Positions 1 through 34,343 of a stretch of 34,343 nt of DNA are shown here, piece after piece; position 1 is the first letter of the stretch; each line of letters starts with the position of its first letter. The stretch comes from a virus. Both the position numbers and the translations under genes were made by a program. Under the pieces are notes generated by a model. It ran no database searches. It was not told the origin of the DNA and worked only from the letters and a program-made list of their open reading frames with translations. The stretch covers positions 1 to 34,343 of IMG/VR virus record IMGVR_UViG_3300020192_000046. One strand, 5' to 3'.

Positions 1-2
1 GC

Positions 3-140
3 GAGCAGTTGAATAGAAAATGTTACACTATGGAGTTAGATCCTTATTATGTATCTGTTATTTTAGAAAGATGGGAAAAAATGACCGGAAAACAACACGA
101 AAAAATAGAAAACCAAAAAGAGTCAGAATTAAATATGTAA
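3..140 (+). CDS. DNA methyltransferase, C-terminal end (partial at window edge)
   Basis: Frame 3 is open from the first base of the window to a TAA at 138-140 and encodes about 45 residues. The peptide contains AEQLNRKCYTMELDPYY-like wording (visible: EQLNRKCYTMELDPYYVSV) followed by ILERWEKMTGKQ. This is the characteristic C-terminus of phage N6/N4 DNA methyltransferases of the D12/N4 class, where the ELDP motif sits near the AdoMet-binding core. The start lies outside the window. The gene overlaps the start of the small terminase gene by about 70 bp, and a methyltransferase immediately upstream of terS is a common phage order. The right edge of the window starts a ParB-like domain that often forms the N-terminus of this enzyme, so both ends may be one gene. 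Confidence 0.8.
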   Translation, partial: EQLNRKCYTMELDPYYVSVILERWEKMTGKQHEKIENQKESELNM

Positions 141-556
141 AGATAGAGGAGGGAAAGGATTACACTATCGCACAGCTTAAAATGCTTCGAAGTGGTAAGT
201 TAACTGACGAGGTGGTTACGAAACTTGTTGATGCATTTAAAAATGATTTAAATAATGAGGAAGCTAGTGATTACGCAGGAATTCACCCGGATACTTATAA
301 TAACTGGCGAAATTGGAGTTCTGAGTTTCGGGATAAAATGGATAGTGCGAAAAGGTTCTTAATGGCGGTCGCAAAAAATAACATTGCTAAGGCAGTGAGT
401 AAAGGGGATGTTGATAATTCCTTTAAATTATTAGAGCGAAGGCAAAAGAATACTTACTCTACTAGAGTGGAAAATGTAAACACCGAGGTAGATTACGACA
501 AGTTATTAGAAGATCTCGATGATAAATATAAGCCCGAAGAACTTAGCAAATCTTAA
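71..556 (+). CDS. terS: Terminase small subunit
   Basis: The 161-residue product is basic at its N-terminus (Lys/Arg-rich first 25 residues). It then has a helix-turn-helix region with LTDEVVTKLVDAFKNDL followed by EEASDYAGIHPDTYNNW, the pattern of small terminase DNA-binding domains that recognise the packaging site. A helical segment (AKNNIAKAVSKGD, LLERRQ) follows, matching the oligomerisation region. The frame is open back to an ATG at 20, but that start would run through 120 bp of the upstream methyltransferase. The ATG at 71 is preferred because it gives a normal length. The gene overlaps the large terminase by 38 bp, and the two subunits act together in headful or site-specific packaging. 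Confidence 0.82.
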   Translation: MGKNDRKTTRKNRKPKRVRIKYVKIEEGKDYTIAQLKMLRSGKLTDEVVTKLVDAFKNDLNNEEASDYAGIHPDTYNNWRNWSSEFRDKMDSAKRFLMAVAKNNIAKAVSKGDVDNSFKLLERRQKNTYSTRVENVNTEVDYDKLLEDLDDKYKPEELSKS

Positions 557-2102
557 ATCCAAGCTATGGAGGATGGAACACCTCTATAAAATCAAAGATA
601 AGTCGGGTCAAATAGTAACCTTCAAATTAAACACAGCTCAAAAAATCTACTTAACATGGCGAGGTGATCATCGTTATAACAAAATCGTGAAACCACGACA
701 AAAGGGTTTCACAACTCTACATTGTATAGATATGCTTGACGATGCGTTGTGGATGCCGGGATCTTCCTGTGCCATTATTGCTCACGAGAAGGATGCTGTT
801 ACTAGAATATTCGAAATAGTAAAGCTTGCATACGATGAGATGCCCGAAGCTTTGAAACCGCAGGCTAAGTACGATAATAAAAACGAACTTCAATTCGTAC
901 AAGACTTTACTGGCAGAAGTTTAAAGTCAAAAATATACGTGGCCCTAAAGTTAAGATCTGGGACGGTTACTGCCCTGCATATATCGGAAGCGGCTTATAT
1001 CAAAGATAGAGCAGAGTTAAATGCTGGATCTAAGCAGGCGGTTGGTATGACTGGGAGAATTACTGAAGAAACTACCGGGAACGGATTTAATGAGTTCTAT
1101 GATGAAGTGGAAGCCTCTGTACAAGCTCAGGGGAAAAATGACGGGATCCCGGAAGCTTTTAAATCTCGCGTCTTCTTCTATGCGTGGTTTGATGATGATG
1201 AGTACGGATTAGATACCCCTCCGCTTGAAAACTATGACCAAGAAGAGCTTAGAATCATAGACAAGTATTTAGAGCATATGGGTAAAGATATCTACGATCG
1301 AAAGCTGGCATGGAGGCGTTGGAAACTAAACGAATTAGGCAAGAGTGAAAAAACTAAGGAAGGTTTATCCCCATTACAATTGTTTAAACAGGAGTATCCT
1401 TCAAACTTAATGGAAGCGTTCCAAGCTTCAGGAAATAGTTACTTCGATCAGGATTTCGTAGAAATGATTGATATTATCCCTCCTATAAGGATCACTGACT
1501 ATGGTTTAAGTATCTGGTATGAGCCTGAAAAAGATCATCGGTATGTTGTCGGGGTCGACCCTTCGAACGGGAAAGGAATTGATAGTGCCTGTATTGATGT
1601 ATGGGATGTAACACCGGGAATAGAATATTATAAGCAGGTGGCCCAGTGGCATGGCTTCTTAGATCCTTATACCCTCGCTGACTATACGAAAACTGTAGCA
1701 GAGTATTATAACGATGCATTAGCATCTGTGGAGAATAACTTACTGACAACCGTGCTAGTTTTAAGTAAGATATACCCAAGAATCTATTACACCGTTAAAA
1801 AAAGTAAGCGAACTGAAGAAAAAACTAAGATATTAGGATTCTCCACTAATCTGAAAACTAGACCCGTCATGATGGACAATTTTAATAAATTATTTACTGA
1901 TGATTTAATAGAAATAAACTCCGAAGTAACTAAATCGGAGATGCGAACTTTTATTATAAAAGAAAATAAAAAAATCGAACACGCAGACGGCAAACACGAC
2001 GACTCCCTATTTGCTGGATTTATTGCATTAGAAACAAGGGATGCATTCCCAGCCGAGGTGGAGATATACGCCGGTGGTTTATATGGTGATTCGGAAAGCT
2101 AA
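519..2102 (+). CDS. terL: Terminase large subunit
   Basis: The 527-residue packaging ATPase/nuclease has a Walker A-like motif RQKGFTT at residues 60-66, a Walker B region TALHISEAA at about 151-159 with the catalytic Glu, and a coupling motif TTGNG at about 185-189. The C-terminal RNase H-like nuclease half shows GVDPSNGKGID near residue 345 and a late HDDSLFA acidic motif near residue 490. Together these are the full set expected of a TerL. The start at 519 lies inside terS. A second in-frame ATG at 573 would avoid the overlap, but residues between the two (NLKSKLWRMEHLY) look like the conserved N-terminal helix, so 519 is kept. The portal gene follows after 34 bp. Confidence 0.95.
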   Translation: MINISPKNLANLKSKLWRMEHLYKIKDKSGQIVTFKLNTAQKIYLTWRGDHRYNKIVKPRQKGFTTLHCIDMLDDALWMPGSSCAIIAHEKDAVTRIFEIVKLAYDEMPEALKPQAKYDNKNELQFVQDFTGRSLKSKIYVALKLRSGTVTALHISEAAYIKDRAELNAGSKQAVGMTGRITEETTGNGFNEFYDEVEASVQAQGKNDGIPEAFKSRVFFYAWFDDDEYGLDTPPLENYDQEELRIIDKYLEHMGKDIYDRKLAWRRWKLNELGKSEKTKEGLSPLQLFKQEYPSNLMEAFQASGNSYFDQDFVEMIDIIPPIRITDYGLSIWYEPEKDHRYVVGVDPSNGKGIDSACIDVWDVTPGIEYYKQVAQWHGFLDPYTLADYTKTVAEYYNDALASVENNLLTTVLVLSKIYPRIYYTVKKSKRTEEKTKILGFSTNLKTRPVMMDNFNKLFTDDLIEINSEVTKSEMRTFIIKENKKIEHADGKHDDSLFAGFIALETRDAFPAEVEIYAGGLYGDSES

Positions 2103-2103
2103 G

Positions 2104-2112
2104 TGATACAAT
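2104..2112 (+). promoter_or_regulatory. Possible late promoter, extended -10 TGATACAAT
   Basis: TGATACAAT has the form TGN-TACAAT, an extended -10 box, in the gap between the large terminase and portal genes. No TTGAC-like -35 is visible 17 bp upstream. The same or nearly the same word occurs before the scaffold gene (4535), before the gene at 19328 and before the lysin gene (19751). It would give a leader of about 18 nt for the portal transcript. Confidence 0.4.
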
Positions 2113-2136
2113 AATCTAAATATTACTCTCAAAAAT

Positions 2137-3495
2137 ATGTATACAGTCTCGAAAGACACGACCGTAAATGGTGAATCAATTCGAAAAGCTATAAAGGCTA
2201 ATGAAGAAAAGAGTACCCTAAGAAATAGAATCTGGAAATACTACCTCGGAAAACACGACATCAGTGGCAGAGATAAATTGCCCGGATTAAAAAACAATAG
2301 AATCGTTGTCAATCATGCCAAATATATAGTCGATGTTAATGTCGGTTATCTTCTCGGAAACCCTGTGGAATACCAAGCTGAGGAAGGAATAAATATAGAT
2401 CCTGTTGTTGAAGCATATAAAAAGCAAACCATTGCCGATGCGGATAACGAAATAGCTAAGAAAGTATCCGCAATGGGTGAAGCATACGATTATACTTTCA
2501 TATCAGAAGGTACTACCGACCCGAAGACAAAATCAATTGATCCTCGAAACGCAATCATGGTTTACGATGATACTTTTGAGCATAATGAGTTATTTGCCGT
2601 AATGTATAGCTCCTGTAATGAGGATGAATATTTTGATGTATTAGTAGCTGATAAAAATCACCTTTATACCTTTAGTAAAGATTTGACCCAGACCGGAATC
2701 GATGAGCATTTCTTCGGTCAAGTGCCAGTAACTCACTACAAGAATAACCCCGAGTGTCTAGGCGACTTCGAGCCTGTACTAACTCTTATTGATGCATATA
2801 ATCTTCTTCAATCCGATAGAATAAACGATAAAGAACAATTAGTTGAAGCTGTTCTTGTGATGTATGGTTTCGGTTTAACTAAAACACAAAAGGCAGAATT
2901 AAAAAAATCCGGTGTTATGGGAGGAATTCCTCTAGAGGCCCGAGCTGAATATCTAACTAAAGAATTAAACGAAGCAGATGCTGATGTATTAAGGAAGGTA
3001 ATCGAAGCTGATATTCATAAAATATCCATGACTCCTAATTTGTCAGATGATAACTTCGTGGGTAATTCTTCAGGTGTTGCAATTAGATATAAACTATTGG
3101 CCTTCGAGCAGAATATAAAAAATAAAGAAAGATACTTTGAAAGAGGTCTATTGAAAAGATTCGCTGTTGTTAATACCTACTTAAATCACCTTAATAGTAG
3201 TAATAGTATTGTAGAAATATATAAAGTTGACGCTGTCTTCAAACGAAACTTGCCACAAAACGATGTGGAGACTTCGCAAATTGTAAGCAATCTTACCGGA
3301 CTAGTAAGTCAGGAAGTACTTATCTCTCAACTCTCCTTTATAGACGATGCTTCGAAGGAAGTAAAAAAGGTCAGTAAAGAAAATGTAGATAAGGCGAACG
3401 CTGGCGGTAATGAAGGGTTTGGTACTAATAAAACAAACGAAGAAGCATCTAAAGACTCCAAAAAAGACAGTGCCAAAAGTAAAACTGTTAAATAA
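2137..3495 (+). CDS. Portal protein, SPP1 gp6-like
   Basis: The 452-residue product matches the SPP1-type portal family. It has an early YYLGKHDI segment, then NNRIVVNHAKYIVDVNVGYLLGNPVEY, split here as NNRIVVNHAKYIVDV and VGYLLGNPVEY around residues 55-85, which is the most conserved stretch of this family. The usual downstream segment FGQVPVTHYKNN and a LLQSDRINDKEQ helix follow. The last 40 residues are low-complexity and rich in Lys, Ser and Asn, as is common at portal C-termini. The portal forms the dodecameric ring at the capsid vertex through which the terminase pumps DNA. Its stop codon overlaps the next start in TAATG, so the two are probably translationally coupled. Confidence 0.93.
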   Translation: MYTVSKDTTVNGESIRKAIKANEEKSTLRNRIWKYYLGKHDISGRDKLPGLKNNRIVVNHAKYIVDVNVGYLLGNPVEYQAEEGINIDPVVEAYKKQTIADADNEIAKKVSAMGEAYDYTFISEGTTDPKTKSIDPRNAIMVYDDTFEHNELFAVMYSSCNEDEYFDVLVADKNHLYTFSKDLTQTGIDEHFFGQVPVTHYKNNPECLGDFEPVLTLIDAYNLLQSDRINDKEQLVEAVLVMYGFGLTKTQKAELKKSGVMGGIPLEARAEYLTKELNEADADVLRKVIEADIHKISMTPNLSDDNFVGNSSGVAIRYKLLAFEQNIKNKERYFERGLLKRFAVVNTYLNHLNSSNSIVEIYKVDAVFKRNLPQNDVETSQIVSNLTGLVSQEVLISQLSFIDDASKEVKKVSKENVDKANAGGNEGFGTNKTNEEASKDSKKDSAKSKTVK

Positions 3496-4514
3496 TGGCT
3501 AAAAAACCAAGCAGATCACAAACTTACTGGGAGGCAAGATCCCTCGAGAGGCTCATACTAAGTGAAGAACAAGGTAATGAGCTGAATAACCGGTTATTTA
3601 AAATATACGACCAAGCGTTCCGGAATGTTAACCGGGAAGTAGAGAAAGTATACAAAAACTATGCTCAAAATGGGATCCTTTCTAAAGAGCAACTTGCAAC
3701 CGGACTTACTCCTGAAGGTAGAAGATCATTTTTGAAAGCGGTTAGTGAATCAGCTAAAAACCTGGGTATAGATCCGGATGACATGTATGATGAGCGGTAT
3801 TTACTACAGCTTACTCGTTTAGAAGCCCTAAAAGAGCAGGTTCGAATGAAGATATACGAGATAGCTCCGGAAAGTATAAACGCATCCGAACAAGAATACC
3901 TCGGAATTGTTGAGAACGCCTACTCTACTATTCAAGCCGATTTGGAATTTCAGGGACTAACCCCTTCTTTTACTACTCTCGATAAAGCAGTGGCAGATGC
4001 GGTGTTGAGATCCGAATGGGTGGGTGGCAATTACTCCTCTAGGATATGGGGAAATGTTGATCAATTAGCTGAAGAACTGCCTATTTTATTAGGGGGTGCT
4101 CTAACCTCTGGACAAAGTTATCAAAAGACAGCCCGAATTCTAAGGGAGAGATACGATGTTTCTAAATATAGGGCCACAACATTAGTTCGAACAGAATCCA
4201 ACTACCTACATAATCAAGCCGAATTGCAATCCTATGTCGACGATGGAATATCAAAGTATGAGTACGATGCGATGATGGACAATCGAACGACCAAAATATG
4301 CAGAAGTTTAAATCGTGAGATTTTTTTAGTAAAGGATGCGGTGCCGGGTAAAAACTATCCTCCGATGCATCCCAATTGCCGAAGTACAACTGTTGTTGTA
4401 TTAGTGCAAGATGCTGAGTTAGCGTTAACTTTCGAGGCTAGAACGGATCGATTAAATGTCGGCCCTAGTAACGAAACTATTGCCAACAGATGGAGAAAAA
4501 AAATAATCGGGTAG
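3495..4514 (+). CDS. Minor head protein, Mu gpF / SPP1 gp7-like
   Basis: The 339-residue product has a helical N-terminal half and the diagnostic F-like domain at its C-terminus: RATTLVRTESNYLHNQAE around residues 226-243, then DNRTTKICRSLNRE and YPPMHPNCRSTTV near residues 265-300. Members of this family enter the capsid with the portal and take part in head assembly or DNA ejection. The gene starts at an ATG overlapping the portal stop. The HPNCRS box and the paired Cys residues are present, so the domain looks intact. The gene order portal, F-like protein, scaffold, capsid is the SPP1-like order. Confidence 0.9.
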   Translation: MAKKPSRSQTYWEARSLERLILSEEQGNELNNRLFKIYDQAFRNVNREVEKVYKNYAQNGILSKEQLATGLTPEGRRSFLKAVSESAKNLGIDPDDMYDERYLLQLTRLEALKEQVRMKIYEIAPESINASEQEYLGIVENAYSTIQADLEFQGLTPSFTTLDKAVADAVLRSEWVGGNYSSRIWGNVDQLAEELPILLGGALTSGQSYQKTARILRERYDVSKYRATTLVRTESNYLHNQAELQSYVDDGISKYEYDAMMDNRTTKICRSLNREIFLVKDAVPGKNYPPMHPNCRSTTVVVLVQDAELALTFEARTDRLNVGPSNETIANRWRKKIIG

Positions 4515-4534
4515 TATTCTACATATAACTTTTA

Positions 4535-4543
4535 TGATACACT
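4535..4543 (+). promoter_or_regulatory. Possible late promoter, extended -10 TGATACACT
   Basis: TGATACACT in the 82-bp gap before the scaffold gene resembles the extended -10 word seen before the portal gene. A small GCC-GAGA-GGC hairpin follows at about 4556-4565. The scaffold and capsid proteins are needed in large amounts, so a promoter here would make sense. The match is short and could be chance. Confidence 0.3.
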
Positions 4544-4596
4544 ACTGTATATTAAGCCGAGAGGCGTAAAATCGTTTATATTTTAATTCCAATCAA

Positions 4597-5163
4597 ATGG
4601 AACAAAATACCACTACTCAAGCGGGTGATGAAGATGCCAACAAAAACACTAACGCTAATAAAAATGAGGATAACAAAGATAATGGCAACGGCGGACAGGG
4701 CAACGCTAAGACTTTCACTCAGGAGGAACTGAATGAGACTATTTCAAAGAGATTGAAAGCTGAGAAAGAAAAATCTCAGAAAGAAACTCAAGAAGCTATT
4801 GATAGAGCTTTAGCTGAAGAAAGAAGACTCGCAAAGTTATCATCTGACGAAAAGGAGAAGGAATTAAAAGCCAAACAAGATAGTGAATCTAAAGAGAGAG
4901 AGAATAATACTACCCGAAGAGAGAATCGACTTACTGCATTGGAAACATTTGCAGAGCTGGAGCTACCTAAGGATTTAGTAGATTTTGTTGTAGACTTAGA
5001 TGTTGAAAAACAAAGTGAAAAAATTCAATCTTTCAAGAAAGCGTTTGATGCTTCTGTTGCCGAAAGGGTAAAACAGAGACTAGAAGGCAAGGGTTCCACT
5101 AAAGACGTTAATAATTCCGACAAAACAACCGATGATGGAACTGGCCCACAAGCCTACTTCTAA
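4597..5163 (+). CDS. Capsid scaffolding protein (DUF4355-like)
   Basis: The 188-residue product is highly charged. Residues 1-38 are Asn/Asp/Gly-rich and probably disordered. The conserved FTQEELNETISKRLKAEK motif follows at about 40-57. A long Lys/Glu coiled coil runs to about residue 100, with LSSDEKEKELK in it, and a helical C-terminal part contains LPKDLVDFVVD. This layout is typical of the DUF4355 scaffold family that lies just before the major capsid gene in Gram-positive siphoviruses. The protein guides procapsid assembly and leaves the mature head. The start follows an A/T-rich leader with no Shine-Dalgarno sequence. Confidence 0.88.
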   Translation: MEQNTTTQAGDEDANKNTNANKNEDNKDNGNGGQGNAKTFTQEELNETISKRLKAEKEKSQKETQEAIDRALAEERRLAKLSSDEKEKELKAKQDSESKERENNTTRRENRLTALETFAELELPKDLVDFVVDLDVEKQSEKIQSFKKAFDASVAERVKQRLEGKGSTKDVNNSDKTTDDGTGPQAYF

Positions 5164-5195
5164 AATCAGTATTTTATTTTGTTAGATAACCAAAC

Positions 5196-6059
5196 ATGGG
5201 AAATCAAAAAGCAACCTCAATCAACTATGGAAATAGTTCGACTAGGGATGAACTAATGCAAACCTACGGAAAAATCCAAGGGACAATAGTTGCTGGCTTT
5301 ATCTCACAAAGATATAAGAACACCAACTATTCAGAAGCACCTGTTAAAGGTGGTACTGTGCATGTAAAAAGGTTCAAATCATCCGTATCTCAAGCATACG
5401 GTACAGCTAGAACTGCTCAAGCTGGTAATAAATTGCAGAACAACGGTGTTGATGTAAAAATCGATACTGATAGAGAAATCGCAGAAGAAATGTCTCTTAA
5501 AGATAGAAAACTTTATCTTGCTGGAGGTGCTGATGCTCTATTGAAAGACAGAAAAGACGACTACGCTTTAGCTATGGGAGTTGAGTTAGAAAATAACTAC
5601 TTCCTTCAGTTACAGACAGCCGGTGCGACATTCGATACTTCTTCTTATGGAACACTTGAAGCGAAATTAGTAGCTTTAATTGAGAAATTAGAAGCTGTTC
5701 AAAATGAGCATGTTCAAAAGGTAGATAGAAGCCTTATGGTGTTAACGTTAGCTCCTGCGTTCTACGATGCATTAGAAACATTAACAAGCACTTTACCTAA
5801 CCCTTTAAACGGTGGAGTAAATGCTCGATTCTTTCACAGAGTTGTGATCGAACCAGCTGTAAGACAAACTGTAGACGCTGTAATCCAAGTTGTAGGATCA
5901 GTTGCTCAGCCAGTTGTAATGGGAGATTTCAAAGTTGACGAGGCTCAATTCTCTGAGGATCTTTACGCATACTTGCCTTACTTCCTCGGAACTAAAGCAG
6001 TTATGGCAGATTTGATCTTTAAAGCAGCATTGAGTGCAGATAACAACATCTCAGTCTAA
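5196..6059 (+). CDS. Major capsid protein
   Basis: The 287-residue product lies directly after the scaffold gene. It shows a capsid-like pattern, with an extended N-terminal part containing APVKGGTVHVKRF near residue 48, a spine helix with DRKDDYALAMGVELENNY around residues 117-134, and a C-terminal beta-rich part with FKVDEAQFSEDLYAYLPYF. The length and position agree with the HK97-fold capsid of SPP1/A118-like phages. Codon use here looks cleaner (more GCT, GAA, TTA) than in neighbouring genes, as expected for the most abundant structural protein. The leader contains the A/U-rich TATTTTATTTTGTTAG word seen before other genes. Confidence 0.88.
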   Translation: MGNQKATSINYGNSSTRDELMQTYGKIQGTIVAGFISQRYKNTNYSEAPVKGGTVHVKRFKSSVSQAYGTARTAQAGNKLQNNGVDVKIDTDREIAEEMSLKDRKLYLAGGADALLKDRKDDYALAMGVELENNYFLQLQTAGATFDTSSYGTLEAKLVALIEKLEAVQNEHVQKVDRSLMVLTLAPAFYDALETLTSTLPNPLNGGVNARFFHRVVIEPAVRQTVDAVIQVVGSVAQPVVMGDFKVDEAQFSEDLYAYLPYFLGTKAVMADLIFKAALSADNNISV

Positions 6060-6076
6060 TTTTTAAACTAGAGAAG

Positions 6077-6574
6077 ATGGAAGAGGTCATTGCTAGAATT
6101 AAGGGATACGTTTTAATTTTATATCCAACATTATTGGCGGATTTAGAATTAACCGATGTACAATTGAATTTTACGATTGCAAGCGTGGTTGATAGAGCTT
6201 TAAGCTTTATGAATAGACAGCAATTAGTTGCTCAATATGAATTGGACTTAGCGGATAGTAGTGTGGAGGCTGGTGACTATGTTTTACCAATACCTTCAGA
6301 AGTTGAAAGAGTTCTTGCAAGTTCCGTAGTTGAGAGTATGAAAACTCTTAAAGGCGGTAATACTGCAGAGGCTATAGGTGCTATAAAAAGTATCTCTGAC
6401 AACGGTCAAAGCATTAGTTATTCCGATAAAGTTATGGGATTCTTTAATTCTAGCAGTGACGCCGACATCTTCTCTGGGACTGTGGAATTGCTTAAAAAAT
6501 ATATATTAGCCACCGTAACTGATCATGATGATTCCTACGACGTTCAAAACTACTATAGCGAAAGCATTCTATGA
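6077..6574 (+). CDS. Head-tail connector (adaptor) protein
   Basis: The 165-residue helical product directly follows the capsid gene, in the position of the gp6/gp15-type connector that docks on the portal. The N-terminal segment IARIKGYVLILYPTLLADL and the LNFTIASVVDRALSFMNR helix fit the alpha-helical bundle of these adaptors. It ends at TGA (6572-6574), which shows that TGA is a true stop in this phage. It overlaps the next gene by 50 bp. The assignment rests on gene order and helix pattern rather than on a strong motif. Confidence 0.65.
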   Translation: MEEVIARIKGYVLILYPTLLADLELTDVQLNFTIASVVDRALSFMNRQQLVAQYELDLADSSVEAGDYVLPIPSEVERVLASSVVESMKTLKGGNTAEAIGAIKSISDNGQSISYSDKVMGFFNSSSDADIFSGTVELLKKYILATVTDHDDSYDVQNYYSESIL

Positions 6575-6890
6575 TAAGACAATAACCTTGTATGAAAACG
6601 AGGATGTTGTTGAATCAGACGGGTGGGCTCGTAAATCCGGGACTTCCATAGTTGTAAAAACTTTCAAGGGAAATGTTAATTTTTCCAAGCTGGATAAAAT
6701 TAGAGAAGATTACGGAATTGTAGAGGATATCGATATGATAATTACTACAAATGAAGTGGTCGCTAACGACTCCATCATCGGTTATCAAGACAGGCAATAT
6801 AAGGTTATTAGGTCAATTCCTTTCGATACTCATAACTTGTTAATTGCTCAGAAATGGTCATCCAAATCCTCGACATCGATAAGTGCATAA
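6525..6890 (+). CDS. Head closure (stopper) protein, putative
   Basis: The product is up to 121 residues and mostly beta-strand. It contains FYDKTITLYENEDV near the N-terminus and a late segment YQDRQYKVIRSIPFDTHNL, a pattern shared with small head-closure proteins of the SPP1 gp16 / HK97 gp7 type that plug the portal and receive the tail. The ATG at 6525 lies 50 bp inside the connector gene, and no later ATG precedes the FYDK segment. It overlaps the next gene by 37 bp. The role is inferred from position between connector and gp10-like genes. Confidence 0.6.
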   Translation: MMIPTTFKTTIAKAFYDKTITLYENEDVVESDGWARKSGTSIVVKTFKGNVNFSKLDKIREDYGIVEDIDMIITTNEVVANDSIIGYQDRQYKVIRSIPFDTHNLLIAQKWSSKSSTSISA

Positions 6891-7351
6891 AAAGATACGG
6901 TGATATAAGTGGCATAAATTTAATGCCGGAAATCAAGGAGGCCACACGTAAAGTGCAAAGGTCTGCAAAAGATCTCGCACCAGTTGATACTGGCAATCTC
7001 CGAGGTTCCATTCGAACCAAGCTTTTCCCTAAAGAGCAAACGGGAATTGTATACACCGTAACGGAATATGCTCTCCATCAGGAGTTCGGTACTCGAAGAA
7101 TGAAAGCTCAACCATTTATGATTCCTGCCCTGAACATCAACCGGGCCGGCATAATTTCAAGTATGGGGAAGTATATTAAGTCGCAATTGGCGAATCCAAC
7201 CAAAGGATCTATTGTATCTGCTAACGAGGGGCCTGCAGAAGCTCAACCTAAAAAGAGAGAGAAGCGGAGAACTCGATACGATGGATACAACGTAACCTCT
7301 GGTGGCAAAGTAACGAAAGTCGCATTTAAAAAATCTGTTAAAAAGAAATAA
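6854..7351 (+). CDS. HK97 gp10-like tail completion / neck protein
   Basis: The 165-residue product carries the signature of the HK97 gp10 family: APVDTGNLRGSIRTK at about residues 41-55, YALHQEFGTRRMKAQPFM at about 75-92 and a PALNINR helix. These proteins join the head-completion complex to the tail. The last 40 residues form an added Lys/Arg-rich tail (KKREKRRTRYDGYN, ending FKKSVKKK) beyond the usual domain end, perhaps binding nucleic acid or the tail tip. The stop overlaps the next start in TAATG. Confidence 0.88.
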   Translation: MVIQILDIDKCIKRYGDISGINLMPEIKEATRKVQRSAKDLAPVDTGNLRGSIRTKLFPKEQTGIVYTVTEYALHQEFGTRRMKAQPFMIPALNINRAGIISSMGKYIKSQLANPTKGSIVSANEGPAEAQPKKREKRRTRYDGYNVTSGGKVTKVAFKKSVKKK

Positions 7352-7683
7352 TGGACACCGATACAAAAGCCACAATTTATGACAAACTTAGTGAGATAGC
7401 TAATATTGTTGTATATCAACAGAGGCCGGAGATTCTTGCGGACTTGCCGTGTGTGACCTTTTATATTTCAAGCAATGTTCCTTTGTATGCTGTCTCGGGA
7501 GAGATAGAACATCAGAATATTGAAGTGACTATTGATATCTGGGGAAATACATCGAGTGAGACTACTTTGCTCTTAGCACAAGTGGTTTCTAAAATGAAGG
7601 ATTTAAACTATCTTCTTTCATTTAATACCGATATAATAGATCCAGATGATATTAGCCATCTAAACACTAGATTTACTTATTAA
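7351..7683 (+). CDS. Tail terminator / tail completion protein, putative
   Basis: The 110-residue product lies between the gp10-like gene and the tail tube gene, where phages keep their tail terminator. The pattern LPCVTFYISSN followed by HQNIEVTIDIWGNTSS and a helix LLLAQVVSKMKDLNY is the alpha/beta layout of SPP1 gp17-like and DUF3168-like proteins: a strand with a conserved aromatic, a polar turn and then IDIW. Such proteins form a ring that stops tail-tube growth. The function is inferred from position and fold pattern. Confidence 0.65.
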   Translation: MDTDTKATIYDKLSEIANIVVYQQRPEILADLPCVTFYISSNVPLYAVSGEIEHQNIEVTIDIWGNTSSETTLLLAQVVSKMKDLNYLLSFNTDIIDPDDISHLNTRFTY

Positions 7684-7693
7684 TTAACCAAGA

Positions 7694-8116
7694 ATGGCAA
7701 CTCAAAAATCAATCGGTACAATCTTGAAAAAGACTACCGCTCCTTTGATGACAGTCATGCATTTGACTTCAATCGGGGAAATCGGAGTGGAGAGTGGCGA
7801 TCTTGATGCAACAACTTTAGACTCACCAAATGGGTATAAAGAATCTATCGCAGGATTAAAAGATGCGGGAGAAGTTGCATTGAAAGGCTTAATCAAAGAT
7901 GACGCTCAGGTGGCATCAATGTACGCCCTAGCACAAGCTCAGACTATAGAAGGCTGGGAAATCGACTCTCCTAACGGAAGCGTTTGGACTTTTAACGGAT
8001 ACGTTAGAACGTTCAAGGAAGGTGAAATGACACCAGAGGGATTAAGATCTTATAGTGCAGTTATCAGAGTTTCTGGTAAACCAAACTACGATCCATCATC
8101 CGGATTAAGCGTTTAA
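7694..8116 (+). CDS. Major tail tube protein
   Basis: The 140-residue product lies just before the tail chaperone genes. It has features of siphovirus tail tube proteins: an early beta strand with MTVMHLTSIGEIGVES, the LDATTLDSPNGYKESI segment at about residues 37-52, and a C-terminal strand pattern ending in SYSAVIRVSG. A block WEIDSPNGSVWTFNGYV forms the central beta hairpin. Hexamers stack to form the tail tube around the tape measure. A stable stem-loop follows immediately after the stop, so transcription may be attenuated here to set the tube-to-downstream ratio. Confidence 0.82.
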   Translation: MATQKSIGTILKKTTAPLMTVMHLTSIGEIGVESGDLDATTLDSPNGYKESIAGLKDAGEVALKGLIKDDAQVASMYALAQAQTIEGWEIDSPNGSVWTFNGYVRTFKEGEMTPEGLRSYSAVIRVSGKPNYDPSSGLSV

Positions 8117-8121
8117 ATCCA

Positions 8122-8151
8122 GGTGGTCTCCGCAAATAAACGGGGACCACT
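8122..8151 (+). terminator. Stem-loop after the tail tube gene
   Basis: GTGGTCTCCG at 8123-8132 pairs with CGGGGACCAC at 8141-8150 (10 bp, one G-U), with an 8-nt loop CAAATAAA. The stretch after it is U-rich but interrupted (TCAATTTGTACGTTATTTTA), so this may be a weak terminator, a 3' end stabiliser for the abundant tail tube message, or both. Confidence 0.55.
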
Positions 8152-8187
8152 CAATTTGTACGTTATTTTATATTTTATTTTGGACAT

Positions 8188-8550
8188 ATGAATCTTACTT
8201 TCACAGCAAGAAGCATCATTGAAGCAGAAAACGAACGAGGCGGAGAATCTTTTGTAAAGATTGCTTCAGATTTCTCTATGAGAAATATCACATTATTAGT
8301 TAGAAAGGGAATGAGACTCGAAAAAAAAGACGAGAATCAAGCTTTAGATGCTATTGATGCATATTTAGCTGGAGGTGAAAATCGAAGTGTCTTTTCACTT
8401 TATGGTGAAATCATCGATAAGTTAGAGGAAGATCGTTTTTTAGCAAAGGAACTGAAGATAGGGGAGAACTTCAGGAAGGCGATGAAGAATCCCGAAGCTT
8501 TGCAGACCAATGGACAGAAGGAGAGCGAACAGCCCTCTCAATTGGATTAA
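8188..8550 (+). CDS. Tail assembly chaperone, short form (gpG-like)
   Basis: The 120-residue zero-frame product lies between the tail tube and tape measure genes, where siphoviruses encode their tail assembly chaperones. The N-terminal half is helical (ARSIIEAENERGG, IASDFSMRNITLLVRKG). The C-terminal 30 residues are polar and have no clear fold, as expected when the functional C-terminus is reached only through frameshifting. A slippery heptamer TTTTTTA lies at 8436-8442, in the correct X XXY YYZ phase. The start follows a leader TATTTTATTTTGG. Confidence 0.8.
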   Translation: MNLTFTARSIIEAENERGGESFVKIASDFSMRNITLLVRKGMRLEKKDENQALDAIDAYLAGGENRSVFSLYGEIIDKLEEDRFLAKELKIGENFRKAMKNPEALQTNGQKESEQPSQLD

Positions 8551-8840
8551 CAATCGAGGATTACTGGAGCTTAAACCCCAGACAGTTTGAAGAACATGTT
8601 AATGCATACATTTCTAAAGAAAAGAATAGGGCAAGGGAGATGGATCTTAACAATTTCAATCTGGGTCAATATGTTAGTATTGCCTTTAATAATCCGAAAG
8701 GATATCCGAGTCAACCATTTCTAGCAAAGGAAGAGAGCTTGCAAGAGGAACCGAAAGATATGTCGGTCGAAGAAATGGAACGAGTGATGTTAAAAAATAC
8801 TATTATTTTAGGCGGTACTACAAATGGCAATAAAAGTTGA
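8188..8840 (+). CDS. Tail assembly chaperone, -1 frameshift fusion (gpGT-like)
   Basis: If ribosomes slip back one base at TTTTTTA (8436-8442), the zero-frame first 85 codons join a frame that is open from 8421 to the TGA at 8838-8840. This gives a fusion of about 217 residues. The -1 frame part holds LTIEDYWSLNPRQFEE, then NAYISKEKNRAREMD and LGQYVSIAFNNPKGYP. That is the well-conserved second domain of siphovirus tail chaperones, and most of it has no start codon of its own. The ATG at 8640 in this frame would give only a fragment. The fusion helps the tape measure recruit tail tube subunits. The tape measure start overlaps its end by 17 bp. Confidence 0.85.
8436..8442 (+). promoter_or_regulatory. 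Programmed -1 frameshift site TTTTTTA
   Basis: The zero-frame codons are CGT TTT TTA, so the heptamer reads T TTT TTA in the canonical X XXY YYZ phase. The -1 frame is closed by TGA at 8406 and TAA at 8418 just upstream and is open from 8421 onwards. This places the slip between 8421 and 8550, and this heptamer is the only canonical slippery word there. An earlier run of eight A (8321-8328) is excluded because the -1 frame hits a stop shortly after it. Confidence 0.8.
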
Positions 8841-11520
8841 AGAATTACAAACAATAATTTCGGCAAACGCTGATCAATTCCACTCTGAGCTTACCAAGAT
8901 TCAATCGACTCTTGGTAACTTGGAGAAGAACACTAATCGGTTTAATAATAGTATAGGCTCCAAACTTACAAAGTCTTTCATTACCGCTCAAGTAGTAACA
9001 AATGTATTCAATAGATCTTTAGGATTTTTAGATAGAACTATAAGAGATTCTATTGGTACGACGCAACAATACGAAAGTGCTTTAATTGGGCTGGAAACTG
9101 TCGCAGGCAGGAAGCTCGGCATGGAGGCTATACCTCAGGCTACAAGAGCGGCTAAGGAGCTATCTGAAGATGGTTTAATGTCTGTGCAAGATTCAGCTCT
9201 CGGGCTTAAAAATTTACTTGCAAGTGGTTTTAGTCTTCCGGAGGCTATAAATCTTATGAATACTTTCAAAAACTCTGCCGCTTTTGGAAGACAAGCTTCA
9301 TTGGGATTTGGGGAATCAATTACATCTGCTACTGAAGGTATTAAAAATGGAAATTCTATCCTTGTTGACAATGCTGGTATTACAAAAAACTTATCTAATA
9401 TTTTAGTAGAAGCTGGGTACTCTCAACAGGACTTAAATAAAGCTACAAGTGATGCAGGAATTAGACAGGCCCTATATAACGGTCTTCTTAAAGAGGGTAA
9501 TTTATTTCAAGGGGATGCGGCTCGATTGGCTAATACTACTCAAGGTCAATTAGCTTCACTTGGGGTTACTCTTACAAATATCAAGGTCACATTAGGCAAT
9601 TTTATAAAGCCTATCCAATCAGTCGTTCAAACGTCTTTATTAGCCTTTTTCGGAGGAGTTCAATCTACCCTTAACGGTGCTGAATCAAGTATCCGAAGCT
9701 TTTCTTATAAAGTGGCTGGATATTTCCTTGCTATAGTTCGTGTAGTAGGTACTCTACTCTCAAGACTTCCGGGCATTGGCAAGAACTTCGAGAGTCTTGC
9801 GAACTTGTCTTTAAAAACAAGTAGTGCTCAAAATAACCTCGGAGGAGCTTTAGTTGATACTGGGAATAATTTAGATGCAACAACAAGTAGTGCTGATAAA
9901 CTTAAAAAATCATTATTAGGATTGGCTTCATTCGACGAGATGAATATTCTAAGTAAGCCGGACTCTGGATCTGGATCTAGTGGGGGGACTGCAGATAGCG
10001 GAATTGGAGGATTTGATACAGGAGCAGTAGGAGGTGGTGGTGCTATAGACAATGCAGGAATCGAGAGTATAAACAAAACCGCAGATGAAATAATAGGTAA
10101 ATTTAATGGGATAAAAGAAACGGTAAAGAACCTCTTCGGGCCTTTACTAGAGAATCCTATAGTTCAATTCCTTTTAGATGTTGCCAAAGGGGTCGGGATC
10201 CTATTTTTAGGGTTTCGATTGATATCTCCGATAATTGGGGTGTTGATTGGAGGCTTCGGTAATTTAACTGGGATTATAGAGGGAGTGAAAGTTGTATTAG
10301 GTGTTATAGCCACAATATTTGGAACAACAGTCGGTCCTGTTTTAATTGTCATTGGGGTAATCGCCGCTTTAGTCGCTGGGTTTTACCTTTTGTACACTAA
10401 CTCTGAGAGTTTTAGAAACTCTATCGATCAATTGGTATCTGGTGCTCTAACTTGGATTCAAAAAAATATAGTGCCTGTATTTGATTCATTCATGATTAAA
10501 GTAAACGAACTGGTGGCGGTCTTTCAAGAGAAGTGGCCAGCTATTCAAGCCGCAATTCAGCCTTTGATAGACAGCATTGCGACCTTCTTAGTTGGTGCGT
10601 TAAAACTACTGGGTCAAATAATCGATTGGCTATGGATAAATATATTAAAACCATTAGTAGACTTTATCCTTGCAAACATAGTGCCTGCATTCAGTATTGC
10701 TATTGATATAGTTACAAAAATTATAGAAATATTCTCAGCGTTAGCATCAAAAATCATCGATTTAATCGTACCTATACTTACTTTCTTATGGGAAACGTTT
10801 ACTAAGGTATTCGAAGCCATTCGAAGTATTGTGAGCTTTGTTTGGGATAATATATTAAAACCAATTCTTCAGGCTTTATGGGATCTTATATCTAAACTTA
10901 TAGTTCCTGTCATTCAAAACTTATTAAATATCTTCAGTATAGTATTTAATAAAATAAGGGAAATTGCCGAGAACGTATGGGCCGGAATCATGCAGGCTAT
11001 ACAGCCAGTAATCAACTGGATAAATGATAATATAATGCCGGTTATAAATAGGTTTAAGGAGCAATTCGAAGGGGTATGGAATGGAATCAAAACAACTGTG
11101 GAAAATATATGGAACGGCATACAGAATTCTATTAAGGGAGCTATAAACGGAGTCATCGATATAATAAATGGATTTATAAGACATGTTAATGACTTGATTC
11201 AAAGTGTGTCCGATGTCGCCTCGGCTATTCCGGGAGGCTCAAAAATAGACTTCAGAATAGGCTATATCCAAAAGTTAGCTCGAGGAGGAGTAATAGACTC
11301 TCCTACTTTTGCGATGCTTGGAGAGGCTGGAAAAGAAGCTGTGGTTCCTCTTGAAAACAATACCGGCTGGATTGATATGATAGCCGATAAGCTTAATGGT
11401 GCTGGAGGTGAAAAACAACCAATTGTAATTAAAGTCGGAGAAGATACTATTTACGAGGGATTCATTGATTACCATAATCAGAAATCGTTGGAATCTGGAT
11501 CTCCGTTATTAAATATATAA
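8824..11520 (+). CDS. Tape measure protein
   Basis: The 898-residue product is the longest in the window and follows the tail chaperones. Residues 1-70 are helical and the region up to about 290 carries the TMP-type segment TTQGQLASLGVTLTNI. LLGLASFDEMNIL near residue 367 is a motif common in A118-like tape measures. A Gly/Ser-rich linker follows at about 380-410, then a hydrophobic stretch at about 445-520 that could cross a membrane on DNA ejection. Next come repeated W-I/L-x3-I units (NILKPLVDFI, NILKPILQAL, NIMPVINRF). The C-terminus has ARGGVIDSPTFAMLGEAGKEAVVPL, here ARGGVIDSPTFAML and GKEAVVPL. It sets tail length and probably enters the host envelope. Confidence 0.94.
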   Translation: MAIKVEELQTIISANADQFHSELTKIQSTLGNLEKNTNRFNNSIGSKLTKSFITAQVVTNVFNRSLGFLDRTIRDSIGTTQQYESALIGLETVAGRKLGMEAIPQATRAAKELSEDGLMSVQDSALGLKNLLASGFSLPEAINLMNTFKNSAAFGRQASLGFGESITSATEGIKNGNSILVDNAGITKNLSNILVEAGYSQQDLNKATSDAGIRQALYNGLLKEGNLFQGDAARLANTTQGQLASLGVTLTNIKVTLGNFIKPIQSVVQTSLLAFFGGVQSTLNGAESSIRSFSYKVAGYFLAIVRVVGTLLSRLPGIGKNFESLANLSLKTSSAQNNLGGALVDTGNNLDATTSSADKLKKSLLGLASFDEMNILSKPDSGSGSSGGTADSGIGGFDTGAVGGGGAIDNAGIESINKTADEIIGKFNGIKETVKNLFGPLLENPIVQFLLDVAKGVGILFLGFRLISPIIGVLIGGFGNLTGIIEGVKVVLGVIATIFGTTVGPVLIVIGVIAALVAGFYLLYTNSESFRNSIDQLVSGALTWIQKNIVPVFDSFMIKVNELVAVFQEKWPAIQAAIQPLIDSIATFLVGALKLLGQIIDWLWINILKPLVDFILANIVPAFSIAIDIVTKIIEIFSALASKIIDLIVPILTFLWETFTKVFEAIRSIVSFVWDNILKPILQALWDLISKLIVPVIQNLLNIFSIVFNKIREIAENVWAGIMQAIQPVINWINDNIMPVINRFKEQFEGVWNGIKTTVENIWNGIQNSIKGAINGVIDIINGFIRHVNDLIQSVSDVASAIPGGSKIDFRIGYIQKLARGGVIDSPTFAMLGEAGKEAVVPLENNTGWIDMIADKLNGAGGEKQPIVIKVGEDTIYEGFIDYHNQKSLESGSPLLNI

Positions 11521-11522
11521 AT

Positions 11523-11885
11523 ATGAATACACTAGTAAGGATAAACAGTACAAATTTACCAAAGCTTAAGAGCTATGAACCTAACTATGTCAAATTATGG
11601 GCCGACGGGGGTCGAAATATGGCCGGAGAACTTAATGCCACTTTTATAGGGAATTTCATAAAAATAACATTAGAATTTGCCTATACTACTCGAGCTGAGA
11701 TGACTATATTAACAAACCTTTTTCTAAACTCTACTTTCTCTGTAGATTGGTATGACGTGGCCAGTAATTCATTGAAAACTCAGGACTTCTATGCTGGAGA
11801 CTTTAAAATCCCATTATTTAGAAAAGATACTGAAGTGTATGCACCATTTAGTGTAAATATTATCTCGTTTAAAAAAATCCCATGA
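11523..11885 (+). CDS. Small tail protein, DUF6711-like
   Basis: The 120-residue product starts 2 bp after the tape measure stop and overlaps the next gene by 4 bp. The pattern INSTNLPKLKSYEPNYVKL, then GRNMAGELNATFIG, KITLEFAYTTRAEM and a late FSVNII strand resembles the DUF6711-like proteins found after the tape measure in Listeria A118-type phages. The role is probably in the distal tail or tail-hub interface. I recognise the family from pattern only, so the exact assignment is tentative. Confidence 0.6.
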   Translation: MNTLVRINSTNLPKLKSYEPNYVKLWADGGRNMAGELNATFIGNFIKITLEFAYTTRAEMTILTNLFLNSTFSVDWYDVASNSLKTQDFYAGDFKIPLFRKDTEVYAPFSVNIISFKKIP

Positions 11886-12616
11886 TAACCGTATCAGAAG
11901 AATTTAAAACAGCAATGAAAACTCCGGGAAGGGAAGCAAAAGCCTACCTAAACGACTCTGGAAATATGATTAACCAAGATGATGATCTACAGACTATAAA
12001 ATTAACGGCCAGTTCCTCTATATGTAAAACAGTAATGAGAGGAGCGGTTGTTACATACCTCGGCTCTCATAACTACCTAGATAAATACGTAAATTTAGGA
12101 CTAGGGGTAGTACTGCCAAATGAAAGCATAGAGTACTTAGATTATGGATCGTTTAAAGTTGTGAAGGTAGAAACAAATAAAGCAAACGCAAGCTCGAAGA
12201 TTACTCTATACGATAAAATGTACGAAGCACTTCAGCCTTATGATTTAGAACCCATTTATGATATTACCTACCCCACCACTGTACTCGGATTGTTAGAAGC
12301 TATCTGTGTTAGATTCAGCTGGACGTTAGCAACAACAGAATTCCCTAATGATGATTATGGAATACCTGCAGATTTATTTTTAGATCAGAAGTTAACCTTT
12401 AGAGACGTTTTAGAGCAAATAGCTGAGGTTTCTGGTGCAATAATAGAATTTAATAATTCGGATGAACTCGTGGTGCGAAATATAAGTGATACAATATTAG
12501 AAACCTTAGATAAAAATAGTTTAAACAAATTGATATTAGAACCAACATATGGGCCGATAACATCAGTGGTATTAAGCAGACAACCTCAGGAAGATAATAT
12601 TGCTCAAACTATTTAA
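11882..12616 (+). CDS. Baseplate hub, N-terminal part (apparently split gene)
   Basis: The 244-residue product begins MITVSEEFKTAMKTPGREAK, a typical start of Tal/hub-type tail proteins, and continues with beta-rich hub domains (ITLYDKMYEALQPYD near residue 105, LTFRDVLEQIAEVSGAII near 172-190). It stops soon after SVVLSRQPQEDNI. In related hub proteins that segment continues directly into a domain like the one encoded at 14924-16288. Here a stop follows and two fibre genes intervene. The product may work as a stand-alone hub ring with the rest of the polypeptide supplied in trans. See the finding on the split hub. Confidence 0.72.
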   Translation: MITVSEEFKTAMKTPGREAKAYLNDSGNMINQDDDLQTIKLTASSSICKTVMRGAVVTYLGSHNYLDKYVNLGLGVVLPNESIEYLDYGSFKVVKVETNKANASSKITLYDKMYEALQPYDLEPIYDITYPTTVLGLLEAICVRFSWTLATTEFPNDDYGIPADLFLDQKLTFRDVLEQIAEVSGAIIEFNNSDELVVRNISDTILETLDKNSLNKLILEPTYGPITSVVLSRQPQEDNIAQTI

Positions 12617-12632
12617 CTATTAAATTTTAAAA

Positions 12633-13727
12633 ATGGCTGATCAAAAAATAACCGAATTAGACTTAATCCCAGCTTTGGCTACTGATGATGTACTTCCAAT
12701 TGTTGATGATACCGGAGGAACTCCAATTACTAAGAAGGTTGCTATTTCTCAATTAGATACTCGTTACGGATTAGACGCTAGTAAACAACCTGTCGATTCG
12801 GATTTAACCACTATCGCTGGATTATCTCCTACAGATGATGATATCTTACAAAGGAAAGCTGGTGCTTGGACTAATAGAACGATGGCACAATTAAAAACCG
12901 ACCTTGCTCTTGCTAAGGCAGATGTGGGGCTTGGAAACGTAGACAATACCTCGGATTCAACAAAAAACTCGGCATCGGTCACTCTAACGAATAAAACTAT
13001 AAACGCTACAAATAACTCGATCTCTAATTTGACTACAGCTATGTTCGCTTCGAACGTGGTAGATACAGACGTATCTTTAACAGCGAATAGTGACACACGA
13101 ATACCCTCACAAAAAGCTATAAAGGCATACGTGGATAGTGCAGTCGGCGGAGGTGTAAGCGATGGCGATAAAGGGGATGTTACCGTTTCAAGTGGTGTTT
13201 GGACTATAGATAATAGTGCAATAACCCTCTCGAAAATGGAAAATATGGCACCTGCTTCTTTTATTGGTAGAAATACTGCTAGTACTGGAGTGCCGGAAGC
13301 TCTATCAGTTTCCACAACAAAATCAATACTGCATTTAAATAATGTAAGTAACACTTCTGATCAAACTAAAAATAGTGCAAGTGCAACTTTAACAAATAAG
13401 AGAATCACTTCAAGAATAGGAACAACCACATCAAGTAGTACTCCTACTCCAACAGGCGATTCAAGCGACCAGTACAATGTTACCGCTCTTGCGGCTGGTG
13501 CTACATTTGCGGCTCCATCTGGTACACCAACTGATGGACAGAAGTTAATAATTAGGATTAAAGATAATGGGACTGCTGGAACTTTGGCTTGGAACGCTAT
13601 TTATAGAGCTTCTAGTGATTTAGCTTTACCTACGACAACGGTAATTAGTAAAACGATGTATCTAGGGTTTGTTTATAATTCAGCAGATACAAAATGGGAC
13701 TTAATAGCTTTACTTAATAACTTTTAA
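12633..13727 (+). CDS. Tail fibre protein with trimeric repeat units
   Basis: The 364-residue product has an N-terminal head domain ITELDLIPALATDDVLPIVDD, commonly found in phage fibres that attach to the baseplate. It carries two copies of a GLGNVDNTSD-x-TKNSA-x-x-TLTNK unit (about residues 99-123 and 234-258), a repeat typical of fibre shafts. A SQKAIKAYVDSAVGGG segment precedes a Gly/Asp region. The C-terminal 90 residues (LIIRIKDNGTAGTLAWN and later LGFVYNSADTKWDLIALL) form the familiar beta-rich tip domain. It lies between the two halves of the hub gene with its own A-rich leader, and probably binds the host surface. Confidence 0.8.
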   Translation: MADQKITELDLIPALATDDVLPIVDDTGGTPITKKVAISQLDTRYGLDASKQPVDSDLTTIAGLSPTDDDILQRKAGAWTNRTMAQLKTDLALAKADVGLGNVDNTSDSTKNSASVTLTNKTINATNNSISNLTTAMFASNVVDTDVSLTANSDTRIPSQKAIKAYVDSAVGGGVSDGDKGDVTVSSGVWTIDNSAITLSKMENMAPASFIGRNTASTGVPEALSVSTTKSILHLNNVSNTSDQTKNSASATLTNKRITSRIGTTTSSSTPTPTGDSSDQYNVTALAAGATFAAPSGTPTDGQKLIIRIKDNGTAGTLAWNAIYRASSDLALPTTTVISKTMYLGFVYNSADTKWDLIALLNNF

Positions 13728-13730
13728 AAT

Positions 13731-14924
13731 ATGGCTCTATTATTCGGCCCTGACAATTTCGAGGGTAGTTTACCCAGTTCGTTCGACTCGGTTTCTCAGG
13801 TCTGGGGAGCCCCTACCGTTACTCTTGACACCTCTGGAAAGGTTATTGGAAGTAAATCTCTATTCTTTAATTCTGTAGGCGAGGGAAGCGCCTCGGCGGT
13901 TAAAAATTTAGGTGCAAATTACTCCGATATATATGTTCAGTTGAAAGGTTTTATTCCCAGTGGTCAAACGTGGGGTGCCGGGGGATATGCTGGTTTCTTT
14001 ACGCTCTGGGATGCCTCTGATGTAGATATTGCAAAATTTAATATTGAAGACTATGGAACTGGAGTTGTTCGTTTATCTGCGACAACTACAGCGACTGGAT
14101 ATATTGACACAGGTGTAAGTCTACCTTTAGACCAGATATTTACTATTGAAATTCGTGTTAAATTTCACGGTTCGACTGGAAGAATCCAGCTCTGGCTAAA
14201 TAACGGGCTTGCAGGTTCACCCGATTATGACTCTGGAGATACAAATACAGGAGGAAGTATAACGGCTCGGAAACTTATCTCGGGTATGGCTTACGTTGCT
14301 AACGCAACTTATGATTATTACCAAGACTTTATTTCTGCAGATACCGCCTTCATTGGGAATAGAAGTGGTGTGGTAAATCTACACGTTGCAAGTGGTGGCG
14401 ATGATAATTACCAAGCTACAAATGGAAATGCAGATCAATTAACATCTACAAGCTTAAGACTGGATACAAATAATAGGCACGTCGGGTTTATGTTTAGAAA
14501 AGTAGACATACAGGGTCTAGTTATAGATTCTGCCTATCTGAAAGTACAATCTTTTAACGGAAGTAATTTAACATTAAACTGCGAAATTTACGCAGAAGAC
14601 GTTGATACTCCCTCCGATTTTACATCTGCCTCAGATAATTTAAGTGACAGAGTTCTTACAACTGCACATATTACATGGTCAGAAACATTATCAAATGCTG
14701 GGTATGATTTATCACCGGATATAAAAACTGTAATCCAAGAGTGGGCAGATAGAGCCAGTGCTGGATCAAAATTAGTTATAATACTTACATGGAACTCCGG
14801 AACAACTGATATAGCCTCTGCAGATCAAAGCCTCGCTAAATCTGCTGAATTACTGTTAACGGTATCAGAACCGGGAGGCGGGCCAGGGCCGTCAGTTAAT
14901 TCGAACTTTTTAGCATTCTTTTAA
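13731..14924 (+). CDS. Tail-associated adhesin with lectin-like domains
   Basis: The 397-residue product appears to have two beta domains. Residues 1-200 resemble a concanavalin/LamG-like jelly roll (TWGAGGYAGFFTLWD, FTIEIRVKFHGSTGRIQLWLN as FTIEIRVKFHGS and RIQLWLN). Residues 205-380 resemble a DNRLRE-like surface domain (RHVGFMFRKVDIQGLVIDSAYL split as GFMFRKVDI and IDSAYLKVQSF, then VIQEWADRASAGSKLVIIL). It ends in a Gly/Pro linker and a short NSNFLAFF tail. No catalytic residues are evident, so glycan binding is more likely than hydrolysis. It sits in the cassette that interrupts the hub gene and shares TAATG with the next gene. Confidence 0.65.
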   Translation: MALLFGPDNFEGSLPSSFDSVSQVWGAPTVTLDTSGKVIGSKSLFFNSVGEGSASAVKNLGANYSDIYVQLKGFIPSGQTWGAGGYAGFFTLWDASDVDIAKFNIEDYGTGVVRLSATTTATGYIDTGVSLPLDQIFTIEIRVKFHGSTGRIQLWLNNGLAGSPDYDSGDTNTGGSITARKLISGMAYVANATYDYYQDFISADTAFIGNRSGVVNLHVASGGDDNYQATNGNADQLTSTSLRLDTNNRHVGFMFRKVDIQGLVIDSAYLKVQSFNGSNLTLNCEIYAEDVDTPSDFTSASDNLSDRVLTTAHITWSETLSNAGYDLSPDIKTVIQEWADRASAGSKLVIILTWNSGTTDIASADQSLAKSAELLLTVSEPGGGPGPSVNSNFLAFF

Positions 14925-16288
14925 TGAGTTTTTTATTACTCGAAAATGGAGACGTATTACTTTTAGAGAATGGATCAAACATTCTTCTAGATGAGGTCGT
15001 GCCTTTAGAGTTTAGAATAGTAAATAATTTAATCGTTGACGCTGACAGGGAGACTGCCATTGTCCCCATAGCTACTGCCTTAATAGGAACTTCATTTAAA
15101 CCCTTTTCTGCAGATACGATGGGATTAGGATACTTCGAAGTCGGAGACAGAATTATAGTGAAAGATCCTAACGGTGTAGAAGCAGAAGTCGTCATTTTGG
15201 ATATAACCATAAACATTACCGGTGGAGTATCGGAAACTATACTCGCAAAAACACCTGATAAAACTAAAACCGATTATGATACTGCAGGAATCATTGGCCG
15301 AAGAATTAGAAATACTGAAATCATAGTAAATAAGCAAAAGGGACTGATTGAAATTCTGAACGCAGATATGGAAGGAAATACCGCTCAGATATCTATTCTG
15401 ACTGACTCTATTACAAACTCCATATCGGCAATTACCGAGCAGGTAAATAATGCACAAAACAGAATCGATGCCAACGAAGATAGCATTACGATTATCCAAG
15501 AAGACGTAACCGAGCTTCAGCAAACTGCCGAGGCTTTAACGTTAAAAGTATCTCAAACCGGAGGAATAAACTTAATTAAGAATTCTGCAGGGTTAAAAGA
15601 AAGTATAGAGGAATGGCAATTATTTGATACCGAAGGAGACTTAATAGATGCGGACAACGATGCAACAATTGATCAAACTTCTGATACAACTGTGAATACT
15701 GAAAGTGGATCTGCATTCTTCTTGGCGGAGCAGTATATTCAACAAACTATATCTACGATCGAGGGAGAAATGTATACATTATATTTCCGATATAAATCTG
15801 CAGAAGATACCGATATTACCTTAACTGGTGTGTCTGGGGGGATAACTTTACCCGAGAGTTTAAGCTGGGCGACCTTCAAGAGGCAGTTTACTGCGACAGG
15901 ATCCAGCACCACTTTAAATATAGATAATACCGCCTATACAGATGGAGAACTTACAATTAGTGATATAGTAATAGTAAGGGGCGATATTAACGGATGGGTT
16001 CAAGCACCAAACGAAGTTTATGGGAAAGGCTTCAGATTCGATAAAGATGGTTTTTCCATTACCTCTCAAACGGATCCTTTTAAATCACTTTTAGATAACA
16101 GAAAGTTTGCAGTATATGACACTTCTTCTGGGTCTGAAAGAGTGATATTATTGGTTGATAAAGACTCCGGTACAGTAACTAAGTTAACCGTTCAGGATTA
16201 CCTAATCATTCAAAGATATCAAAACGCAGAAAAAAGTACTCGAATAATCCCAACAAATACCGGTGGAATGTTAGTTGTTAATAATTAA
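14924..16288 (+). CDS. Baseplate hub, C-terminal part with coiled coil and carbohydrate-binding-like domain
   Basis: The 454-residue product opens with about 25 residues of a doubled LLLENG-type motif (FLLLENGDVLLLENGSNI) often seen on fibre or tail proteins. It then enters a domain FRIVNNLIVDADRETAIVPI, GLGYFEVGDRIIVKDPNG, TDYDTAGIIGRRI and TEIIVNKQKG that in homologous hubs follows the SRQPQEDN segment encoded at 11882-12616. A coiled coil (about 150-205) and a jelly-roll-like domain (about 210-365) follow, with a C-terminal domain RFDKDGFSITSQTDPFKS. The start overlaps the upstream stop. It could be a fission product that kept a function, or it could act as a separate fibre connector. Confidence 0.68.
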   Translation: MSFLLLENGDVLLLENGSNILLDEVVPLEFRIVNNLIVDADRETAIVPIATALIGTSFKPFSADTMGLGYFEVGDRIIVKDPNGVEAEVVILDITINITGGVSETILAKTPDKTKTDYDTAGIIGRRIRNTEIIVNKQKGLIEILNADMEGNTAQISILTDSITNSISAITEQVNNAQNRIDANEDSITIIQEDVTELQQTAEALTLKVSQTGGINLIKNSAGLKESIEEWQLFDTEGDLIDADNDATIDQTSDTTVNTESGSAFFLAEQYIQQTISTIEGEMYTLYFRYKSAEDTDITLTGVSGGITLPESLSWATFKRQFTATGSSTTLNIDNTAYTDGELTISDIVIVRGDINGWVQAPNEVYGKGFRFDKDGFSITSQTDPFKSLLDNRKFAVYDTSSGSERVILLVDKDSGTVTKLTVQDYLIIQRYQNAEKSTRIIPTNTGGMLVVNN

Positions 16289-16291
16289 AAA

Positions 16292-18604
16292 ATGGCAGAA
16301 ATTTATGGTTCATTTTCAGGAATAGGTTCAGGAAACGTAAGACCGTATATAACGTGGTATGTAAGCAGTCAGGATATTGTAAACAATACTTCGAATGTAT
16401 ACGCAGAGCTTCACTTTCAAAGGGTAAATACTGCCTATTACGGGTTTAACCTTTCCGGGAGTGCAAACGCCAACTCAAACATTAATGGAAATGACAGCAA
16501 TTCCTCTATAACATTTAATTTACAAGGTGGGACAACTGATCAAGTCGTTCGAAGCCGAACTGTAACCGTAGCCCATAATTCAGATGGTACTAAATCCTGT
16601 TATGTGGGATTTGATGGGAATACAGATATCTCATGGGGAACTTTCAATTTTGGACAGACCGTTTCTCTTCCTACTATACCAAGGCAGGCGAGTATTTCAA
16701 ACTCAGTTAACTTTGTAATAGGAGATTCAATCCCTCTTATAATAAGCAATCCGGGAAATCTACATCTAAAAGCTCTAACTTATGTGAACGGATCTTTGAT
16801 AAAAACCCAAACTCTCGGCCAGACTTCGAGCATTTCTCTAACTTTCAACTCTGGGGAAATCGATGCAATGTATGCTCAAGTTCCCAGCGGTACGAGCGTA
16901 GGTGCAACCGTAAGACTTCAAACATTTACAAATGGGGGGTATGGGACTCAAGTCGGATCTAATCAAGATAAAGCCGGGACTGCCTCTGTAAATCAGACAA
17001 CAAATAAGCCAACGTTTACGACATATACGGTCGCTAATGTGGATAAGACGATAATTAATACGGATAAGTATAGCAATGTTCTAGTGTCGTCTAGCACAGC
17101 GACTCTACTCGGATCATCCACAAAGATGATTAAAAGTTACTCTAAAATAAGGGCTTCAATTACCTCAGGTAATAAAATGGTGCCTTTAAATAGTGCGACT
17201 GGAATAAAATACAGATTTGTTGCCGGTGGTCAGCAATCCGAAATTGCCTATAGTGCAGGATCAACAGTTGAGATGGACATAGACAATGCCGACACTCCGG
17301 ATAACTCAGTCACAGCCTTTGATTCCCGAAGTTTAACCACCACAGTTAATAATTCATTATCCCTTATGGCCGAGTATGAAGCTGTGATTCTATTCGGCCT
17401 TGATTTTCAAAGAGATAACGGAATCGATACTCCAACAAAATTAGTATTTAACGGAAGATTCTGGAAGAAGTACTTCTCCTCGAATACGACCTCAGATCCC
17501 GGATCTGGAGTATTAAACACAGCGACCGTACATTATAGATTTAAAGAAACGACAGATGCGTGGGGGGCTCAAACATGGAATTCATTATCGGTTTCTTCAG
17601 ACTCTAGTGGAAATATAGAATTCGAGGATTATGTAGACGGAGACTTAGGATCTTCAGGATTCGATGCTTCAAAATCTTTTGATGTCGAAGTTCGTTTATA
17701 CGATAAGCTTACAAACTATATAATAGAAGGAACTTTAAACATTGGAACCCCGGTTATCGATTGGACTCAACAAGGAGTTGCATTCAATGCGAAATACGAT
17801 CCTACTGAAGGGGGAGATGTTCAAATTGGTGGTATTAATATCGCTCGAATGATCATACCTGTGGGAGGCACTATTATGTGGGATACAATTGTATTACCTT
17901 ACGGATTTTTAGTAAGAGACGGTTCAGCTATAAGCAGGACTGACTATTCCGAATTATTTAATACTATAGTGCCTCTCATTGGAGATTTTACTTTAACAAT
18001 TGCGACTCCCGGAGTATTCACATTAAATTCACATCCTTTCAAAACCGGGGATAAAATCTACATGACCACTACAGGGGCATTGCCAACAGGGCTCAGTGTA
18101 AACACGATTTACTATGTAATTGCGAACGATACTAATACATTCTGGCTTGCGACATCTCTTGTGAATGCTATTGCTGGCACAAAAATAGCAACAACCGGAT
18201 CTCAATCAGGAATTCATTCAATGCGAAGTTGTCCACACGGTTTGGGTAATGGATCCACTACTTTTAACTTACCACCGGGTGCTGGAAGAAAGCCAATCGG
18301 GGTCGATAATTCTCAAACGGAATTTAAAACTTTAGGTGTTACTGGTGGTTCAAAAACTCATACTTTAACTACTGCAGAGTTAGCGGTTCATACACATTTA
18401 CAGAACTCGCATACTCATAGTACATGGATAGAAAATAACGCATCGCCCGGTTTACAATCTGCAGGTGGAGGTTGGGTTACTCCGGGAGTTGGAGATGACT
18501 CTGTAGGAAGTACAACCGCAACTAATCAAAACGCAGGCTCGGGGGATGCACATAATAACTTAGATCCATACTTTACGACTTATTTCGTTATTAGATATAA
18601 ATAA
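16292..18604 (+). CDS. Receptor-binding tail protein with DUF859-like and tail-collar domains
   Basis: The 770-residue product begins with a DUF859-like region (IYGSFSGIGSGNVRPYITW, later VTVAHNSDGTKSCYVGF) and continues through beta repeats to about residue 500. GGINIARMIIPVGGTIMW, then VLPYGFLVRDGSAISRTDYSELF at about 510-560 is the phage tail-collar fold. The collar is interrupted at about 567-645 by an inserted module (GDKIYMTTTGALPTGLS, NTIYYVIANDTNTFWLATSL). The C-terminus has GGSKTHTLTTAELAVHTH and HTHS, the HxH pattern that binds metal in trimeric tips, and ends NLDPYFTTYFVIRYK. It is the best candidate for the main receptor-binding protein. Confidence 0.85.
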   Translation: MAEIYGSFSGIGSGNVRPYITWYVSSQDIVNNTSNVYAELHFQRVNTAYYGFNLSGSANANSNINGNDSNSSITFNLQGGTTDQVVRSRTVTVAHNSDGTKSCYVGFDGNTDISWGTFNFGQTVSLPTIPRQASISNSVNFVIGDSIPLIISNPGNLHLKALTYVNGSLIKTQTLGQTSSISLTFNSGEIDAMYAQVPSGTSVGATVRLQTFTNGGYGTQVGSNQDKAGTASVNQTTNKPTFTTYTVANVDKTIINTDKYSNVLVSSSTATLLGSSTKMIKSYSKIRASITSGNKMVPLNSATGIKYRFVAGGQQSEIAYSAGSTVEMDIDNADTPDNSVTAFDSRSLTTTVNNSLSLMAEYEAVILFGLDFQRDNGIDTPTKLVFNGRFWKKYFSSNTTSDPGSGVLNTATVHYRFKETTDAWGAQTWNSLSVSSDSSGNIEFEDYVDGDLGSSGFDASKSFDVEVRLYDKLTNYIIEGTLNIGTPVIDWTQQGVAFNAKYDPTEGGDVQIGGINIARMIIPVGGTIMWDTIVLPYGFLVRDGSAISRTDYSELFNTIVPLIGDFTLTIATPGVFTLNSHPFKTGDKIYMTTTGALPTGLSVNTIYYVIANDTNTFWLATSLVNAIAGTKIATTGSQSGIHSMRSCPHGLGNGSTTFNLPPGAGRKPIGVDNSQTEFKTLGVTGGSKTHTLTTAELAVHTHLQNSHTHSTWIENNASPGLQSAGGGWVTPGVGDDSVGSTTATNQNAGSGDAHNNLDPYFTTYFVIRYK

Positions 18605-18634
18605 GAAATAAGGGGTGTGTATTAAAGAGAATTC

Positions 18635-18643
18635 CGATATTAT
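18635..18643 (+). promoter_or_regulatory. Possible promoter CGATATTAT before lysis region
   Basis: The 86-bp gap before the gene at 18691 holds CGATATTAT, close to the CGATACAAT word before the lysin gene. An overlapping TATGTTATAAG could also act as a -10 box. No convincing -35 is visible. Confidence 0.25.
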
Positions 18644-18690
18644 GTTATAAGAAATTACACATTAAATAAATTTAATAAACGAGATATATC

Positions 18691-18978
18691 ATGGATGAAA
18701 TAGGACTTTTTATTTCAACATTTGGTGGTTCGGGTCTTTTTATTGTATATTTAATAAATAAAGATAAAACATCTACTCAAGAACAGTTGAGAGTAACAAA
18801 GGCAAATGGGCAGAAAATCGATAAACAGGCGGAGTCCACCGATGATTTGTCTTTCTTATTTCTAGAATTACTTGATAACTTAATACCTAATTATGGAAAC
18901 AAAAGAACTGTTAGGGCTCTCAAAACCCGAATTGAAGACAGACAGTACGCCAGAGCGAAGGAACATGAAAATGAATAA
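18691..18978 (+). CDS. Small membrane protein, holin-like candidate
   Basis: The 95-residue product has one hydrophobic segment at about residues 5-23 (LFISTFGGSGLFIVYLINK) and then a charged cytoplasmic-looking tail. It is the first gene after the tail operon and lies before the lysin. This placement and size fit a class III-like holin, or a pinholin partner, but no family motif is visible. Its end overlaps the next gene. Confidence 0.5.
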   Translation: MDEIGLFISTFGGSGLFIVYLINKDKTSTQEQLRVTKANGQKIDKQAESTDDLSFLFLELLDNLIPNYGNKRTVRALKTRIEDRQYARAKEHENE

Positions 18979-19315
18979 GGCCTATAAATTCGTGGTTCGA
19001 AACACTCCATTATTAACCTCCATATTTGGATTTCTCATCCTCATAGGTATTGCGTGGTTCATCTACTTTACCTTTGTAGATAAGACCAATGATCAAGATC
19101 GGCTTCTAATAGAAATTAGAAATAATCAAACTTCATTAGAGGAATTAAATATAAAATTAGAAGAACAGAACGGTAAAATTACAACCCAACAACTAACGAT
19201 AGATAAGCTATCTTCCAATATCTGTATCCTTCAAAATCAAATCTCTTCATTAGGAGCTACTCCTACAGTAAATGATGAGTTCGAGTGCAACTTCAAAACC
19301 GTAACGCCAAAGTGA
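18965..19315 (+). CDS. Membrane-anchored coiled-coil protein, i-spanin-like candidate
   Basis: The product of about 116 residues has a basic start, one transmembrane helix at about residues 14-37 (LLTSIFGFLILIGIAWFIYF) and then a long coiled coil (LLIEIRNNQTSLEEL, KLEEQNGKITTQQ). Two Cys occur near the C-terminus. This type II layout in a lysis region resembles an i-spanin (Rz-like), but no outer-membrane lipoprotein partner is seen and the host envelope is unknown. An upstream in-frame ATG at 18893 would add 24 residues but overlap the previous gene by 86 bp. The ATG at 18965, or 18971, is preferred. Confidence 0.5.
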   Translation: MKMNKAYKFVVRNTPLLTSIFGFLILIGIAWFIYFTFVDKTNDQDRLLIEIRNNQTSLEELNIKLEEQNGKITTQQLTIDKLSSNICILQNQISSLGATPTVNDEFECNFKTVTPK

Positions 19316-19321
19316 TATAAT
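19313..19321 (+). promoter_or_regulatory. Possible extended -10 TGATATAAT giving a leaderless start
   Basis: TGATATAAT is a perfect TATAAT with an extended TG. The -10 ends at 19321, so transcription would begin at about 19328, which is exactly the A of the next gene's ATG. No clear -35 is present. A leaderless transcript is possible for the gene that follows. Confidence 0.35.
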
Positions 19322-19327
19322 AATAGA

Positions 19328-19741
19328 ATGTCACAATCTGAGGAAGACCTCGAGACGATTTACAATCACGCTATCTCATTGATCTACCACAACCAATGCA
19401 TCTGGGATAATATCGCTCTTGGTATCAAATGTGGTAATTCGCTGAGTTTAGCTCGACTTATACCTGAAGACAATCTCCATTTCAAATTTGATTTAAATAA
19501 CGGGTACGTTATATGCAATGAGCACAGACTCTGGATGGAAGAGAATCCGGAGGAAGCGAATCGATTGCTATTTTTAAACTACACTAGCCTCGCTAGTTTC
19601 AACGTATTGAATCGTGGTGCCACTTTCCAAGAAAAAGCAGACCTTGAGGCATTAGGCGATGTTTTAAGGGGCAATTTAAACGAGTCAGTCAAAAAGGGGG
19701 TTGGGCCTTTCTCAAGTTTCTACGGAAAATTTGAAGTATAG
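19328..19741 (+). CDS. Hypothetical protein, possible degenerate HNH/zinc fold
   Basis: The 137-residue product is not recognised with confidence. Residues 20-70 have an arrangement CIWDNIALGIKCGNSLSL, then IPEDN, FDLNNGYVICNEHRLWM. The spacing of Cys, Cys, an IPEDN-like element and CNEH resembles the NinG / HNH-type zinc fold, in which FDxxN and a final C-x2-H-like pair are usual. The C-terminal half is Glu-rich and helical, with a polar Gly/Ser tail. It lies between the spanin-like gene and the lysin, an unusual place for a nuclease, so another role is possible. Confidence 0.45.
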   Translation: MSQSEEDLETIYNHAISLIYHNQCIWDNIALGIKCGNSLSLARLIPEDNLHFKFDLNNGYVICNEHRLWMEENPEEANRLLFLNYTSLASFNVLNRGATFQEKADLEALGDVLRGNLNESVKKGVGPFSSFYGKFEV

Positions 19742-19750
19742 CGAGGTTTT

Positions 19751-19759
19751 CGATACAAT
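19751..19759 (+). promoter_or_regulatory. Possible late promoter CGATACAAT before endolysin
   Basis: CGATACAAT contains TACAAT as a -10 box. It is followed by TTATATTTGTTAAATTTC, the A/U-rich leader word shared with the gene at 23408 (TTTATTTGTTAAATT). The lysin ATG is 24 bp downstream. No TTGAC-like -35 is seen at the normal spacing. Confidence 0.4.
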
Positions 19760-19783
19760 ATTATATTTGTTAAATTTCAAAAT

Positions 19784-20890
19784 ATGGCTCTTGGAATAGA
19801 TACTTCAACATGGCAGGGTGCTTATGATTTCAATGCTGTTAAGCAAGTGAAAGAGTTTATCATCATTAGATCTAGTTACGGAGTTGGGTATAGAGACGTT
19901 CAATTTGATAGAAGCAGAAATGAATGTCGAAGATTAGGCATTCCTCATGGAATGTATCACTATGCTTACCCACAATATAATATCCCCGAAAAAGAAGCTC
20001 AATGGTTTTTAGATGTTGTTGGAACTCCTGATAAAGATGAGGTTTTAGTTCTGGATATGGAAGAGAACTGGTCAACTTTTGACGACTGGAGAAACTGGGC
20101 ATCTATTTTCCTAGAATATATAAAAAATAAAATCGGTTATAAGCCTCTACTCTACATAAATCTTTCAAAAGCTACTCAAGGAGACTGGGGTAGGGTGGTA
20201 AGAGGAGATTTCGGTTTGTGGTTAGCTTTATGGGATGGAAATCCCGACACTGCCCCTCAAACTCAATGGCCTGTAATTGCTATGAAACAATACTCTGCTA
20301 CTGGAAGAGTTAACGGAATTGGTGGCGACGTAGATTTAAATGTCTTCTTCGGAGATATAAATACCTTTAAAAAGTATGGTTATCAACCACCTGTTGTTGA
20401 AGTTCCCGATATTATAAAGTTCCAAGTTTTAATTAATGGAACACTCCTTCAGGAATTCAACGACGAAAATGAGGCCCGAGCTAAATTTAATGAGCAGAAA
20501 ACTGTACTTGCTCAAGGAGCCTCGGTCGCACTTATAAGAGTTAACAAAACGAAAAATACCAAGGATCAACTAGACTTTTATACAAGGCCTATAGCTCCTG
20601 ATATTATTGTTTATGGAGTGGATATTTCCGGAAATGATATTATAGAATTCGAGTTTGAATTAGAATCAGATGCGGTCAATGCCTTTAAAATCCAGCAAAT
20701 AGAAATGACTCCCGGAAAAACTATTGACCTTTTAAGAATTAATAAAACTAAAAGTACAATTGAAAAACTTGATTCATTCTTAAAGCCAACACCTGAACCA
20801 GAGGTGCCTACAGAGCCTGAGAAACCTACAACAGGGTTTAATCTAATTATATTTATTATTAATTTAATTAAAAAATTATGGAAAAGATAA
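19784..20890 (+). CDS. GH25 lysozyme endolysin with C-terminal hydrophobic tail
   Basis: The 368-residue muramidase has a GH25 domain at about residues 1-200. It shows GIDTSTWQG with Asp6, the catalytic DMEE at 91-94, a middle LYINLSKA strand and the closing GGDVDLNVFFG near 180-190, so the active site looks complete. It would cut N-acetylmuramoyl-N-acetylglucosamine bonds in peptidoglycan. Residues 209-269 and 273-335 are two diverged copies of one repeat, each ending in R-(V/I)-N-K-T-K-x-T and LD-x-(Y/L)-x-x-P, probably a wall-binding module. A Pro/Glu linker (336-349) leads to a hydrophobic helix GFNLIIFIINLIKKLWKR at the end, unusual for a lysin. The end overlaps the holin-like gene. Confidence 0.92.
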   Translation: MALGIDTSTWQGAYDFNAVKQVKEFIIIRSSYGVGYRDVQFDRSRNECRRLGIPHGMYHYAYPQYNIPEKEAQWFLDVVGTPDKDEVLVLDMEENWSTFDDWRNWASIFLEYIKNKIGYKPLLYINLSKATQGDWGRVVRGDFGLWLALWDGNPDTAPQTQWPVIAMKQYSATGRVNGIGGDVDLNVFFGDINTFKKYGYQPPVVEVPDIIKFQVLINGTLLQEFNDENEARAKFNEQKTVLAQGASVALIRVNKTKNTKDQLDFYTRPIAPDIIVYGVDISGNDIIEFEFELESDAVNAFKIQQIEMTPGKTIDLLRINKTKSTIEKLDSFLKPTPEPEVPTEPEKPTTGFNLIIFIINLIKKLWKR

Positions 20891-21237
20891 AAACAGGACT
20901 TTCAAACTTCTTCGGAGGTTTAAGCAAATTAATTGCTAAGGGTTACAACTCCCTTCATCCAAAAGTTAAGATTGCCTTAATGGTTTTAATTTCATTCGTT
21001 GCATCTGGATTTACTAATCTTTTAATTATAGATATTACTGAATATAATGCAACTCTAACGAACGATTACATTAAACTAATTTTTGATGGTTTAATTCCGT
21101 TCCTTACTGTTGTTTACAACTTACTACAGCAATACGCAGTTGATTCAGGAACCAAAATGTTGGCTCAAGAGAACGACCCAAAGACTATTGCTAAATTACA
21201 TACTAAGCTAGAAGAAACACAAGCGTTACTTCACTAA
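20878..21237 (+). CDS. Holin-like membrane protein
   Basis: The 119-residue product has a basic amphipathic N-terminus, a hydrophobic segment at about 31-52 (KIALMVLISFVASGFTNLLI) and a second one at about 64-83 (YIKLIFDGLIPFLTVVYNLL). A charged helical tail ends in KLHTKLEETQALL. Size, two membrane segments and a 13-bp overlap with the lysin support a holin that releases the endolysin. The start is fixed by the overlap, since the upstream sequence is coding for the lysin. Confidence 0.7.
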   Translation: MEKIKTGLSNFFGGLSKLIAKGYNSLHPKVKIALMVLISFVASGFTNLLIIDITEYNATLTNDYIKLIFDGLIPFLTVVYNLLQQYAVDSGTKMLAQENDPKTIAKLHTKLEETQALLH

Positions 21238-21321
21238 GCTTAATACAAATTTTACATAGAATTGGCCTTAACTTTAATATTGTCATGTAGATTGTAATTA
21301 ATACTTTTTATTATTTTTAGC

Positions 21322-21462
21322 ATGACAAAAGAATCAACAAAAGATTTAGAAAAGGAAGTAAACCCAACTCCCGAGGAACAAGTAGACCAAATAGAGGAAG
21401 TTAAGAAACCTGAAAATGCTGATGAAGCAGGATCTGGCCCAAAACCAGAGTCTAACGACTAA
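21322..21462 (+). CDS. Small acidic hypothetical protein
   Basis: A 46-residue reading frame starts MTKESTKDLEKEVNPT and ends PESND, rich in Glu, Lys, Pro and Asn and probably disordered. It lies directly before a strong terminator and after the A/U-rich leader TTTTTATTATTTTTAGC, the same leader type as real genes nearby. No family is recognised. A possible sigma70 promoter (TTTACA, 18 bp, TAATAT) lies at about 21251-21280. Confidence 0.6.
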   Translation: MTKESTKDLEKEVNPTPEEQVDQIEEVKKPENADEAGSGPKPESND

Positions 21463-21467
21463 ACTTC

Positions 21468-21492
21468 AAAGCCCCCAAATCGGGGGTTTTTT
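21468..21492 (+). terminator. Rho-independent terminator ending the late operon
   Basis: CCCCC at 21472-21476 pairs with GGGGG at 21482-21486 around an AAATC loop, with extra A-U pairs at the base and six T at 21487-21492. It closes the late block and lies just before the TTGACA promoter of the replication region. Confidence 0.93.
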
Positions 21493-21516
21493 ATTCTCCA
21501 AAAGTGTAACGAAAAC

Positions 21517-21545
21517 TTGACAATAGATTCTCCTTCGAGTATTTT
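21517..21545 (+). promoter_or_regulatory. Sigma70-type promoter for the replication gene
   Basis: TTGACA (21517-21522), a 17-bp spacer and TATTTT (21540-21545) lie directly after the terminator. A half-site GTAAC of the operator described elsewhere occurs at 21506-21510, just upstream of the -35. Transcription would start near 21553 and leave a leader of about 110 nt. Confidence 0.65.
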
Positions 21546-21552
21546 ATAAAGT

Positions 21553-21664
21553 ATGAAAGGAATCGTCACCAAAATGAAAATTACCATGAAATGATTATAA
21601 TTCTACAGCTGGGCGGAGCTTCTGACGATTCGCCGTTCAGCTTTAGGTCTATAACTATAAAACT
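21553..21664 (+). ncRNA. Structured leader of the replication gene (candidate)
   Basis: The leader holds a stem AGCTG-GGCG (21607-21615) pairing with CGCC (21631-21634) and CAGCT (21638-21642), with a 3-nt bulge. The loop sequence GACGATT (21624-21630) is an exact complement of AATCGTC at 21561-21567, so a pseudoknot or an alternative hairpin is possible. A 13-codon reading frame starting MKGIVTKMK (21554-21595) overlaps the upstream strand. This could be a translational control element for the replication protein. No known riboswitch is recognised. Confidence 0.4.
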
Positions 21665-22366
21665 ATGGATAAAAATAACAAAAAGTCTTTTTTAATATAC
21701 CTTACCTTTTACGAGGCAATAGGGGATTTCTCCAACGAAGATCTTGGACTTCTCTTTAGAGCAATCTTTCAGTACGAAATATCCGGGGAAATTATAGACT
21801 TACCTTCGCATATAAAAATGGCATTTAACTTCATAAAAATACAGCTCAAAATCGACGACAAAAAGTACTCAGAAGTAAAAGAGGCAAGGGCCGAAGCAGG
21901 TAGAAAGGGCGGATTAGCCAGTTCTCAAAAGAGATGGGGAGTTAAAGCAAAAGTAAGCAAAAGTAAGCAAAGCTTAGCAAAAGTAAGCAAAGTAACCGAT
22001 GAAGAAGAAGTTGAATGGGGAGTTAAAGCAAAAGTAAGCAAAAGTAAGCAAAGCTTAGCAAAAGTAAGCAAAGTAACCGATGAAGAAGAAGATGAAGAAG
22101 AAGATGAAGAAGAAGTTGAAGATGTTATTAAATACACAAAAAAATACTTCAAAAAAAATGCTAGAGAAATATTTGCCGAGGCACAGAAAAAATACCCAAC
22201 TAAAAACTGCAAACTTGTAATGATTGAGTTCTTAGAAGGTATTGAAATAAAGGATTATGGTTATAAGAATTATAAGCTTGCATACTTTAAGTGGATACAA
22301 AACAGTAAGCACGGTATTAATGATGTGAATACGATAGGTACAAAGTCAAAACTTGGGATAATTTAA
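21665..22366 (+). CDS. Replication protein, DUF6291-like, with internal duplicated repeat
   Basis: The 233-residue product opens with SFLIYLTFYEAIGDFSNEDLG, LLFRAIFQYEISGE and KMAFNFIKIQLKIDDKKY, and then EARAEAGRKGG, the pattern of DUF6291-like phage replication proteins. The middle carries an exact 27-residue duplication containing KAKVSKSKQSLAKVSKV, followed by a run of about 20 acidic residues. The C-terminus (KKYPTKNCKLVMIEFLEGIE, KYF/YFKWIQ-type helices) is probably a second helical domain. The duplication is encoded by 81-bp direct repeats holding 10-bp iterons, so the gene may contain the origin. It is the first gene after the late terminator and has its own promoter. Confidence 0.68.
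   Translation: MDKNNKKSFLIYLTFYEAIGDFSNEDLGLLFRAIFQYEISGEIIDLPSHIKMAFNFIKIQLKIDDKKYSEVKEARAEAGRKGGLASSQKRWGVKAKVSKSKQSLAKVSKVTDEEEVEWGVKAKVSKSKQSLAKVSKVTDEEEDEEEDEEEVEDVIKYTKKYFKKNAREIFAEAQKKYPTKNCKLVMIEFLEGIEIKDYGYKNYKLAYFKWIQNSKHGINDVNTIGTKSKLGII
21935..22096 (+). repeat. Two 81-bp direct repeats with 10-bp phased iterons
   Basis: Unit 1 (21935-22015) and unit 2 (22016-22096) are identical for at least 76 bp. Within each, AAGTAAGCAA occurs at 10-bp intervals (21951, 21961, 21981 and 22032, 22042, 22062), with diverged copies AGCTTAGCAA and AGTAACCGAT between and after them. A purine-rich GAAGAAGAAGAT run follows to about 22120. Repeats on one face of the helix inside a replication gene resemble initiator binding sites of a phage origin. 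Confidence 0.85.
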
Positions 22367-22382
22367 TTTTTAACTTCTTTAT

Positions 22383-22808
22383 ATGGGAAACGGAATAAAT
22401 ACACCAACTATAAAAAAGGTGTTCTTCGAAATAGCTGAAGGCAGTAACTACAAAATAACGGATAGCTTCATGAAGGAGGAGGTTATAGAATTTGAACAGT
22501 TCCAAAAATTCGCTCAGGTACTTTTTAATAGTGACGTAGATTTTTTAACGATTAATAGTAGGATTTTGAACAGAAGATATATTTACGATATCAGCCCCAC
22601 AGATGAACCTACAAATAAACAAAAGAAGGCTCGAGAGGAAAAGGCTAAGTTAAAAGCTAAAAAGGAAAAAGAGCAAGAAGAGCAGGCTCAGAAATTTAGA
22701 GTTTACCAATCCAAGTGGATGGATAAGCACTTTCCGGAGGGATGGAAACTTCCAGATATGATGAAGCATATGCCTGAGATTCACCAAGACTATGGAAAAT
22801 TACAATAA
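22383..22808 (+). CDS. Hypothetical protein, charged helical
   Basis: The 141-residue product is not recognised. The N-terminal 75 residues are mixed alpha/beta (VFFEIAEGSNYKITDSF, FNSDVDFLTINSRIL). Residues 78-105 form a very Lys/Glu-rich helix (KKAREEKAKLKAKKEKEQEE). The end has KWMDKHFPEGWKLPDMM. It lies between the replication protein and an HNH-like gene and overlaps the latter by 17 bp, so a role in replication or recombination is plausible but not shown. Confidence 0.6.
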   Translation: MGNGINTPTIKKVFFEIAEGSNYKITDSFMKEEVIEFEQFQKFAQVLFNSDVDFLTINSRILNRRYIYDISPTDEPTNKQKKAREEKAKLKAKKEKEQEEQAQKFRVYQSKWMDKHFPEGWKLPDMMKHMPEIHQDYGKLQ

Positions 22809-23337
22809 AAAAGCTGGGTGGATTTACACCTATTGCGAAGTTTGTAGAGAATGGCGTGAGTGTTGTCAGCACCATATTCAGCATAGGAGGTATGGGGAAA
22901 AAGTCATCCATGTTTGCGTAAAATGTCACGCTAAGATTCATGCCGAACCAGCATGGGCTTATAAAAACGGCTATTTAATAAAACATAATATTTCTTATAA
23001 AATTACTATGAAAGAGGTTAAGAAGAAGACTTGCGAGCATACCAAAACTATTGGATATCCCCCGGTATGTCTATATTGCAAAAAGCCAGTTGACACTATG
23101 GCCCATGGAAAAAAGAAGACTGAACATTTTCGTGACTCCACGAAAAAGATCAAAATGGGCTCAGAGCAACAAGATCCACGAATTAAGCAAATTGAATTCC
23201 TGAAGAAGGAGTTAAACAAAGTAACTGCGGATATAAAAAAATATGCCTCTGATAAAACTTTGTATGAAGATCTGAAGAAAAAGAAAGCCGAGATTAAATC
23301 TATGATTTTAAAAATAAAAGCATCTTATGAAGACTAA
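22792..23337 (+). CDS. HNH-like zinc protein
   Basis: The 181-residue product has Cys15-x2-Cys18, then CCQHHIQHRRYG at about 24-35 and HVCVKCHAKIH at 40-50. This Cys, HH, C-x2-CH-x3-H layout matches the HNH nuclease fold, with His27 or His28 as the possible catalytic base. A second zinc ribbon follows (TCEHTKTIGYPPVCLYCKKP, about 80-100). The C-terminal 50 residues form a Lys-rich coiled coil (FLKKELNKVTADIKKYA). In phages such proteins act in recombination or packaging; the target is unknown. Confidence 0.72.
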   Translation: MENYNKKAGWIYTYCEVCREWRECCQHHIQHRRYGEKVIHVCVKCHAKIHAEPAWAYKNGYLIKHNISYKITMKEVKKKTCEHTKTIGYPPVCLYCKKPVDTMAHGKKKTEHFRDSTKKIKMGSEQQDPRIKQIEFLKKELNKVTADIKKYASDKTLYEDLKKKKAEIKSMILKIKASYED

Positions 23338-23344
23338 GAACTTG

Positions 23345-23373
23345 TTGACTTATTGCCACTAAAAGGTTACATT
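23345..23373 (+). promoter_or_regulatory. Early promoter with diverged operator (P1)
   Basis: TTGACT (23345-23350), a 17-bp spacer and TACATT (23368-23373) form a promoter. The 16-bp operator is GCCAC-TAAAAG-GTTAC at 23355-23370, with an intact right half overlapping the -10 box and a diverged left half. A leader with TTTATTTGTTAAATT runs to the ATG at 23408. Confidence 0.75.
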
Positions 23374-23407
23374 ATTCTATATCTATTTATTTGTTAAATT
23401 ACATCCA

Positions 23408-23698
23408 ATGTCTGATGCTAAAGAGAATCCATCCTTACTTGAAAGTGCATTTGAAAAGGAAAAAAGAGAGGTAACGAATCGAAAAACTCACCTTGAAGCC
23501 TCGAAGGATATTGTCTTAATGGCTAATATGTTAGTTCAAGGTTTAGAAGATAAGCAGATCGTCAATCGTATGGTAGAAGCTAGTCGATTCGGTTCTGATC
23601 GAAATGATTTACAAAACTGTCGTGGACTTTTAAAAGACGCGAAAGCTTTCTCTGCATGGATGGTTGCAAATAACATTAAATTCGTTAGATCAAGATAA
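23408..23698 (+). CDS. Hypothetical early protein
   Basis: The 96-residue product is helical and charged (SAFEKEKREVTNRKTHLEA, VLMANMLVQGLEDKQIVNRM, FSAWMVANNIKFVR). No family is recognised. It is the first gene behind promoter P1 and its stop overlaps the next start in TAATG, so the two are likely made together. The repressible promoter suggests an early, host-takeover or replication role. Confidence 0.65.
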   Translation: MSDAKENPSLLESAFEKEKREVTNRKTHLEASKDIVLMANMLVQGLEDKQIVNRMVEASRFGSDRNDLQNCRGLLKDAKAFSAWMVANNIKFVRSR

Positions 23699-23907
23699 TG
23701 AAGTCAATTACCGATAGAGATGTGAAAATCATAGAGTTAAAAGCTCCGCAATTTATAAAAGCTGTTGCGGAAGCGAAGAAGGCCAATGCTGAGTTAATTA
23801 TGATGTTAGATGCGTTCGCAGGTGATCCTTCTTTATTTTATAGAATATGTTGGTATGCCAACAACGAGGGTGTTGCAATAACATTAGTTCCCCCTAAAAA
23901 TACTTAA
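23698..23907 (+). CDS. Hypothetical early protein
   Basis: The 69-residue product is not recognised. It contains an amphipathic helix (PQFIKAVAEAKKANAELIMML) and a C-terminal part AFAGDPSLFYRICWYANNEG. It overlaps the previous stop by one base and is followed by a leader TTTTTACAAATTTTAT and a membrane protein gene. Confidence 0.6.
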   Translation: MKSITDRDVKIIELKAPQFIKAVAEAKKANAELIMMLDAFAGDPSLFYRICWYANNEGVAITLVPPKNT

Positions 23908-23923
23908 TTTTTACAAATTTTAT

Positions 23924-24175
23924 ATGGCAGTAAATATCAATGGTTGTTTGCCGGTAGTCGGATGGTTTATTAGTTTCCTTTATACTATCTCTTTATCTAT
24001 TCCATTCTACTTTGTGTGGAATAATCTGGCCCCTAAATATTTCTATTTCCTACCGGAAATATACCAAAATATACCATTCTGGGACTGTGTGGGATTAGCG
24101 ATAGTTATTTCAATATTAAAGTCTGTATTGTTGCCAAGTTTTAGTGTAAGTAATAACCAAGAAGTAGAGAAATGA
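23924..24175 (+). CDS. Small membrane protein, two transmembrane segments
   Basis: The 83-residue product has a hydrophobic segment at about 9-31 (PVVGWFISFLYTISLSIPFY) and a second at about 53-72 (FWDCVGLAIVISILKSVLL). The C-terminus is polar. No family is recognised. An early membrane protein of this size may act in superinfection exclusion or membrane-linked replication, but the sequence does not show which. Confidence 0.6.
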   Translation: MAVNINGCLPVVGWFISFLYTISLSIPFYFVWNNLAPKYFYFLPEIYQNIPFWDCVGLAIVISILKSVLLPSFSVSNNQEVEK

Positions 24176-24178
24176 TAG

Positions 24179-24207
24179 TTGACTTATAGTAACGATAAGG
24201 TTACAAT
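24179..24207 (+). promoter_or_regulatory. Early promoter with perfect operator (P2)
   Basis: TTGACT (24179-24184), a 17-bp spacer and TACAAT (24202-24207) form the promoter. The operator GTAAC-GATAAG-GTTAC lies at 24189-24204, a perfect inverted repeat overlapping the -10 box. It drives the short frame at 24238 and the gene at 24302. Confidence 0.85.
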
Positions 24208-24237
24208 TAGTTATGTTGAAGAAGAATCGGTACAAAA

Positions 24238-24339
24238 ATGGCAGGGGATCATGCTACTGATTATCTTGAGAATATTTTAAATACTTTTAAAAACTACACA
24301 GATGATAATGAATCAGGAACAACTGTTACAAATGGCTAA
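24238..24339 (+). CDS. Very small hypothetical protein or leader peptide
   Basis: A 33-residue frame, MAGDHATDYLENILNTF and onward, starts about 25 nt after the predicted transcript start of P2 behind GGTACAAAA. It ends inside the next gene, overlapping it by 32-38 bp. It may be a leader peptide controlling the next gene or a real micro-protein; the sequence alone cannot separate these. Confidence 0.35.
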   Translation: MAGDHATDYLENILNTFKNYTDDNESGTTVTNG

Positions 24340-24532
24340 AACCTTAGAACAAGTTGCTCAAGGCTTAGATTCTCTAAATCCTGAGTTTATCGAAGAGTTG
24401 GATAAAGCTACACAGAAGCTTGGCTTCATTATGTCTGAACGGTTATTTTCTATAACTGATCTATTTAATTTAATTAATAATCTTTCCCCCGAAGCTATCG
24501 AAAAAATTCGAGGGCCGGAATTAAGAGACTAA
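24302..24532 (+). CDS. Hypothetical early protein
   Basis: The 76-residue product is helical (QLLQMAKTLEQVAQGLDSL, FIEELDKATQKLGFIMSE) and acidic. No family is recognised. Starts at 24302 and 24308 are both possible; neither has a Shine-Dalgarno sequence. It is transcribed from P2 and followed closely by a small membrane protein gene. Confidence 0.55.
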   Translation: MIMNQEQLLQMAKTLEQVAQGLDSLNPEFIEELDKATQKLGFIMSERLFSITDLFNLINNLSPEAIEKIRGPELRD

Positions 24533-24535
24533 ATC

Positions 24536-24670
24536 ATGAAAAGACCACCAAATAAATTTGAAAAACTAATGGCTTATATTTTCGTTGCTGTGGTATTTGC
24601 TATTGTAATAGTAATTTTACTCGGTGTTTTAAAGGGTGCTATAAACTTCTTTTTCCCTCCTTATTATTGA
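24536..24670 (+). CDS. Single-pass small membrane protein
   Basis: A 44-residue frame encodes MKRPPNKFEKLMAY, then a strong transmembrane helix (IFVAVVFAIVIVILLGVL), and ends NFFFPPYY. The positive N-terminus suggests an N-in orientation. Its TGA stop (24668-24670) forms part of the TTGACA of the next promoter. No family is recognised. Confidence 0.6.
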   Translation: MKRPPNKFEKLMAYIFVAVVFAIVIVILLGVLKGAINFFFPPYY

Positions 24671-24695
24671 CATACTGTAACTAAAAGGTTACACT
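24667..24695 (+). promoter_or_regulatory. Early promoter with perfect operator (P3), drives ERF
   Basis: TTGACA (24667-24672), a 17-bp spacer and TACACT (24690-24695). The operator GTAAC-TAAAAG-GTTAC lies at 24677-24692. ACTAAAAGGTTACA (14 bp) is identical to the same stretch in P1, although the genes behind them are unrelated. An A/U-rich leader TATATTATTTATTAAAC leads to the ATG. Confidence 0.85.
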
Positions 24696-24725
24696 CTAGT
24701 ATATTATTTATTAAACTAACTATAT

Positions 24726-25508
24726 ATGGGAGATAAAACTCAACCTGAGGCAAAACCTAAACAGGTAGATTATCCTCAAAATAAGCTTTATGAAGCTTTG
24801 TTTAAGTTCCAAGGGAAAGCGTTAAATATTTCAAAGACAACAAAGGGTTATGGTTATATGTATGCGGCTCTTGATTCCGTAGCAGATGCTATAAGACCGG
24901 TTCTTCAGGAATGCGATCTTATGTATATGCAATTCTTTAAAGGAGATAATAGCAAATTTGTAACTCGAGTGATTCATGTACCTTCTGGTCAAATGAGAGA
25001 TACTGAATTAGAAATATCCAAACTTGATGCCTCTGCAGGAAAGATGAACAGTTTACAGGCGTTAGGGGCCACAATTACTTACATTAGAAGATATACTTTA
25101 ATGTTAGCTTTAGGGTTGATTACCGAAGAAGATACTGACGGGACTGTAGAGTCTAAGCAAGAGACTAAAAAACCATATCCTACAAAAACACAACAAGCAC
25201 CAGCACAGAGGCCGACCCCGGCTCCAAAAGTGGATCAGGCTGAACTAGCTCTTGCAACTAAAATGATGAAGTCTTACGAGGTGAAGATTGCACAGATAGA
25301 GAACCTAGATGCCTTAGAAGAAACTCGAGCGAACTTCGAAACTTATGTGAAGGATCCAAAACAACCATTTACAGAAAAACAGGTTCAGGAATTGAGACGA
25401 TTGCTAGACAATAGACACGCTACTCTACAATCATTAGAGGCGAATTTAGTAGAAGATGACAGCGAAGATGTGAGCCTTACACAAGAGGAGATGGATGCGA
25501 TACAATAA
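24726..25508 (+). CDS. erf: ERF-family single-strand annealing protein
   Basis: The 260-residue product has the ERF superfamily core: YPQNKLYEALFKFQGKAL, GYGYMYAALDSVADAIRPVL at about 41-60, then HVPSGQMRDTEL at 84-95 and MNSLQALGATITYIRRYTL at 107-124, with LGLITEEDTDG following. ERF proteins anneal homologous single strands during phage recombination and genome circularisation. Residues 145-175 are a Pro/Gln/Lys linker (KPYPTKTQQAPAQRPTPAP), followed by a helical C-terminal domain that is less conserved and may bind partners. It is transcribed from P3 and could be repressed by the regulator encoded at 25880. Confidence 0.92.
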   Translation: MGDKTQPEAKPKQVDYPQNKLYEALFKFQGKALNISKTTKGYGYMYAALDSVADAIRPVLQECDLMYMQFFKGDNSKFVTRVIHVPSGQMRDTELEISKLDASAGKMNSLQALGATITYIRRYTLMLALGLITEEDTDGTVESKQETKKPYPTKTQQAPAQRPTPAPKVDQAELALATKMMKSYEVKIAQIENLDALEETRANFETYVKDPKQPFTEKQVQELRRLLDNRHATLQSLEANLVEDDSEDVSLTQEEMDAIQ

Positions 25509-25531
25509 TTTATTTTTATTATTTAAACTAA

Positions 25532-25843
25532 ATGGAAAAAGCATTGAAAAGAATAGGGGATACCTTGGACTCCATCCTTCAGGGTTTTTATATAAGATTT
25601 ATAGACCCTATTCGGAAGGCACGAAGAGCAAGTAGGAAAGCAAAAAGGAGAGCTATTATCATACAGGCGAAGGGTGAAATTTTAGAAACCTTCGAACCAT
25701 TTTTAATGTCCGTTTATAACGAGGCTGTACGAGACTATGAACAGGCAAGAACACAAAGGACGCACTATCATAATGAGGCAACATCCGAACTAAGAAAGTT
25801 TTTTGAAATTAAAATCAAGAGCTTCATTTCGGGTAACGAATAG
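25532..25843 (+). CDS. Hypothetical basic protein
   Basis: The 103-residue product carries a very basic stretch KARRASRKAKRRAIIIQAK at about residues 28-46, then a charged coiled-coil-like helix (YNEAVRDYEQARTQRTHYH). Nucleic-acid binding is plausible but no family is recognised. It follows the ERF gene with a leader TTTATTTTTATTATTTAAAC and ends just before promoter P5, whose -10 region overlaps the stop. Confidence 0.55.
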   Translation: MEKALKRIGDTLDSILQGFYIRFIDPIRKARRASRKAKRRAIIIQAKGEILETFEPFLMSVYNEAVRDYEQARTQRTHYHNEATSELRKFFEIKIKSFISGNE

Positions 25844-25851
25844 GTTACAAT
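25823..25851 (+). promoter_or_regulatory. Promoter with perfect operator (P5) for the XRE regulator
   Basis: TACAAT lies at 25846-25851, with the operator GTAAC-GAATAG-GTTAC at 25833-25848 overlapping it, and a weak -35, TTCATT (25823-25828), 17 bp upstream. It precedes the HTH gene at 25880, so the regulator may control itself. The weak -35 would suit low basal expression. Confidence 0.7.
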
Positions 25852-25879
25852 GTATTTATTTACTTTTAAGAATACATAC

Positions 25880-26131
25880 ATGGAGGACTACAAAGCCAAA
25901 GTTGAATTATTTCTTCAGCATATGGAGGAAGAATTAGACAAACAAAAGGTCTCCATTTCTGAGCTATCGAGAAGGATCAAAATTCCTAGAAAAACTATTT
26001 ATAGTTGGTTAAACGGTGAAACTACAATGAGATTAGATAACTATTATAAAATTTTATCTGCCCTTGGATTGGAGGACAGCGTTTATAGCATCGAAAATGG
26101 AAAAACTACCGAAGAAACTGGAAAAAATTAG
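25880..26131 (+). CDS. XRE-family helix-turn-helix regulator, candidate repressor
   Basis: The 83-residue product is a compact HTH protein. Residues 26-47 read SISELSRRIKIPRKTIYSWL, with the Cro/CI-type turn between helices 2 and 3, and a short amphipathic C-terminal region. It lacks the C-terminal dimerisation or autocleavage domain of CI-type proteins. The upstream ATG at 25850 overlaps the -10 box of P5, so the ATG at 25880 is chosen, about 20 nt downstream of the predicted transcript start. It is the best candidate to bind the GTAAC-N6-GTTAC operators. It overlaps the next gene by 35 bp. Confidence 0.8.
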   Translation: MEDYKAKVELFLQHMEEELDKQKVSISELSRRIKIPRKTIYSWLNGETTMRLDNYYKILSALGLEDSVYSIENGKTTEETGKN

Positions 26132-26336
26132 CCCCAAGATATCAATCCTCGACAAAGCGAAAGAGGCTTATATTCACGAGCAAACAGTAACGAGTGAGTG
26201 GAAAAGAACTAAAAAAGAGGCAGAGGATGTATGGAGCTTTGGTATGAATTGGTTCTGGTTCATAGCAAATTTATACAACCAGCAAGTTAAAGAACATAAC
26301 AAAAAGCCCGAGGATGGAGAAGTGGCATCTCGCTAA
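26097..26336 (+). CDS. Hypothetical protein ending inside the tRNA gene
   Basis: The 79-residue product is not recognised. It is Lys/Glu-rich with an aromatic stretch VWSFGMNWFWFIANLYNQQ near residue 50. Its final eight codons (EDGEVASR) and stop lie inside the tRNA gene (26308-26379). The frame is open back to a TTG at 26064, but the ATG at 26097 is preferred. If the tRNA is processed from this transcript, the message would lose its end. This makes the annotation of the gene, or at least its 3' end, somewhat uncertain. Confidence 0.5.
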   Translation: MEKLPKKLEKISPKISILDKAKEAYIHEQTVTSEWKRTKKEAEDVWSFGMNWFWFIANLYNQQVKEHNKKPEDGEVASR

Positions 26337-26379
26337 GCTCATAACTTAGAGATCGTGGGTTCGATACCCACTCCTCGAA
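26308..26379 (+). tRNA. tRNA with anticodon CAT (Met or Ile2)
   Basis: All arms can be folded. Acceptor CCGAGGA with TCCTCGA pairs 6 of 7, with a C-A mismatch at position 1-72. D stem GAGA/TCTC encloses AGTGGCA. The anticodon stem is CTAAG/CTTAG with loop CTCATAA, anticodon CAT at 26340-26342 after T33. T stem GTGGG/CCCAC holds the loop TTCGATA. The discriminator is A and CCA is not encoded. The C1-A72 mismatch is a hallmark of bacterial initiator tRNA, but the three G-C pairs of an initiator anticodon stem are missing. It could be elongator Met, initiator-like or, with C34 modified to lysidine, Ile2. Confidence 0.88.
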
Positions 26380-26402
26380 TATTTAATTATTACTTCGATT
26401 CT

Positions 26403-26645
26403 ATGTTTAATAAAGTAAAGAAATCTGTGCAGTTCCCAGCAACAATAGAAAATACTGATGGTGAAACTGGTAAATTAAAGATCACTAAAGTCACTGTAAA
26501 TGTGGCCCTCGATGATATTTATTTAGTACAGAATCACGGTGAGGGTGCTTTTTATGTGGAAGTTGCTAAAAAAATGGGAGGTTGGATAGTTACCGAAGAA
26601 GTATGGAATAAATTATCCAAGCTTAAAAACCCTACAAAGATATGA
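26403..26645 (+). CDS. Hypothetical protein
   Basis: The 80-residue product is not recognised. It is beta-rich in its first half (VQFPATIENTDGETGKLKI, VTVNVALDDIYLVQNHGEG) with an alpha-helix near the end (TEEVWNKLSKLKN). The longer in-frame start at 26355 is a GTG inside the tRNA gene, so the ATG at 26403 is chosen. Its stop overlaps the next start in ATGA. Confidence 0.6.
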   Translation: MFNKVKKSVQFPATIENTDGETGKLKITKVTVNVALDDIYLVQNHGEGAFYVEVAKKMGGWIVTEEVWNKLSKLKNPTKI

Positions 26646-27040
26646 GTTTTATTAGATCAAAAGAAAAGCCCCCTGTATTCCAAGCTTGCGTTGATAAGTT
26701 CGGTATTAGTTGGAATGGAGGGGTTATTTTTACTTATGGAGATACTATTCACTGCAAATTCCGAGTTGGGCCTCAAAAAATCGCCCACGAGAAAGTGCAT
26801 ATAAAACAACAATTTGCTTATGGGGTCGAGGCATGGTGGGATAGATACCTAGCTGATGAACAATTTAGGTTAGAGCAAGAGCTGGAGGCCTACAAAGCTG
26901 AAATCTCCTGGGTTTATACTAAATGTCGATATATAGGTCTAAGAGCTCGAATATTCGACGCCATTGTCGCCGATCTCTCTAGTTTTATGTATGGAAAGAT
27001 AGTCACTCCTGAAGAAGCCCGAAAATTACTTAATTTATAA
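26642..27040 (+). CDS. Small HExxH-motif metallopeptidase-like protein
   Basis: The 132-residue product carries HEKVHIKQQ at residues 49-57, an HExxH zinc motif, followed by a helix RLEQELEAYKAE whose Glu could be the third zinc ligand, as in gluzincin-like minimal proteases. WWDRYLADEQF between them is also conserved in phage proteins of this type as I recall them. There is no signal peptide. The substrate is unknown; a role in virion or host protein processing is only inferred. It overlaps the preceding gene by 4 bp. Confidence 0.65.
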   Translation: MSFIRSKEKPPVFQACVDKFGISWNGGVIFTYGDTIHCKFRVGPQKIAHEKVHIKQQFAYGVEAWWDRYLADEQFRLEQELEAYKAEISWVYTKCRYIGLRARIFDAIVADLSSFMYGKIVTPEEARKLLNL

Positions 27041-27050
27041 TAATTTATAT

Positions 27051-27326
27051 ATGAAAGATCTATTAGATCGGTTTACTTTTGTTAAGTGGGACAGAGTTAT
27101 TCCAGATGTTGGGGCTTGTTTAATCTATGGTTGGATTGAAAGAGAGAAAGATAGTTATAAAGACTTTGTCATCCTTTCTATCGATATTTTGCATATGCAA
27201 ATAATGGAGTGTACTACCAGTTCAGCTAAATATAGCAAGGAAATAAGCAAACTCTGCGGTTTTCCGGAAGAGGAACATACTGACTGCGTTAAATTGGCAG
27301 ATTATCTTAAATTAATCGGAGAATAA
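27051..27326 (+). CDS. Hypothetical protein
   Basis: The 91-residue product is not recognised. It has a mixed alpha/beta pattern (WDRVIPDVGACLIYGWIER, DFVILSIDILHMQIMECTT) with four Cys residues, and ends with a helix VKLADYLKLIGE. It lies between the HExxH gene and the first glycosyltransferase gene and may belong to either operon. Confidence 0.55.
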   Translation: MKDLLDRFTFVKWDRVIPDVGACLIYGWIEREKDSYKDFVILSIDILHMQIMECTTSSAKYSKEISKLCGFPEEEHTDCVKLADYLKLIGE

Positions 27327-27327
27327 T

Positions 27328-28302
27328 ATGAAAATAGCATTTTTAGGAAATTTTAGCGTCAACTACACCTCTGAGTCACACTATATGCGAACTTTAAGGA
27401 AAATGGGTCATGAGGTAATTATCTATCAAGAAGGTCACCCTATAAATAAAGATGAGCTTGGTTTCATATTGGAATGCGACATATTCTTCTGGGTTCATAC
27501 TCATGGATGGAAGACTGAGAATTTAGATTATATATTAGAGAAGGTTAAAGAATTTAAAATCCCAGTGGTGGGTTATCATTTGGATTTATGGTTAGGAATA
27601 GAAAGGGAAAAAGATCTCTTGGATGATGAGTATTGGAAACAAATGGATTTCTTTTTTTGTACTGATAAATTAATGGTTAATTGGTTAAATGAAAGAGAAG
27701 GTTACCCTAAAGCTTTTTATCTTCCTGCAGGAGTATTCGAGGATGAATGTGAGGTCGGGAATCAAAAGCCAGAGTTTACTCACGATATTGTTTTCACAGG
27801 TTCAAGAGGTCACCACAAAGAGTGGCCTTACAGACAGAAGCTAATTAACTGGCTAGAGAAGACTTACGGATCTAGATTCAAGCATTACGATCACGGACAT
27901 GAGCCGAAGATGAGAGGACAGAATCTTAATGATTTATACGCCTCTTCTAAAATAATAATTGGCGATACTTTGTGTAAGGATTTCAATTATCCGTATTATC
28001 TGAGCGATAGAATATTCGAAGTAACTGGTAGAGGTGGTTTTATAATCCATCCATTCATTAAGGGGATAGACGAGCTCTTTAATTTACCCGAAAAAAAGGA
28101 GTTGCATTACGACACTAGTAAAGCCGAAATAATAACTTACCCCTTTAATAACTTTAAATACCTAAAATACCTAATTGATTATTATTTGGTTAATAACGAG
28201 GAGCGAGAGTCTATTCGAATGCGAGGTCACGAAAGAACTAAAAAAGATCATACTTATACTCAGCGATTGAGTACAATGTTGGAGACAGTTGTAAATAATT
28301 GA
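27328..28302 (+). CDS. Glycosyltransferase, CgeB-like (GT-B fold)
   Basis: The 324-residue product begins MKIAFLGNFSVNYTSESHY and has a first Rossmann-like half up to about residue 145 (FFWVHTHGWKTENLDYI, VVGYHLDLWLG). The second half has HDIVFTGSRGHHKEWPYR near 152-170, LNDLYASSKIIIGDTL near 205 and YYLSDRIFEVTGRGGFIIHP near 222-241, the CgeB / Glyco_trans_1_2 donor-binding pattern with R-x-FE. It probably transfers a nucleotide-sugar to a surface or virion glycan. It is the first gene of a run of sugar-related genes. It starts one base after the previous stop and ends before a structured intergenic region. Confidence 0.85.
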   Translation: MKIAFLGNFSVNYTSESHYMRTLRKMGHEVIIYQEGHPINKDELGFILECDIFFWVHTHGWKTENLDYILEKVKEFKIPVVGYHLDLWLGIEREKDLLDDEYWKQMDFFFCTDKLMVNWLNEREGYPKAFYLPAGVFEDECEVGNQKPEFTHDIVFTGSRGHHKEWPYRQKLINWLEKTYGSRFKHYDHGHEPKMRGQNLNDLYASSKIIIGDTLCKDFNYPYYLSDRIFEVTGRGGFIIHPFIKGIDELFNLPEKKELHYDTSKAEIITYPFNNFKYLKYLIDYYLVNNEERESIRMRGHERTKKDHTYTQRLSTMLETVVNN

Positions 28303-28305
28303 ACA

Positions 28306-28390
28306 CTCTACTCTACTCCGATTATGCCCCATTTTTAGGCATTAATGCCCGGAGTAGGGGTAATTAAGGGGACATATCGCTAGAGTAGAG
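28306..28390 (+). ncRNA. Structured intergenic RNA between glycosyltransferase and FkbM genes (candidate)
   Basis: CTCTACTCTA (28306-28315) pairs perfectly with TAGAGTAGAG (28381-28390). Directly inside, CTCCG (28316-28320) pairs with CGGAG (28350-28354), and could extend to CTACTCCG/CGGAGTAG (8 bp) at the expense of 3 bp of the outer stem. Inside that, TGCC (28324-28327) pairs with GGCA (28338-28341), and GGCATTAATGCC is a palindrome. The purine-rich stretch 28355-28380 is left unpaired. The mutual exclusion looks like a switch or attenuator, but no poly-U tail follows. No known RNA family is recognised. Confidence 0.5.
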
Positions 28391-28420
28391 CACTACTATA
28401 TATAAACCACTAACAAAAAT

Positions 28421-29128
28421 ATGAAACAAGTTTTATTAAATGGAAAATATAATTTAACTCTTCCCGATCACCGAGCCGAAAGACCCGAGTGGATCACCGG
28501 TTGGGAAGTAGAAAGAATTGAATCAATGATGGCGAACATAGAAAAAGGAGATCTTGTTTTAGATATTGGAACTGAAGAAGGCGATATTTCCGCTCTCCTT
28601 GCTCAGAAGACTGGCAAGATTATGATGTTTGAACCGAACCCTCTCGTCTGGACAAATATAAGAGCGATCTGGGAAGCTAATAACCTGCCGAAGCCCACTG
28701 CTATCTTCGTGGGGTTTGCATCTAGTATTACCGATTTAAAAGATGGTGGAGTATCTTTCGACTGGCCTAAATGTGCCTATGGAGAGTTAATTGGGAATCA
28801 CGGATTTAAGGAATTAAAGGATCCCGGTGAAATTCCACAAATTAAAATAGATGATTTCATGTATGATATTTTAGAACCATTAAAAATGATTACAATGGAT
28901 GTCGAAGGTTCGGAGTTCGAAGTTCTAAAAGGTGCAAGGGAGACTTTATTAAGACATAAACCATTAGTTTACGTTTCTGTTCACCCTGCTTTCATGGCGG
29001 ATAATCATCGGCAAAATTATCCGATGCTTAAAAATTATATGGAAGAGTTAGGCTTCGAAGAGAACTATCTAACTTACGATCATGAGCTCCATATTTTATT
29101 TAAGTTTAATAATGAAAAAAACAAATGA
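28421..29128 (+). CDS. FkbM-family methyltransferase
   Basis: The 235-residue product has the AdoMet motif I VLDIGTEEG at residues 46-54, a second motif MFEPNPLVWTNI at about 69-80, and MDVEGSEFEVLKGA at about 159-172, which is diagnostic of FkbM-type O-methyltransferases. These commonly methylate sugar hydroxyls in glycan clusters, which fits the four neighbouring glycosyltransferase genes. It follows the structured element at 28306-28390, so its expression may be controlled separately. Its end overlaps the next gene by 17 bp. Confidence 0.9.
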   Translation: MKQVLLNGKYNLTLPDHRAERPEWITGWEVERIESMMANIEKGDLVLDIGTEEGDISALLAQKTGKIMMFEPNPLVWTNIRAIWEANNLPKPTAIFVGFASSITDLKDGGVSFDWPKCAYGELIGNHGFKELKDPGEIPQIKIDDFMYDILEPLKMITMDVEGSEFEVLKGARETLLRHKPLVYVSVHPAFMADNHRQNYPMLKNYMEELGFEENYLTYDHELHILFKFNNEKNK

Positions 29129-29393
29129 TCATTTTCAGCAAAAACTTCGTGATCGATTCGGAATAACAATGGCAGGATGGGAAATAAAACAATTAGTGGA
29201 TTTAATCGAAGGAGGCAAGATTCCGACAATAAGTACTTATGCTCGAGGTGCAAGTTTAAACTATAAAGTTAATGTAAAGGGAAAAGATGTAATAGTAGTC
29301 TTTAATCACTATCGTCATTATTTAATTTCAGCATTAATTCCGAAATATGAAAATACCGGTGAAGTTCCTAAATTTCAACCCAAGCTCCCCTGA
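29112..29393 (+). CDS. Hypothetical protein, small basic alpha/beta
   Basis: The 93-residue product starts at the ATG at 29112 (the frame is open further up, but that part lies in the FkbM gene). It reads HFQQKLRDRFGI, then WEIKQLVDLIEGG and YKVNVKGKDVIVVFNHYRH, which vaguely resembles phage DUF4258/RelE-like small proteins. No catalytic residues can be assigned. It overlaps the next gene by 47 bp. Confidence 0.5.
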   Translation: MKKTNDHFQQKLRDRFGITMAGWEIKQLVDLIEGGKIPTISTYARGASLNYKVNVKGKDVIVVFNHYRHYLISALIPKYENTGEVPKFQPKLP

Positions 29394-30975
29394 GCGAGGT
29401 TATTGGGATATGTATTTAATAGAGAAGATGCTCTCTGGGCCGGAATTCGAGGAGTATATTTCTTATCCTTCATCCACTGGTGGGCATGCGATTATAGTTG
29501 TTCCGGGGAGACATAATGTTGAATTTGCAGATCAAATAAATACATATATAAATCGTCTCGCTGGTGTTCTCCTAATCATAGCCGGAGATGAAGAGGCCTC
29601 ATTTCCCTTAGAAAGGCTCCAACACCCCAATATGAAACTTTGGATGATGACTCCACATCAGGATAAAAAGTATATGAACGTGGACCACTTTATAGGTGAA
29701 GGCCCAACACCGCATTGTGAAAAGATCTCAAAAGAGGCACCAAGTAAAACTCAAAGATGGTTTTTTGCAGGTCAAAATACCCATAAAAGACGAGGTGAAT
29801 GTATCCGAGCCTTAAGAAAAGTACCGAATGGAAAATTAATAGAAACCCTGGGGTTTACACAGGGTATCCCTCCTGAGGAATATATAAACGAACTTTATAA
29901 AAGCGTAGTAATACCGTGTCCATCCGGGCCAGCCACTCCCGATACATTCAGGTTTTACGAAGCTTTGGAAGCCGGGTGTATTCCAATTGCCGATGCGATC
30001 TCCTCTAGAAGCTCTGAGAAAGGTTATTGGCATACACTATTCGGAGAGGATCTACCTTTCCCAGTGTTAGAGGATTGGAGTAAAGTAGAGGATTATATAA
30101 ACTTTTTTAACGATACTTACCCTAATAGGTCAAACAAAGTATTTGCTTGGTGGCAGATGTATAAGAGGAATTTATACCACAGTTTACTAGAAGATTATCA
30201 TTTCGTTACTGGTAACAAAATGAACAATAGTGGCCTTACAGCGATTATTCCAACTTCCCCGGGATATACAAATCCAAGTACTGCGATGATAGAAGAAACT
30301 ATCGCCACTATCAGACATCATCACCCAGATATAGAAATAATAATTACATTCGATGGGGTCAGGAAGGAACAAGAAACTCGAAGGCCAAATTACGAAGAAT
30401 ATATAAGGAAAATGCTATGGAAATGTAACCATGTATATAAAAACATAGTGCCTATTGTATTCGAAGACCACACCCATCAGGTGGGAATGATGCGTGAAGC
30501 CATGAAGTACGTCAGAACCGACAAAATACTATATATGGAACATGATGCACCTTTAACTCCCGATTTACCTATTGAATGGGGAGGGATATTCAAGATGATA
30601 GATTCAAGGCTTGCAGATGTCATGCGATTTCACTTTGAATCCTTTATTCCCCAGCCTCACGAATACCTCATGATAGACAAAACTCCAGTGGAGAATTACG
30701 GAGTGAAAGCTGTAAGAACTTGGCAGTGGTCTCAGAGGCCCCATGTTGCCTCTTCGGAATTTTACAATAGAATTTTAAGAGACCATTTTACAGCCGAGGC
30801 AAAAACGTTTATAGAGGATAAGATGTATAGTGTAGTAACGACATCATTTGCCAGACAGCAAATACACGGATGGAATATGTTTAAAGTGTGGCTCTATCAT
30901 CCGGATGGAAATATAAAGCGAAGCTACCATACCGATGGGCGAGGTTCTGAAGAAAAATATTCAATGACTTTTTAA
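29347..30975 (+). CDS. Bifunctional glycosyltransferase: exostosin-like (GT47) plus GT-A domain
   Basis: The 542-residue product looks like two fused enzymes. Residues 1-290 are GT-B, exostosin-like: RWFFAGQNTHKRRGECIRAL near 137, then CPSGPATPDTFRFYEALEAG near 194-213 with the donor-binding Glu. Residues 295-542 are a GT-A, GT2-like domain: LTAIIPTSPGYTNPS, EIIITFDGVRKEQ, and YMEHDAPL near 395-402 in place of the usual DxD, then a long C-terminal part with FARQQIHGWNMF. It could add two sugars in sequence to one acceptor. The start overlaps the previous gene. Confidence 0.82.
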   Translation: MKIPVKFLNFNPSSPERGYWDMYLIEKMLSGPEFEEYISYPSSTGGHAIIVVPGRHNVEFADQINTYINRLAGVLLIIAGDEEASFPLERLQHPNMKLWMMTPHQDKKYMNVDHFIGEGPTPHCEKISKEAPSKTQRWFFAGQNTHKRRGECIRALRKVPNGKLIETLGFTQGIPPEEYINELYKSVVIPCPSGPATPDTFRFYEALEAGCIPIADAISSRSSEKGYWHTLFGEDLPFPVLEDWSKVEDYINFFNDTYPNRSNKVFAWWQMYKRNLYHSLLEDYHFVTGNKMNNSGLTAIIPTSPGYTNPSTAMIEETIATIRHHHPDIEIIITFDGVRKEQETRRPNYEEYIRKMLWKCNHVYKNIVPIVFEDHTHQVGMMREAMKYVRTDKILYMEHDAPLTPDLPIEWGGIFKMIDSRLADVMRFHFESFIPQPHEYLMIDKTPVENYGVKAVRTWQWSQRPHVASSEFYNRILRDHFTAEAKTFIEDKMYSVVTTSFARQQIHGWNMFKVWLYHPDGNIKRSYHTDGRGSEEKYSMTF

Positions 30976-30986
30976 TATAAAAAACA

Positions 30987-32057
30987 ATGAAAATAGGGCT
31001 CCTAGCATACTCGACAAATACAGGTTTGGGATATCAAACATTAGAGTTTTACGAGCATATGAGGCCCGACAAAGTCCTTCTAGTTGATTTAAAGCAATTA
31101 AACGGTGTTGAAACTCACCACGAGCGATATTTCCAACCCTATGTCTTCGAAGCCTCAAAATATGAATTACTATCAAATGAGGCCTGCGAGTGGCTTGTAG
31201 ATGGTATGGACGTTGTCTTTGTTTGTGAAACACCTCTTAATTATCATTTATATGAATATGCTCGTAAAAAGGGCGTCAAAACCGTTCAGCAATATAATTA
31301 TGAATTTCTAGATTATTTTAGAAAGACTGCTCTACCCGTTCCTGATGTTTTAGCTTCTCCTTCGATGTGGGGAATAGAAAGAGTAAAGGCGATGAATTTA
31401 GCAAAAGTAGATCATTGGCCAGTTCCTGTCGACACAACAATTATTTCATTCCGGGAAAGATCCGAGGTCAAAACCTTAGTTCATATTATTGGAAGACCTG
31501 CGGCTCAAGATAGAAATGGAACACTTACTTTTCTAAAAATGGCTGAAAAGCTTGGTGACGGGTATAATTTCAAAGTTTTTTTACAACAGCCAAATGAACA
31601 GCGAGCTGTAGAGCATTTTAAGCCTGTTCAAAAAGAGTTACTGGCGGTACAATACAGACTATGGGGTAGGTTCGAAATAATAGAGGATACGCTCGATAAA
31701 AAGGATATGTATAAATGGGGTGATATTTTAGTACTTCCCAGACGGTATGGAGGGCTTTGTTTACCTATGTGGGAGGCTTTAAGTGCCGGAATGCCGGTTA
31801 TAATGCCAAATATATCTCCAAACAACTATATACTTCCTCAGATGTGGTTAGTTGAAGCTTCTATAAAGGGAAGTTTCCAAGCTCACACTAATATTCCTAT
31901 TTATGATGTTGATGTAGATGATCTAGTTGCCAAAATTGAGAAGTTAAAGGGCGGTTTTAAGGACATGAGCAAATATGCCCGGAGAATAGCAGAGGGGATG
32001 AGCTGGGAGGCCCAGAAGCCGATTTATGAGGATAAACTTAAAAGACTATGCGAGTAA
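30987..32057 (+). CDS. Glycosyltransferase, GT4-like (GT-B fold)
   Basis: The 356-residue product begins MKIGLLAYSTNTGLGYQTL. It has an acceptor half with VKTVQQYNYEFLDYF and the donor half with LVHIIGRPAAQDRNG at about 164-178, then WGDILVLPRRYGGLCLPMWEALSAG at about 242-266, which holds the E-x7-E-like donor motif of GT4 enzymes, here split as ILVLPRRYGGLCLPMW and EALSAGMPVI. It probably uses an activated hexose. It follows a TATAAAAAAC leader and overlaps the next glycosyltransferase by 10 bp, so the two are likely coupled. Confidence 0.85.
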   Translation: MKIGLLAYSTNTGLGYQTLEFYEHMRPDKVLLVDLKQLNGVETHHERYFQPYVFEASKYELLSNEACEWLVDGMDVVFVCETPLNYHLYEYARKKGVKTVQQYNYEFLDYFRKTALPVPDVLASPSMWGIERVKAMNLAKVDHWPVPVDTTIISFRERSEVKTLVHIIGRPAAQDRNGTLTFLKMAEKLGDGYNFKVFLQQPNEQRAVEHFKPVQKELLAVQYRLWGRFEIIEDTLDKKDMYKWGDILVLPRRYGGLCLPMWEALSAGMPVIMPNISPNNYILPQMWLVEASIKGSFQAHTNIPIYDVDVDDLVAKIEKLKGGFKDMSKYARRIAEGMSWEAQKPIYEDKLKRLCE

Positions 32058-32956
32058 TTCTATATACTAAAACTTTAAGGAAAGTCAGTGGTCTTCAAAC
32101 TTGGGAGAAGAACTTCTGTAAAGCCATGCATAAGTACTTCGATATTACTTTTATTTACCAAGACGGGGATAATAAAGAATTCCTGCAGGAAATAGGGAAA
32201 TATGTAAAATTTATTCAAGATACCGGGAGCGTGCAAGAAGCAGATGTCTGCATTTACTCCTCCTTACAGCATGGGATTTTAAATAATATACAAGCGAGTA
32301 AGTACGTACAAGTACTCCATACCGATTTGAAGGCGTGGAATTTCGAGCTTAAACGTGACCCTAGGGTGTCATTATATGTGGCAGTGGGGGAGGGCGTTGC
32401 ACAGTCATTAAAACTCAATGAAGGCCTCGAAGCTGTCGTTATCCCCAATATGCTATCAGAGCCTGTTGTAAAGCCTGTACTACATTTAATGACTGCTTCT
32501 AGACTAGCAATGGGTAAGGGATTCGATCGGACTATAAAGTTGGCTCGGATGTTCCAACAAGCTAATAAAGAATTTGTATGGGAAATATATGGAAGCGGAG
32601 CTCCTAGTTATATAGAGAATCTAAAATATGCATTAAACGGGATCCCGGAAGTAGTTTTAATGGGGGCCAGAACCAATATACAAAGTTACATGGCGGTGGC
32701 TGATTACGTTGTACAGCTAAGTGATAACGAGGGCTTTTGTTACTCAATGTTCGAGGCTTTACAAGTTGGCACTCCGGTAATCGTAACTGATTGGGAAGGT
32801 GTGCGGACAACTGTTAGAGATGGGGTAAACGGTTACGTTCTAGATATGGGCCTAGAAAATGTAGACATAGAGAGGATATTTCACAAAGTGCCGGAAAATG
32901 TTACACTAAAAGAAGTAAAAGTTGATAACTTATGGTTACAGTTGCTTGATAATTAA
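32048..32956 (+). CDS. Glycosyltransferase, GT4 family
   Basis: The 302-residue product has an N-terminal acceptor domain (LYTKTLRKVSGLQTWEKNF, YVQVLHTDLKAW) and a C-terminal GT4 core. Donor-binding segments are MTASRLAMGKGFDRTI near 148 and LSDNEGFCYSMFEALQVGTPVI near 223-244, the classic EGF-x5-EA pattern. It is the last of four glycosyltransferase genes in the run. Its stop lies directly before the structured RNA at 32957, so the RNA may be part of the same transcript. Confidence 0.87.
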   Translation: MRVILYTKTLRKVSGLQTWEKNFCKAMHKYFDITFIYQDGDNKEFLQEIGKYVKFIQDTGSVQEADVCIYSSLQHGILNNIQASKYVQVLHTDLKAWNFELKRDPRVSLYVAVGEGVAQSLKLNEGLEAVVIPNMLSEPVVKPVLHLMTASRLAMGKGFDRTIKLARMFQQANKEFVWEIYGSGAPSYIENLKYALNGIPEVVLMGARTNIQSYMAVADYVVQLSDNEGFCYSMFEALQVGTPVIVTDWEGVRTTVRDGVNGYVLDMGLENVDIERIFHKVPENVTLKEVKVDNLWLQLLDN

Positions 32957-33145
32957 TAGTTATGTAGATAGGACAGTGAACCATACAATCTGGGGACTGA
33001 CGGCCGTATAAAGGAGCTTTAAAACTCCCGCTCAAAAAGAGTGGTTAACTCTAAGTTAATCAGGTTGTTGTAGGCAGACAACCGGCTGTCCCAAAAGGGA
33101 ACCAGACCAATAACCTGTGAGTCAAACCTCACTACTACATAACTA
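32957..33145 (+). ncRNA. Large structured RNA, unknown class (candidate)
   Basis: TAGTTATGTAG (32957-32967) pairs perfectly with CTACATAACTA (33135-33145), closing a 189-nt domain. Inside, GGACAG (32971-32976) pairs with CTGTCC (33086-33091). It encloses hairpins GGAG/CTCC (33013-33028), AGAGT/ACTCT (33038-33052) and GGTTGT/ACAACC (33063-33083). Outside it lies hairpin GTGAG/CTCAC (33117-33132). Alternatives exist: TCCC/GGGA (33089-33100) competes with the GGACAG helix, and CAGGTT (33061-33066) can pair with AACCTG (33112-33117). There is no protein frame of note and no poly-U terminator. It matches no riboswitch, tmRNA, RNase P, group I or retron RNA that I recognise. Confidence 0.7.
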
Positions 33146-33182
33146 CTAGTTCTTAAGCTAATTTATTTTTTATTTTATTAAC

Positions 33183-33521
33183 ATGAAGACAGTAAAAATA
33201 GTGAAATCCTATAAGGATATGCAGTTAGACAGACAGGTAGAGCCTGGCGAGATTTTAGAAGTAGATAACAAGAGAGGCGAACAGTTAGTGAATGCTACTG
33301 TAGGGGAGATTATAGGTTCAACTCCAGATATAGATACAAAAGCACCTTTAAAGACAGAGGAAAAGGTGGAAAATCCTGAAAGCCTAGAGAATACAGCCCC
33401 AGTGCCTGCAACTTCTCCAGAACCTAAGGAAATAGAGGGAACACCAGTTGAAAATGCCCCAGTTAAAGAGACTAAAAAAGAGGCTAAACCAAGAAGACAA
33501 AGGAGATCCAAGGTTAATTAA
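33183..33521 (+). CDS. Hypothetical protein with disordered tail
   Basis: The 112-residue product has a folded N-terminal part of about 45 residues (VKIVKSYKDMQLDRQVEPGE, ILEVDNKRGEQLVNATVGE), then a Pro/Glu/Thr-rich disordered region and a basic end (KPRRQRRSKVN). No family is named. It follows the structured RNA with a leader TTTATTTTTTATTTTATTAAC. The basic tail could bind nucleic acid or the RNA upstream; this is inference only. Confidence 0.55.
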   Translation: MKTVKIVKSYKDMQLDRQVEPGEILEVDNKRGEQLVNATVGEIIGSTPDIDTKAPLKTEEKVENPESLENTAPVPATSPEPKEIEGTPVENAPVKETKKEAKPRRQRRSKVN

Positions 33522-33522
33522 C

Positions 33523-33551
33523 TTGACTTAGGTGGTACAAAAAGGTAACAT
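33523..33551 (+). promoter_or_regulatory. Promoter with diverged operator (P4)
   Basis: TTGACT (33523-33528), a 17-bp spacer and TAACAT (33546-33551). The operator-like sequence GGTAC-AAAAAG-GTAAC at 33534-33549 keeps the position and spacer of the GTAAC-N6-GTTAC sites but has diverged halves. The gene at 33578 starts 26 bp downstream of the -10 box. Confidence 0.55.
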
Positions 33552-33577
33552 TAACTATAATTTATTACAGCTATTTT

Positions 33578-33745
33578 ATGTTAAGAAAGCTTTTGTGTGC
33601 CATCGGTCTTCACAAATGGGGAAAAGAAGAAGTTATCGATTACCCAGATGGTTGGAAGTATCAAAAAGAGGATTACTACTGGAATTATTGCCAGCAAGAA
33701 TGCGTTTGTTGTCAGCATGTTAAATATTATCAAGAACTAAAATGA
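33578..33745 (+). CDS. Small Cys-rich hypothetical protein
   Basis: A 55-residue frame, MLRKLLCAIGLHKWGKEE and onward, ends YCQQECVCCQHVKYYQELK. The C-x4-C-x-C-C-x-H cluster suggests a small metal site. Its ATG lies 26 bp after promoter P4 and its TGA overlaps the next ATG in ATGA, the coupling pattern seen across this genome. An alternative frame at 33532-33723 overlaps it but has no proper ending in the operon, so this frame is preferred. Confidence 0.7.
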   Translation: MLRKLLCAIGLHKWGKEEVIDYPDGWKYQKEDYYWNYCQQECVCCQHVKYYQELK

Positions 33746-34149
33746 CAGAATATAGACCTTCAAAAGTAAAGTTTACAATCTCAATGTTTATAGGCTTGAT
33801 GATGTTATGCCCAACCTTCGGATTATGGATCTTCGTTATGATGCTTCAAATTTGGAATTTCTTCAGTCGATCCTTAATAGTTGAGGAAAATCAAATCGTA
33901 TTACGAAACGGAATCATAAATATTAAAAGACAAGAATTGCCGTATAATAGAATAAATGCGGTGGAGGTAGATCAAGGCTTAATCGGAAGAGGCTTATATT
34001 ATGGGACTCTTAGAATACATGTTGGGAATGATATAACGTCAATCCAATTTAAGGATATAGATAATCCTTACGATATCAAAAGAGTTTTAAATGAAAAAAT
34101 GGCTCGCCCTGTTGAAGTAATAGTAAAAGGACAGTCTAGCGGTGCGTAA
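33742..34149 (+). CDS. bPH2-domain membrane protein
   Basis: The 135-residue product has two adjacent hydrophobic segments near residues 10-42 (FTISMFIGLMMLCPTFGLW, IFVMMLQIWNFF) followed by a bacterial PH domain of the bPH2/YdbS type: LIVEENQIVLRNGIINIKR, LPYNRINAVEVDQGLIGRG and LYYGTLRIHVGN. Such proteins usually sit on the inner face of the membrane. Phage copies are uncommon and may modify the host envelope or exclude other phages. It is coupled to the small Cys-rich gene upstream. Confidence 0.75.
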   Translation: MTEYRPSKVKFTISMFIGLMMLCPTFGLWIFVMMLQIWNFFSRSLIVEENQIVLRNGIINIKRQELPYNRINAVEVDQGLIGRGLYYGTLRIHVGNDITSIQFKDIDNPYDIKRVLNEKMARPVEVIVKGQSSGA

Positions 34150-34175
34150 CAAAAAGCACTGAATTTCATTTTTAT

Positions 34176-34192
34176 AAAACCCCGGGTTTTTT
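34176..34192 (+). terminator. Weak terminator-like palindrome
   Basis: AAAACC (34176-34181) and GGTTTT (34185-34190) flank a CCG loop and are followed by two more T. It lies in the gap after the bPH2 gene. The stem is short and partly A-U, so termination would be weak. The rest of the gap to 34248 shows no gene. Confidence 0.4.
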
Positions 34193-34248
34193 GGAGCTAA
34201 ACCTTTATCTGTCCTCATCTCAATTTTAACTTTTTAAGTAACATTTTT

Positions 34249-34343
34249 ATGGAAATAAAGGAAGTTCCAATTAGCGAACTAAAGTTCGCCGAATATAATC
34301 CAAGAATAATCACCCGGGACGAATTTTCCGGTCTGAAGAATAG
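34249..34343 (+). CDS. ParB-like protein, N-terminal end (partial at window edge)
   Basis: The frame starts at ATG 34249 and runs off the window after 31 codons. It reads MEIKEVPISELKFAEYNPR and then TRDEFSGLKN, the start of the ParB/Srx-like domain found at the N-terminus of many phage ParB-DNA methyltransferase fusions. The first base block of the window encodes the C-terminal end of such a methyltransferase, so the two probably belong to one gene. The function is DNA methylation, perhaps to resist host restriction. Confidence 0.75.
   Translation, partial: MEIKEVPISELKFAEYNPRIITRDEFSGLKN

Follow-up and report, generated by a model that had tools for sequence, protein, structure and literature searches.

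A candidate XRE operator, GTAAC-N6-GTTAC, at the early promoters of a probable Patescibacteria phage

In the window, by which we mean the whole stretch of 34,343 nucleotides under analysis, the five best matches to a GTAAC-N6-GTTAC palindrome coincide with five early promoters, one of which belongs to the gene of an 83-residue XRE-family protein. Judged from the arrangement of the sequence, it is rather likely that this protein binds the five sites, represses the early genes and regulates its own transcription in a Cro-like manner. An autoregulated repressor with its regulon had been proposed in a first-pass annotation, and it appears to be the best reading, because the sites lie in the promoter spacer or over the -35 box, one of them is located in the XRE promoter, and the same palindrome is found in the same register at other XRE loci.

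Patescibacteria are a large bacterial group with few cultured members; to our knowledge, no regulon of a Patescibacteria phage has been characterised, and gene control in this group of viruses is almost unstudied. For one probable Patescibacteria phage, the window gives a candidate operator with its putative repressor and targets, in a concrete and testable form. The operator type is already known for XRE proteins, and the novelty lies in the regulon and in the host group. Furthermore, the promoter-embedded palindrome offers a handle for finding XRE regulons in unannotated viral contigs.

Candidate operator sites in the window

Three exact copies of the palindrome, all placed correctly by the first-pass annotation, occur inside 1.7 kb (Table 1), while dinucleotide-preserving shuffles contain 0.02 per window on average and one at most. 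A symmetric 16-bp matrix was made from these three sites and used to score every position of the 34 kb. The perfect sites score 21-22.5 and are followed by 21506 (12.61) and 23355 (12.39), with the next best position at 9.36. The whole-window scan that had been proposed as a check thereby returns, as its top five sites, the promoters of the replication-type gene, the hypothetical operon, the small gene pair, the ERF gene and the XRE gene.

Table 1. Predicted promoters, operators and associated genes, with window coordinates.
Feature	Coordinates	Strand	Basis or position
Diverged operator (predicted), GTAACGAAAACTTGAC	21506..21521	.	over -35 of P21517; matrix rank 4
Promoter TTGACA-17-TATTTT	21517..21545	+	upstream of DUF6291 gene 21665-22366
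Promoter TTGACT-17-TACATT	23345..23373	+	upstream of hypothetical genes 23408-24175
Diverged operator (predicted), GCCACTAAAAGGTTAC	23355..23370	.	in P23345; matrix rank 5
Promoter TTGACT-17-TACAAT	24179..24207	+	upstream of small gene pair 24302-24670
Perfect operator (predicted), GTAACGATAAGGTTAC	24189..24204	.	between -35 and -10 of P24179
Promoter TTGACA-17-TACACT	24667..24695	+	upstream of ERF gene
Perfect operator (predicted), GTAACTAAAAGGTTAC	24677..24692	.	between -35 and -10 of P24667 (ERF promoter)
ERF single-strand annealing protein gene	24726..25508	+	Pfam ERF 1.3e-20; PHROGs 8e-31
XRE gene promoter, weak -35 TTCATT, 17 bp, TACAAT	25823..25851	+	direct reading
Perfect operator (predicted), GTAACGAATAGGTTAC	25833..25848	.	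in XRE gene promoter
XRE (HTH_3) regulator gene, 83 residues, proposed repressor	25880..26131	+	Pfam, AlphaFold model
Small gene overlapping XRE gene end	26097..26336	+	scanned via longer frame 26064-26336; no family match

The right arm of the palindrome has TAC in common with the -10 box, and the likeness between sites is in part promoter consensus. Since promoters and matrix have bases in common, a null conditioned on the promoter was used as well. Given a promoter, a score of at least 12.39 has a probability of 7e-4 for a random spacer and of 2e-5 for random sequence upstream of TTGAC. Unconditioned, a shuffled window is expected to contain 0.5 scores of this size; at least two occur in 11% of shuffles, and five in 0.2%. 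Three recurrences of some AT-rich 5-bp arm are common in shuffles, so that the weight of the observation rests on the rarity of the GTAAC arm, the clustering of the sites and their promoter register.

Several details of the first-pass annotation were reproduced exactly, namely the TTGAC boxes at 23345, 24179, 24667 and 33523 with their 17-bp spacing to the -10 hexamers (TACATT, TACAAT, TACACT and TAACAT, respectively) and the A-rich N6 ending in AG at all five places it had named. The two diverged copies it listed fared differently: the one at 23355 is retained, and the one at 33534-33549 (GGTACAAAAAGGTAAC) is rejected as an operator, having three arm mismatches, lying one base out of register and ranking 23rd with a score of 5.98. 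The region at 33523/33534 is a plausible promoter for which the operator reading is unsupported. What had been described as a GTAAC half-site at 21506, beside the replication promoter, does lie at that promoter, where it forms an imperfect whole site over the -35 rather than the -10 box. Accordingly, the Cys-rich gene (33578) that had been assigned to the regulon should be dropped from it, and the replication-type gene (21665) should be added.

The left arm of the 25833 site lies within the final codons of the preceding gene. The small early genes gave no family match in the scans. Within the DUF6291 gene, WGVKAKVSKSKQSLAKVSKVTDEE occurs twice as an in-frame duplication, and there is also an acidic run. 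Across the window, gene starts mostly have no Shine-Dalgarno sequence and show instead T- and A-rich stretches, for example TTATTAA or GTTAAAT, 10-20 bases upstream.

The XRE protein and its neighbours

The protein has a Cro/C1-type HTH domain, as indicated by Pfam matches to HTH_3 (34.2 bits, cut-off 23) and HTH_26 (32, cut-off 22), and its AlphaFold model has a pLDDT above 90 over the HTH. By structure comparison the model matches many XRE proteins at Z of about 9, and with matches less than 1 Z unit apart counted as tied, the high ones include C.Esp1396I (Z 9.4, 72 residues, 2.9 A) and SinR (Z 9.2, 66 residues, 1.9 A). C.BclI is, like C.Esp1396I, among the closest folds, and in sequence the protein is weakly similar to HipB antitoxins. 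The recognition-helix arginine R37 is common to the proteins of the window and of the viral loci L111, L107, L019 and L016; since XRE proteins often have an arginine at that position, this is given little weight. In C.Esp1396I, R35 is one of the residues that read bases (PMC4041747).

Among the non-structural proteins scanned, no second HTH regulator was found, and neither neighbour of the XRE gene (25532-25843 and 26064/26097-26336) matches a toxin family. An alternative start of the XRE gene at 25850 is unlikely because it precedes the expected start of transcription. A tRNA-Met (CAT) gene, 26308-26379, overlaps the end of the small open reading frame 26097-26336.

The same palindrome in other viruses and bacteria

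The composite TTGAC-N5-GTAAC-N6-GTTACA was found in 49 stretches of viral contigs, as against 15 for a control with the left arm reversed. It continues as TACAAT at 16 of 33 distinct palindromic sites, many of them ahead of gene starts, and at none of the 15 controls. Four of the 33 (L111, L006, L149 and L007) are placed immediately upstream of an XRE gene or of an XRE-antitoxin operon, a proportion that by itself does not differ significantly from the 0/15 of the controls. The L111 locus, an immunity region, carries two divergent XRE genes and extra near-copies of the palindrome, along with one integrase-like and one metallopeptidase-like gene. In L006 the palindrome stands before a toxin-antitoxin operon with a Gp49-like toxin and an HI1420-like antitoxin, in L149 a related antitoxin lies about 310 bp downstream of the site, and in L007 an XRE gene adjoins it.

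In 380 Patescibacteria genomes, the composite promoter-palindrome occurs four times. Three of these occurrences represent a single shared site upstream of a small gene resembling translation initiation factor IF-1; the fourth is TTGACTTATTGTAACTTATAAGTTACAAT in G409, followed by a Gp49-like toxin, which is split, and by an HTH_3 antitoxin. The L111 immunity region and the Gp49/XRE operons of L006, L149 and G409 have the palindrome of the window in the same promoter register, whereas the elements themselves are unrelated, with protein identity as low as about 20%; L111 differs further in its integrase-like gene and its divergent second repressor. Taken together, these loci suggest that XRE proteins of phages and toxin-antitoxin operons recurrently use GTAAC-N6-GTTAC, placed between -35 and -10, as their operator. 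In other viral contigs, the majority of palindromic promoters lack a nearby XRE gene, and the palindrome thus also occurs outside an XRE partnership.

Relatives of the regulatory genes were sparse. In IMG/VR, the XRE, ERF and DUF6291 proteins had no close relatives beyond a partial contig of the same phage, no phage relative with the same XRE gene was found, and the 380 Patescibacteria genomes yielded one weak match to the XRE protein. A small custom profile detected no XRE genes in terminase-related phages, and Pfam HTH_3 had no match in the terminase-related G007 and G009-G012.

Two recurrent promoter families of the form TTGAC-N5-GTAAC-N6-GTTACA were observed without a nearby XRE gene, one in L116, L124, L132, L134, L142 and L150, the other in L120, L125, L126, L131, L136 and L151. 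Terminase-related phages (L087 7000-9650, L089 4648-8100, L096 6398-13311) have repeated promoters with shared spacer words of their own, about ATAATACAWTCAT in L087 and L089; in many of these promoters an ATG follows about 6 bases after the -10 box, which suggests leaderless mRNAs.

Comparison with known systems

Operators of XRE proteins over promoters are a textbook design, and no published operator of exactly the GTAAC-N6-GTTAC form was found in the open-access literature searched. The Cro and CI proteins of lambda, 434 and P22 are likewise small XRE-fold dimers, as is expected here, with palindromic operators over early promoters and autoregulation. In contrast to these phages, the window has no divergent cI/cro pair with shared operators, since it holds a single XRE gene and its early genes are all on one strand, and it has no integrase; each of its predicted operators is a lone site, distributed among five promoters of the same direction, and sequence identity is negligible.

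The operator of the restriction-modification controller C.Csp231I, CTAAG-N5-CTTAG with A-rich spacers, shares with the window the XRE protein, the 5-bp arms, the A-rich spacers and a site in the regulator's own promoter (PMC4321490). It differs in its arms, its spacer length and its two sites per promoter; the window has one site per promoter, no linked restriction genes and no restriction-system endonuclease, and the methyltransferase at its ends stands alone. The XRE antitoxin HigA of P. aeruginosa has an operator whose arms (TTAAC/GTTAA) are close to GTAAC/GTTAC, and it binds other promoters besides its own (PMC6987408). Each HigA site takes two cooperating dimers, however, and the XRE gene of the window has no adjacent HigB-type toxin nor any other toxin of a known family, as would be found in HigBA, HipBA or HI1419/HI1420 systems.

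Proposed regulation and alternatives

The centres of the operator half-sites are 11 bp apart, and an XRE dimer on GTAAC-N6-GTTAC would place its two recognition helices in successive major grooves on the same side of the helix. Bound in this way at four of the promoters, it would span about -25 to -10 and occupy the spacer together with the first bases of the -10 box; at the replication-type promoter it would lie over the -35 box. In either position it would exclude RNA polymerase. The XRE promoter combines a perfect site with a poor -35 box and is predicted to give low, self-limited expression. As the protein accumulates after infection, it would lower its own synthesis and that of the replication-type protein, the small hypothetical genes and the ERF recombinase, with the perfect sites occupied first and the diverged ones later, as for Cro. 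We infer binding by the XRE protein, repression as opposed to activation, the timing and the graded affinity alike.

The sites might instead represent only a class of strong early promoters (TTGAC, A-rich spacer, AAGGTTACA) for the host RNA polymerase with no repressor involved, and indeed AAGG before TTACA is common to all named promoters, even where the left arm is lost. We regard this as unlikely, as the left arm, though not part of the sigma hexamers, is perfect at three sites as an inverted match to the right arm, the palindrome at 25833 is perfect despite an almost absent -35 box, and non-palindromic controls elsewhere fail to mark promoters. A host regulator, rather than the phage XRE protein, could also be the ligand, given that the same promoter-operator precedes a toxin-antitoxin operon in a Patescibacteria genome. 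In the 380 genomes, however, the motif is rare and usually within genes, and three Patescibacteria MAGs and one Omnitrophota MAG (0.7 to 2.7 Mb) contain zero or one perfect palindrome each; a host regulon was rejected because of this rarity, and binding by a host protein is very improbable.

Other alternatives accept the XRE protein as the ligand and assign it another role. The main functional rival to the Cro-like reading is that it serves as a maintenance repressor by which the phage stays dormant without integration (plasmid-like) or is conditionally lysogenic. One repressor would then span replication, recombination and its own gene, and a survey called groundwater Patescibacteria phages mostly temperate (PMC12911398). 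Neither an integrase nor a divergent second repressor is present in the window, genes for partition or replicon maintenance were not recognised, and the repressor gene sits within a one-strand string of genes, all of which makes such a role improbable. Equally doubtful is the proposal that, in an integrase-less Patescibacteria phage, an XRE master switch holds a dormant, non-integrated state through the kind of operator used by XRE antitoxins of its host group. An activator-repressor resembling the restriction-modification controllers, whose operators have the same form (PMC4321490) and two of which, C.Esp1396I and C.BclI, are among the closest folds, is a slim prospect: activation requires a site upstream of -35, while those of the window are mostly in the spacer between the two boxes, with only one in the XRE promoter. 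Lastly, the XRE gene and the overlapping gene 26097-26336 might form a toxin-antitoxin pair with the remaining sites as side targets of the antitoxin. The gene overlap, the weak HipB likeness and the use of the palindrome by XRE antitoxins elsewhere would fit; the 26097-26336 product matches neither a toxin nor any other family, and we hold this pairing to be extremely unlikely.

Host, genome ends and other gene clusters

The terminase has its matches to cellular contigs in a Patescibacteria MAG (50%), Omnitrophota (44%), Falkowbacteria (32%), which belong to Patescibacteria, a second Patescibacteria MAG (31%) and Akkermansia (27%). From these matches, the host is probably an ultra-small member of the Patescibacteria.

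At its start the window codes for the C-terminus of a DNA methyltransferase and at its end for the N-terminus of an adenine methyltransferase; positions 1-140 and 34249-34343 are both ends of one ParB/adenine methyltransferase. A full-length relative measures 1257 bp, which, with the split gene, indicates that about 1.0 kb is missing and that the genome, of roughly 35 kb, is near complete. In this sequence, about 1 kb short of complete, Phage_integrase (tyrosine integrase) had no match, and none of the large early proteins lacks an assignment, as a serine integrase might. With so little of the genome outside the window, the remark of the first-pass annotation that no integrase is seen gains in strength, and the absence is probably real. 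The phage is also represented by another contig, G005 (22 kb, 99.98% identical over 12 kb), whose cut falls at precisely the same position as that of the window; this 22-kb contig breaks within the DUF6291 gene.

Between 27328 and 32956, four or five glycosyltransferase-like genes and an FkbM-type methyltransferase occupy about 5.6 kb of the 35-kb phage, perhaps for the modification of host surface or virion glycans. They are followed by a gap of about 225 bp (32957-33182) with no large open reading frame and no Rfam match, which contains several short inverted words and could encode a structured RNA.
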